Shown: one piece after another, positions 1-64,000 of the stretch
Layout of the letters: the number at the start of each line of letters is the position of its first letter
Numbering within the stretch: position 1 is the first letter of the stretch
DNA from: Microvelia longipes
Taxonomy: Eukaryota > Arthropoda > Insecta > Hemiptera > Veliidae
Assembly: GCA_018340805.1 (NCBI GenBank)
Contig: JACMZG010001870.1
Coordinates: 46,006,006 to 46,070,005 of the forward strand
Length of the DNA stretch: 64,000 nucleotides
Reading direction: 5' to 3'
Program-made: the position numbers and the translations under genes
The notes under the pieces: generated by a model
The model's input: only the letters and a program-made list of their open reading frames with translations
Told to the model about the DNA's origin: nothing
Database searches by the model: none

Positions 1-795
1 TTTTTATGTAAAATCCTACATGATATAAAGGTAAAAATTTTATACTTTTATTATACATTTTTTAGTTTACGTTCATATTTTATAACAAGAATTGAAAAGG
101 TTTCCTCCAAATCAAGCTCTGATTTGCAAAACAAGCTCTCTAAAGTCATCTTAAACCGAGAGGTAACTGTAAGTAAGAAATTGATGGTAATATGATGTAT
201 CATATTATCATCAATCTCAGCTTGCAAGCTGATGAACGACAGCTTGTAAGCTGTCATTCATGGAACGGGATTTCCCCCAATTAGTCGTCAAATTATAACA
301 CCACGATCCACGGAAAAACTATTAAAGATTAATTATATATAAGAAGCATGCAAATCCATTCACTGTGTGTCAAAGGCGAGTTTGAATTTTGTGATTTGCT
401 GTTTGAATGATTTGTGTATAAAGTTGCATAGAAAATTTCAAAACATAATTCACTAAACAAATATTTTTATGATGATAGAAGACTGCAATATCAATCTCTA
501 CGAGGAACCAGAAGAGGGCAAAACTTTCAAAGAAATTATCTGAAAAGTTTTGATGGGGAATTCAAAACCCTGGTTTTGGAAATCAAGATTAACTAGAGGA
601 GATATTGTCAAAATAAACCGATTAAGATGCCAACGTGTGAGAAGCATCCAATACCCACTACAAGATAGGATTAAGCGACTCCCCAGTATGCCACACCCGC
701 CACACACTAGACCGTAGATCATATTCTACTAGACTGTCCTTCAAAATCTAGAGACCCAAACCTAATGCTAACCCAAACGTAAATAAATATGACCT
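1..795. other. AT-rich stretch, no gene recognised
   Basis: No coding region, RNA gene or repeat is recognised here. Short open frames on the minus strand (51-257, 498-722) have no recognisable domain and no supporting context. Confidence 0.5.
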
Positions 796-1196
796 TAACC
801 CAGGACCCGCGTGTCGATCAAGCTAATTGAAGTTTTCTGTAGTTTCCCTCAATTTTATAGGAAAATGCCAGGTTGACTCATGAAAAGTCAGCCCAGGGAC
901 TAGATAATAAACTTTCTTTGACACTCCTGCAAACTGCCATTAAAATATAAAACTATTCAAAACACCATCAAAAATATCATCTTTTGCAAATCCTGCAATA
1001 AAAATTAAATTAAAATACCCAAACCAAAAAATTGGAAACTATCCTAAACCCAAACAAACCCCCTCACACCCCAAAAGATAACCAAATTTCATACCAAAAT
1101 AAATAAATAAAATAAAAATAAAGAGGCACAAATCACCCCAAATCAATAAATAAAATATGGCTCGGGTTTACACAACATAAATATTGTATACTTTTG
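796..1196 (+). repeat. Dispersed repeat family G, copy 1
   Basis: This stretch matches the reverse complement of 31725-32130 over nearly its whole length. It begins TAACCCAGGACCCGCGTGTC and ends in an A/T-rich tail around GTATACTTTTG. The better-preserved copy at 31725 has a poly-A-like end and a near-perfect 9-bp target duplication, so the family behaves like a SINE or a LINE 3' fragment. It contains the motif GGAAAATGCCAGG. No coding potential is seen. The class assignment is inference; the repeat relationship is direct. Confidence 0.7.
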
Positions 1197-1374
1197 CCGA
1201 TAAAGAACTTGTTAAAAAAAGAACTAAAGCCTCACTTTTGGGTAAAAAAAATAAAATTTTTACCATAATTTTGGTAAATTTGAAATCTAAGGAGTCTAAT
1301 GAGTTTTTGGTAATCTCTGTTTAATCCATATTGGCAGCAATGCATATTGTTAAAAATATTAAAAAATCCAGTAT

Positions 1375-1800
1375 GGGGTCCCTTCGAACTTTTCCTTATC
1401 ACTAAAGATTTGTTAAGCTCATCCTCCCTATTTCGAACTCGCTTAGCTCGACCTCCCTACTTCGTACTCGCTTAGCTCGTCCTCAGATATACAAGTCGCC
1501 AAAATTATACCACAACTCATTTATTTACAGTTTTCTAATGAGTGAATTTTTTGGTAATCTCGTCCTTCGGACTCACTTAGCTCGTCCTCCCTATTTCGGA
1601 CTCGCTTAGCTCGTCCTCCCTACTTCGGACTCGCTTAGATCGTCCCTACTTGGACTCGTAGCTCGTCCTTCGGACTCGCTTAGCTCGTCCTCCTACTTCG
1701 GACTCGCTTACTCGTCCTCCTACTTCGTTAGCTCTCTCCCTACTTGCTTAGCTGTCCCTACTTCGTACTCGCTTAGCTCGTCCTCAGAATATACAAGTCG
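1375..1800. repeat. Tandem array of a family A-derived ~26-30 bp motif
   Basis: Degenerate tandem copies of a unit like GGACTCGCTTAGCTCGTCCT with CCCTACTTC between them, about a dozen copies, many with small deletions. The same motif occurs once or twice near the left end of intact family A copies (for example 5260-5370), and the array starts with a family A-like edge (GGGGTCCCTTCGAACTTTTCC). It therefore looks like an internal expansion inside a family A copy. Confidence 0.75.
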
Positions 1801-2379
1801 CTAAAATTATACTACAACTCATTTATTCTACAGTTTTCTAATGAGTGAATTTTGTTAATTTAACTTTTTTTTGTAGATTTAACTTTGGAGAATCTAAAAT
1901 GGTTCAACACTATGGACACTGTTTATGGATACACTTAGCATTACTTATTTACTTATATCCCATAAAAATAAATTATTTGTATTCTTTCTTCCAAAACAAA
2001 AAAAAGAGGCTGAATTGCCACTGCTTTAAAAATAAGTTTAAAATAACGTATAATCAAAATAAAGAGATATGAATAAAACATTTGCTCTACTTTGGAAGTA
2101 AACAGGGAAAAAGAGTCTCCTTCTTGAAAATATTTTCGGGGAAAATAACAGTAAAATGGAGATGAGTGAAAATAATTGGCATGGAGAGAGAAAATTCGAA
2201 ACAATTCCCACACCTAAGCATGTGAATCATTTCTTAACTTCTTTCTTGTTTTTTTTTACTTAAAAAGAAATAATTAAAACATAAAATCTAAAAATTAAAA
2301 TATCGCCTCTTGCCGCTTCGCGGTATTTGTCACACATAACATTACTTGTTTATTGATTATGTTGCTGTTCTGTTATTAG
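1801..2379. other. AT-rich stretch, no gene recognised
   Basis: Nothing identifiable except a short GC-rich patch near 2305-2330 containing CCGCTTCGCGG, a palindrome reminiscent of families E and I. Open frames at 1845-2072 and 1953-2213 overlap on opposite strands and have no recognisable domain. Confidence 0.45.
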
Positions 2380-2907
2380 CTTAGAATAATGCTATATATA
2401 AAGGAGCACTACTGATAACACGAAGCAGTTCACTGGTGGACTTAAGTAATGCTGCCACCCAAACAATATACAATTTTCTAAAAAAAAGTTGGCAATACTT
2501 CCGGCTGCTGAATTATTATGTTCTATTATTAATTAATGATTGATAATTCATAAAACTAATAAAATATCGGTGCATTACAATTTAAAGCATTTATTGTAGT
2601 TTAACGTATTTATTAAAATTATATATAAAAGTAGTCCTCGTCAACTAAATGTAGATTCTGTATTCCGCTATCCTTTTGCATCTAAGACCGGTTTATTAAA
2701 TACTCAGCAGGTGTTTTAAGTTATTATATTTGTTCTTACGAAGTTTCTTCATTATTAGATACTTATGACACATATTTAAAATAATGTTTTGTTGTCAGGT
2801 TGGCAGCTACTTTTGTGCACAGTCAACCGGCTTTCGTGTTATCAGTGGAATTACATTATATTTACGGTTCTGTGCTCCTTCTAATATATGTATAGTATTA
2901 TTCTAAG
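2380..2907. mobile_element. hAT-like MITE, copy 1
   Basis: Non-coding element of 528 bp with terminal inverted repeats CTTAGAATAATGCTATATAT and its inverse ending TAGTATTATTCTAAG. Inside each terminus comes GGAGCAC and then a GTTATCAGT-type motif. The flanks GTTATTAG and GTTATTGG agree at 7 of 8 bases, which fits an 8-bp target duplication. Related copies lie at 38880, 47579, 56219 (partial) and 57758. The 8-bp duplication suggests mobilisation by a hAT transposase; none is encoded here. Confidence 0.8.
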
Positions 2908-2984
2908 GTTATTGGGATTATTTATCAGAAAATGGTAATGAAGTTGTTCGCATGACGGAAGTGTAATTTTTACGGATTTCTTAT

Positions 2985-3356
2985 TTGTTGGATGATGACA
3001 GACACACACTCATATTTACACACACACAGACAGACAGACAACTGTGTGAAAACCACTAAGGAGACTTAAAAAACACCTGAATCAAATAATTCCGTTGACA
3101 TCCTGGTTTCAGATTTGTGTATATAAAAAATAATAGAAACGCATTTTGCAAATTCGTCAGATTTGAAAAAAGTGTTATGGTTTAATATTTTTATGATTTT
3201 GCGTGCGCCTGCAGGTTTTTTGGGTAGACTAACTACGCAATACAGTTGTGTATTGTCTATATTGCCGCTGCACCACGGATCCCAGCATCAACCTCAGATT
3301 TTTTTTGCAAACACAACACTTTTCCTATCTATGGTATAAATGAGGAAATGTAAAAA
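2985..3356 (+). repeat. Family A fragments
   Basis: Two pieces of family A. Positions 2985-3135 contain the ACAGACAGACAACTGTGTGAA segment and the following AAAACACCTGAA part. Positions 3268-3356 hold the right end with GCAAACACAACACTTTTCC and GGTATAAATGAGGAAA. Sequence between them does not match other copies. Confidence 0.65.
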
Positions 3357-3839
3357 ACAATGCTTTAATGTTAAAAATAACTTTTGTGTTTGTATCAGAA
3401 AAATATTTGCCTTTCCTTACAAACATTATCCGGGTTATTTTAGGATATTTATGAAATATTGGCAAATACAATTAAAGTAATTAAATGGGGAAGCGAGGTG
3501 TCAACTATGACGGAGATATTTAGGGCATGTCAATCATGAGCCATATCAAGGAGCAGGACTTCAGGAAGGGGTATGCTAGGGTTGTGACGCAGATAGGCTA
3601 GAGGAAAGGGTTACCGCTCTGTAACCATTTTGGAGGAAGGAGAAAATTAATGCCTCTGTTTAGTCACTATCTTTAATTAAGTAGTTATTTTCATAAGAGT
3701 CTCATGTTCTAGGCTTTAAAATTCTCATAAATTTGCCTAAGAAATTACTCGTTGTCGTAACTATAAAGGATATAATTCAGTGCACTAATTACTACCTGGG
3801 ACCAATAGTTTTTTTTACTAAACCAAGCATTGCTTGTAA
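3357..3839. other. No gene recognised
   Basis: Low-copy-looking AT-rich sequence with a slightly more GC-balanced part around 3480-3650. No repeat partner was noticed elsewhere in the window and no domain is recognisable. Confidence 0.4.
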
Positions 3840-4116
3840 TAGACCAAGAGCCTAGAGGTGTTTTGTTAATAAAAAGTAATGCTGGAACCGGTCTCATTTT
3901 TTCGTAAATACCTCCTGAACAAGGATCTGCAATTCTACGACTCGTATCGGATGGTGTCCCAGGCAGAACCTTTGACCTAGTGCGTTCTGCCTGGACACCC
4001 ATCCGATACGAGTCGGTAGAATTGCAGATCCTTGTTCAGGAAGGTATTTACGAAAATTGAAACCGTTTCAGTCATTACACTTTTTATTAACCAAACACCC
4101 CTGGGCTCTTGGTCTA
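3840..4116. mobile_element. Fold-back element family B, copy 1
   Basis: A 277-bp near-perfect palindrome. The left arm starts TAGACCAAGAGCC and the right arm ends GGGCTCTTGGTCTA. Each arm is about 130 bp, and the arms meet around 3968-3980. A second copy, with a triplicated left arm, lies at 33694-34258. The termini may be flanked by TA. No coding capacity is present, so it is a non-autonomous fold-back or MITE-type element. Confidence 0.8.
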
Positions 4117-4382
4117 TAAATTTGATGGTTGTAAAATTATATAAATAAAAAATAAAATACTGTTTTGTACTAACAGGTACAAAACTTTGTAAAAATCACT
4201 CAAGATGTCTTGAAAATATAAAAAAAGACAATTTAAGAGGAAGCTCGGTTTCGGAAAAGACAGAATAAATTTATTTTAAAAATACTTTTAGCGAATTTTC
4301 ATCATGAATCATGAAGATTACACTTATAAGATTCAATTCCGTTCGGCTTCTTGATACAAAAAAACTTTGCCGAAAATATAAT

Positions 4383-4425
<43 letters not shown>

Positions 4426-5212
4426 TGTGTGGGTGCGTGTTTGTATGTATGTATGGGCATAACTTGATTCATATGTATTCATATGGGTATTTGCATGATA
4501 TATGGCAAAATGCCATAGAAAAAAAAATTATAATAAAACAACAACAATGTACCACATCGTTGTTGTTTAGGGTGGCCCCGAGGGCTGAACCGCGGAACGG
4601 CTACGGACCGAAGGAAAACATGAAGTTTTCCCAAACGAAGGACTAATGAATCTATAAAATAACGAAATATTAAAGGAAATTATCTTTCATTTCCTTTAAG
4701 GAGTAGTTAAAGATTCTATTTAACTACACAGATATACATTATACAGTTATGACAGAGGAAGGTTTAGTATTGGTCGTCTCTTCGACCCAATTACAAACTT
4801 CTGAAGCAGACTGTGATTACATTTAGAAGTAAGTTATATGACCCTTGAGACTGTGGAGCTAAGTATAATGCTAAGCCCTAGAGGGCTTTATTGTTAGTCT
4901 TTTAAGTAGTTAAAGTTAAGATACTTAATATATTGAATTAAGTAGTTGGAAGAAGGATTTAATTTCTAATAGAAAATTATGACTAGTAAATATTTCATGG
5001 AAAAGTGGTTAGGACAATTGATGAAAGAAAATTTTTAAGAAGACAAATTGAAGAGAAATGTGCCAATGAGGAAAATAAAAAATAAATGAGCAAATTTTTA
5101 TGCATATAAATATAGAAAAGAAAGAGAACAGATATAAAGAGCACAAATAAAAGGTAAATATTAAATAAAGATAATAAATAAAAAATAACTATACGTGTAA
5201 AGGAAGACAAAG
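4117..5212. other. AT-rich stretch with (TA)n tract, hairpin and purine-rich end
   Basis: Contains a hairpin GTTTTGTAC / GTACAAAAC near 4163-4187, a (TA)n tract at about 4380-4420 followed by TG/TATG-rich sequence, and a purine-rich stretch from about 4920. No gene is recognised. Confidence 0.5.
4536..4622. repeat. GC-rich patch, family I, copy 1
   Basis: A short GC-rich island in AT-rich DNA. It starts ACAACAACAATGT and continues with GGTGGCCCCGAGGGC and GGCTACGGACCGAAGG. Versions at 51740-51850 and 56735-56830 share the ACAACAACAATGTGG start and the GGGCCG motif (51740-51850 also shares GGCTACGG), so it is a dispersed hairpin-rich repeat, not a gene. Confidence 0.6.
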
Positions 5213-5809
5213 AAAAAATCGGGTACGGGATATCTCAGTACTTTTCCTCATCACATGAGATTCGCTACGCTCTCCTCCCTACTTTGGACTCGCTTCGCTC
5301 GTCCTAAGAATATACAAGTCGTTAAAGTTATCCTGCAACACGTCTTCGACTCGCTTAGCTCGTCCTCATAGTAAATACATTCGTTTCATCCCAGTAGTCA
5401 TTTATCCAGGCATGAACACGCTCGATGCAGCTTAACTTTTATGATCTACCAAAAATCATAAATAGACTTGTTGTATTATAACAGAACTTACTGCACTTAT
5501 TTTTTACGTTAAGGGGTACACTTGTACCAAAAATTCAACTTAATTGGAATATTTTACGATTTTTGCTGTGTCTTTATTGTGGGTTATTGACGATATAAAA
5601 AAAATATTTTCCAAATAGCACAACTACAGCGGTAGACTGATTTTTGTACAAAATTTCAACTCTAGCATACATACACTGGGCGCTACGATGATAACAGACA
5701 CACACACAAATACAGACAGACAACTTTGCGAAAACCACTCAGAAGGTCATTATTTGCAAACCCAATACTTTTCCTATATACCTACGGTATAAATGAGGAA
5801 AAGTAAAAA
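5213..5809 (+). repeat. Family A, internally shortened copy
   Basis: Left end AATCGGGTACGGGATATC followed by TACTTTTCCTCATCAC; right end CCTACGGTATAAATGAGGAA then AAGTAAA. The two ends carry the inverted motif ACTTTTCCTCAT / ATGAGGAAAAGT. The middle keeps the family landmarks: a CTCGCTTCGCTCGTCC motif, TTTATTGTGGGTTATTGACG, an ACACACACA tract and ACAGACAGACAACTTTG. It is about half the length of the longest copies. Confidence 0.8.
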
Positions 5810-6048
5810 TGTGTTGATAAAATTTACAAAAAAAGATAAAATGTAAAGAAGAAAAGAAACTTTTAGAAGAAATGAGTATGATGATAAGTTCATAAAGATA
5901 AAAAAAAGATGAAGATTGAATAAGAAAAATGAAAATTGAAGAAGACATGAGCAGGGTGATAATTGCAAGTGAATATGACCAAGAAAAAAATAAAATGATA
6001 TAATGTGCAAACAAATATAGCGAAGATTAAACAAGGATAATAATATAG

Positions 6049-6445
6049 AAAAAGTCGGGTACGGGGTACCTCGGATCTTTTCCTCATTACATCGGATTCG
6101 CTACGCTCATCCTCAGAAATACAGTTCCTGGTACATCCGATTGAAAACATTCAACATTTTTTACCAAAAGAAGAAAAGAATTAGAAAAGAAAACCAGATT
6201 TATACACATTTGTTTTTAAAAGACATGTTCTACAGTTGTGGAACGTGCTAAAAATAAACGGCCTCTAGTAGTGATTACTAGAGGAAACATAAAAAAAACG
6301 CACACATCAGACTGACAACTTTGTGAAAACCACTCAGGAGGCCTTAACAACGCCTGAAACTGATAATTCCGGTTTCATCCCGGTTTCGGATTTTTTTACA
6401 AACATAATACTTTTATACCTACGGTATAAATGAGGAAAGGAAAAA
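6049..6445 (+). repeat. Family A, short copy inserted beside satellite monomers
   Basis: It begins GTCGGGTACGGGGTACCTCG and ends CCTACGGTATAAATGAGG, with the centre missing. Single monomers of the neighbouring ~105-bp satellite lie on both sides (about 5938-6020 and 6447-6520), so this copy probably inserted between them. Confidence 0.75.
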
Positions 6446-8178
6446 GCATGAGCAGAGTGATAAGTTTTAGAAAATATGACCATGAAATAAATATAAAAGA
6501 TATAATGTGCAAAACATTAGGATGAAGATTAAATAAGCGAGAAATAATGGAAGGTCAGAAAAACAGGGAAATAAGTTCAAGGAATAATTACCCTGAAATA
6601 AATATAATAGAATAAATAAGTAACCGAAAAAAGACAAAAGTAGAAGACATGAGCGGAGTAATAAGTTTCAAGGAAATATAATTATAAATTGTGCGAAAAA
6701 AATAGAATAAATAATAAAAAAAAATAAATAGTAGAAGACATGAGAAGAGTGATAAGTTTAAAGGATAATATAACCTAAAATAAATATTAATATAAATTGT
6801 GCGAAAAAATAGAATAAATAAGTAAAAAAAAAATACAATAGTAGAAGACATGAGAAGAGTGATAAGTTTTAAGGATATATAAACCTAAAATATATATTAA
6901 TATAAATTGTGCGAAAAAAATAGAATACATAAGTAAAAAAAAATACAATAGTAGAAGACACGAGAAGAGCGATAAGTTTTAAGGATATATAACCTAAAAT
7001 AATATTAATATAATTGTGCGAAAAAAATAGAATAAATAAATAAAAAAAAATACAATAGTAGAAGACATGAGCGCAGTGATATGTTTCAAGGAAATATAAA
7101 CCTAAAATAAATATAAATATAAATTGTGCGAAAGAAATAGAGAAAATAAATGAAAAAAAAATACAATAATAGAAGACATGAGCGCAGTGATAAGTTTCAA
7201 GGAATATAAACCTGAAATAAATATAAAATAAATTGTGCGAAAAAATAGAGAAAATAAATAAAAAATACAATAGTAGAAACATGAGCAGAGTGATAAGTTT
7301 CAAGGAAATATAAACCTGAAATAAATATAAATATAAATTGTGCGAAAGAAATAGAATAAATAAGAAAAAAAAAAAAAATACAATAGTAGAAGACATGAGA
7401 AGAGTGATAAGTTTTAAGGATATATAAACCTAAAATAAATATTAATATAAATTGTGCGAAAAAAATAGAATAAATAAATTGAAAAAAATACAATAATAGA
7501 AGACATGAGCAGAGTGAAAAGTTTCAAGGATATATAAACCTAAAATAAATATTAATATAAATTGTGCGAAAAAAATAGAATAAATAAATAAAAAAAAATA
7601 CAATAGTAAAGACATGAGCGCAGTGATATGTTTCAAGGATAAAACCTAAATAAATATAAATATAAATTGTGCGAAAGAAATAGAGAAAATGAAAAAAAAA
7701 ATACAATAATAGAAGACATGAGCGCAGTGATAAGTTTCAAGGAAATATAAACCTGAAATAAATATAAATATAAATTGTGCGAAAAAAATAGAGAAATAAA
7801 TAAAAAAAATACAATAGTAGAAGACATGAGCAGAGTGATAAGTTTCAAGGAAATATAAACCTGAAATATATAAATATAAATTGTGCGAAGAAATAGAATA
7901 ATAAGTAAAAAAAAAAAAAATACAAATAGTAGAGACATGAAGAGAGTGATAAGTTTTAAGGATATATAAACCTGAAATATAAATATAAATTGTGCGAAAA
8001 AATAGAATAAATAAATTGAAAAAAATACAATATAGAAGACATGAGCAGAGTGAAAAGTTTCAAGGATATAAACCTAAAATAAATAAATAAAATTGTGCGA
8101 AAAAATAGAATAAATAAATAAAAAAAAATACAATAGTAGAAGACATGAGCAGAGTGATAAGTTCAAAGAAATATAAAC
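6446..8178. repeat. Satellite, ~105-bp unit
   Basis: About fifteen tandem copies of a unit with GAAGACATGAGCAGAGTGAT, then AAGTTTCAAGGAAATATAAAC, AATTGTGCGAAAAAAATAGA and an A-rich spacer. Copies differ by point changes and length changes in A-runs. Long minus-strand open frames here (for example 6869-7396) are low-complexity readings of the array and are not taken as genes. Confidence 0.9.
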
Positions 8179-8544
8179 ATATCTTACCTGGTTATCTTAA
8201 GAGAAATAAGAGACCAAAATAAAAAAAATAATATTTGAACAACAAAAGCTGGAGGGAAAAGTAAGCAAAACAAAATTATGAAATATTAATATGAAAGACA
8301 ATATGTTGTGAAAGGAGCGTGGAATGGGAAAGTTCTAAGAAACTTAACAAACTTGAATCACTTGTCATGTTTTATTCAAGAAAATAGCGCTATTTATTAT
8401 AGGTGTGTTAATGGAAGTTGTTGAAGAGATTAGAGAAGATAGTTAGAGACAAATGACGAGTCTAAGTCATTTATCTCTTTGACTGCTTACACAGACACTC
8501 GACCCAGACTGCTTACATAGACAACCATTTACTAAGCTTATTTT
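8179..8544. other. Purine-rich stretch, no gene recognised
   Basis: A/G-rich, non-tandem sequence followed by a more mixed segment. Nothing further is identifiable. Confidence 0.4.
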
Positions 8545-8705
8545 TACTTCTCCTAATTTATACCGTAGATATATAGGAATAGTATTGCATTTACACTAAA
8601 ATAAAAAAACCCAGATTTCACTTAAATCAACCTTTTCAAATACTTTCAAGTCCTCCTCAGTGGTTTTTCACAAAGTATGCGTGGGTCTGTAATCACCATA
8701 GCTCC
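8545..8705 (-). repeat. Family A right-end fragment
   Basis: Inverted family A end: TTATACCGTAGATATATAGG, a degenerate GCATTTACACTAAAA stretch, then CTCCTCAGTGGTTTTTCACA. It stops at the edge of the next satellite. Confidence 0.65.
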
Positions 8706-8709
8706 TGCT

Positions 8710-9432
8710 ATTAACCAGGATTAACCTATTGTAGTAAAATAGTAGTAACTGGTAATAATACTTGTAGTAAAATAGTAGTAACCGGTAATAATACTTGTAG
8801 TAAAATAGTAGTAAGTAATAATACTTGTAGTAAAATAGTAGTAACCGGTAATTAAAATAGGTAACCGGTAATAAAATGTAGTAAGTAATAACTGTAATAG
8901 TAGTAACCGTAATAATACTTGTAGTAAAATAGGAGTAACCGGAAATAATACTTGTATTAAAATAGTAGTAACCGGTAATTAAAATAGTAGTAACCGGTAA
9001 TAACACCTGTAGTAAAATAGTAGTAACCGGTAATAAATACTTGTAGTAAAATAGTAGTAACCGGTATAACACTTGTAGTAAAATAGTAACCTAACACCTG
9101 TAGTAAAATAGTAGTAACCGTAATAATACTTGTAGTAAAATAGTAGTAACCGATAATTAAAATAGTAGTAACCGGTAATAATACTTGTAGTAAATAGTAG
9201 TAACCGATATTAAAATAGTAGTAACCGTAATAATACTTGTAGTAAAATAGTAGTAACCGGTAATAATACTTGTAGTAAAATAGCAGTAACCGGAAATAAT
9301 ACTTGTAGTAAAATAGTAGTAACCGGTAATAACACCTATAGTAAAATAGTAGTCACCGGTAATAATACTTGTAGTAAAATAGTAGTAACCGTTAATAACA
9401 CTTGCAGTAAAATAGTAGCAACCGGTAATAAT
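8710..9432. repeat. Satellite, ~33-bp unit
   Basis: More than twenty tandem copies of a unit like ACTTGTAGTAAAATAGTAGT plus AACCGGTAATAAT. Some copies lack the TAATACTTGTAG half, giving a shorter unit. ACCGGT recurs in most copies. Open frames in the array are repeat artefacts. Confidence 0.9.
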
Positions 9433-9477
9433 ATATCTCTGTGTATGTATCTCGTTCGTACACACATACGTACAAAC

Positions 9478-9479
<2 letters not shown>

Positions 9480-9519
<40 letters not shown>

Positions 9520-9523
9520 TATA

Positions 9524-9584
<61 letters not shown>

Positions 9585-9603
9585 TGTATGAATGAATGTA
9601 TGT
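9480..9603. repeat. (TA)n then (TATG)n microsatellite
   Basis: A TA dinucleotide tract of roughly 75 bp with a few single-base interruptions is followed by about nine TATG units and a TGAATGAATG variant. Confidence 0.95.
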
Positions 9604-9606
9604 ATA

Positions 9607-9762
9607 CAGGGTGTTTCATATTTCATATAAAGTGTTCACCAAAAGAAGGAGATGATAGTACTCCTTAAGGGAAACAAAAAATGTTCTATAATATAAATCC
9701 CGATCTACAACCGTGACCCACCGACCTTCTTCTTTGGTGGACACTTTATATGAAACACCCTG
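9607..9762. mobile_element. Small MITE with CAGGGTGTTTCAT termini
   Basis: A 156-bp element. The left end CAGGGTGTTTCATAT is inverted at the right end as ATATGAAACACCCTG. The arms share AAAGTGTTCACCAAA-type sequence and a GAAGG motif over about 45 bp. The left side abuts TA. Its CAGGGTGT start resembles the mariner-like element at 14013, but the sequences diverge immediately inside. Confidence 0.7.
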
Positions 9763-9788
9763 AGTATATCTCAAACCTCAACAATATT

Positions 9789-10599
9789 CGCGATTCAAAG
9801 TCCGTAGCAGCGCCACCGTCGCTGATAAGAAATTGATAACGAAAGGGTGATCGTTGTTAAAGGCCTTATGGGGATTTTCTGGTTTTTCTTATTTGTGACG
9901 ATTATTTCTTTAAATTTTTTATCAAAGTGTTTTAATTTAACTAATTTTAGGGCATATGAACTCAGTAGAATCACAATTTCATTGAAAAATAGCGTTTTAA
10001 TGGGTTGTCACGAGTATTTAAATTGAGTGATATGAAGATGAAGATCATAATATAGTGTTTTATTCTATTTATTGTTAATTGATGTTACTTTTAAATAATT
10101 TTAGTTTGCACAAACACACAAAATTACCATTTAATTGCATTAAATTGTTTAAATTAGTTGTAACCGGTATTTAAATTAACTGATAAGAAGCCGATTTTCA
10201 CTGTAATGGTGTTTTAATTTATTAATCAATTTTATTTACGCACTAAAATAATTAATAACTCAATAAATTCACTTTTTGTAAAATGTTTGTTTAAATTATC
10301 CGTTTAGGTTTTATTATTTCTGGGTTAAATTGGACGAATCAAAGTCTGTAGCCCGATTCTATATTTAAAATCCTGGAATTATCGAAATATTTATCTATGA
10401 AATATTTGCAATTTTTTAAGCACCGATAGTCGTTCTAATAATTTTCATCACATTTATCACAAATTAACAAACAAACAATAAATAAAAGAAGAATTTTTAT
10501 CGGCTCCCATGCTAATCCTATGATAAAAAAATTTTTGATCATCCTTTCGTTTTCCCGCCATTGGTATTGCCAACCTTACAACTATCTCTTTGAATCGCG
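9789..10599. mobile_element. TIR element, 811 bp, with empty-site paralogue
   Basis: Bounded by a 12-bp inverted repeat, CGCGATTCAAAG and CTTTGAATCGCG, and flanked by AATATT on both sides, a possible 6-bp target duplication. A second inverted pair, AACGAAAGGGTGATC and GATCATCCTTTCGTT, lies just inside. The flanking sequence (CTCAACAATAT, then ATTGATCAG) is continuous at 13617-13640, which acts as an uninserted paralogue. The interior is AT-rich with no open frame, so it is non-autonomous. The superfamily is not assigned. Confidence 0.75.
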
Positions 10600-10828
10600 A
10601 ATATTATTGATCAGTAAGTCCCCTTTTTTTGAAAATCTACCACCAACTCTCCCTCTACCACGAACCTAACCTCATATGCTTATTTTTCTTTGAAAATTTG
10701 CAATAATTTGTAGGAATAGAGTGTAACTCATCCGCAAAACTGGAAAGTCCCAGAAGTGTTGTCACTGAACGCTGATCTATTACAAGATCCTCGTAGCATT
10801 TGAGATAAAATATCCAGGGATAAAAAAA
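10600..10828. repeat. Repeat D, copy 1
   Basis: About 230 bp that recur in the same orientation at 13617-13858. Shared landmarks are ATTGATCAGTAAGTCCCC, GAAAATTTGCAATAATTTG, GAATAGAGTGTAAC and AAGTGTTGTCACTGAAC. Its left part is split off by the element at 9789-10599. Confidence 0.8.
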
Positions 10829-11475
10829 CGAAAAAAGGATAATATGAAAGGAAATTGACAATTTTCCTCCCGGAAAAAATGAAATAGTTTGGCTTCCGGA
10901 TTTCAGCACTTACAAGTTGTAAAATGTGAAGCAGTGAGAAAGTTGAATTTTCAGAGGGAAATATGCCAAGATGATACCTAAAGTTCATACATATTCATAA
11001 AAGTAAAAACTTCTCTTTCCAACATCAATATTTAGCAAAAGTGAAAACTCGAGAAATTATATTCTAAACTGGTTGTTATTGTTTTTTTATTACTATTACG
11101 AATATTTCACTAATTTGAACATAACCATTGTCAATAAGTAATTATTGAAAATGGAGACAAGTAACTATTGAAGGATCATTTCAATTATGACTTCTCTGAA
11201 TGAGAGTCATAGTATAGCCAACTGATAATAATGACAGTAAGCTGAAACTGGTCCAGGAATATTCGCATCCAACAGCAAGTATCAATGGAAGCTGATTTTT
11301 CAGCTGAAGATAGTAAGTTTGATAACCATACATATAGATAAAACATTATCTTACCCTGTTTATTCTTGGAGTCTATATGAGCATGTAGTATATTGATACC
11401 AGGTACTACAATAGCAGGTAATGTTCGGGATCTGAGGAGAGGAGCGGGTAGCTTTACATCACCTTCAAGGCACTG
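10829..11475. other. No gene; holds a ribozyme fold-back arm fragment
   Basis: Mostly unassigned. Positions 11246-11310 match one arm of the fold-back at 18414-18779 (GAAACTGGTCCAGG, then AACAGCAAGTATC and AGCTGATT), but the CTGATGA half of the ribozyme core is absent, so it is a truncated relic. Confidence 0.5.
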
Positions 11476-13197
11476 TTTACGTTGACTTGCTTCTAGTAAC
11501 CTAAACAGACAAAACAATACAAGTTTATAAGGGTTGCTTCTAGTAACTTGAACAGACAAAACAATACAAGTTTATAAGGGTTGCTTCTAGTAACTTGAAC
11601 AGACAAAACAATACAAGTTTATAAGGTTGCTTCTAGTAACTTCACTTATGCTTCTAGTAACTTGAACAGACAAAAACAATACAAGAGGGTTGCTTCTAGT
11701 AACCTAAGAGAGTTTATAGGGTTGCTTCTAGTAACTTGAACAGACAAAACAATACAAGTTTATAAGGGTTGCTTCTAGTAACCAAGAGACAAACAATACA
11801 AGTTTATAAGGTTGCTTCTAGTACCTAAAGAACAAAACAATACAAGTTTATAAGGGTTGCTTCTAGTAACTTGAACAGACAAAACAATACAAGTTTATAA
11901 GGTTGCTTCTAGTAACCTAAAGAGACAAAACAATACAAGTTTATAAGGGTTGCTTCTAGTAACCTAAAGAAACAAAACAATACAAGTTTATAAGGGTTGC
12001 TTCTAGTAACTTGAACAGACAAAACAATACAAGTTTATAAGGGTTGCTTCTAGTAACTTAAACAGACAAACAATACAGTTTATAAGGGTTGCTTCTAGTA
12101 ACCTAAAGAAACAAAACAATACAAGTTTATAAGGTGCTTCTAGTAACTTAAACAGACAAACAATACAAGTTTATAAGGGTTGCTTTCTAGTAACCTAAAA
12201 GACAAAACAATACAAGGTTTATAAGGGTTGCTTCTAGTAACCTAAAGAAACAAAACAATACAAGTTTATAAGGGTTGCTTCTAGTAACTTAAACAGACAA
12301 AACAATACAAGTTTATAAGGGTTGCTTCTAGTAACTTAAAACAGACAAAACAATACAAGTTTATAAGGGTTTGCTTCTAGTAACTTAAACAGACAAAACA
12401 ATACAAGTTTATAAGGGTTGCTTCTAGTAACCTGAACAGACAAAAATACAAGTTTATAAGGGTTGCTTCTAGTAACCTAAAGAACAAAACAATACAAGTT
12501 ATAAGGGTTGCTTCTAGTAACTTAAACAGACAAACAATAATAACTAGTAACCTGAACAGACAAAACAATACAAGTTTATAAGGGTTGCTTCTAGTAACCT
12601 GAACAGACAAAACAATACAAGTTTATAAGGGTTGCTTCTAGTAACTTAAACAGACAAAACAATACAAGTTTATAAGGGTTGCTAGACACAAACAATACAA
12701 GTTTATAAGGGTTGCTTCTAGTAACCTGAACAGACAAAACAATACAAGTTTATAAGGGTTGCTTCTAGTAACCTAAAGAAACAAAACAATACAAGTTTAT
12801 AAGGGTTGCTTCTAGTAACTTAAACAGACAAAACAATTCAAGTTTATAAGGGTTGCTTCTAGTAACCTAAACAGACAAAACAATACAAGTTTATAAGGGT
12901 TGCTTCTAGTAACTTAACAGGTTTATAAGGTTGCTTCTAGTAACTTAAACAGACAAAACAATACAAGTTTATAAGGGTTGCTTCTAGTAACCTGAACAGA
13001 CAAAACAATACAAGTTTATAAGGGTTGCTTCTAGTAACCTAAAGAAACAAAACAATACAAGTTTATAAGGGTTGCTTCTAGTAACTTTACAAGTTTATAA
13101 GGGTTGCTTCTAGTAACTGAACAGACATAACAATAAGTTTATAAGGTTGCTTCTAGTAACCTGAACAACCAAACAATACAAGTTTATAAGGGTTGCT
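11476..13197. repeat. Satellite, ~46-bp unit
   Basis: Close to forty tandem copies of GGGTTGCTTCTAGTAAC followed by TTGAACAGACAAAACAATAC and AAGTTTATAA. Two interleaved variants (ACTTGAACAG and ACCTAAAGAA) recur. Each unit can form a small hairpin, GGTTGCT-TCT-AGTAACC. The frame at 12377-12610 (minus) reads through units and is not a gene. Confidence 0.95.
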
Positions 13198-13563
13198 CCC
13201 TTATAAACCCTTGGGTTTGGGGTACCTCCGAACTAGTCTTCACAATTTTGGACTAGTAAAAAATCAAATTAATTTTTGAAATGTTAAAAATATAAAATTT
13301 ATGTTTCACTTTGGAGTTTAAATTCAAGAAACATCTCAATACATTTGTTTAATCCGGTCACGTAGCAGGATGACAAGGGAGAAAAATCTGCCGTCTAAAC
13401 TAGCACCCTGGGAACTTTGAGTTGGGTAGGTTTTCCTACAACCAAAGCGCCTCCTGAAATACCCAACAAGACAAATGTTAGGGGAAATTTCTTTATTTTC
13501 AATCTATTTCCTTCTTTCTCTTTTTCTATTTATATACATAAATAAATAAAATAAATAAATAAA

Positions 13564-13616
<53 letters not shown>
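13198..13616. other. AT-rich stretch ending in a (TA)n tract
   Basis: No feature is recognised from 13198 to about 13560. A TA dinucleotide tract runs from about 13567 to 13612. Confidence 0.5.
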
Positions 13617-13858
13617 CAACAATATATTATTGATCAGTGAGTCCCCACTTCTAGAAAATCTACCACCACCTCTCCCTCCACCTTAAACCCAACCTCATAA
13701 GCTCATTTTTTATTGAAAATTTGCAATAATTTGCTGGAATAGAGTGTAACTTTTCCGTAAGACTTAAAAGTCCCAAAAGTGTTGTCACTGAACACTTATC
13801 TATTACATGATTCTCGTAGCATTTGAAATAAAATATCCAGAGATAAAAAAAAGAGATT
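13617..13858. repeat. Repeat D, copy 2 (uninserted)
   Basis: Direct paralogue of 10600-10828. Here CTCAACAATAT runs straight into ATTGATCAG, without the 811-bp element found in copy 1. Confidence 0.8.
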
Positions 13859-13860
<2 letters not shown>

Positions 13861-13913
<53 letters not shown>

Positions 13914-13925
13914 TATATATAATAT

Positions 13926-14012
<87 letters not shown>
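13861..14012. repeat. (TA)n microsatellite
   Basis: About 150 bp of TA dinucleotides with occasional phase breaks (AATAT). The mariner-like element begins directly at its right edge, as expected for TA-targeted insertion. Confidence 0.95.
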
Positions 14013-14015
<3 letters not shown>

Positions 14016-14411
14016 GGTGTCCACGGATGGAGTTGCCTATACGTGTAAATGACAAAAAATTTCATTTTTCGACAAAAAGTCACTCTTTATAAAAAATTTT
14101 TGTTTTGAAACGAAGATTGAGCAGACTAAAAGTTTCGTACCATGTACCCAGTACCCAAAATGTACAATTTTTTAAAATTTGCCAAGAGAAAAGTAGGTCT
14201 AATTTTGATTTTACGACAAAAAGTTATTCTGCAAAATGTCACTTATTTTTTTAAAAAAAAATCTATTTATGCAATAAAAACATGACAATCATTTTTCACC
14301 ATTAATTAAAATTATTATTTTTTTATTAATTTGTTTTTTTTATTTTGTTTTGATTTAATGAAAACACAAAATCAGCTGATTAATTTATTAATAATAAATG
14401 TAAACAAACTA
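14013..14411 (+). repeat. Left terminal inverted repeat of the mariner-like element
   Basis: Pairs with 15825-16215. Subterminal motifs repeat within the arm, such as GACAAAAAGTCACTC and ACGACAAAAAGTTATTC, and could be transposase-binding sites (inference). Confidence 0.9.
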
Positions 14412-14524
14412 CATATTAAATCTGTTCTACTATGTATTTAATAAATACAATGTTCTAAATCTAAATAAATAAATAAAAATCTAAAGTAAGAAAAATAAAG
14501 GAAAAGTAAAATAACGCAGTCGTA

Positions 14525-15580
14525 TTATTCAATATGTAAACCACCACGTTCGACGCACAGTTCTAATCTTTTCTTGAATTCATTATAGACTCTGCCTAAC
14601 ATTTCTTCGGTCACTGTTTCCACTGCTTCTCGTATCTTGTTTTTTAAAATATTTACATCATGAGGAACAGTTTCGTGAAATACTTTCTGTTTCAAGTACC
14701 CCCACAGAAAGAAATCAATCCATTGTTGTTAGGTCAGGGGAACGCGCAGGCCAAGCAATAGGTCCAAATCGTCCTATCCATTTTCCTGGAAATTTATGGT
14801 CTAACCAATTTCTGACGTTATAGGCTGAATGCGCCGGACATCCATCTTGTTGGAAATGCATTATTTGTCTAAAGTCTAAATTTTTTTCGTCCAACTATGG
14901 CCAAAAAAAAATTGTCTAATAAATGTAAGTAGCTGTCTTGGTTCAGTGCCCCCGTCTAAAAAATATGGTCCAATTATTTTTGTTGGTGTCATGGCGCACC
15001 ATACATTTACTTTTTAAAATTTTTGACTGTTTGTAGTAATAGAATAATTTGGATTGTCCTGTGTCCAGTATCGTGCGTTTTGTGAGGATACATGTCCGTT
15101 AGTACTAAAAGTCGATTCGTCGCTAAATATTATTCGTTTGTGGAAATTTCGGTTTCGGTCTATTTTTTCACTTAATGTCAAACTAAAGTCAAGTCTTAGT
15201 GCGTCGTCTCCGTCTTCTAGTTTGTGTAGAAAATGAGGTTTATATGGATGGTATTGGTTTACTTTCAAAATTTTCTGTAAGTGAGATTTACTGATCATTA
15301 GTTCCTGCTGTCTGATTTTGAGCGACTTGGAGGGAATACCCCTTACGGAATCTAGTACCAACAATGTTGCTGCGTCGTCTTCATTGTATTCTTTTCTCTG
15401 CTTTTTTACGTCAGCGACACTGCCGGTTCGCACAAATTTTTCAATTATTTTTTTTAAATTTTGCCTGGTTGCGTTAACATTAGGAAATCTAATATGAAAC
15501 AGTTCTATAGCTCGAGCGTATGTTACGTCCCCAATACCGTAACCCTGAACTAAGTATATTCTCTGTTCTTGCGTTAACAT
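14525..15580 (-). pseudogene. Tc1/mariner-superfamily transposase, DDD type, inactivated
   Basis: This is the remnant of the cut-and-paste transposase that would bind the element's ends and move it. The intact N-terminal part (188 codons, 15580 to 15014) starts MLTQEQRIYL and has a helix-turn-helix-like region in about residues 1-110. The first catalytic Asp is residue 154, in FSDEST. An in-frame TAA follows at 15014-15016. Downstream the reading continues (KVNVWCAM) and then needs a frame change at an A-run at 14903-14911. The second Asp codon is 14844-14846 (QQDGCPAH) and the third is 14718-14720 (PDLTTMD). The last two are in the same frame with 41 residues between them. A further frame break follows immediately, with a TGA at 14715-14717. 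The natural stop appears to be at 14525-14527. The full product would be about 350 residues, normal for the family. The family call is confident; the DD41D-type subfamily is inference. Confidence 0.92.
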
Positions 15581-15824
15581 CTTGAATTAATAAAAGAATT
15601 TAAAAAATTAAAAAGTTATTTAAATTAGCATTAGCAAACAATATTAATAATATCGTCTAACTTACCACTTTAGAAAAAATAATGTCTTAGTTAGTACAAG
15701 TTCAATAATTATTTAAGTACGAATAATACTTTCAATAATTGCAAAAAAAAAAAAGTAATAATCTACTTAATCAAGTCATCAAAATCATAAGTATTTATTA
15801 AAGTACAAAACAAAATACACGTGG

Positions 15825-16215
15825 AGTTTGTTTACATTTATTATTAATAAATTAATCAGCTGATTTTGTGTTTTCATTAAATCAAAACAAAAAAAAAAAA
15901 ACAAATGAATAAAAAAAAAATTAATTAATGGTGAAAAATGATTGTCATGTTTTTATTGCATAAATTTATTTTTTTAAAATAAGTGACTTTTTGAAGAATA
16001 ACTTTTTGTCGTAAAATCAAAATTAGACCTACTTCTCTCTTGGTGAATTTTAAAAAATTGTACATTTTGAGTACTGGGTACATGGTACGAAACTTTTAGT
16101 CTGCTCAATCTTCGTTTCAAAACAAGCAAAAATTTTTATAAAGAGTGACTTTTTGTCGAAAAATGAAATTTTTTGTCATTTACACGTATAGGCAACTCCA
16201 TCCGTGGACACCCTG
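15825..16215 (-). repeat. Right terminal inverted repeat of the mariner-like element
   Basis: Inverse of 14013-14411. It includes AATCAGCTGATTTTGTG and GACTTTTTGTCG motifs and ends CACCCTG before TA. Confidence 0.9.
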
Positions 16216-17100
16216 TATATATTTGCAGCACACCTCCGCCAGAAGCTACCAGCGACATTAGTTGCAGTAAAATGGCTTGCCGATCGATCAGGATGCTGAA
16301 GGTAAAGGTTGAAGATAAACTCAGACTTGTGGTTGAATATGGCTGAAGAATATAATCATAAATAATGGTTTACAGGAACAATTCGAATAAACCAAATACT
16401 TGAGCTACTTTTTTCAATTGGGAAAACTTCTGATTGAAGTTCTGATTGGTTGTTCTAAAGATGTCGTAACCCAATGACATTACTTAGATTATCCAGACAA
16501 GTATAGCAAGAGGCGCGGTATCAACCGCATAGTTAAAACGAATGTTTTTTCTGTACAAAGAAAAAATTATAGTACAGTACGCCGGACGGTGTACGATACT
16601 ATAAATTAGATTATTTCTATATTCCGAATCTGTTATCCATATATTATTGTAAGAATTAAGCGTAATCGAAATAACTACTCAAATTATTTTTTAACTAGAA
16701 AATGTTTTAAAAATCGCGTAATATGCGATAATCGAGATACTAAAATTTGTAATGTTAATAATTAATTCGCAATCTAATTTCGTAGTAAAAATTTAAAAAA
16801 AGTCGAAAAAAAAGTCTTAAAAAGAGTAACTCTAGACAAAAAAAAATTGTCCTTTAATTGACACTGAGGGAGCGAGGAAAGAAGGCAGGGCGTAACACAG
16901 CGGGACGGGGGGGTAAAGAGTGGGAGGAATAGTAATAAAGAGAATAACCAGATTAAATGGTCGTCCTTTTTTTCAAAAATTCTGATTGTTAAGAGGAATG
17001 TTAAAATATTAAAATTATTACATCGTTTGGTATGCAGCTTTATCCTGGGCAATTTTTCATTTTACTAAAGAGTAATTTTATAATGAAAAATTACGCAATG
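16216..17100. other. No gene recognised
   Basis: AT-rich with a modestly GC-richer piece around 16860-16930. The open frame 16774-17052 (minus) has a hydrophobic, repetitive composition and no recognisable domain. Confidence 0.4.
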
Positions 17101-17101
17101 A

Positions 17102-17644
17102 GTCCGGTAGGTCAGGGGTAGAGCACTCGCCTTTCGACCTGGAGGTCGAGGGTTCAAATCCAGCCGAGGGAGGACCTTAATATGAGATTATCCCTTGTAC
17201 CGTACACTCTCTTAAAATGTCTTAAATTCATAGCCAGCCAACCCAGCCAGGGTTTCACGTGGTTGCCTTGGCTGCTAATACGCTAATGTGGGGTTGGTTT
17301 CTGGGACAAGTCTGGATCCACGTTTCCGTTGTTTCCGGCTCACGAAAAGTTAAGGTTCTACGGGCTGATGGAGATGAAGGTCGGTAATATATATTACCGA
17401 CCTTAACTGGAATTTGTGCGATTTTCTAATATTTTGAGCGAGCGCATCCATATGAAAGGCTCCACTTTCATATGGATAGGCATGGATAGGCAGACTATGC
17501 CATTCCTTCATAATTAATGGTAAATTTTCAGAAAAATTTGTTTTACAGTAGTACATCAAGTACATCTGTAAACACCCGAGGTGGTTCCCGCAGGGGTTAT
17601 CCCTGATGAGCCGCAAGGCTCTAAACGGGCATTATTATTATTAT
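17102..17644 (+). mobile_element. tRNA-derived SINE-like element, long form
   Basis: It begins with a tRNA-like head: an A-box-like GGTCAGGGGTAGAGCACTC at 17111-17129 and a B-box GGTTCAAATCC at 17151-17161, normally an internal RNA polymerase III promoter. The anticodon stem does not pair well, so it is not a functional tRNA. It ends with a tail domain, ACCCGAGGTGGTTCCCGCAG through CTAAACGGGC, then (ATT)n. The same tail ends the SINE at 27564-27803. The middle holds a perfect 28-bp palindrome at 17377-17404 and a hairpin at 17448-17475. At 543 bp it is long for a SINE and could be a composite. Confidence 0.7.
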
Positions 17645-17685
17645 GATATATTTGTAAAAGGAGCTAAATTTCTTATATATAATTT

Positions 17686-17689
<4 letters not shown>

Positions 17690-17763
<74 letters not shown>

Positions 17764-17803
17764 TATATATATACTATATATTAAAAAATATATAAGATTT
17801 AGC

Positions 17804-17857
<54 letters not shown>

Positions 17858-17910
17858 CCATATATATACACACATACATATACATGTATACATATACAAA
17901 CATACACATA
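17690..17910. repeat. (TA)n microsatellite with TACA-rich end
   Basis: TA dinucleotides broken by a short AAAAAATATATAAGATTTAG island, then passing into ACACATACATATACA-type sequence. Confidence 0.9.
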
Positions 17911-17940
17911 CATAAAACACAGCACAAAAATTAAATAATT

Positions 17941-18413
17941 AAATAAAGTTAATGAGTATATAATAATAAAGTTAATACTTGATTACGTTTATTGTTTTGT
18001 GCATTTTAGACAGAAATATTGCAATTATATATTTATTATGATAAATGTAATAATAGATATTTTGATGACGCCTTGAACTATGGGACAAAGTATAATCTTT
18101 TTTATCTTATACACTTGGTTCAGCTAGGTCGAAATTTTCAATAAACATTTTACAACCTTTAAACCCTTGCTTTATTATTTATACTGACAATATAACCTTT
18201 ACAGTGTTATATTACAAAATAACCTTATCAGGAGGTTATATCCTATATTTTTAAAGCCTGTGTAGCTGGTAATCTGTTTCAGGCATCAGCTAACTTATAA
18301 TTAAAAAGTTTATTTATGAAAATAAAAGAAAAACGTAAAAAAGTATACAACATGACGTCAGCATTTTTGTTTTTACTTCTTTTCATTCCGTCGGTACAAA
18401 GAAAAAGTATAGT
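17941..18413. other. No gene recognised
   Basis: AT-rich, no repeat partner noticed. The last 12 bases, AAAAAGTATAGT at 18402-18413, are the left target duplication of the next element. Confidence 0.45.
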
Positions 18414-18509
18414 TTTTACCTTAAAATTAAAAAGGTTGTATTTACCGCAAGTTGAAGAAGCAACCGAAGAATCAGCTACCGTCGATACTTGCTGTTGGAT
18501 ATAAAAATC

Positions 18510-18546
18510 CCTGGACCGGTTTCGGCATATCGCCATCATCAGCAGG
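18510..18546 (-). ncRNA. Hammerhead-like self-cleaving ribozyme, minus strand
   Basis: Read on the minus strand: helix I CCTG with CAGG (4 bp), core CTGATGA, one extra T, helix II GGC-GATAT-GCC, GAAA, then a palindromic helix III ACCGGT and cleavage base C. All core elements are present. Helix III is a 6-nt palindrome, so activity might need dimerisation, as known for minimal hammerheads. The T between CTGATGA and helix II departs from the textbook motif. Confidence 0.6.
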
Positions 18547-18698
18547 CTGGGCAACACTCGAGCTCTCAACAAATAAAGTTATATCAGTGATTAACTTCTA
18601 GTCTCAATGAGCATCTTCAGAGGGTTCGTCGTGCTCATTGAGACTAGAAGTTAATCACTGATATAACTTTATTAGTTGAGAGCTCGAGTGTTGCCCCG

Positions 18699-18735
18699 CC
18701 TGCTGATGATGGCGTTATGCCGAAACCGGTCTAGG
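18699..18735 (+). ncRNA. Hammerhead-like self-cleaving ribozyme, plus strand
   Basis: Mirror copy in the right arm: helix I CCTG with TAGG (one G-T wobble), CTGATGA at 18703-18709, helix II GGC-GTTAT-GCC, GAAA at 18722-18725, helix III ACCGGT, cleavage base C at 18731. The helix II loop differs from the minus-strand copy while the stem is kept. Confidence 0.6.
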
Positions 18736-18879
18736 GATATTTATATCCAATAGCAAGTATCGACGGTAGCTGATTCTTCAAAAAGTATAGTGTTTAACAA
18801 AAACCCATATCAAGGATTTTACCTTTAATTGATCATTTTCAGGTATTTGTAACACCTTACGAAAATAAGGACTGACAAG

Positions 18880-19060
18880 TTGTCCGTCCTGTATTGTGTA
18901 TTTTGCCATCGTAGCTCCCTGAGTGCTAATGCTAAAGAGTTGAAACTTAGTAAAAAAAATGTATTTTTAGGTCTACAAAGCGTAGTTAAAAATATTTCAT
19001 AAGGCGCTATTAACCGGCAATATTGTTATAGACTCGTAAAAAAAGTTTGATTTTAAAACG
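18880..19060 (-). repeat. Diverged family A fragment
   Basis: Keeps GCCATCGTAGCTCCCTGAGT, AAAGAGTTGAAACTTAG and a degenerate ATTTCATAAGGCGCTATTAACC segment in family A order (minus orientation), but with many differences. Confidence 0.5.
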
Positions 19061-19504
19061 ACTAGAAAATTAATAGTTTTTAGTTGGATCAAAAATGTTA
19101 AGCAGCATTAATCTGGGTGACCTTAAGAGAAAAACCAATGTTTGTCCCCTAAAAGTCGTACTACACTATAAATTAGACGATTTTTTTTATATCCTGACGA
19201 CGAGGGAAGTAGGCCAGAAACAGCGAGGATGACCTCAGCGAATGCCAAAATAGAAGAAAAAAGTTTTGGGCAAGACCCTGTTTTTTTAAAATATTTTAAA
19301 ATAATTTTAAGTATTAAAGTATCCTTTTGTTAGTGACCAACCTAATGTAATAATACTGAATGTCTCAAAATATATTACTATCAGATGAAGCAAATAATTG
19401 TACTCAACCCTTAACAATCAACCACATACGATATGTAGTTCAAAATTATCTTGTATTCAGCCCTTAACATCAATCACCTACCATATGCAGTTTATATTAA
19501 TTAT
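19061..19504. other. No gene recognised
   Basis: AT-rich. Positions 19398-19500 show a weak duplication of a ~60-bp segment (CAACCCTTAACAATCAACCA and CAGCCCTTAACATCAATCAC). Confidence 0.4.
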
Positions 19505-19725
19505 CTTGTACTCATCGCTCTGTTTTACTTCAGTACGAGGAACCGAGATACTCGCAACCGATGTTTTACTCCAGTACGAGGTACCGAGATACTCGTAACT
19601 GATGTTTTACTCCAGTACGAGGTACCGAGATACTCGTAACTGATGTTTTACTCCAGTACGAGGTACCGAGATACTCGTAACTGATGTTTTACTCCAGTAC
19701 GAGGTACTGAGATACTCGTAACCGA
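19505..19725. repeat. Satellite, 41-bp unit, about 5 copies
   Basis: Units of TGTTTTACTCCAGTACGAGG then TACCGAGATACTCGTAAC. Within each unit ACGAG and CTCGT can pair around GTACCGAGATA, so each copy is a small hairpin. Confidence 0.9.
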
Positions 19726-20114
19726 TTTTCATGACAATAATTGACAATATCAACTAAACATATTTAAATACTAGAAGACGTTGAATTGTTGATTTATTTG
19801 AACTTGAACCTTTTTAAAACAAGAATTCACTTAAAAAACGTTTAATATTATTAATAAAAATTTAAGTAAAGAAAAAGAAGATAAACAGAAAAAAAAAGTT
19901 TTTCTTGTGGCTTTAAGGAAATACTTTTTAATTAAGTAATGCACATTATTAAGTTAAATTAAAATAATTGATTGGTTAAAACATTAAGTGATTATTACAA
20001 ATTGATACTTAAATAATTAATAGGTTTTGCCAGTCTGTCTTTACTCAGAAGGAAAATCAGTGTAGCAGTCACAATGATTTTAAAAAAGTGGCCTTTGGCA
20101 TCTTTGTCGCTCCA
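19726..20114. other. AT-rich stretch, no gene recognised
   Basis: Nothing identifiable. Confidence 0.4.
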
Positions 20115-20235
20115 CAGCATCGCCACTGGGGACCGCTTCGCGGCCACATGGTTGTTGTACTTTATCAGTTCATCATATTACTGGCTTATATAAGTGGCAT
20201 ACTGCCACGATATAAGTGACTTTTCAAATTTGACA
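20115..20235 (+). repeat. Dispersed repeat family E, copy 1
   Basis: GC-rich start with GACCGCTTCGCGGCCACATGG, followed by ACTTTATCAGTTCATCATAT and AAGTGGCATACTGCCACGAT. Other copies are at 30955-31075 and 41685-41800, and a degenerate one at about 25010-25095. The GC-rich start is the inverse of the family I start (51750), so E and I may be parts of one element. Confidence 0.7.
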
Positions 20236-20755
20236 TATGTATTAGTCAAAGAACGTGATTGGTTTGACATATGTATTAGTCAAAGAACTTGATCGGTTTG
20301 CCATATGTATTAGTCAAAGAACGTGATCGGTTTGATATATGTATTAGTTAAAGAACGTGATTGGTTTGACATATGTATTAGTCAAAGAACGTGATTGGTT
20401 TCACATATGTATTAGTCAAAGAACGTGATTGGTTTGACATATGTATTAGAACGTGATTGGTTTGAAATATGTACTAGTCAAAGAACGTGATGGTTTCACA
20501 TATGTATTAGTCAAAGAACGTGATTGGTTTGACATATGTACTAGTCAAAGAACGTGATTGGTTTGAAATATGTACTAGTCAAAGAACGTGATTGGTTTGA
20601 AATATGTACTAGTCAAAGAACGTGATTGGTTTGACTTATGTATTAGTCAAAGAACGTGATCGGTTTGAAATATGTATTATTTAAAGAACGTGATTGGTTT
20701 GACATATGTACTAGTCAAAGAACGTGATCGGTTTGACATATGTATGTCAATCAAT
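20236..20755. repeat. Satellite, ~34-bp unit
   Basis: About fifteen copies of GTTTGACATATGTATTAGTC then AAAGAACGTGATTG. ATTGG, an inverted CCAAT box, and CATATG, an E-box, recur in most units. The array directly follows family E. A lone monomer-like TTTGACATATATATT occurs near 42030 after another family E copy. Confidence 0.9.
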
Positions 20756-20819
20756 AAAACCTAAACTAATACTCAATTAAGTGATTTCAACTCTTAAGCA
20801 TAAATACATAAGGAGCTGC

Positions 20820-20936
20820 AATAATAACTCTTACACATACATACGCACACACATACGCACACACAAACACACACACTAACACACTCACATACAGACAGAC
20901 AACGTTGTGAAAACCACTCAGGAGGCCTTCAAATAT
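20820..20936 (+). repeat. CA-rich tract and family A fragment
   Basis: A CACACA-rich stretch runs into ACAGACAGACAACGTTGTG then AAAACCACTCAGGAGGCC, the conserved right-centre part of family A. Confidence 0.7.
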
Positions 20937-21689
20937 TTTACTTTTAAGATCTAACAAGTTAATGTCAACAGACTTTAATTCTAGTATTTTTTATTTTCTT
21001 AGGATTCATAACTTTATAATCTTAAACCAGGTAGGAATAACATTAAATATTATCAATTATCTGCAAAACAACAATAAAGAACTTTTTTCGACTTTTTCTT
21101 GACCTTTTCATGCAAGCTCTTGGTGCGTCATATCACTGATAATGCATATTTCACCTCTATAACATTAATTTAATTAGCATAAATCAATATTTGATGTTTA
21201 ATACCATATTAAGTAAACATGATATTAAAGCTAACATGGCTATTATCCGTATGAATATCATACGGATATGTTAGCTGCATGTAATAGCTTTAACATATTA
21301 CGTTATAAACACTGATACATATACACCAGAGTCAAATTTATAAATGCATGAAGACTATATTAGATTGTAAAGGGAAAAAGACCAAACTTCATGTAGTAGC
21401 CCATTTATTAATCAAGTTTCTAAATACCATTAGCCCATTTATTAGGGTACTTAGTTGACACATATGCTAGTCTTATTTATGACTAAATGCGTCCCAATTT
21501 TCGAATCGGTCAAAACATCTTTTCGAGTATTAAGAATTTTAGAATTTGCAGAGTCATTAAAGACTTTTAATAACGTCATATTTTCCAGATAACACTACTA
21601 GACCCAAGGAATACATTTCGTACCAATTTTTATATCTCTAGGATAAACATGCTAAATGAAAATACAGACACATTCAGAGAGATACATTA
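20937..21689. other. No gene recognised
   Basis: AT-rich. A hairpin ATCCGTATGA / TCATACGGAT sits near 21246-21269. Confidence 0.4.
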
Positions 21690-23062
21690 TAGAAACTACT
21701 CAAAAGGTCTTGAAACTCTCGAAAATAATACAGGTGAAACCCCGCGCTTTCGATTTTTAATTTTCCCCATTTATACCGTAGGTATATAGGAAAAGTATTG
21801 TGTTTGCAAAAAAAATCCAAAAGAGGCGTTTTTTAAGGCCTCCTGAGTGGTTTTCGCAAAGTTGTCTGTCTGCATGTGTAAGTGTGTGAGTGAGTGTTAT
21901 CATCGTAGTGCTCAGTGTATTTATGCTAGAGAGATGAAATTTGGTACAAAAATTAGTCTACCGCTATTCGGAAAATAATTTTTTCATAACGTCATTAACC
22001 CGCAATAATGACTCAGCGAAAATTCCAAAAAATCATAAAACACGAGAAAATGATGCGATTCGATTGAAAAATGGGATCGCATCAATCAGATCATCATCAG
22101 CACGCATGTAGCTACGTATAAGACTAACACATGTGCTAAGTTTCATCTCATTATCAGCATTAGTTTAATTTGTATCAAATGATTTGTATACGTTTTTTAA
22201 AAAAATATATAAAAAATAGGAAAATAATCCAATTAGGTTGAAATTTTGGTACAAGTGTACCCCTTGACGTAATAAATAATGGTACTAAGTTTTGTTATAA
22301 TACAACAAGTCTTTCCATGAATTTTGGTGGATCATAAAAGTTAAGTATCAGCCAGTGCGGTCGGTGCCTGGATAAATTACTATACTGGAAAATAAACGAA
22401 TGTATTTACTATCTGAGGACTGAACATCCTAAAACTTAACTGGCATGCCTTTGCTGGTTGCAGGCAAGCAAGAATGATCATTACAGGGCCAATTGCAAAA
22501 AATACAAATTTTCTAATTAACCTCAGCAAGCCTTGCCTTAAGAACATAGTTAGTGTTCTGACCGCTCACTGTAGATTAAATAAACATTTTAATACTTTAG
22601 GCTCAATCTCAGAGGCTAACTGCCTTATGTGTGGGCATTATGAGGAGACAGCCTCTCACCTGCTTGCAGAGTGTGAGGCCTATACATCTCTTCGTACCCG
22701 CATATTTGGCGAAGGCCTCTTGTATGAAGAGGAGCTTTCTTTTCTTAGTTGGAGAGATATCCTACAATATATCAATCTTTGCCAAGAGATTCTTGGTAGA
22801 TTTGGTGTAGGCTAAGAAATCAGGGCTGGTAAGAAGGGCCCAACAACGTGACCTATAAGCCTGGTTTTGCGACCCTTCCCTATTACTACTACTACTACTA
22901 TCTGAGTACGAGCGAAGCGAGTCCAAAGACGCATTGCAGTTTAAGTTAAACAACGTGCATATCTGAAGACGAATAAAGCGAGTCCGAAGCTGGGAGGATG
23001 AGCGTAGCGAGTCTGATGTAATGAGGAAAAATTCTGAGGTACCCCGTACCCGTTTTTTACTT
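21690..23062 (-). repeat. Family A, longest copy, minus orientation, with nested LINE
   Basis: Read on the minus strand it starts GGGTACGGGGTACCTCAGAA and ends at GGAAAA near 21770, with a looser relative out to 21690. It shows the fullest version of the family: the CTCGCT motif, TTGGTACAAGTGTACC-type inverted sequence, TCATTATTGCGGGTTAATGA, CTAGCATAAATACACTGAGC and the ACAGACAGACAACTTTG segment. A LINE fragment interrupts it at 22418-22896. A second, truncated copy abuts it in the same orientation at 23063. No reading frame spans it. Confidence 0.8.
22418..22896 (+). mobile_element. 5'-truncated non-LTR retrotransposon (LINE) 3' end
   Basis: A 479-bp insertion flanked by ACTATCTGAG at 22408-22417 and 22897-22906, a 10-bp target duplication. 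It encodes the C-terminal end of the second open frame (about 22420-22815). WHAFAGCRQARM leads into LTAHCRLNKH and a CCHC-type zinc-knuckle-like motif. Counting from the Met at 22474, the metal-binding residues are Cys50, Cys53, His62 and Cys67, in NCLMCGHYEE and ASHLLAEC. This ending is typical of arthropod R1/Jockey/I-group elements. A stop, a short 3' UTR and a (TAC)n tail follow. The reverse transcriptase is missing, so the copy is dead on arrival. Confidence 0.9.
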
Positions 23063-23310
23063 TTCCTTAAAAAAAATCCAAAACCGGGATGTCACCGGAA
23101 TTATTATTTCAGGCATTTTTAAGTTCTCTTAAGTGGTATTCGCAAAGATTTCTGTCTGTAGGTGAGTGTGTGTGTCTGTTATCATCGTAGGTCCCAGTGT
23201 ATTATACTAGAGTTGAGACTTTGTACAAAAAACAATCTATTGCAGTAGTTTTGCTATTTGGAAAATAATTTTTACAATAGCGGCATTAATCCGCAATAAT
23301 GACTCAAATA
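23063..23310 (-). repeat. Family A, truncated second copy
   Basis: It begins right after the previous copy with AAAACCGGGATGTCACCGGA and runs to CCGCAATAATGACTC, then stops. Confidence 0.75.
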
Positions 23311-23697
23311 TTCAAAAATATTCTTTAGTTCAATTTTTATGGAATGAATTTAATTTACTTTAATTTAAATAAATTATAAAAGGAGTTTAGACCATTTATA
23401 CTGTTGCCAATTGTCTATGATAAACGGATATCAAATTTGATTTTCGTTATTGGATAGAAATGTGGGAGTTGTTTACTTAGAACTAAAAATAAGATTTCAT
23501 AGACAGACTAAAGCGTCTTAAAAGTTTAAACAATTAGGGTAACAGTAAGGTTTTTAAGGTAAGTTAAGGGTTTTCAAGACTTAATTAAGTCACCCGTCAA
23601 TTGTCTACACAATTGTGTAGACAAATCTGCAAGGTTTGTCCTTTTGTCAACTGTTCCTAAGATCCTGCGAAAACTAAAAAGATATATATTTTTCTTA
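23311..23697. other. No gene recognised
   Basis: AT-rich. A short inverted pair, TTGTCTACACAATTGTGTAG, lies near 23600. Confidence 0.4.
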
Positions 23698-24410
23698 AAA
23701 GATAATAATAGATAAAAGATAATAGATGAAAGATAATAGATAATAGATAATAGATAATAGATAATAGATAATAGATAATAGATAATAGATAATAGATAAT
23801 AGATAATAGATAATAGATAATAGATAATAGATAATAGATAATAGATAATAGAATAGATAATAACAGATAACAGATAACAGAACAGATAACAGATATAACA
23901 GATAACAGATAACAGATAACAGATAACAGATAACAGATAACAGATAAGATAACAGATAACAGATAACAATAACAGATAACAGATAAACAGATAAAGATAA
24001 CAGATAACAGATAACAGATAACAGATAAAGATAAAAGATAAAAGAAAAAGATAACAGATAACAGATAACAGATAACAGATAACAGATAACAGATAACAGA
24101 TAACAGATAACAGATAACAGATAACAGATAACAGATAACAGATAACAGATAACAGAAAACAGATAACAGATAATAGATAATAGATAATAGATAATAGATA
24201 ATAGATAATAGATAATAGATAATAGATAATAGATAATAGATAATAATAGATAATAGATAGATAATAGATAATAGATAATAGATAATAGATAATAATAGAT
24301 AATAGATAATAATAGATAATAGTAAGGATAATAGATAAAGGATAATAGATAAAGGATAATAGATAAAGGATAATAGATAATAGATAAAAGATAATTGATA
24401 ATAGATGAAA
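23698..24410. repeat. 7-bp satellite of AGATAAT and AGATAAC, dense GATA sites
   Basis: About 95 copies of a 7-bp unit. The outer blocks (to about 23865 and from about 24175) are AGATAAT; the central block is AGATAAC. Every unit contains AGATAA, the consensus binding site of GATA-family transcription factors. The long minus-strand frames across it (279 and 257 residues of I/Y/L/S) are artefacts of a repeat with no in-phase stop. Confidence 0.95.
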
Positions 24411-24756
24411 CATAATAATTCGGTCCGCATGTCGGGCGAATTTCCTTTGGATGTGTGTTTCCGTGCTTAACTACAATTCTGGTTGGAATAATAATTTTTA
24501 TAGTTTTTTACATTATATAAGTTTACAACAACTAAATAAATAATTCCGGTGCGGAGGTTCGCTGTCGGGCGAATTTCATTTGGAATGCGTGTTTCCGTGC
24601 TTAACAACCCATTTCTTGCTTAAGGTTCTGGTTCATGCTTTAGAACCTAAGCAGTTACTCAATTGTCAAGCACTGCTCGTAACTCATTTTGTCTGTATTT
24701 TTTTTAAAAAATGCGCATAATTATCCAGTTGGTTATTCAAAACTATGCGAAACTTA

Positions 24757-24791
24757 TATATATATATATATATTATATATATATATTATAT

Positions 24792-24835
<44 letters not shown>
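24757..24835. repeat. (TA)n microsatellite
   Basis: A TA tract between two GCGAAACTT / AAGTTTCGC-like edges, so it lies in the loop of a short inverted repeat. Confidence 0.9.
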
Positions 24836-24839
<4 letters not shown>

Positions 24840-24867
24840 TTTCGCAAAAGTATTTTTTCGTCATTAG

Positions 24868-24935
24868 GGACCTTTGATACGGATTTGTGTCGTAATCCGA
24901 GGTTCGAATTCCGCCATGACGCCTATCCCATTAGC
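24868..24935 (+). other. tRNA-like segment (family C head)
   Basis: GGACCTTTGATACGGATTTG is followed by GAGGTTCGAATTCCGCC, a good B-box, and ATGACGCC. The inverse of this segment recurs at 57925-58005. The 5' half does not fold as a tRNA, so it is read as the head of a SINE-like repeat. Confidence 0.5.
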
Positions 24936-25799
24936 GAATTTTATTCCCAAAGGAAATTGGCTAAAACTATTGATAGAAGATTGCTGCAATGCTGCAAGAA
25001 AGTTGTTTCAACCTCTTGGTTGTTTTTCTATATCAGTTTGTCATATTACTAGTTTATATGAATAGCATACTGCATAGAGATAAGCGAATTTTTAATTGTA
25101 TTATTCAAAAACATGATCTTTTTATCTTAAAACCGGAAATAATACTGATAGTACAATTTATCTTTATATAATTGTTTGTGTATATTAGAATACATGCATA
25201 AAATGTCAGCCCAATAAAAAAAAATTGCGATTTTGTGATTTGTGAAAAGTTTGCTGAGTCATTACAGATAACAGATATACAAACTAAATGAAAAAATTCT
25301 GGCGCGGTGGTCCGCATGTCGGGCGAATTTCCTTTGGATGCGTGTTTCCTTTGAAAAATACAGACAAAATGAGTTACGAGCAGTGCTTGACAATTGAGTA
25401 ACTGCTTAGGTTCTAAAGCATGATAAGGAACCTTATGCAAGAAATGAGTTGTTAAGCACGGAAACACGCATTCTACATGAAATTCGCCCGACAGCGGACC
25501 ACCGCGCCGGAATTATTTATTTAGTAGTTGTAAACTTATATAATGTAAAAACACGGAAACACGCATCCAAAGGAAATTCGCCCGACATGCGGACCACCGC
25601 GCCAGAATTATTTTCTAGTTGTAAACTTATATTAGGTAAAAAAAAAAACGGTAAAAAATTACTGTCCCTACTAGGATTTGAACCCAGGTACTCTGGGTTT
25701 GAGTGCTCGCAGCCAAAGGAAATTCGCCCGACATGCGGATCACCGCGCCAGAATTATTTTCTAGTTGTAAACTTATATTAAGTAAAAAAACGATAAAAT

Positions 25800-25892
25800 T
25801 ATCGACCCTTCCAGGATGTGAACCCAGGTACCCTGAGTTTGAGTGGTCGTATTGACTCCGGACCACTGGCATTCAACTCAGAGGCCCAAAAA
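25800..25892 (-). other. tRNA-like segment (SINE head)
   Basis: On the minus strand: GGGCCTCTGAGTTGAATG, an anticodon-like hairpin GTGGTC / GACCAC, then CCTGGGTTCACATCCTGG as T-arm and B-box. A related T-arm, CTGGGTTCAAATCCTAG, is at 25670-25690 on the same strand. It is not accepted as a functional tRNA because the acceptor ends do not pair. Confidence 0.5.
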
Positions 25893-25960
25893 ACATTGAA
25901 AACGACACCCTACTCGAAATTTAATTTTCAACGACCGTAATTTTACCGTTAATTTCCGTT

Positions 25961-27007
25961 AATTTCCAAAGGAAATTCGCTAATAAAGGGACATTCAGAG
26001 AGATGCATTGTAGAATCTTGTAACATAATAATAAATTGTACATTTATTGTAATAAATATAATATAATAAATTGTAAATTTATTATTATGCAGAGAAATCA
26101 CAGTTTAATTATTTTTTTTTTTGTTTCAAAGATCCTTATAACCAAAAGTGAACCTTTACCATAAAAGATGCGATTTTATGGCAGGATCTGTTGTCATGTA
26201 ATCTCACTTGATCGACTGAACAAATACAGTGTATGGACCGTATCGTATTAAATGCGTATGAAATACGATCACCTGTTAAATACGCTGTGGGTACTTAGTA
26301 CTTATCAAATTTCCCCCACCATTACTGTAAATTTAGTTTGCAACTAATTCAGTTTCCAACTATTTTCTCGAAAATAGCCCCGACAAAAATACTCGTTAGT
26401 GGCCCCACGGAAGGAGTTCTCCAAAGAAAACGTTTATTCAATTAAAGTTGAATTAAACCTCTGAGAGAATAAAATAAACGTTTATCTCCCGCATTCGTGT
26501 TAAAGATTCTTGTCTTCAAATTCTTAGAATTGCAAATAATATTACCCATACCAACAGTCTTACTGTTTTTACACAAAACCCAGAATTCTTCTCCAAAAGT
26601 TCTTTCATTGAATTCCCTGAAATATTTTAAAAATGTAATCTATTTTTTTAAATTATGTAGTTTAAAAAAATGTGTTTTAAATTTAGTTAAAAAAAATTAA
26701 AACTTGCTTCAGAAAAGGTATAATAATGAGCTGAAAAATGAAGAATATTAGAATAAGAGCATTGTTTGGATGAAAAAGCAAGAAAAATAAATAAAGATAA
26801 CAATGATTTGGCTAACAATAGCTCAATTTTTAGAAAGAACAATGAGATTAAGAGGAAAAGAAAGAAATAAGAGGAAATAATAAGGGCTGCTTATTAAACT
26901 AAAAGACCTTGTATCATCGCGTGGAGCTTCTGTAAAAATTTTAAGAATGCAGTTAAAGGAGATTTATGTTCTAGGGAAACTTAAAAGAAACGAGATAATT
27001 ATTTTTA
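25961..27007. other. No gene recognised
   Basis: AT-rich. It contains an inverted pair, AAACGTTTATT and AATAAACGTTT, at about 26430-26480, and a purine-rich stretch at about 26700-26900 resembling the unit of the 6446-8178 satellite in composition only. Confidence 0.4.
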
Positions 27008-27380
27008 TTTTTCCTCATTACTGCTGTAGGTATATAGGAAAAGTATTGTGTTTGAAAAAAATCCAAAACCAGGATGTCACCGGAATTATGCGTTTTAGGT
27101 GTTTTGAAAGCCTTCTGAGTGGTTTTAACATAGTTTTCTGTCTGTACGTGTGTGTGTCTGTTATCATCGTAGCTCCTAGTGAATTTTTGCTAAAGAGTTG
27201 AAACTTTGAACAAAAATCAGTCTACCGCTGTAGTTGTGTTATTCGGAAAATAATTTTTTATGACGTCATTAACCCGCAATAATGATTCAGCGAAAATTTC
27301 GAAAAATCATAAAAGGCGGACAAATGATCCGATCGGATTGAGATATGACACGCATGTAGACATGTATAAGACTAGCATAT
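27008..27380 (-). repeat. Family A fragment, minus orientation
   Basis: TTTTCCTCATTACTGCTGTAG, then ATCCAAAACCAGGATGTCAC, TGTCTGTTATCATCGTAGCT and GACGTCATTAACCCGC in family order. It meets an oppositely oriented copy at about 27390. Confidence 0.75.
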
Positions 27381-27389
27381 GTGCCAATA

Positions 27390-27830
27390 ACATAATGATA
27401 TGTACACTGGGCGCTACGATGATAACAGACACACACACATACACACATCCACACACACATACAGACAGACAACTTTGCAAAAACCACTCAGGAGGCCTTA
27501 AAAAACGCCTGAAACGGATAATTCCGGTGACATCCCATTTTCAGATTTTTTTTGCAAACAAATAATAATAATAATGCCCGTTTAGAGCCTTGCGGCTCAT
27601 CAGGGATAACCCTTGCGGGAACCACCTCGGGTGTAAGTAGCAACCGTTACGCTCAAAGTGTATTCTAAAGCTAGCGATAATTTTATCTAAACAATAATCT
27701 TCTATAAACTGAGAGCGTAACCTGGGATGCGAACCCCAGACCTCCGTGGGTGTCAAAGGTCAGTGTAAAGACTAACGCCTTAACGACCTCGGCCACGGAG
27801 GCGGCAAACAAATAAGGAAAAGTAAATTTT
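27390..27830 (+). repeat. Family A right-half fragment, plus orientation, split by a SINE
   Basis: ACTGGGCGCTACGATGATAA through GCCTGAAACGGATAATTCCG to GCAAACA, interrupted by the SINE at 27564-27803, then AATAAGGAAAAGTAAA. With 27008-27380 it forms an inverted pair of family A halves. Confidence 0.75.
27564..27803 (-). mobile_element. tRNA-derived SINE with clean target duplication
   Basis: A 240-bp SINE on the minus strand, flanked by GCAAACAAAT at 27554-27563 and 27804-27813. The head reads GCCTCCGTGGCCGAGGTCG with a B-box-like GGGGTTCGCATCCC. The tail is the ACCCGAGGTGGTTCCCGCAA to CTAAACGGGC domain and an (ATT)n end, shared with the element at 17102-17644. The head is like a type II (long variable arm) tRNA. 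Retroposition presumably used a LINE in trans. Confidence 0.88.
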
Positions 27831-29302
27831 CAAAGATGAATGAATTTTGTTTTAAGATATATGTCATCTTAAACATGACAGCTCCACTGTTAAACACTGG
27901 ACGGAGAACCCACAACAAGTCCGGCTAATTTTTACTTAAAATTTATCTTATTTACAAAACAGCATGTTACAAATTTAAAACAAACTGGTTGAAAATTATA
28001 GGCATCCTGTTTATTACTAATACAATTGCAAACGTAATAATGTGCGACAAAAAAAATGAAAATGCGATATTGAAAAGTAACGTTTTTCAGTTAAGAATCG
28101 ACTAAGACTTTTATCCAATAAGTTATCAGGAAAATTAAACTCTCCAATAAACCTGTCACTTATAATTACCGTCTCTATATACTCGTTTATCCAACTCCTT
28201 TTTTCACCATCACTTCTTGATCTCCTTTTTCTCTTCTATTCCGTTTTTCATTCTTCATAACATTCGCACATTATATTATCTTTGTCTTAGATTTTCATTA
28301 CTTTTAACAGCCACTTCTAGCTCTGATACTCTCCTCTCTTGATCTTTAATCACATACTTTTTCTCTTCGTCTGCCTAGACCTACTTCATCCATTCTCTCG
28401 TGTCTTCAACGTTTCTCAGACCCTCATCTTTAGATAATTAAGTTTCGCAATCCCTGGTCAGCTTTCGTCTACTTACTCGGTCTTCATTGAACTGACATTT
28501 AATTCTAGTTCTTTGAGTTCCAGTCCAATTCCTTTACTTATTTAGCTTCTCGAGTTTATACTTTGTTTATTCAATCTTACACTATTCTACGCATGACTTA
28601 CCTTTGTTCTCTTTTAATGCTTTTATTTGGCTTGGCATATGCTTTTTATATCGATATTTATTTCGAGTTACTACTCGATACGAGCTTAATACTACATCGG
28701 GTTTTAATTTTTTTGTGTACACCCTTAGGCACAGTGAAGGAAAGATTGGAATTGAGTAGCTCCCTTCTTTTGCTTAATGAACCAGCATGAAGCAGATGAA
28801 GTAGCAACAGATTCCGTCCAATGTCTTTATGTATCAATATCACACACAACAAAATCATCTAAAGTTCTGTAAGCGTACTCTTCTCTTTGCTAAAATTTTG
28901 AATTACCTTTCGGTTTTCAACTCTGTCTAGAAAGTAAATAATCCTAATACCCATATTACACTGCTCTCACCACGTTAAGCCACATATTAGGTTAATTTAT
29001 ATAGTGATAGTGATTAGGGAGGGATGGTAGACCACCTATTAAGTAGGCCGCGTTATTGGGCCCGTTTTGCTGACTCCTTAGATAGAAGACACCTTATGAG
29101 TCCTAGTGCAGGCATGATACGTCTAATTCACACAAGAGACATGCCTTTACTCTAAGTTTCTATAACTTCAACTAGAAACAACACGTGCCCTACTGCCAGA
29201 CTAGGCTTTCCTGTTCTCCAAACTATAAGGCCAGAAACACATATATGTAAATTTAATATAAACTAATAATGAGGGTTCTAAATTTTTGCCTAAACCCAGG
29301 TT
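27831..29302. other. No gene recognised; pyrimidine-rich centre
   Basis: Positions about 28160-28560 are T/C-rich. Inverted, a piece contains ATATAATGTGCGAA, matching the 6446-8178 satellite unit, so it may be a diverged inverted relative. The short frame at 28563-28790 starts hydrophobic but has no recognisable family. Confidence 0.4.
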
Positions 29303-29494
29303 TATTTAGGGTTAGGGATATTTTACGAGTACCTGACATCGCACAGACTCAGAAGCGGCTTAAAGTCCCTTTCGAAGGACGGCACGCGAAAGGTTTTCCA
29401 TCCCTCGCATGAAAATTCTAGGGGCCCCGACCAGGATCGAACCCGCACTGTCTGGGTAGCAGGCGAACGCTCTAACCATTACACCACTGGAACC
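29303..29494 (-). mobile_element. tRNA-derived SINE, second family
   Basis: A 192-bp element on the minus strand between CCCAGGTT at 29295-29302 and 29495-29502. The tRNA-like head has CAGTGGTGTAATGGTTAGAG as A-box region and GGGTTCGATCC as B-box. A body (TCGGGGCCCCTAG, then ACCTTTCGCGTGCCG) and a CCCTAACCCTAAATAAA tail follow. The body is unrelated to the SINE at 27564. Confidence 0.82.
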
Positions 29495-29502
29495 CCCAGG
29501 TT

Positions 29503-30814
29503 ACCTTACATACAACAACAAGATAATGTACGTAAGCTACAATTCAAACTACTAATATGCTTAGTTCTAGCTTATGTTTAGTCGAAGACCCGTATTGTTA
29601 TATACTAGCGTAAATAACAATTATCAAGACAGAAAGAAATACTTGAACATACAATTTAATTGTGTGTTCCAGACATTAGGAAGGAATTGGGACATTTTTT
29701 TCCATTTGGGAGTAATTAGGCTATATGTTTTTTGAGGGGTTTGCACTAGTGACCAATAAGCTTCCTAGTGTATAATGTTATGTATAATGTTATGTTATAA
29801 TGTTAAGGTTTGAGTCGGGATAGCTCCCTTCTTCTAAATAAGCTATCCCTATACATTTGGCAACTAAATCCACCAATTCGACTACCACAAGCTTGGTAAC
29901 CAATTGTTTTTTCGGAATCTTCTCAGATTGACAAAAGGTGTTTTTACATTAAGTTTTTAATTTACATGAGAACATACCATTGTACTTTTGAACAATGATA
30001 CCACTGAATTAGGGGGATTTCCCTCAGGGCTATCATTTCACATCCCGACTTAACCGCCTCTTTTCATTCCCTAAATTTTATCTGGCACTTATATTTTGCA
30101 CAGGACCACAAAGTTATTATTGTGTCATTGAAAAATAGGAACATTTGCAAATTAAAACTTTATTTATTACGAAACAAACTTAAGTTTGAATATGCCCGCG
30201 AAATGAAAAACATTTTAAATTTTCAATTAGTGTAAAAAGTTTTACAAGTAAAATTTAATTCTACTTGTTTCAAACTAAAAACATATCCGTATTTGTATGT
30301 TTGAATATTTATAAATAATATGGTTAGTTGAACAAAAATATTATTAATTTGTACTTAGACACATCATTTTAACAATTATCATGTCAGAACTGATTAGCGA
30401 GAAAATTTATAAGGAGAAAAAAACGGATACTAAATTTCATTGGTACTATAGTACCAATATGGTATAGATGGTCAATTATAATGAAAGATTTATGAGTTCT
30501 AAATTTCAAATTTTCTATGCCAGATAATTTCGACATCAAAAATGATATCCGGAAGCACTACTAAAAAGTAAAAAACACAAGTTATGGACGTAGAAAGAAT
30601 GCATAATTTTTGGAAGAATGTATAATGTGGTCTTTTGAGTCCTATTGAGCCCAATTTTAGCCATATAAAAATTAGCCAAGGTTTGTTCCTAAGGATAGAT
30701 TCTGATCCTATGGTCAAAATAAATAACTTTTAAATCTTGAAGATTTTTTTTTCATTTCTAGTATTTTGCCATAGAAGGTATAGATATAGGTATAGATGGT
30801 GAGGCGTATACGCC
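29503..30814. other. No gene recognised
   Basis: AT-rich; no repeat partner noticed. A short TATAATGTTATG duplication lies at about 29775-29800. The frame 30499-30717 (minus) has no recognisable domain. Confidence 0.4.
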
Positions 30815-30935
30815 TCACCATCATTAACTACGCTCGCCCTAACCATTTTTAACTCACTCATAAAAGCTAAGTTTAACTACCACCAGATTAACTACGCTCG
30901 CCCTAACCATTTTTAACTCACTTCGCTCGTCCACA
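30815..30935. repeat. Short tandem duplication
   Basis: TTAACTACGCTCGCCCTAAC followed by CATTTTTAACTCAC occurs twice, about 60 bp apart, ending with CACTTCGCTCGTCC, a family A-like motif. Confidence 0.7.
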
Positions 30936-30954
30936 GTATAAAACGATGGGCTTT

Positions 30955-31075
30955 CGACCTCTTGGATGCCGTGCCTCCCCGTGGCCCCGCGGCAATATGG
31001 TTGTCCTATATAATTTCGTTACTAGTTTAAATAGGTGGCATACTACCACGATATAAACGATTTTCAAATGCATTT
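30955..31075 (+). repeat. Dispersed repeat family E, copy 2
   Basis: CCCGTGGCCCCGCGGCAATA then GGTGGCATACTACCACGATA and AAACGATTTTCAAAT, matching 20115-20235. Confidence 0.7.
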
Positions 31076-31079
31076 ATAA

Positions 31080-32245
31080 AAAAATGGGTACGGAGTACCT
31101 CGGAACTTTTCCGCAATTACAAGTCATTAAATTTATACTGCAACACGTCTAGTCTAATGCATAGTCAATGCATCCGTTTCATTCCCAGCGGTCACTCATC
31201 CAAGCACTGAATACGCTCGATGCTGCTTAGCTTTTATGATTCAACAAAAATCATGGATGTACTTATCGTATTTAAACGATACTTAGTTTACTTATTTATT
31301 GCATAAAGGTGTACTCTTGTACCGAACTTCAACTTAATTGGACTTTTTTTCTGTTTTTTTTTGTTTTATAAATTTTTAAAAAATCTATTCAAGTCATTAA
31401 ATAAAATATGAATTAATGCTGAATATGAATTAATGCTAATAATGAAATCTCATTATTAGCATTAATGCTAACCAAGCACAAATCTCAAATTGATCGCAAC
31501 ATGTTTTCGCGTTTTATGATTTTTCAATTTTTTTTTGCTGAGTTATTATTGCGGGTTAATCAAAAATTATTATCAGGATAGCACGACTGCCCTTACAGAC
31601 TAGTTGTTTTTGCACAAAGTGTCAACTCCCTACCTTTGGGAACTAAGATGATAACAGACAAACTGACACACACACACATATACAGACTGACAGGCAACTT
31701 TGTAAAAACTACCTAGGGGGTCTTTTTTTTAAACAATATACAAAAGTATACAATATTTATTTGTGTTAACCGGAGCCATATTTTATTTATTGATTTGGGT
31801 GATTTGTCCCTCTTTATTTTTATTTTATTTATTTATTTTGGTATTAAATTTGGTTATTTTTTGGGGTGTGGGGGTTTGTTTGGGTTAAGGATAATTTCCA
31901 ATTTTTTGGTGTGGGTATTTTGATTTTTTTTTGCAGGATTTGCAAAAATGTTTTTGATGGTGTTTTGAATAGGTTTGTATTGTAAAGGGATTTTGCAGGA
32001 GTGTCAAAGAGGGTTTCCTATGCAGTCTGTGGACTGACTTTTGATGAATCAACCTGGCATTTGCCTGTAAAATTGAGGTAAACCACAAAAAACCTCAATT
32101 AGGTAGATCGGACACGCGGGTCCTGGGTTAGGAGGTCTTAAAAACACCTTAAACGGATAATTCCAGCCACATAACGTTATCGTATATTTTTACAAACACA
32201 ACACTTTTCCTATATACCACCGTCTAAATAAGTAAAAGTGAAAAT
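31080..32245 (+). repeat. Family A, near full length, with nested family G
   Basis: Left end AATGGGTACGGAGTACCTCG; right end AAACACAACACTTTTCCTAT then TAAATAAGTAAAAGTG. The central landmarks are present (TTATTGCGGGTTAATC, ACAGACTGACAGGCAAC). A family G copy interrupts it at 31725-32130. Confidence 0.78.
31725..32130 (-). mobile_element. Family G retroelement-like insertion, copy 2
   Basis: Inserted inside family A with flanks GGGGGTCTT (31716-31724) and GGAGGTCTT (32131-32139), a 9-bp duplication with one mismatch. On the minus strand it starts TAACCCAGGACCCGCGTGTC and ends in a run of A after TATTGTTT. The poly-A-like end and short direct duplication argue for LINE-driven retroposition. No protein is encoded; the frame 31885-32088 has no recognisable domain. 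Confidence 0.75.
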
Positions 32246-32284
32246 ATATATTACCTACGACTTGAGTTGAAAATTAGGTTTTCA

Positions 32285-32770
32285 CATGTAGCGACCTGGC
32301 CCTGTAAACGTGATTTGTGTCCCTAGAGACGTAAAATACATATTTACGTCCCTAGAGAAGTAAAATACATATTTACGTCCCTAGAGACGTAAAATACATA
32401 TTTACGTCCCTAGAGACGTAAAATACATATTTACGTCCCAAGAGACGTAATATACATATTTACGTCCCAAGAGACGTAAAATACATATTTACGTCCCTAA
32501 AGACGTAAAATACATATTTACGTCCCAAGAGACGTAAAATACATATTTACGTCCCTAAAGACGTAAAATACATATTTACGTCCCTAGAGACGTAAAATAC
32601 ATATTTACGTCCCAAGAGACGTAATATACATATTTACGTCCCAAGAGACGTAATATACATATTTACGTCCCTAAAGACGTAAAATACATATTTACGTCCC
32701 AAGAAACGTAAAATACATATTTACGTCCCTAGAGACGTAAACGCATATTTATGTCCCTAAGAACGTAATA
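32285..32770. repeat. Satellite, 29-bp unit of alternating hairpins
   Basis: About seventeen copies of ACGTAAAATACATATTTACG then TCCCTAGAG. The octamers TTTACGTC and GACGTAAA alternate along the whole array. Each can pair with the next across CCTAGA, or with the previous one across ATACATA, so the array can form two alternative chains of hairpins. Confidence 0.93.
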
Positions 32771-33133
32771 ATTCTAACATCAATTTAAATCTCCCTGGTC
32801 CTAAATTATACGCAGAGCATTGCCTGCGTAGAATATCAGCGACCCTTCTTGCCAATGCAGGTGCATCTATGACAACTTTACAAAGGCATGGCAATCAAGT
32901 GCAGTGGCTATATAGAGTCATCTATGCCAAATAAAATCCAAGTCACGGAACAAATTCTAAATAATATAAGGAATGAAAAAGAATGTATACAAAAAAAAAG
33001 AAAACCCCCTACCTACAATCGTTATCAACATCTTTTCAAATTGTAACTTCTCATTCCCATCATCATCAAGAAATTTTAAAAAATTAATTAGAAATATATT
33101 TCACTTATTATCTAAGTCGTAGGTAAAATTTAA
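32771..33133. other. No gene recognised
   Basis: Mixed-composition sequence, nothing identified. Confidence 0.4.
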
Positions 33134-33348
33134 TACACGACAGGGATCGAAGAATTTCGTATTGTCTCCCTCGGCTGGGCCTCGGGAGTCAATTTTAGTT
33201 ATCTTCCTCAGCAAAGCCTCAGGAGCTAACTTGTATACCTCCCTCGGCCCTAAGGCCTTGGGTGTTAATGGAGTTTTCACCTGTGACTTCGCCTTATGTG
33301 AAAACTTAGCCTTGAGCTGTAAAATTTTCTTCTCACCCTTGTCGTGTA
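33134..33348. mobile_element. MITE with TACACGACA termini and internal repeats
   Basis: A 215-bp element. The left end TACACGACAGGG is inverted at the right end as CCCTTGTCGTGTA. Inside are three ~36-bp units of the pattern CCTCGGC...GCCTCGGGAGT, each with inverted CCTCGG / CCGAGG-like character. It reads open on the plus strand (33162-33353), but this follows from the repeat structure and is not a recognised protein. Confidence 0.65.
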
Positions 33349-33693
33349 AATAATTATGTATTAGTTTTGCGTTAAAAGTAAAAATGTTGCGTATAAATAG
33401 TTAATGAAAGTTTCGAACAACGGCCAGGAATAAAGTTTCCATCATGGCTTCAATAACAATAGTTTTGTTTAGGAAAAATAATAATGAAGACAGCAGTCTG
33501 AGTTTTATTAGATTAATTTATTTCATTAGAGCATTCGCACAAGCGATACTTGACATCCTCAGTGAATCTAATAACAAGTAAACAAATTTAAAAAAAAAAA
33601 TGTAATATTAACTTTTGGTTTAATGCTCTTAACTGTATTTTACATTTGTCGTGGTGTAACTATATTAATTATTGTAAGTTTGGGCTATGATTA

Positions 33694-34258
33694 TAGACCA
33701 AGAGCCCAGGGGTGTTTAGTTAATAAAAAGTGTAATGGCTGGAACCGGTCTCAATTTTTCGTAAATACCTTTCTGAACAAGGATCTGCAATTCTGCCGAC
33801 TCGTATCGGATGGGTGTCCCAGGCAGAACGCACTTTACATGTAAAATTTACCACCCAAGTTAATAAGTGTAATGGCTGGAAACGGGTTTTAATTTTTCGT
33901 AAATACCTTCCTGAACAAGGATCTGCAATTCTGCCGACTCGTATCGGATGGGCGTCCCAGGCAGAACGCACTTTACAGGTCAAATTTACCACCCAAGTTA
34001 ACAAACAGTGTAATGGCTGGAACCGGTCTCAATTTTTCGTAAATACCTTCCTGAACACGGATCTGCAATTTTGCAGACACGTATCGGATGGGTGTCCCAG
34101 GCAGAACCTTTGACCCCTAAAGTGCGTTCTGCCTGGGACACCATCCGATACGAGTCGGCAGAATTGCAGATCCTTGTTCAGGAAGGTTTACGAAAAATTG
34201 AGACCGGTTCCAGCCATTACACTTTTTATTAACAAAACACCCCTGGGCTCTTGGACTA
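33694..34258. mobile_element. Fold-back element family B, copy 2, with triplicated arm
   Basis: Starts TAGACCAAGAGCCCAGGGG and ends CCCCTGGGCTCTTGGACTA. The left arm module (TGTAATGGCTGGAACCGGTC to GTCCCAGGCAGAACGCACTT) is repeated three times in tandem (about 33730, 33868, 34008). A single inverted copy forms the right arm. The shared module matches the copy at 3840-4116. Confidence 0.85.
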
Positions 34259-34381
34259 TTATTTTAATATTAACTTGCATTTGTTTTGATTGTTTTTTCA
34301 AAACAAACCTTGTTTGGTATGTATATTTTTATTTCTGTTTTTTTGTAATTGGTTTATGGTTTTGTTTACTTGTTATTAGAT

Positions 34382-34421
34382 TCACTGAGGATGCCAAGCA
34401 TCGCTTGTGCGAAAGCTCTGA
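34382..34421 (+). ncRNA. Hammerhead-like ribozyme, plus strand
   Basis: Helix I TCA with TGA (3 bp), core CTGAGGA (allowed variation at the seventh core position), one extra T, helix II of 7 bp between GCCAAGC and GCTTGTGC with one bulged T, GAAA, palindromic helix III AGCT, cleavage base C at 34418. The helices differ from those at 18510 and 59116 but pair in the same places. Confidence 0.5.
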
Positions 34422-34745
34422 TGAAATAAATTAATCTAACAAAACTCGGACTCCTGTCAACTATTTAATTCTTAAATATTTTTGTTATTCCATATCATAA
34501 AATAGTCTTCTTCTTTAAACCCATGAAATAGTTTTACTGTCGCTACGAACAACTCTCATGACGAGACAAATTATTAACAATCGAATGGCTAATCAATTTA
34601 GAGTTGTAGAATTTATCTTGCATCTGTTATTTCTTCTTTTTATGAAATGTTATAGTAAATAATACAAATACTCATAAGCATTCTTTGTTGATAATTCTGA
34701 CAAGAAAACAAATTCCTACGACAAATATAGGGACTATAGTACGAT

Positions 34746-34905
34746 AAAGGGCTGAGATCAGTTTACACCGCGGGAAAATAGTGTCGTTGACCAATAAGAT
34801 GGCCTGATTTGTAATTGAGGGCGTGGTTTAACATCCAGGACTAACCTCATTGGCTCCCTTGCATTATTCTCCCAAGCTGTCTATTGATTTTAGCCGTGTG
34901 TAGTG
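34746..34905. mobile_element. MITE family F, copy 1
   Basis: Ends related to GGCTGAGATCAGTTTACA and TGATTTTAGCCGTGTG, with the internal block CATCCAGGACTAACCTCATT. The same design and internal block occur at 41808-41970. Confidence 0.65.
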
Positions 34906-34954
34906 CTATAATCATAAAAAAGGTTATGTCAATTCGAAGGAAGGATCGTATGGG

Positions 34955-35107
34955 TGCGGAAGAAAGACCGTATGCACACAGAGGAATGTATGTACACGGA
35001 GGAACGAACGCATCCATACGAAGCGCTCGTATATATATGAAGGATGGACTGTATATATATATATACGGTTAGGAAAGACAGTAAGCATTCTTCCTAACAG
35101 AAGAAAG
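34955..35107 (+). repeat. Direct repeat J, copy 1
   Basis: Matches 36517-36663: GAAGAAAGACCGTATGCACA, GGAATGTATGTACACGGAGG, CATACGAAGCGCTCGTATAT and AAGACAGTAAGCATTCTTCC. The GGAAAGACCGTAAGC theme is the same as in the satellite at 37130-38160, which probably grew from it. Confidence 0.8.
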
Positions 35108-36516
35108 GGTACTTCTTAAGATAGTTACTCCCCCAGATGGTTACTCCCCAAAAGGGAGTAACCAAGGATTTGATGTAGATAGTTACTCCCTAATAACAAA
35201 GTAAGAAAAAGAAAGGTTTAAGGGCAAAAATGTATGTGAAAAACAAAGAAAGAAGAAAATGGGCACTTTCATAGAAAAGGGACCCTTAAACAGCGGTACC
35301 TTTTCTATATAAGTACCCGTGGGGCGACATTATAGACAAAGTATTGAATATAATGAATTTAATAAAAATAAACTGGAGATATTTAACCTCTAATCGGGCA
35401 GGATGTGAAAATACATGGACCAATGAGGCACCCAATTTCTATAAAGTACCAGAAAAGGAATATTAGAATAAACGTATAGAAATAAAATAAAATATAAAGA
35501 TAGAATACATTAATATGTGATAAACTCATAAATAAATAGGCAAATATATATTCAAAATTAAAATAATAATTATGAAAATACTAAAATTGATAATAAAGCA
35601 ATAAATAATGTGTAAGTAATTATAAAGAGTTGAAGTAAAAATATAAAACGCCAAAACCTAAAACTAAGATACATAGACAACAGAGAAGCAAATTTGATTC
35701 AAGCAAAATACATAACAGAGCTACAGAAACATGAAAGTAAAGACATTGAAATGATTAACTTACTTTGAAAACACTTGTTTCAAACTCGATTTTACTTGAG
35801 ATAAAACGTACACAATGAGATTTCCACGGTCAATTAAAAATAAACTGTGATTTTTTTTACAAAAAGAATAAAGATGTTACAGGAATTTGTTAAAATTAAA
35901 TGAAAATGTCAAACAAAAATGACAAATGTCATTAAATAATTGTAAATATGGAAAAAATACATAACTTGGTACAAATAAAACTATGGAGCATGAAGTTTTG
36001 TAATAAAAGATAGCGTTGTACAGGAGCAACTATCTGAAAAGGTTGCTCTCTTCATAGTGAGGTGGGGAGTAACCATCTAAAGAAGGTTTCTCAGAGACCT
36101 TCTTTAAATAGTTACTCCCCTCATAGAGTTGTTGGGGAGTAACCATCTGAAGAAGGTTACTCAGAGACCTTCTTTAAATGGTTACTCCCTCATAGCGTTG
36201 TTGGGGAGTAACCATCTGAAGAGGTTACATAGACACCTTATTTAAATGGTCACTCCCTTAGTTAAGATGTCATATCTTTGTCTTTCCCCTATTCTAACCC
36301 CAACAAAAGCCCCAATGCTTTTCTACATCCCGGGTAAGAGCGTATAATAAGGTGAAATATATGAAGATTAGTAATAAAATCAAAAAAATAAGGGGAGTAA
36401 CCAAAAAAAGGGAGTAACCAGTCTGATTTTTCAAAGGGGAGTAACAATCTAAAGAAGGTCATATAGATAAAAAATCAGTATAGTACTCCCCTAAAAGGAG
36501 TAACAATCTAAAGAAG
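35108..36516. repeat. Region with inverted GTTACTCCCC / GGGGAGTAAC units
   Basis: At both sides (35120-35200, 36020-36270, 36395-36510) short palindromic units pair GGTTACTCCCC with GGGGAGTAACC. Three ~70-bp tandem units sit at about 36045-36250. The centre (about 35200-36000) is AT-rich with nothing recognised. The region is bracketed by direct repeat J. Confidence 0.7.
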
Positions 36517-36663
36517 TGCCGAAGAAAGACCGTATGCACACAGAGGAATGTATGTACACGGAGGAACGAGCGCATCCATACGAAGCGCTCGTATATATAT
36601 GAAGGATGGACTGAATGTATACGGTTAGGAAAGACAGTAAGCATTCTTCCTTACAGAAGAAAG
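36517..36663 (+). repeat. Direct repeat J, copy 2
   Basis: Direct copy of 34955-35107, about 1.5 kb downstream, followed by two short AAAGACCGTAAGCAAAC units. Confidence 0.8.
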
Positions 36664-37129
36664 ACCGTAAGCAAACGGAGAAAGGAAAGACCGTAAGCAA
36701 ACTGTTAGGACAGGAGTTAGATGGTTTGCTAGAAATAGCAACTATGTGTAGCTCCCTCCTGTCCTGACACTTAAACCAAGTTGTGAGAGTTATTGTTTCT
36801 TAGGGTTTACAGAGGGGAGTCTGTATGAGAGCCTAGAGTCCCTACAGCACTGCTTATTCTCCAGTTTACAATCCTGATTATTTCGCCACTTATTATTCGC
36901 CACTTAACAGTTTTCATCACTTTACATTTTTATCTTTTTAGCCTTAAATTCAGTGTGCAGTGTTTACGGGTCCATCTCCCTTCAGATATAACTCTCCTCA
37001 AGTTAAAACCCTTTATTTAAAGCTATCATTTAATTAATTATTACATATTATAATAATTATACTATAATTATTAATATTATATATTTTAAAATATTTTATT
37101 AATTTTTGCTCTACCCAGCTGCCCTAACA
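36664..37129. other. No gene recognised
   Basis: Mixed then AT-rich sequence between direct repeat J and the next satellite. A plus-strand reading around 36830-36880 faintly resembles a LINE C-terminus but is too short to call. Confidence 0.35.
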
Positions 37130-38160
37130 ATACGGAGAAACAAGCGCATGCATACTGGTGAAGGAAAGACCGTAAGCATACGGAGGAACAAGCGCATGCA
37201 TACGGGGAAGGAAGACCGTAAGCATACGGAGAACAAGCGCATGCATACGGGGAAGGAAAGACCGTAAGCATACGGAGGAAAAGCGCATGCAACGGGGGAA
37301 GGAAGACCGTAAGGAGGAACAAGCGCTGCATACGGGGAAGGAAAGACGTAAGCATACGGAGGAACAAGCGCATGCATACGGGGGAAGGAAAGGTAAGGAT
37401 ATGGAGGAACAAAGCGCATGCATACGGGCGAAGGAAAGACCGTAAGCATACGGAGGAACAAGCGCATGCATACGGGGAAGGAAAGACCGTAAGCATACGG
37501 AGGAACAAGCGCATGCATACGGGGGAAGGAAAGACCGTAAGGATATGGAGGAACAAAGCGCATGCATACGGGCGAAGGAAAGACCGTAAGCATACGGAGG
37601 AACAAGCGCATGCATACGGGGGAAGGAAGACCGTAAGATATGGAGGAACAAGCGCATGCATACGGCGAAGGAAAGACCGTAAGCATACGGAGGAACAAAG
37701 CGCATGCATATGGAGGAAGGAAAGACCGTAAGGATACGGAGGAACAAGCGCATGCATACGGGGGAAGGAAAGACCGTAAGGATATGGAGGAACAAAGCGC
37801 ATGCATACGGGGGAAGGAAAGACCGTAAGGATATGGAGGAACAAAGCGCATGCATACGGGCGAAGGAAAGACCGTAAGCATACGGAGGAACAGCGCATGC
37901 ATATGGAGGGAGAAGACCGTAAGGATATGAGGAACAAAGCGCATGCATACGGCGAAGGAAAGACCGTAAGCATACGGAGGAACAAGCGCATGCATACGGG
38001 CGAAGGAAAGACCGTAAGCTTACGGAGGAAGGAAAGACCGTAAGCATACGGAGGAAGGAAAGACCGTAAGCATACGAAGGAACAAGCGCATGCATACGAG
38101 GGAAGGAATGACCGTAAGCATGCAGAGAAGCGATCGTATGCATACGAAGAACAGATCCTA
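37130..38160. repeat. Satellite, 48-bp unit
   Basis: About twenty-two copies of GCATACGGAGGAACAAGCGC, ATGCATACGGGGGAAGG and AAAGACCGTAA. CCGTA-AGCA-TACGG forms a perfect hairpin in most units. Because 48 is a multiple of three, frames on both strands stay open for up to 359 codons (for example 37086-38165, minus). These have no domain, codon structure or start context and are judged artefacts. Confidence 0.95.
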
Positions 38161-38879
38161 TGCATATAACCCTAAATTTAAAGGGATACCCTGTTACTTA
38201 ATCTCATATAACAATAATTTAGTTTGCTTTTTAGGGTAACGGCAATACTTTTTTATCTACAAAATTTATAAGAGTTAAAAAAAGAAAAAATGTTGAAAAT
38301 ACCACTAAACAAGATACAAAAAGAGAACACGAAAAAGTGGTTTTTAAAATTTCAAACACTGTAAAGCTGCAGATGGGCTCTTGTTAGGCTACCCTAGTAT
38401 GGAGGGAGGGGGGGGGGGCGTCTGTTGTGAGCTTTTTACCCCCTCGCCACAGGTTAACCAAATTCATCCTCAACAGCCCTAACCAAATAGGGGACTCTTG
38501 GGTGAAATAATTGATGTCTTTTTAAGGTGGTTTTAGAGGAAAAAAAGAGTCAAACAAAAAACATTTCAAACAAATATTAGACTAATTGATTTCATCCCCT
38601 TTCCGATTCGCTTTCCCGCTTGGTTTTTATCAGAATTTTAATCAGCTATTTACTCTGTTGTTGGTCGCAGTAATTGTTTATTTCTTTCTATATAGAATAT
38701 TGAGTTTAACCGCAACTCTACATAGTGTAAGGTATGCTAACCAGATATACACTCCATACTTCAAATACCAAATGAAACTGTGTTTTTTACTGTGATTCCA
38801 GTTCATGCATAGAGATATATATGTTACAATGGAATCCTGACATTAGGTGACATCTAATAGAATTCCCTAGTGTTTTCAA
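38161..38879. other. No gene; ends with a 58-bp direct repeat
   Basis: A G-run lies at about 38401-38418. Positions 38821-38878 (ATGTTACAATGGAATCCTGA to GTGTTTTCA) recur at 39459-39515 directly on the other side of the next element. Confidence 0.5.
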
Positions 38880-39457
38880 CTTAAAATAATACTATATATA
38901 GAAGGAGCACAGGACCGTAAACACAATGTAATTCCACTGATAACACGAAAGCCGGTTGACTGGTGCACTTAAGTAATGCTGCCAACCTGACAACAAAACA
39001 TTATTTTAAATATTTGTCATAAACATCTATTAATGAAGAAGGATCGTAAAGAACCAATATAATAACTTAAAACACCTGCTGAATATTTAATAAAACTGGT
39101 CTTAGATGGCAAAAGGGTGGCGGAATACAAGAATCTACATTTAGTTGACGAGGACTACTTTTTATTTATAATTTTAATAAATACGTTAAACTACAATTTA
39201 AAATGCTTTAAATATTGTAATGCACCGATATTTATACTAGTATTTTATGAATAATCAATCATTAATTAATAATAGATCATGATTAATTATTAAACAGCAA
39301 TTATTAATTGATTCACATAATTAAGCAACCGGAAGTATTACCAACTTTTTTATAAGAAAATTGTATCTTTTTAGGGTGGCAGCATTACTTAAGACCTCCA
39401 GTGAACCGCCTTTCGCGTTATCAGTAGTGCTCCTTCTATATATAGTATTATTCTAAG
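38880..39457. mobile_element. hAT-like MITE, copy 2
   Basis: A 578-bp copy with ends CTTAAAATAATACTATATAT and TATAGTATTATTCTAAG, and the GGAGCAC and GCCGGTTGACTGGTGCACTT subterminal blocks. It has no 8-bp duplication. Instead a ~58-bp imperfect direct repeat abuts both ends. Confidence 0.8.
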
Positions 39458-39559
39458 TATGTTACAATGAAATCCCGACGTTAGGTGACTTCTATTGAAT
39501 TCCCTGGTATTTTCATGAAGTCACGAGCTTCATGGGTTTACACTGATAAAGACGTGTTG

Positions 39560-39680
39560 CAATATAAATTTGGCGGTACATATATTCTGAGGACGAGCGA
39601 CGTGGGTCCAAAGGAGGTAGGACGAGCTCATACTTTGTGATAAGGAAAAGTTCCGAGGTACCCCTTAACCGATTTTCATA
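39560..39680 (-). repeat. Family A left-end fragment
   Basis: ATATATTCTGAGGACGAGCG followed by GGAAAAGTTCCGAGGTACCC, the inverse of the family A left end. Confidence 0.65.
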
Positions 39681-40214
39681 ACATCCAGTGTTATCATCAT
39701 CATATCACCATAATTTATCATCATATCATCATAATTTAAAATCAATAACGTCATTATACTCCTAAAAGTTTTATTCATAGAAATAAATCAAAATGATAAA
39801 AAAACAAGCGATGGCGATAAGCTTTAGAACTTGAAGGAAAGTGATAGTTAAATAAGAGGAAAGCTTCTAAATCTCAACAGAATCGAAAAGAATTTCCATT
39901 GCAAAGATGAATTTCCCCGGGGGTTCTTCCCCCGAGATGGGATGTTACTCGCCGAGATAGGGGAATCCCTTCACTAGAGGCTTCGTCTCTACCAATCGCA
40001 TCTTATAGATTTTATTTCTTTGAAATAAAATCTCAGAGGAAGTATTTTATTGATAAAATATGAATTATATTGATAGCTTTCTGATAAAATTATTTACGTC
40101 GCTGCACTTGTGGGGGAGTTTATTAAGGGTTTCATGATATTTCTGTCAATAAACACATTTGATTGGCAAACTGGTAACATGCTTAATGGTTAATACCAGC
40201 TTTCATTTAGAATG
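39681..40214. other. No gene; short hairpins
   Basis: A tandem TCATCATATCA stretch lies near 39690-39735, a GC hairpin CCCCGGGGG-TTCTT-CCCCCGAG at about 39914-39937, and a hairpin GATTTTATTTC / GAAATAAAATC at 40010-40033. Confidence 0.5.
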
Positions 40215-41560
40215 AGCACTGAAGAAGATAACTTAATTAAAAGAGCTTCTTCATCTAAATTGAGACTTGATGAAGCTCTCATGCTTTATTGAAAGAAATT
40301 TTTCAACTAGCAAGATCACTGATGAAGCTCTCAAGCTTATGAAAGAACTTTTTCAATCAAGATCAAAGGCTGAAAGATCTAGCAAGTGAAGCTATCAAGC
40401 TTTATGAAAGAACTTTTTCATCTAGCAAGAGCACTGATGAAGTTATCAAGCTTTATCGAAAGAACTTTTTCATCTAGCAAGATCACTGATGAAGCTCTCA
40501 AGCTTTATTGAAAGAACTTTTTCATCTAGCAAGATCACTGATGAAGCTCTCAAGCTTTATGGAAAGAACTTTTTCATCTAGCAAGATCACTAATGAAGCT
40601 ATCAAGCTTTATCGAAAGAACTTTTTCATCTAGCAAGAGCACTGATGAAGCTCTCAAGCTTTATCGAAGGAACTTTTTCATCTAGCAAGAGCACTGATAA
40701 AGTTCTCAAGCTTTATCGAAGGAACTTTTTCATCTAGCAAGAGCACTGATGAAGCTCTCAAGCTTTATTGAAAGAACTTTTTCATCTAGCAAGATCACTG
40801 ATAAAGCTCTCATGCTTTATTGAAAGAACTTTTTCATCTAGCAAGAGCATTGATGAAGTTCTCAAGCTTTATCGAAAGAACTTTTTCATCTAGCAAGATC
40901 ACTGATAAAGCTCTCAAGCTTTATTGAAAGAATTTTTTCATCTAGCAAGATCACTGATGAAGCTCTCAAGCTTTATCGAAGGAACTTTTTCATCTAGCAA
41001 GATCACTGATAAGCTCTCAAGCTTATTGAAAGAATTTTTCATCTAGCAAGAGCACTGATGAAGCTCTCAAGCTTTATCGAAGGAACTTTTTCATCTAGCA
41101 AGAGCACTGATGAAGCTCTCAAGCTTTATTGAAAGAACTTTTTCATCTAGCAAGAGCACTGATGAAGCTCTCAAGCTTTATCGAAGGAACTTTTTCATCT
41201 AGCAAGAGCACTGATGAAGTTCTCTCAAGCTTTTATAGGCAAGAAGCACTGATAAGCTCTCAAATTGAAAGAACTTTTTCATCTAGCAGAGCACTGATGA
41301 AGCTCTCAAGCTTTATCGAAGAACTTTTTCATCTAGCAAGAGCACTGATGAAAGCTCTCAAGCTGTTATCGAAGGAACTTTTTCATCTAGCAAGAGCACT
41401 GATGAAGTTCTCAAGCTTTATCGAAGGAACTTTTTCATCTAGCAAGAGCACTGATGAAGCTCTCAAGCTTTATTGAAAGAACTTTTTCATCTAGCAAGAG
41501 CACTGATGAAGCTCTCAAGCTTTATTGAAAGAACTTTCATTTAGTATGATCACTGAAGAA
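40215..41560. repeat. Satellite, 52-bp unit
   Basis: About twenty-five copies of GATGAAGCTCTCAAGCTTTA, TCGAAAGAACTTTTTCATCT and AGCAAGAGCACT. Variants alternate (ATCGAAGG versus ATTGAAAG). Degenerate copies continue to about 41650. The frame 41129-41476 reads through units. Confidence 0.95.
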
Positions 41561-41684
41561 CCCCTTTAGCTAAAGTAAAAAAAGCTTTATCTAACATGAG
41601 CACTTATAAAGTCCTCTAGCTAACTTGAAAAAGCTATCGCTTTAATAAGCTAGTGCTTTTAACCACTGATGAAGATTGCTCCGC

Positions 41685-41800
41685 GTCGTTGGCGCTGGGG
41701 GGGGGAGCGCTTCGTGAACACATAGTTTTTGAACTTTATCAGTTAGTCATATTTATATAAGTGGCAAACTGCTGCAATTTAAGCGAATTTTCAAATTTAT
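41685..41800 (+). repeat. Dispersed repeat family E, copy 3
   Basis: A GC-rich start with a G-run and GAGCGCTTCGTGAACACATA, then TTATATAAGTGGCAAACTGC and AAGCGAATTTTCAAATT. Confidence 0.65.
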
Positions 41801-41807
41801 TATAGCT

Positions 41808-41970
41808 TAACACGTGGCTAAAATCAGTTGACAGTGTGGGAAAATAGTTTGAGGAACTAATGAGGTTGGTCCGATTTGAAATGGTGGGCCTGGTTTATCA
41901 TCCAGGAATAACCTCATTGGCTTCCTAGTATTATATTCCCACGCTGTCGACTGATTTTAGCCGGGTGTTA
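41808..41970. mobile_element. MITE family F, copy 2
   Basis: A 163-bp element with inverted ends TAACACGTGGCTAAAATCAG and CTGATTTTAGCCGGGTGTTA. The inner GACAGTGTGGGAA and TTCCCACGCTGTC extend the TIR to about 35 bp. Confidence 0.8.
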
Positions 41971-43499
41971 CACTACAGTGATGAACTCTGTTTTGTTTAC
42001 ATAGTGTCAATTAATGACATAATGATGTGTTTGACATATATATTTCAATAAAAAAAACCAGAACTAATACTGATAATAAAATGTAACTAGGTTTGTTAGT
42101 GATCTTTACATAGCAGTGTATGTGTAAAAAATCTTAGCTAATCTGAACACTAATATGAAGATATGTGACTTTTTGAAATGTTTGTGGGGTCATTTTTGTG
42201 GGTTAATGACGCCAAAAATATTTCATAAACAACAGGGTTTGAGACATTAACAAGGTTGATTTTTGTACCAAGTTTCATTTTTGACCGAGAAATGGTTCGA
42301 AAGTTATCGAAGACATATATTTTTGTAAGCCAATCTTAATTTATCCCTCCCTCAATCACCCCGTCATCCGAAATATCATAATCGTCATTTTCATGATGGA
42401 AATTCGCTAGAAGGATCGAATCGTGTTGAATGATGGTATGCGTCAAGTCCTTTCACAATGTTATGTTATATGACCAAAATCCTCACTTCGCACTCCCATT
42501 TCATTTCTTTAAAAATATAAAAGCTTTCTTAAAAGCGAATAATGTGAATCAAGGGCTTACTGTATATAAGGTCTCTACAGCACTTACCTGAAAGCAAAAC
42601 AAAAACATAAAATTAGTCAATGAAAAATCACAAATATTGATGCCTCATAGTTGATGGGCATAAATTATTGAAACAAGCAATTGTAATACCATAGAGTCGA
42701 TTAACATAATTCAAAAAAGAATTCGTGATGTCACAAACTTGTTTAAAATATTCAATAGAAACCAAGGATCTTGAATAAAGGAGATGACGCATTAAGGAAC
42801 AGTTCTGACCCCATGGAAGTTGTATGAGATAGATAAATAGGAGCAAACTTATCTTCCCAGATAAGAAAAAAAGGCGCCAAACGCAGGTTATGTAGCAAGG
42901 TTGTCGAGTTTGCTTCTAAAATTTCTTCTGTGCTTCTCGTGATTGTTATACATTTGCGGTGCTTGTTAAGTCGTTTGTGGTTATTTAATTTAAATTTTGG
43001 ACTATACTTTGCCACTTCAGTGAGTGATAATTTAACCTTCTCAAGCAATAAACAATGGGAAACCATTGAGAGGTAAGTTTGTCTCTAAAATTTAAGACCT
43101 GCGCTGTTATAAGAATTGTAAGCATAGCAGTTTGTACCAAGCATGTGCAGTTGGTTTTTGACGTGTGTTTCGTGTTGAATTCTTTCTATTTTTCGGTTTC
43201 CTATGGGGTCACTTTTGTATGCCAAATCGACTTTGTGCGTATCCCCTTTATTCAAAGACTTGCTATGGTATTTATTGTATTGCATAATAGGATTAATTAT
43301 GTATTATATATGATATTATTATAATATTATTATATATTATTGATATTAATATATATTATAATATATTTATTATAATAATATTATATATTATTATAGTATT
43401 TAATATATTAATTATATAAAATATGTATATTAATATGATGGTGAAATTCAATAAGACATATTGTTGCAGAGTTGACAAATATAATTAAAAAAAAAAGAT
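41971..43499. other. No gene recognised
   Basis: Positions 42130-42330 are a diverged family A-like piece. A minus-strand frame 42752-43066 (104 codons) has no recognisable domain. A good-looking minus-strand donor (CAG|GTAAGT) at about 42582-42590 is 160 bp downstream but in isolation is not evidence of a gene. Positions 43315-43430 are TA/TTA-rich. Confidence 0.4.
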
Positions 43500-43918
43500 A
43501 TTTTGACGTCACAGAGTTGGTTTACATAATCAAAAGAGATACATGACGTCACAGAGTTGGTTTGCATAATCAAAAGAGATTATTGTGACGTCACAGAGTT
43601 GGTTTGCATAATAAAAAGAAAGAAATTGTGACGTCACAGAGTTGGTTTACATAATCAAAAGAGAGTAATTGTGACGTCACACAGTTGGTTTACATAATAA
43701 AAAGAGAGAAATTGTGACATCACACAGTTGGTTTACATAATAAAAAGAGAGAAATTGTGACGTCACAGAGTTGGTTTGTATAATCAAGAAAGTGATATTG
43801 TGACGTCACAGAGTTGGTTTTCATAATTAAAGGAAGAAATCATGACGTCTCATATTTGATTAAAATAATCAATAGAAGAAATCGTGACGTCACAAAGTTT
43901 ATTAACATAATCAAAAAC
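43500..43918. repeat. Satellite built on TGACGTCA, left block
   Basis: About nine units of ~46 bp: TGACGTCACAGAGTTGGTTT then ACATAATCAAAAGAGA. TGACGTCA, the palindromic CRE (CREB/ATF) site, is intact in most units. The same family continues at 44735-45010 beyond an inserted family A copy. Confidence 0.9.
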
Positions 43919-44720
43919 ATCGGTATGGGGTACCTCGGAACTTCTTCACATAACATAGGATTCACTACGCTTATCCTTTCTACTTCGAAGTCATTTCGCA
44001 CCTCCTTAGAATTTAAAAGTCGTTAAATTAATACTATAATACATCTTCGGACTCGCTTTCCTCGTTTTCCACACAGTAAAAACATCAGTATCATTCCCAG
44101 CGGTAACCCATACATGCACTGACCATGATCGACGCTGCTTAGTTTTTATGATCCAACAATAATCATAGATATACTTGTAATAAAATGGAAATATAAATAA
44201 GTGCACTTATTTATAACGTAAAGGTAAATATTTACCGAAACGTAAATATTCTTACCGAATATTTACTCAATTAGATAATTTTCCAATTTTTTACAGTTTT
44301 TTAAAAAACGTACATTAGGCTATGATAAAAATTGAACTAATGCTGATAATGAGATAAAATTTGGCACTTTGTTAGTCAAATTTTCAATTTGATCAAAACT
44401 TTTCTTCGAGTTTAATGATTTTTTAAAATTTTTGCTGAGTCATTATTGCGGTTTGATGTTGTCTTAAAGAAATTATTTTCAGAATAGCACAATTACACCT
44501 ATAGATTAATTTTTGTACAAAATTTCAACTCTAGCATAAATAAACTGGGTGCTACGATGATAACGGACACACACATGCACACTCACACACAGACAACTTT
44601 GTGAAAACCTACTCAGGGGATTTAAAAAAAAAATCCTGAAACTAATAATTCCGGTGATGTCTCGGTGTCGGATTTTTTTTGCAAATACAATACTTTTGCT
44701 ATATACCTAGCATAAATGAA
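43919..44720 (+). repeat. Family A copy splitting a satellite
   Basis: GGTATGGGGTACCTCGGAAC at the left; TATATACCTAGCATAAATGA at the right; the CTCGCTTTCCTCG, GTCATTATTGCGG and ACACAGACAACTTTGTG landmarks are present. Satellite units related to one another lie on both sides. Confidence 0.8.
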
Positions 44721-44734
44721 AGAAAGAAAAATAA

Positions 44735-45010
44735 ATTGAGATGTCACAAAGTTGATTAAAATAATTAATTAAAAATATCGTGACATCAGAGAGTTGAATA
44801 AAATAATTAATTAAAAATATCTTGACATCAGAGAGTTGATTAAAATAATTAATTAAAAATATCGTGACGTTATAGAGTTGATTAATAAAAAAATGATTAA
44901 ATTAATTAAAATATCGTGACGTCATAGAGTTGATTATAAATTAATTAAAATATCGTGACGTCATAGAGTTGATTATAAATTAATTAAAATATCGTGACGA
45001 CATAGATTTG
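44735..45010. repeat. Satellite built on TGACGTCA, right block (diverged)
   Basis: Six to seven units of about 44 bp, such as ATCGTGACGTCATAGAGTTG then ATTAAAATAATTAATTAAAA. CRE sites are intact in only some units (TGACATCA in others). Confidence 0.85.
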
Positions 45011-45500
45011 ATCATATAAAAACCTAAAACTAAAACTATTTTAGTCCTTTGCAGAAAAGCTTACGATGGTATTTTTTTACACAGGTGAGGCAATTTTCAT
45101 GAAGAACGAAGGAGTTGTTGGGCGAGGTCAGCACAATTAGTTTGCCTAAAGCCCACCAGGTAGCGAGATAAACCACGGTTTTCTTTGGAACAGGTTTAGA
45201 ATACTAATTGCCACGAGGTCTTCAAGCCTCTTACAAGTCAAATAGAACAAACTATAGCTTAGACTTACTAAGCAACTGCTTAATTAAGCCCTCTATAACT
45301 TTTTCTACTTCAGGTAATTTAAGCTGACGAATAAACCTTAACAAAGCTTTCCCGGTTTCTTTTTACGAAGGGAATTCTTTGCGAAAATTCTTTATCAAGA
45401 TTGCATACTAACAGATATTTTTAGATTTGTATCATTAATTGTTTTGACGGAGATTTTGATGTATAGACTCACCATGATGTTAAATAAAATAAACAAACTA
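45011..45500. other. No gene recognised
   Basis: AT-rich, nothing identifiable. Confidence 0.4.
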
Positions 45501-45700
45501 GAATTAAAAACAATTAATATATTGTCGACCACAATAGTATAAAAAATTATAACTGACCGGTTTCGACTTACATCATCAGAGCTGTACATCATGTGACTGA
45601 GTCTGTAAAGTCTCTCTCATTAGCTCTGATACCGACGTAAAGTTGAAACTGGTCAGTTATATTTTTTTATACTATCGTGGTTGACAATGTATTAATTGTT
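45501..45700. mobile_element. Fold-back element with degenerate hammerhead-like cores
   Basis: Inverted arms GAATTAAAAACAATTAATAT and ATTAATTGTT frame CACAATAGTATAAAAAATTA and its inverse. The minus core (45551-45583) has helix I AGCT with AGTT, CTGATGA, a shortened helix II, GAAA, ACCGGT and C. The plus core (45622-45658) has CTGATAC and GAAACTGGTC. Neither looks fully competent. A sister copy is at 46876-47049. Confidence 0.65.
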
Positions 45701-46173
45701 TTTTTTTGAGGTAGTACGTAATTGAGCACTTTATTGGACCGTTTTTTAGGATGAGAAGCCAATCATTATTGTACTAGGAGGTTATTTTTAGTACTTTTCA
45801 CCTCCGAGGACAATAATGAATGTAAAAAACTCCTAGGACGTAAAAGTAATTCATATATTGCCGCCATTACTGTAATGTAGCGTGTTCAAAAAAACAATCT
45901 GTGTTAAACCCTCATGTGGTTTATTTAAAAACATTCATTTTGTTTTTGTTTTTGTTCGTAGACTAATTTTTATTCGTTTTTAAAAGGTGTTTTAATTAAC
46001 ATTGTGTGTTGTTTATTTGTAAAGCTTTTACTTTTGAGTAAAAGTGTGAAGTGTGATTCCCCGTCATTGGATGAATTCAATGACGGGGATAATATAGAGT
46101 TAATTGGACGTGTGTTTTTTTTTTCAATTAAGTATATAGCGCAATTTATTTAATGAGTGCTACCTCAAAAAAA
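45701..46173. mobile_element. TIR element with TTTTTTTGAGGTAG ends
   Basis: A 473-bp element bounded by TTTTTTTGAGGTAG and CTACCTCAAAAAAA (14-bp TIR). It holds a strong hairpin CCCCGTCATTG / CAATGACGGGG at about 46058-46088. It starts exactly where the preceding fold-back ends. No coding region and no family assignment. Confidence 0.6.
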
Positions 46174-46177
46174 TAGT

Positions 46178-46299
46178 GTATGCCATTCGGCTGAGAATGT
46201 CTTTATGTCTTTGGCAATTTTTCCCGACTCGCTTTCGTCGTCGGTAATCTAATTGCCGTGACATAAAGACACACTTCTTCAGCCTATGGCATAAATAAC
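46178..46299. mobile_element. Short fold-back MITE
   Basis: Arms GTATGCCATTCGGCTGAGAA and TTCTTCAGCCTATGGCATA, with GTCTTTATGTC / GACATAAAGAC and GGCAATT / AATTGCC inside. The loop carries CCCGACTCGCTTTCGTCGTC. About 120 bp in all. Confidence 0.7.
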
Positions 46300-46339
46300 T
46301 ATTATAATTGTAGTTTGTTTTTTTTATTAAACATCATTT

Positions 46340-46600
46340 TGAGGCCAAATGCTTCTTGACTTATAGTGATAGAACACTCTTAAGTTTCCATTATAAATGT
46401 GATAAAAGAGTATTCCTTAAAAGGATATATATTAGAAGGAGCTTAGCCTATCGCAATATAATACGTGGCCTTAAACATCTTTTAGGGGCTCTATGTAACC
46501 TAATTAAAACCTCCTTCAAGAGTGAGTTAAGGTTATAATAAATTATTTTCGTCAACCCATACACTGTAGGCGTTTTGATTTGTATTTTTACGTTCTATAT

Positions 46601-46690
<90 letters not shown>

Positions 46691-46691
46691 T

Positions 46692-46725
<34 letters not shown>

Positions 46726-46865
46726 ATTATATATATATATATATATATATCTATATTATATATATATATATATCTTTATATATATATATATATATATATA
46801 AGTTACTGTAATTTTACACTAATTATTTGATTATATTTATAAGCGAAGGTGGTCAGATTAGTATA
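46340..46865 (+). repeat. Dispersed repeat family H, copy 1
   Basis: GCTTCTTGACTTATAGTGAT, CACTCTTAAGTTTCCATTAT, GGGGCTCTATGTAACC and AACCCATACACTGTAGGCG, then a (TA)n tract (about 46595-46800), then TATTTATAAGCGAAGGTGG. The same order is found at 58858-59645 without the TA tract. The frame 46356-46538 lies inside it, with no recognisable family. Confidence 0.8.
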
Positions 46866-46875
46866 AAGCGAAGGT

Positions 46876-47049
46876 GTCACCACAATAGTATAAAAAAATA
46901 TAACTGACCAGTTTCGACTTTACGTCATCATCACTAGCTGGTTACAGAGTTCTTAAACAGCTCTGGATATGACGTAAAGTCGAAACCGGGTCAGTTATAT
47001 TTTTTTTATACTATTGTTGGTTGACAATATATTAATTGTTTTCAATTCC
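46876..47049. mobile_element. Fold-back element with hammerhead-like cores, sister copy
   Basis: Same family as 45501-45700. The minus core (46902-46939) has a perfect helix II GAC-GTAAA-GTC and GAAACTGGTC, but the core begins GTGATGA. The plus core (46959-46996) has the same helix II and GAAACC, with CTGGATA and an extra G in helix III. Reading both copies together gives the likely ancestral motif. Confidence 0.65.
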
Positions 47050-47578
47050 AGTGGGTTTTTTATTAAACATTTAGATTAGTAGCTGAGAAATAGTTATTCA
47101 TAAAATTGGGTAGGTAGGAAAAATTATATTTGTACTAACTATTTACAAACTTCAAATCTAATTTACGAATAAGATTAGCCTATATAAATTACCTGCTGAA
47201 GAAAACGCAAACGATTTTAGTTAGTTAGTTATTGGCGAACATATATATTTATTGGTGTGAAAGTTAAAATTATACGAAAACGTTTGTTTACATCTGTAAA
47301 AATCATACCGTTCTACCACAGATAACAACCCTATACGGCAAGATTGTCGACTTCTATCTTCTTCTACCTTCGACACTCTACTAGCGCTGATCCCCTAAAC
47401 TAGCGGTGACAATTGGAAACAAAATTAACTCCCTGCCGCCTTTTTACAAACCTTTACTTGAAACGAGCACATAATAGTTTTTCGAGCTGTATAGGGACAT
47501 CCCTAAACGGTTCACACTACCAATAATTTCTGTTATTTTCATTATAAATAATGCGCCAAAGGAAAAATGGCACACTAC
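47050..47578. other. No gene recognised
   Basis: Mixed-composition, possibly unique sequence. The last bases CACTAC resemble CACTAC on the right side of the next element. Confidence 0.4.
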
Positions 47579-48113
47579 CTTAGAATAATACTATATAATA
47601 GAAGAAGACAGGATCGTAAACACAATGTAATCCACTGATTAACCGAAAGCCGGTTGACTGGTCACTTAAGTAATGTGCCAACCTTGAAACAAAACATTAT
47701 TTTAAAATATGTTGTCATTAAATATCTATTATGAAGAAGGATCGTAAGAACAAATATAATAACTCAAAACCACTGCTGAGTATGTATTAATAAAACTGGT
47801 CTTTAGATGGCAAAAGGATGGCGGAATACAGAATCTACATTTAGTTGACGAGGACTACTTTTTAATATAATTTATAAATACGTTAACTACAATTTAAATG
47901 CTTTAAATATTGTAATGCACCGATATTTATATTAGTATTTTATGAATAATCAACCCATTAATTTAATAATAGAACATAATAATTCAGCAACCGGAAGTAT
48001 TGCCAACTTTTTTTTAGAAATTGTATATTGTTAGGGTGCAGATTACTTAGGTACACCAGTGAACCGCCTTTCGTGTTATCAGTAGTGCTCCTTCTATATA
48101 GTATTATTCTAAG
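47579..48113. mobile_element. hAT-like MITE, copy 3
   Basis: Ends CTTAGAATAATACTATATAA and TATAGTATTATTCTAAG, with internal match to 38880-39457 over its length. CACTAC flanks it at 47573-47578 and 48115-48120, a slightly imperfect target duplication. Confidence 0.8.
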
Positions 48114-48268
48114 CCACTACAGAGTTAAGAACTCGGCGATTAGCTGTATTTAAAAATGTATTGTATGAATTTATGTAACACAAATATAAAAGTATATGTT
48201 TTTATACCTCCTTAACTTTAATAAGCAAATTAGTTAGACACGTGACATTAAAAACATTCAAATTTATT

Positions 48269-48766
48269 AATAAGGCGCGGTCGAATATCCACGGCCTTCT
48301 AGAACATTGGATCACCCAACAAAACTTTTTTTATAACTTATTTTTCAAAATTTTCCAGTAATTAGCCGGATTTGTGATAAATGAAGCCTATTTCCGTAAT
48401 TTGACGCTCTTTTGGTTAATCTCAAAGAGTACTTACATTCACTCAACGATTTATTTTTTAATCTAACTTGGTACATACATTAACTACTGTTAGACGTCAA
48501 TATTTTGTGTTATAATTTGACATGTCATATTGTTAACATTGACGTCATAACATATATGTATGTACCAAGTTAGATTTAAAATAAATCGTTGAGTGAATGT
48601 AAATACTCTTTGAGATTAACCAAAAGAGCGTGCAGAATTACGGAAAATAGGCTTCATTTATCACAAATCCGGCTAATTACTGAAAATTTTGAAAAAAAGT
48701 TATAAAAAAAAGTTTGTTGGTGATCCAATGTTCTAGAAGCCGACGGATATTGACCGCGCCCTTATT
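48269..48766. mobile_element. 498-bp near-perfect palindromic element
   Basis: Left end AATAAGGCGCGGTC and right end GACCGCGCCCTTATT. Arms of about 225 bp pair almost throughout (TTCTAGAACATTGGATCACC with GGTGATCCAATGTTCTAGAA). The loop around 48495-48545 holds GACGTCA-like sequence. A non-autonomous fold-back transposon with no coding capacity. Confidence 0.85.
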
Positions 48767-48949
48767 TTCAAACTTTCTCCTTTTTGTCATTTTTAAGAAC
48801 TGAAGAAGTCAGGATCCCTGGGCGAAAGTCTCGTCAATTTATTTTCAAATAAATTTTTTAATAAAAAGGACTGAAGTCTTCATTAATTCAATTGATATTA
48901 AAATTAAAAGGAATTCAAAAGAAATCATCAAAGCGAATGTTGTTATGTT

Positions 48950-49345
48950 GTTAATATATTTTTACAATTCGTTACTATGACAACTGTATTTTACAATTCG
49001 TTACTATGACGTGTTACTATGAAAACTGTTATATTTTGCAATTCGTTACTATGACAACTGTTATTATATTTTGCAATTCGTTACTATGACAACTGTTATT
49101 ATATTTTACAATTCGTTACTATGACAACCTGTTATATTTTATTTGCCAATTCGTTACATATATTTTGCAATATGACAACTGTTAAATAGTATTTTACAAT
49201 TCGTTACTATGGACAAACTGTTATTATATTTTACAATTCTGTACTATTACTGTTATTATTATGTTGCAATTCGTTACTATGAAACTGTTATTATATTTTG
49301 CAATTCGTTACTATGACAACTGTTATTATATTTACAATTCGTTAC
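48950..49345. repeat. Satellite, ~36-bp unit
   Basis: About eleven copies of ACAATTCGTTACTATGACAA then CTGTTATTATATTTTG, the centre copies degenerate. Confidence 0.9.
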
Positions 49346-49549
49346 TATGACAAATTTTATTTAATGTTATTATATTCATTACGTCATGTTGTGTCTTCTT
49401 TGATTTATGTTTGAATTTAAATGTTCAATTCATATTTAGAAACTTGTATTTTCTTACCTAAATGTATACTAAAACAGCGAAAAAACTAAAAAAAAAACAT
49501 TTTTCAATGTCTTTTAGTCAAACGTGTGTACGTTTGACACACAAAGTTA

Positions 49550-50065
49550 AAAAAATCGGGTACAGGGTACCTCGGAACTTTTCCTCATTACATCGGATTC
49601 GCTACGCTCATCCCCAGGTAGTAAAAACATCCGTTTTATTCCCAGCGGTCACTCATCCAGGCACTGACCATGCTCGAGGGATCTTAACTTTTATGATACA
49701 ACAAAAATCATAGATGTACTTCTCGTATTCAAACAAAACTTGTCGTGCTTATTTAAATAAAGTAAAGTAAAGTAAAGGTACATTTTTGCTCCAAATTTCA
49801 ACTCAATTCGATTATTTTCCGATTTTTTTTAAATTTTTTAAAAGACCTACACTAATCATTTGATAAAAATTGAACTAATTCTGATAATGAGATGAAACTT
49901 GATACGTACATTAGTCTTTATATATGCTACATGCGCGCAAAATCTAAACCCGATCGCAAATTTTTGTCGTGTTTTATGATTTTTTAAAAATTATTGCTGT
50001 CATTATTGCGGGCTGATGACCCGCAATAATTACCTCATAGAGACACCTACGGTATAAATTAGTAA
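49550..50065 (+). repeat. Family A copy, right part truncated
   Basis: AATCGGGTACAGGGTACCTC at the left, GTCATTATTGCGGGCTGATG near 50000, then a direct jump to CCTACGGTATAAATTAG. The TG/CAGACA segment is deleted. Confidence 0.78.
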
Positions 50066-50485
50066 CATTATTATAAAAACTTTGCCTCAAACCGTGTTTT
50101 AAAATTTCATTAAAATAAAGACAGTAAACTAAGCGAGACAAAAAATGCACTCAAGACTGCCTTCAAGAATTATTAAGGATCTAGCCATTAGCATTCTCTT
50201 GGTATTTTTAGGATTAAACGTTTAAGATTAAAAATTAGTTAGAAGAGAAAAAGCGTATGGAAAGGGGGAAGGTAAGCTGACCCCGAGGCAAAATAATCTA
50301 GATCTAGGCGTGAGAAAGAGCAGAAAGTAAAAAAATTAAGGTAACTACCTTCCTTTTTCACCTTCTGTTCTTTCTCACACAACCTATTTGTTGCTGTTCG
50401 TTGTAAATAAATGCGACGTTGGAAAATAAAGATATTAAAGAAATAAACACTGGCGCGGAGGTCTACAAGCATGACGAATTTTAAA
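50066..50485. other. No gene recognised
   Basis: Contains an imperfect inverted pair, AAGAGCAGAAAGTAAAAAA with TTTTCACCTTCTGTTCTTTC, near 50317-50375. Confidence 0.4.
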
Positions 50486-50642
50486 ATGCGCGCTTTCTTA
50501 CTTATCTGTCTTTCTTGTCTGTCTTACTTATCTGTCTTAATTGTCTGTCTTACTTATCTGTCTTAATTGTCTGTCTTGCTTATCTGTCTTAATTGTCTGT
50601 CTTACTTATCTGTCTTACTTATCTGTCTTACTTATCTGTCCA
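50486..50642. repeat. Satellite, ~13-bp unit (CTGTCTTACTTAT)
   Basis: About twelve units alternating CTTACTTATCTGT and CTTAATTGTCTGT. Confidence 0.93.
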
Positions 50643-51136
50643 ATTTTCACTTAAGTTTTCGATATGAATTTAATAATCTGAGCAGTAGCGTCACTACTTG
50701 ATCTTCAATTTTGTTCAAAGAAAATGCGCATATTTATATCATAGATTATACACTGCACAGCACAGCATTATTTCCACTAATTTAAAGCTTAAAGGAAAAA
50801 AAAGAAATAATTAAAAAACAAGTTGTGACACTCCAATTATTATATAAATCTAAAACCTAAGGAAACATTAGATAGAGAATTAAAAAAGCACCAATTTCAA
50901 AGAATATTTACTCAGCTTACTAACCTCCACGCCAGAACTATTTTGAATTTATGAACATAAATACTAATAATATACAAAAATAATAAATACACTTCATAAA
51001 TAGGTAAAAAATCAGCGCCGATATCAAGATTTGATCCTGGAACTCTAGCTTTAAGTAGTCTTAATAGTATAAAAGAGAGACCTCTACCTCTTGCTCCATC
51101 ATGGTAAGCCTACTGTCCCAGAGAGACAGGGCAAAA
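50643..51136. other. No gene recognised
   Basis: AT-rich. A tRNA T-arm-like GATTTGATCCTGGAACTC near 51028-51045 may be a SINE relic but is too partial to call. Confidence 0.35.
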
Positions 51137-51545
51137 ATGGCTTCCACTGAACCACGCCGAGCTAAGCAGACCCGTAAAGAGGAAGAACATCGAAGTAGTC
51201 TTTATATGGTCGAAGTTATTCTAAAACGAATGCGACCAGTTTCAGCTCAATCGGACAATCCTAAGTGACGCAAACGGTATTTTTATTTTAAATAATCATG
51301 AATATATTTTTTTCAACCTTAAGATTTTACTCAAATAAACAATTTGTTTACAAAAAAAAAATTGACATTTTTCTTTAAATTTTATAAACAATCATAAATG
51401 TAAGTAAGTGTTGAAGTTGTCTTTATATGGCCGAAGTCATTCTAAAACCATTGCGACCGGTTTCAGCTCAATCAGACAATCTTTAGTGACGGAAACGGTA
51501 TTTTTATTTAAAAACAAAAATCATGAATAATATATATTTTTGTTT
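51137..51545. repeat. Direct duplication sharing a GAAACCGGTC module
   Basis: Positions 51167-51310 and 51405-51545 are direct copies (GTCTTTATATGGNCGAAGT, CGACCNGTTTCAGCTCAATC, GACNCAAACGGTATTTTTAT). Inverted, the second copy contains CTGATTGAGCTGAAACCGGTC, which looks like a collapsed hammerhead core without helix II. A 43-codon plus-strand frame (51137-51268, MASTEPRRAK...) overlaps the first copy; it has no recognisable family. Confidence 0.55.
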
Positions 51546-51639
51546 ATAATGTTTCTTAATTTTAATATTATAGCATACAATTAATAATAGAGTATTAATA
51601 AAATCTCTATTAGTAAAATCAAGTTTGTGAGAAAGCCAC

Positions 51640-51850
51640 TCAGGCCCGCGAAGCGGGCCTGTGTGGAGAGGCTGTGAAAATTCGCTAGATACATGGCAAA
51701 ATTTCATGTAACAAGAACAATAATGAAACAACACATAATACAAAACAACAACAATGTGGCCGCAAAGCAGCCACAGGGAGGGCCCCGGGCCGTCCCTGAG
51801 GCGTGAAGCGCCGAGGCCGCGTAGCGGCTACGGGCCGAAGGCCCGTATTT
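51640..51850. repeat. GC-rich hairpin cluster, family I, copy 2
   Basis: GGCCCGCGAAGCGGGCC, GTGGCCGCAAAGCAGCCAC, GCCGCGTAGCGGC and CGGGCCGAAGGCCCG are consecutive strong hairpins in otherwise AT-rich DNA. The ACAACAACAATGTGG start matches 4536 and 56735. The frame 51685-51888 (minus) is a by-product. Confidence 0.75.
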
Positions 51851-52889
51851 TTTAATGAACATTTATGGCAATAAAAAATGTGGGCCATGAACCTTGTACC
51901 CCAAAAGTACTCTTTGTTATAAACTTATTTGTAAAATTAGGATTTTCAGATATCCTTTTTACAGTAACCCATTTTTAGAATGTTCCAAATAATTTAATTT
52001 TAAATGTGTTTTATCGACGGGCTGCCTAAAATCTTCCTGAAACTTCTATTTTTATTACTTTAGAAAATAAGGATTAATTATTGGATCTTATCAAAAAAAG
52101 TCTAGATAATTTTATTATTATCAATAATGCATAGAAAGTATATCCACTTCGGATGGTTCCCGCATACCTTGATACGTCACAAAAACTCTTAAATCGTTAA
52201 ATCCTCTTACGCAAGAAATTTTAAAGGTACATTTTATCCGGGTACATTTTATCTGGTTACCGTAAAAGAAATACTACAGTTGGAAGAACAAGTTATGAGT
52301 TAATAAAAGGAAGATGCTAAATGGGTTTGATAGATAAAGGAAAAGGTTAATACCAAATTTAAAGACTGTAGGACACAAAGATTAGACAGAGTCAATTGAA
52401 AGGTGACTGCAGTTGAAAGGCAAATATGTCAGCAAAAGAAAGCAAGATGATTTGGTTTTAAGAGAATATGGCTGAATAAGAATAAACTGTAGAGCACAAA
52501 TAAAGAGAAGCTATAGAGGAAGTCTAGCTGAAAAAAAGGAAGCAACTCTAAGCAAGAAAGTAACAGGCAAAAATTTGGTCTGGGAGAAAGCAGGCTTGAT
52601 ATTTTAGGGAAAAGGATACAGAAAAAGAAAATACAGAGGCGAAGCGATAATGGGAGAGAGTGAGAGAATGAAAAAGGTAAAGATTTTAATAACTAAATGG
52701 TAAAAGTTGTAATTGAATTTTCTACCTAAGAAGGAGGAAAGTAAAGTCTTAATAACCGCTTCATTCATTTATCCCAACACTTTGTAACAGCTTTTAACTA
52801 TCAAGGTTTTAATAAATACGAACGTGAAGTAATTTAAAAACCATATGGTCTCATGGTCTTCTAAGATATTTCAGACCGGGCTAAGGCTG
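51851..52889. other. Purine-rich stretch, no gene recognised
   Basis: Positions about 52260-52740 are A/G-rich without a tandem unit. Nothing else identified. Confidence 0.4.
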
Positions 52890-53595
52890 CTTCATAATAA
52901 GATCAGGGTCAAAGGCTGCTTCTTGTTAAAATTAGGGCCAAGGGCTCTTCTTGTTAAAATTAGGGCCAGGGCTGCTTCTTGATAAAAGGGCTGCTTCAAC
53001 ATCAGGGCCAAGGGCTGCTTCTTGTTACATCAGCCAAGGGCTGATTCATGTTAAATCCGGGTGAAGGCTGCTTCTTGTTAACATCAGGGCCAAGGGCTGA
53101 TTCATGTTAACATCCGGGTGAAGGCTGCTTCTTGTTAACATTAGGGCCAAGAGCTGCTTCTTATTAACATTAGGGCCAAGAGCTGCTTCTTATTAAAATT
53201 AGGGCTCAGGGTTACTTATTATTAACATTAGGGCCAAAGGCTACTTCTTATTAAGATTAGGGCCAAGAGCTGCTTCTCGTCAACATCAGGGCCAAGGGCT
53301 GATTCATGTAAACATCCGGGTGAAGGCTGCTTCTTGTTAAAATTAGGCCAAGGCTGCTTTTGTTAATTAGGGCAAGGGCTTGCTTCTTGTTAAACATTAG
53401 GGCCAAGAGGGCTTCTTATTAAAATTAGGGCTAAGGGATGCTTCTTGTTAAAATTAGGGCCAAGGGCTGCTTCTTGTTAACATTAGGGCCAAGAGCTGCT
53501 TCTTATTAAAATTAGGGCTAAGGGATGCTTCTTATTAACATTAGGGCCAAAGGCTGCTTCTTGTTAACATTAGGGCCACGGGCTGCTTCTTGGTA
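52890..53595. repeat. Satellite, ~29-bp unit containing TTAGGG
   Basis: About twenty-four copies of AAAATTAGGGCCAAGGGCTG then CTTCTTGTT. A second form has ACATCCGGGTGAAGGCTGC. TTAGGG recurs but never in uninterrupted tandem, so this is not telomeric DNA. Confidence 0.92.
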
Positions 53596-56215
<2,620 letters not shown>

Positions 56216-56218
56216 TAA

Positions 56219-56712
<494 letters not shown>

Positions 56713-56734
56713 AATAAAAAAAACAATACTAAAC

Positions 56735-56830
56735 AACAACAATGTGGTCACGAACAATAACAACAACAGGGAGGCCTCTGGGCCGGGATGTAGCTACACC
56801 GCGTAGTTAGCTACATCCGAAGCCGTGTAA
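56735..56830. repeat. GC-rich patch, family I, copy 3
   Basis: ACAACAACAATGTGGTCACG, GGGAGGCCTCTGGGCCGGG and an inverted GATGTAGCTAC / GTAGTTAGCTACATC hairpin. Confidence 0.6.
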
Positions 56831-57757
56831 TACCTTTTGTTATCAGTGTAGGTAAAATTACATTTTACAGCTTAAAAACAGTTGACTTGTGCCTAGTTTT
56901 GCAAGCGTCTGTAAATATTATACTAGTTTGACCTCAGCAACAATGAATTATTTTCAACCAGTATCTGCAGCAAAATATATTGACGGAGTATATTTTTCCA
57001 AATATAGTACGATATATATTTCACATCTCCATTGCAATAAAACATTTTAGTTTAATTGATACAGATTTCTTTTTTATAGACGTTTTTAAGTCCAGAAACA
57101 AATCTATTCATAGATCTCACAAAATATTTGGGTGTGGGGGGGTCATATAAGGACTACCAACAGAATATTCTAAAAGGAGAGAAAAACAAATCAAGAGAAG
57201 TTTGAAATATTTATTTCATTTTTTTTTTTAAATTTTACAACCCCGTATATCACTTATATGGACTGTAGATTATTTTTTCAAAACAAAAAATGTCCATAAA
57301 TAATTTCCTGTTATGAATAACAATGTACAGAGTTACTAAAACTCCGCGATGACGTCATACGGAAAAGTAATAAAATAAATGTCAAAACGTCTAGCCTAGC
57401 CTATGCCTCAAGGCTCAATAGCATGACAGTTTTTAAAACCTAAAAAGTGGGATTTTTCAACTCATTCCGAGAAGGGTACTATATTACTTTATAGGGTTTG
57501 TTCAAGGCATTTGATTCATATTACTATTTACTCATAAGCAAGATACATTTAGGCTGAAGTGAAGACCAAGGGATCTAAAATATAAAATCATCCAAAAATA
57601 GTATGTCAAATTAAAATTAAATAAGTCTGTCACATGTTTACCACAGGCCCGTGGCCAGAAATAGAACTCCAAAAAATTTTCCGTACTGTGTTTAAATATT
57701 TATATGACAGTGAAGGTAAAATGACACTTGAGGGGCCAGGGAAGCGTTGACTTTCCG
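56831..57757. other. No gene recognised
   Basis: AT-rich, no repeat partner noticed. The last 8 bases (57750-57757, ACTTTCCG) are the target duplication of the next element. Confidence 0.4.
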
Positions 57758-58539
57758 CTTACAATAATACTATATATAAAAGAGCACTACTGATAACAAA
57801 AAAGGCGGTTCACTGGTGGTCTTAAGTAATGATGCCACCCTAACAATATAAAATTTGCTCATAAAAAAGTTGGTAATACTTCCGGTTTCTGAATCATTAT
57901 GTTCTATTAGCGAATTTCCTTTGGAAATTCGCCTAATGGGATAGGTGTCATGGCGGAATTCGAACCTCGGACCACGACACAAATCCGTTTCAGAGGTCCC
58001 TAATGAAAAAATAAGTTTCGCGAAACTTTATTTTTTTAAGTTTCGCGCCGGAATTATTTATTTAGTAGTTGTAAACTTATATAATGTAAAAAGCACGGAA
58101 ACACGCATCCAAAGGAAATTCGCCCGACATGCGGACCACCGCGCCAGAATTTTTTTAATTAATGGTTGATTATTCATAAAATACTAATATAAATATCGGT
58201 GCATTACAATATTTTAAGCATTTCAAATGGTAGTTTAACGTTTTTAATTCAAATTATATTAAAAGTACTCCTCGTCAACTAAATGTAGATTCTCGTATTT
58301 CGCTATCCTTTTGCCATCTAAGACCGGTTTTATTAAATACCCAGCTGGTGTTTTAAGTTATTATATTTGTTCTTTACGATCTTTCTTCATTAATGGATAT
58401 TTATGACACATATTAAAAATAATGTTTTGTTGTTAGGGTGGTACCTTGACTGACCACCAGACAACCGGCTTTCGTGTTATCAGTAGAATTACATTGTGCT
58501 TACGGTCATATGCTCCTTCTATATAAGTATTATTCTAAG
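57758..58539. mobile_element. hAT-like MITE, copy 5, with perfect 8-bp duplication
   Basis: ACTTTCCG at 57750-57757 and 58540-58547 flanks ends CTTACAATAATACTATATAT and AAGTATTATTCTAAG. The inside matches the other copies but carries a family C insertion at 57910-58156. This is the best evidence in the window for an 8-bp duplication. Confidence 0.9.
57910..58156. mobile_element. Family C element nested in the hAT MITE
   Basis: GCGAATTTCCTTTGGAAATTCGC at its left (a hairpin in itself), then GGCGGAATTCGAACCTCGG (inverted tRNA-like B-box), GTTTCGCGAAAC, and the CGCCCGACATGCGGACCACC end. Comparison with 2380-2907 and 47579-48113 shows that it interrupts the sequence TTCTATTA / ATTAATGG. It is the cleanest single family C unit and suggests a length of about 245 bp. 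Confidence 0.75.
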
Positions 58540-58714
58540 ACTTTCCGAGCAAAAATGTCGCCTCTTTTGAATTCTGTTTATTTAGGAAAAGTTCTTTGAA
58601 CGGAAGGGAATCATCGCCTTCTCTAGAATTAGTTTCGTCCCTTCTACAATTATTGCCTGGGTACGGGCCTTGTTTACTATTTATTTTCAATATAATGTAT
58701 GTTTACATTTAAAA

Positions 58715-58815
58715 AATCTGGTACGTTGTACGGAACTTCCTCATTACATCGGATTCGCTACGCTCATCCTCCCTGCTTCGGACTCGCTTCACTAGCCCTC
58801 AGAATATACAAGAAC
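58715..58815 (+). repeat. Family A left-end fragment
   Basis: GGTACGTTGTACGGAACTTCC, ACATCGGATTCGCTACGCTC and GGACTCGCTTCACTAGCCC. Confidence 0.7.
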
Positions 58816-58857
58816 AGTACAGAAAACAAATAAAGTAGAGTCTGTAAAATCATCATG

Positions 58858-59061
58858 GTGATTCCGAATGCTTCTTGACTTATGGTGACAGAACACTCTT
58901 AAGTTTCCATTATAAATGTGATAAAAGAGAATTTCTTAAAGAGATATATATTAGAAAGAGCATAGCCTATCTCAATATAATATTACGTTTAAACATTTTA
59001 TAGGGGCTCTATGAAACCTAATTAAAACCTCCTCCAAGAATGAGTTAAGATTATAATAAAT
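58858..59061 (+). repeat. Dispersed repeat family H, copy 2, left part
   Basis: Matches 46345-46545. It is cut at ATTATAATAAAT by the element at 59062-59518 and resumes at 59519. Confidence 0.85.
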
Positions 59062-59115
59062 AAATAAAACAGATTAGTTACACAAAAGTCCTTTTATTTT
59101 TTAATATATAATAAT

Positions 59116-59154
59116 AACTAAGCTTTCGACTAAAAATTAGTCATCATCAGAGTT
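59116..59154 (-). ncRNA. Hammerhead-like self-cleaving ribozyme, minus strand
   Basis: On the minus strand: helix I AACT with AGTT (4 bp, perfect), CTGATGA, one extra T, helix II GACTAA-TTT-TTAGTC (6 bp), GAAA, palindromic helix III AGCT, cleavage base T. Every element is intact. Confidence 0.62.
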
Positions 59155-59384
59155 TAAGAAATATAAAATATAAAATGAAAAAACAATTTTACAGACTACT
59201 TCATATTGCACCTTGGTATGTTTTGGTAAGCTATGTTTAAAATTATAAACTTTAATTTTTAAAAACTAAAATAAACTAAAACTTATAAACTAAAATTTTT
59301 AAACATAGCTTACCAAAACATACCAAGGTGCAATATGAAGTAGTCTGTTAAATTGTTTTTTCATTTTATATTTTATATTTCTTA

Positions 59385-59423
59385 AACTCTGATGATGACT
59401 AATTTTTAGTCGAAAGCTTAGTT
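59385..59423 (+). ncRNA. Hammerhead-like self-cleaving ribozyme, plus strand
   Basis: Mirror copy, fully intact: AACT 59385-59388, CTGATGA 59389-59395, helix II 59397-59411, GAAA 59412-59415, AGCT, cleavage base T at 59419, AGTT 59420-59423. Confidence 0.62.
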
Positions 59424-59518
59424 ATTATTATATATTAAAAAATAAAAGGACTTTTTGTGTAACTAATCTGTTTTTATTTATATATTGTTTTACAAGTCCA
59501 CAAATAAGAAACTTTTTA

Positions 59519-59645
59519 ATTATAATAAATTATTTTCGTCAACCCATACACTGTTGGCGTTTTGATTTGTATATAAGTTACTGTAATTTGTACTGATTAT
59601 TTGATTATATTTATAAGCGAAGGTGGTCAGATTACCTTTGCGATG
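59519..59645 (+). repeat. Dispersed repeat family H, copy 2, right part
   Basis: TATTTTCGTCAACCCATACA, GGCGTTTTGATTTGTATA, then TATTTATAAGCGAAGGTGG, continuous with 58858-59061 once the fold-back is removed. It lacks the (TA)n expansion of copy 1. Confidence 0.85.
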
Positions 59646-60061
59646 TTTCAAAATTTACCTATATGGCATCTCTAGTAATAACATCTCTATGGAATTTCTT
59701 CTTTACTATTTATTAAATTAAACGTCAATAAATGGCAAACTCTTTGTTTTTTACGAAGAGAAAAAAGTTTATTTTACACAGCATAAAATATTGATAAAGA
59801 TATCGCGCGGTATATTCAAAAAGCATACAAAGTGCTATTTTTCTCTTATCCTTTGAAACTACTGGAGTCCCAGTTAAGGGGGGGCGGCGGGAACCTGAGG
59901 GGCAGCCAAGTGAAATATTTCCAACGTGACAATGAAAATATTATAATGTAGATTTCTCTCTACTCTTTTATGTATGAAAAATAAAAATATCTGAGAGTAA
60001 ATAAAAATATTGCTTCCTGTTACAAATGCTGAAGGGGGAACGGATATTTCATACATATTAT
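59646..60061. other. No gene recognised
   Basis: AT-rich with a G-run near 59877-59888. The minus-strand frames beginning here run into the next satellite and are artefacts. Confidence 0.4.
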
Positions 60062-61030
60062 CATGAAATATTACCTCATGGTAATGATAGCATATAGCAG
60101 TAGTAGTATGAGGTAATGATAGGCATATGGCAGTAAGTAGCATATGAGGTAATGAGGTAATGATAGCATATGCAGTAGTAGCAGAGTAAAGATAGCATAT
60201 GGAGTAGGCATGAGGTAATGCATAGCATATAGCAGTAGTAGCATGAGTAATAGCATATAGCATGAGGTAATGATAGCATATGGCAGTAGTAGCATGAGGT
60301 AAAGATAGCATATGGCAGTAGTAGCATGAGGTAAAGATAGCATATAATATGGTAAGAGACACATGCTCTGAGGGTAGCATAGAAAGAAAAACAACATGAG
60401 CATGTCAGCATGAGGTAATAATGCTATGCGATGATAGCTATAGCAGTAGATGGTAATGATAGCATATAGCAGTAATGATATGGCAGATAGCAATTACAGT
60501 ATGAGGGTAATGATAGCATATGGCAGTAGTAGCATGAGGTAAAGATAGCATATAATATGGTAAGAGACACATGCTCTGAGGGTAGCATAGAAAGAAAAAC
60601 AACATGAGCATGTCAGCATGAGGTAATAATGCTATGCGATGATAGCATATGGCAGCATGAGGTAATGATAGCATATGCAGTAGTAGTATGAGGTAATGAT
60701 AGCATATAATATGGTAAGAGACACATGCTCTGAGGGTACATAGAAAGAGAAAAAACATGAGCATGTTCAGCATGAGGTAATAAGCTATGCGATGAGGTAT
60801 GATTAGCATATGGTAAATAGTACGACACATGCTCTGAGTAGCATAGAAAGAACAATGAGCATGTCAGCATGAGGTAATAAGCTATGCGATGATAGTGGCA
60901 GTAGTAGCATGAGTAGATGATAGCATAGGTAAGTAATAAGACTGCTCTGAGGGTAGCATAGAAAGAAAAACAACATGAGCATGTCAGCATGAGGTAATAA
61001 TGCTATGCGATGATAGCATGCATGAGAAAG
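60062..61030. repeat. Higher-order satellite: ~30-bp units plus a ~50-bp hairpin block
   Basis: Units of GGTAATGATAGCATATGGCA then GTAGTAGCATGA are interspersed with five copies (about 60359, 60568, 60719, 60826, 60945) of a block beginning ACATGCTCTGAGGGTAGCAT. In most copies it ends GAGCATGT, so ACATGCTC and GAGCATGT can pair. The overall period is about 100-200 bp. Minus-strand frames over 100 codons are repeat read-through. Confidence 0.9.
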
Positions 61031-61555
61031 GTAGCAAGAGATTACGAAACATATGGTTTAAAAATTAAGAAATAAGAGCTTTGATTAAAACCAAAAATAC
61101 ATTAAAATTCCGAATTCTGAGCATCAGAATTAGTTACAGAATTTTTGTTTGAGCCAAGGTAGCTTAGATAAATCTTAATTTAAGCTTCAATAATCTAAGC
61201 ATGTCATTTTAAAAAAAAAAAAAACAACAAATTCTGATATTGAAATGGAATATGGTAAATTTTTTTTTTACATATGACTACATGCGTGCGTAGTATCAAA
61301 TTTATTGTCGAATAACAGTAGGAACATTAGAAGTCGAAGGCAGTCAAAGTTTAAAAATGTGAAAGTATATATTTTTGTAGTATAAAGTATAATGAGGAAT
61401 AATTTCAAAATAAAATTTAGTGCATAAATTTATAACATTTGTTTCAAATTAAATTTTAAGTGGTCAAACATTCGATTTTTTATAATTTCTTGATTGTTTT
61501 GTGATGAATCAGCTAAATAGGTTATGGAAGTCTAAAAAATATTATCTTCCAGGCA
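61031..61555. other. No gene recognised
   Basis: AT-rich, nothing identified. Confidence 0.4.
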
Positions 61556-61900
61556 GCAAAACTAGACGTCACGCCTGATTTTCGTCCCGAAATTCAACTC
61601 TCTAGTGTAAACACAACCGGAATTATGCGTGACCCTAAAATACACACTTACAGACAGACATCATGTCGAAAATTACTATGAACGTTATAAGTTCCTGAAA
61701 CAGATAATTATAACGAAACATCGGTTCGAATTCATTGGGGCTTTATAATTAAAACAGGAGATTGAAGCGAAGTTTGAATATTAGCGCCATTATTAGTTGG
61801 TGACGTATTTTTAACTTGTTGCTGTTGGCATATTTCGGTCTTATGGAAACATTCACTCGGTTTCGAAGGTTTAAAGTCAACACAATACTTTTCTGTTCGA
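61556..61900 (+). repeat. Diverged relative of family A
   Basis: Same order of landmarks as the right half of family A but with heavy change: TTCAACTCTCTAGTGTAAAC, a CACACTTACAGACAGACATC segment, CCTGAAACAGATAATTATAA, and AACACAATACTTTTCTG at the end. Confidence 0.5.
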
Positions 61901-62430
61901 TTGCAACAGTCGATCTGAAGAGTTTATTGTAAAGTCTTAGGCGTGACAGAAAGATAAACTATGGTGACAAAGGCTTTTATTTCAGAGCCACCTTTCACCA
62001 GTCCTCTCAGTTAGGCCTCTGATTTCGTGATGACCAGTAAAAATTATCAACACAAGTTTTATCAACTCAGTTACCAGGTCAAGAACATAGTATTGATTCA
62101 TCGTATTATAATTTTAATATTAAATAATCTAAATACATTATTTAATATGTTATTTTACGCCAATTCAATGTTTTAAAGATTACATTCTATAGTAAATATA
62201 TTTAGCTATGTTTTTAATTTGCGTTTTGAAAGACATTCATTGAGAAGTTAGTGCGTAAACACACTATTACTAGTGTGTTTTGAAGACATTTTGTTTGAAG
62301 ACATCCCTCTAAAAACATGAAGAATTTCGGAGGTACTTAGAAGAACGATTTGCTTAATTTACTTCTCCTAAAAAAATAGCGATTTTTTCCCCAAAAAATT
62401 ACATCATTTCTTCTTAGAGCAATATAAGGG
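61901..62430. other. No gene recognised
   Basis: AT-rich, nothing identified. Confidence 0.4.
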
Positions 62431-62715
62431 GAATCAGCTTCTTTCGATACTTGCTGTTGCATATGAATATCGCTGTACCGGTTTTAGCTTAACGCCATCA
62501 TTAGCAGGCGAGGCAACACTCGAGCTCTTATCTAATAGTAATTCACTAATAAAGGAATATAACTAATGATATAACTTTATTAGTTGAGAGCTCGAGTGTT
62601 GCCCCACCTGCTGATGAGAGCGTTATGCCGAAACCGGTCCAGGGATATTCTTATCCAACAGCGAATACCGACGGTAGCTGATTCTTCAACTTGCGGTAAA
62701 TATAACTTATTTATA
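62431..62715. mobile_element. Fold-back element with hammerhead-like cores, second copy
   Basis: Sister of 18414-18779 (GAATCAGCTTCTTTCGATAC at the left, GACGGTAGCTGATTCTTCAA at the right). The plus core 62607-62643 keeps CTGATGA, GAAA, ACCGGT, C and a perfect CCTG / CAGG helix I, but helix II is damaged (AGC opposite GCC). The minus core 62473-62508 is decayed (CTAATGA, no GAAA). The long side is on the right here. Confidence 0.7.
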
Positions 62716-63124
62716 GAATAATCAGTGAAGAAAGCATTGTTACTCAATTGAATGATAACTAGAATTTCCCAAAGTTCATAAAAAACGCAGAGAAACCCCT
62801 ACCAACTGTAAAAACATCTAGGAAAGCGTTTTGTCGTGTTTATCTCGTTCTCATATGTGCAGTCACACGGGTATGGACTACACAGTTAAATGCAGACTTC
62901 AAACAAATAACAAAGCAATTTTATAGTACTTACTGGGTTTTACCTGGTTATGCAATATTTTTTGTAATAGTTGAAAAATCCAACTCAAATTTCTCTGCTC
63001 TAAACTCTTAATGGGATATTTTGAAAATATTTTTTTTATTTCTGTTTCCCGACGCAATGTATGAATTTAACGTGCTTTTTGCAGGAGATTAAATATCAAC
63101 AACTTTATTCACTAAACATTTAGA
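62716..63124. other. No gene recognised
   Basis: AT-rich, nothing identified. Confidence 0.4.
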
Positions 63125-64000
63125 CACCTGAAATATGTCATCACTCAATGACATTTAGACACCTAAGAAATACGTGGCAATCACTCCAATGTACATTTAG
63201 ACACCTAGGACTGCATCATCAATGTACATTTAGACACTTAGAATTGTGCAGCAACATCAATGTACATTTAAGACAACCTAGAATATGTGCATCACTTAAT
63301 GTACACTTAGAACCTTACGTGCAATNNNNNNNNNNNNNNNNNNNNNNNNNNNNNNNNNNNNNNNNNNNNNNNNNNNNNNNNNNNNNNNNNNNNNNNNNNN
63401 NNNNNNNNNNNNNNNNNNNNNNNNNNNNNNNNNNNNNNNNNNNNNNNNNNNNNNNNNNNNNNNNNNNNNNNNNNNNNNNNNNNNNNNNNNNNNNNNNNNN
63501 NNNNNNNNNNNNNNNNNNNNNNNNNNNNNNNNNNNNNNNNNNNNNNNNNNNNNNNNNNNNNNNNNNNNNNNNNNNNNNNNNNNNNNNNNNNNNNNNNNNN
63601 NNNNNNNNNNNNNNNNNNNNNNNNNNNNNNNNNNNNNNNNNNNNNNNNNNNNNNNNNNNNNNNNNNNNNNNNNNNNNNNNNNNNNNNNNNNNNNNNNNNN
63701 NNNNNNNNNNNNNNNNNNNNNNNNNNNNNNNNNNNNNNNNNNNNNNNNNNNNNNNNNNNNNNNNNNNNNNNNNNNNNNNNNNNNNNNNNNNNNNNNNNNN
63801 NNNNNNNNNNNNNNNNNNNNNNNNNNNNNNNNNNNNNATATGTTTTTTGCATCACTTCAATGTACATTTAGACACCTAGAAACATTTGCATCACTCCAAA
63901 TGTACATTTAGACACCTAGAAATATGTGCATCACTCAATGTACATTTAGACACCTAAGAAATATGTGCATCATTAATGTTACATTAGGACACCTAGAAAT
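63125..64000. repeat. Satellite, ~38-bp unit, running off the window
   Basis: Units of TGTACATTTAGACACCTAGA then AATATGTGCATCACTCAA. About six units precede the assembly gap and four follow it, so the true array length is unknown. Frames across it contain only unit read-through and unknown bases. Confidence 0.9.
63326..63837. other. Assembly gap (512 unknown bases)
   Basis: A run of n inside a tandem array, where assemblers typically fail. The same satellite lies on both sides. Confidence 0.99.

Follow-up and report, generated by a model that had tools for sequence, protein, structure and literature searches.

A fold-back insertion with a hammerhead motif in each arm in Microvelia longipes, probably a Penelope-like element reduced to two head-to-head pLTRs

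Inverted pLTRs, a tail and minimal hammerheads are each already known for Penelope-like elements (PLEs). The minimal type I hammerheads of PLEs were described by Cervera and de la Pena (2014) and by Lunse, Weinberg and Breaker (2017), as cited in the available passages of PMC7761336 and PMC6155905, where such motifs are also said possibly to act as dimers. For rotifer PLEs, self-priming on the cDNA was proposed as an origin of palindromes (available part of PMC3846280). In PAc (Poseidon, Anolis carolinensis), the hammerhead requires protein for cleavage, hammerhead mutants left insertion in vitro unaffected, and RNA-seq ends at the cleavage site were not seen (PMC11167929). A search of the open-access literature by title and abstract returned no report joining fold-back pLTR pairs with hammerheads.

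The insertion described here lies in a 64-kb window of the M. longipes genome (64,000 nucleotides of contig JACMZG010001870.1, the whole stretch of DNA that was analysed; all coordinates refer to it). The insertion, its family (B) and its host site comprise the following features:

59050-59061, plus strand: left copy of the 12-bp target-site duplication, ATTATAATAAAT, perfect
59062-59518: family B fold-back insertion inside repeat H
59062-59242, minus strand: putative short pLTR without tail, directed outward to the left (from the inverted arm 59084-59242 and the arm alignments)
59116-59154, minus strand: minimal hammerhead motif, predicted cleavage adjoining 59120
59243-59296, no strand: non-palindromic centre between both pLTRs
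59297-59479, plus strand: putative second pLTR, directed outward to the right; with the tail 97-100% identical to the pLTRs of 20 fetched copies
59385-59423, plus strand: minimal hammerhead motif, predicted cleavage after 59419
59480-59518, plus strand: putative PLE 'tail' of ~39 nt at the right end only, no left partner
59519-59530, plus strand: right copy of the 12-bp target-site duplication, ATTATAATAAAT, perfect
46340-46585, plus strand: empty site, a part of repeat H without the insertion

A preliminary description of this DNA had proposed a palindromic insertion with a perfect 12-bp target duplication, and the alignment of the arms and the duplication on both sides agree with it. The inverted arms (59084-59242 and 59297-59455) are 159 nt long each, 99% complementary and 54 nt apart. 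The palindrome is asymmetric: ~39 nt at the right end are unpaired. The arms are as described, and the extra tail had been missed. Terminal inverted repeats at both ends, accordingly, were not found; the tail is on one side. The uninserted copy of repeat H named in that description was recovered as the empty site. Its identity to the two sides of the insertion is 88.6% and 98.1%, and the 12-bp target sequence occurs once in repeat H, within 46530-46550.

The plus motif reads AACU-CUGAUGA-U-GACUAA/UUAGUC-GAAA-GCU-U, followed past the predicted cut by AGUU. The preliminary description had placed one intact motif in each arm, and its coordinates were correct. Its layout of core and helices also held; the unpaired T between CTGATGA and helix II had escaped it. 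The two 39-nt motifs are identical. They are both present, as claimed, and are not independent: because the arms copy each other, they count as one observation. The hammerhead core (CUGANGA ... GAA, A-U, H17) is complete. A helix III inside one motif was not found, only a self-complementary AGCU (family B) or ACCGGU (families A and F). This palindromic helix III fits the minimal PLE hammerheads that possibly act as dimers.

A strict descriptor, which required the full core, at least 4 bp in helix II, at least 4 in helix I and either a helix III or a palindrome, found four sites in the 64-kb window and none in 100 dinucleotide shuffles. The four sites were the pair in the insertion and a second pair at 18542 (minus) and 18703 (plus). 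With a relaxed descriptor, the same four window sites were found, against one site in 20 shuffles. A chance origin of the motifs was rejected on these two comparisons. As a control, the core string CTGATGATG-N5-24-CGAAACCGGTC had 33 matches in prokaryote genomes, with a stem II of at least 3 in three of them, a stem I of at least 4 in two and both in none; in IMG/VR, it had no match.

The second pair belongs to a fold-back of another family, A, which was absent from the preliminary description. Further fold-backs and motifs in the window were labelled C to F:

18402-18413 and 18780-18791: target-site duplication of family A, 12/12
18414-18779, no strand: putative family A PLE fold-back, tail at the left end
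18510-18546, minus strand: family A hammerhead motif
18699-18735, plus strand: family A hammerhead motif
62428-62720, no strand: decayed copy C, related to family A, tail to the right; motifs at 62607-62643 (plus) and 62472-62508 (minus)
11221-11257, plus strand: single decayed motif D, related to family A
45470-45703, no strand: family F copy 1, decayed motifs at 45622-45658 (plus) and 45551-45583 (minus); ends approximate
46864-47072, no strand: family F copy 2, motifs at 46959-46996 (plus) and 46902-46938 (minus); ends approximate
33470-34474, no strand: candidate family E, inverted arms; motif-like sites at 34385 (plus) and 33562 (minus)

Families E and F are putative PLEs, by architecture and motif only. 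The arms of family F begin near stem I, and a tail-like piece lies at 46302-46331. A 12-bp duplication around copy F1 was dropped, as one of its copies sits in sequence common to F2. Candidate E, an insert of ~1 kb, has a CTGAGGA core at the hammerhead-like sites of both arms and a possible 12-bp duplication (11/12). Its interior holds direct repeats of ~137 nt, which also occur at 3837-4126; the insert may thus represent foreign sequence that was trapped between the pLTRs of a PLE.

Two other parts of the window were noted. At 40319-41513, there is an array with units mostly ~52 nt apart, most with CTGATGA and then GAAAG or GAAGG; the hammerhead descriptor gave no match on it. At 15014-15586 (minus), a 190-aa frame has a weak match to the helix-turn-helix family DUF4817, slightly below the Pfam cut-off. 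A homologue search with this frame returned two unnamed proteins only. We take it to be a mariner-type transposase.

The covariance-model check suggested in the preliminary description, which counted the lack of a hit against its reading, gave none with the existing models: no Rfam hammerhead family reached the gathering score in the whole window, and none was listed at E values up to 10 around 59062-59518 and 18414-18779. We then aligned nine motifs of A, B, C and F (eight distinct rows) out of 13 motifs. Left out were E_R and E_L, whose long stem II was misaligned by MAFFT, and the decayed D and F2_R. In stems I and II, 92.6% of the 54 cells were paired, and the pairing fell to 37-38% when the partners were slid by one column. 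In 500 shuffles, the observed values were never matched, whether for the number of paired cells, for the number of cells with both sides changed or for the covariation score. Coarser measures were less telling: the number of pairs changed on both sides (5/7) and the number of further pair types were equalled in 241 and 240 of 500 shuffles, respectively. Stems I and II thus covary among three families in the window, with compensated variation in all four pairs of stem I.

A covariance model built from the window motifs listed 11 motifs at E < 1e-4, nine of which were its own input. For candidate E, it gave E = 1 only at the plus site, and the minus site was not listed. When family B was left out of the model, the B motif scored E = 0.15 over the window, equal to an unrelated site, and E = 0.0011 when searched within the insertion. 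The motif alone is insufficient, because a model free of family B scores it level with an unrelated site; the case for family B rests on the place of the motif in the common architecture. Rfam microRNA precursor families were also listed for the hairpins 59189-59350 and 18528-18717. They scored far below their gathering scores, and a microRNA precursor was rejected for this reason; the listings are probably an effect of the hairpin shape.

The class of the element was read from its sister copies. A search of the genome (664.6 Mb) with the insertion gave 1467 first-look candidates, of which 40 were scored and yielded 103 matches. A near-identical pLTR and tail were listed at 24 places, and 20 of these were fetched. 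The features of PLEs (direct or inverted pLTRs, a 30-40 bp tail on one of them and a target-site duplication) recur there. A second, inverted pLTR was found at 19 of the 20 places, and each of these 19 pairs stands head to head; only one pLTR of the pair reaches the tail end in 18 of them. As the places were chosen for carrying one tail, the unbiased part of this count is the other arm only. The exception, L073 (G000:C562:55675000-55683000), is the sole one of these copies whose two inverted pLTRs both run to the tail end; it shows no clear target duplication.

The sequence between the two pLTRs ranges from 0 to 2318 nt in the 19 two-arm places. All 11 interiors of at least 300 nt translate to pieces of PLEs, as judged by eye. 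The pieces include reverse transcriptase (RT; QMGGPLSG, YVDD) and GIY-YIG endonuclease (YKIPCSQCPQYYIGETK), and some interiors have an asparagine-rich linker. Pfam scores for three interior pieces were 41.9 and 27.8 bits for RVT_1 (cut-off 29.6) and 22.4 for GIY-YIG (cut-off 22.6), so two of the three fall slightly below the cut-off. When the window itself was scanned for PLE hallmarks by regular expressions, no convincing match emerged.

In family A, the fold-back gave 1363 first-look candidates in the genome. All 40 scored places match over almost the full fold-back length with 90-100% identity. The peptide that starts at an AUG inside the hammerhead gave 5008 first-look candidates, and 150 of 150 scored match; a protein database search with it returned no homologue. 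One copy (L096) has a 549-aa stop-to-stop frame that holds MMALCRNRSRD..., begins in the hammerhead and crosses the tail to YVDDIF. This frame itself reached no Pfam family. Other frames of the same copy reached RVT_1 (32.4 bits) and GIY-YIG (23.3 bits), both above the Pfam cut-off.

Sister copies in both families, A and B, thus hold RT and GIY-YIG sequences, which the copy at 59062-59518 lacks. Because sister copies with the same pLTRs enclose RT and GIY-YIG fragments, this copy is very probably a PLE copy reduced to two head-to-head pLTRs with a minimal hammerhead in each. The preliminary description had proposed a short non-autonomous element and had named PLEs as one home of such ribozymes. 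Both statements hold for this retroelement derivative with its hammerhead-type motifs.

Conservation was measured on 72 arm pieces, 33 from 16 palindromic places and 39 from 20 near-identical places (74 before the removal of L051, which coincides with L080). In the diverged palindromic copies, the mean pairwise difference per site was 0.041 in the motif, 0.147 and 0.108 in the flanks and 0.122 in the tail. The preliminary description had named a core mutating as often as its flanks as evidence against a ribozyme, and the diverged copies give the opposite result. Among 145 stretches of 39 nt, the five with the lowest difference start at q86-q90; the exact motif (q89) ranks fourth. The hammerhead region was thus shown statistically to be the best conserved part of the pLTR in the diverged copies. 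In the 20 near-identical copies, the difference was 0.0067 in the motif and 0.0212 and 0.0083 in the flanks, the 3' flank being kept almost as well as the motif. The exact 39-nt motif was found in 53 of the 72 arm pieces (one piece has no letters there and one is partial). The motif is unusually well kept among the sister copies.

The motif also touches a reading frame. CTGATGATG contains two AUGs, the second at stem II. The second is created by the unpaired U between A9 and G10.1 (A9-U10-G10.1) and lies at the start of the family A frame, so that motif and frame start overlap in A. Most motifs of B, E and F retain the unpaired U, which is absent from F1_R and C_R. Behind the AUG, the frame closes after 5 codons in B, 12 in E and 2-3 in F. 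The predicted cut lies 26 nt (A) or 28 nt (B) from the first AUG and 3 nt less from the second.

Self-cleavage of transcripts from either strand, as proposed in the preliminary description, is not supported, because the hammerhead is lacking in the predicted folds of the insert, one arm and the dimer. When the whole insertion is folded, on either strand, the antisense arm takes up all 39 ribozyme nucleotides. Nor is a hammerhead the lowest-energy fold of a single arm or of a dimer with two motifs. Isolated motifs were no more stable than their shuffles (six motifs, z from -1.05 to -0.10; 28 to 82 of 200 shuffles were equally stable). Outward transcripts may cleave as dimers or with protein.

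These folds fit another reading of the PLE pLTR pair, in which the stem-loop serves the PLE protein (binding, RT start, AUG context) and ribozyme function has been lost. The overlap of the motif with the frame start in family A also fits it, as do the protein requirement of the PAc hammerhead and the insertion of its mutants (PMC11167929). On the other hand, conservation falls on the letters of the hammerhead core, and compensated changes occur among three families in each of the four stem I pairs. Moreover, most motifs retain the extra U despite the closed frames of B, F and E. We regard a loss of ribozyme function as possible and, on balance, unlikely.

The ends of the copies were compared next. 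In the family B survey, 36 loci were entered and 32 returned. A clear target duplication (score of at least 9) was found in 27 of the 32, most commonly of 12 bp (10/27) and then of 13 bp (6/27). Counted from the first AUG, the short end falls at 83-95 nt in 24 of the 27 copies and at 72, 117 and 127 in the other three. For family A, 12 of the 40 scored places were fetched and the window copy was added. Perfect duplications of 12-15 bp were found in 10 of these 13 copies, with ends at +110 to +123 (tail) and +74 to +86 (short) from the first AUG; sister copies suggest that the tail end of the window copy sits a few nt further in. The corresponding ends of the copy at 59062-59518 are +127 (tail) and about +86 to +88 (short). 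Random placements, run for the window copies of B and A and not for the 32-copy survey, had a 12-bp match at such spacing in 59 of 1500 (B) and 103 of 1500 cases (A). As 12-bp matches are not rare in this repetitive window, it is the empty site and the family counts that carry weight.

The palindromes could be copied as units or be formed anew at each place. The first is what a fold-back or MITE-like DNA transposon would do, with hammerheads that are irrelevant or accidental. The palindromic shape, the target duplication and the high copy number are in keeping with such a transposon, and so is the match of every scored family A place to nearly the whole fold-back. Copying as a unit is best supported by the common centres of family A: 4 of 12 are exactly alike, a fifth has one letter changed and two share another. 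In family B, by contrast, 13 centres were read among 17 aligned palindromes, and all 13 were different. Against the transposon, the ends are not mutual inverted repeats, since the tail is on one end only.

The arms point the same way. Arms differ less within a copy than between copies: 0.021 versus 0.031 in A, 0.090 versus 0.110-0.112 in the B palindromes and 0.008 versus 0.014 in the near-identical B set. When arms were re-paired at random 20000 times, the observed value was reached 0, 23 and 0 times, respectively (L076, with one arm, is absent from these statistics, and L067 has no within-copy distance). An arm thus resembles its partner more than it resembles the arm on that side in other copies. 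Between copies, the distances for arms on one side and for arms on opposite sides agree to within 0.002, and none of the A and B sets showed a majority difference specific to one arm. A fold-back transposon was therefore rejected on its asymmetric ends and the arm statistics, and for family B it is refuted by the coding sister copies; we consider it highly improbable. The likeness of the arms within a copy means that the palindromes, for the most part, arise from a single template during insertion or were homogenised later, which gene conversion between the arms could do.

A metazoan retrozyme would be a small non-autonomous element that releases its tandem hammerhead units as circular RNA. 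This is equally improbable and was rejected: hammerhead, low G+C, non-coding sequence and a target duplication of more than 4 bp are as in metazoan retrozymes (available part of PMC7229834), but the motifs are head to head and not in direct tandem in 19 of 19 two-arm places, sister copies hold PLE coding fragments, and helix III is reduced as in PLE motifs (available part of PMC7761336).

For a PLE, the following course may be proposed. The PLE protein would nick AT-rich DNA. Reverse transcription would start inside the RNA, for one end ~110-127 nt past the first AUG and for the other mostly 74-95 nt past it. Both ends would thus face outward, and a palindrome would result, via extension from both nicks or via self-priming on the cDNA. 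Extension from both nicks is suggested as the alternative to self-priming by analogy with PAc. The hammerhead is predicted to cleave outward PLE transcripts only as a dimer via the palindromic helix III or when bound by protein, and to be inactive in the full-length fold-back transcript.

A further reading, which we put forward as a long shot, joins these points. The palindromic helix III would pair two PLE RNAs, and the protein-bound RNA dimer would be the integrating template. A dimer of the PLE protein would cut and extend both DNA strands, and each nick would be primed on one RNA, at two different internal start sites. Head-to-head pairs with one tail, as in 18 of 19 places, would follow. 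If this is true, the hammerhead is kept for dimerisation and template release and is not a processing ribozyme.

One genome with more than 1000 first-look candidates for each of the families A and B, many of the scored ones near-identical, is a direct record of PLE insertion. This record bears on the role of hammerheads in PLEs and on the origin of inverted pLTRs. In it, the ribozyme region changes least in diverged copies although the frame behind it is closed, each of the two ends keeps to a narrow range of distances from the AUG, and a tail is almost always confined to one end. Sister copies in one genome show how such palindromes arise, at insertion or by homogenisation afterwards, and the record yields concrete predictions for in vitro integration assays.

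Known systems resemble the locus to different degrees. Metazoan retrozymes share the non-autonomous state, type I hammerheads and target duplications; they differ in their tandem units, circular RNAs and lack of a PLE body (available part of PMC7229834). The plus-strand hammerhead of Chrysanthemum chlorotic mottle viroid also has an extra unpaired nucleotide between A9 and G10.1, an A, and its change to U raised the trans-cleaving rate 3-4-fold; unlike the PLE motif here, it is a viroid ribozyme (available part of PMC3705267). The minimal PLE hammerheads share the core with reduced or absent helix III, the dispersal in animal genomes and the place in PLE pLTRs. Compared with those in the available passages of PMC7761336 and PMC6155905, the insertion has two opposite motifs in one short sequence and the unpaired U between A9 and G10.1.

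Penelope of Adineta vaga, in the available part of PMC3846280, has mostly head-to-head inverted pLTRs with a 31-bp tail on one, target duplications, palindromes at the inverted junction, 5'-truncated copies and asparagine-rich insertions near RT (between RT and EN in one Pen2a lineage), all as found here. Its target duplications are 8-10 bp long, compared with mostly 12-13 bp here, and the word hammerhead does not occur in that text. PAc (PMC11167929) differs in its tandem or partial-tandem copies, as opposed to head-to-head pairs with little or no body, and in its frame, as that of family B closes directly behind the AUG. In PAc as here, GIY-YIG and RT are encoded, hammerhead stems I and II lie at the ORF start, internal RT start sites set the ends, the tail lies between two start sites, and the targets are AT-rich.
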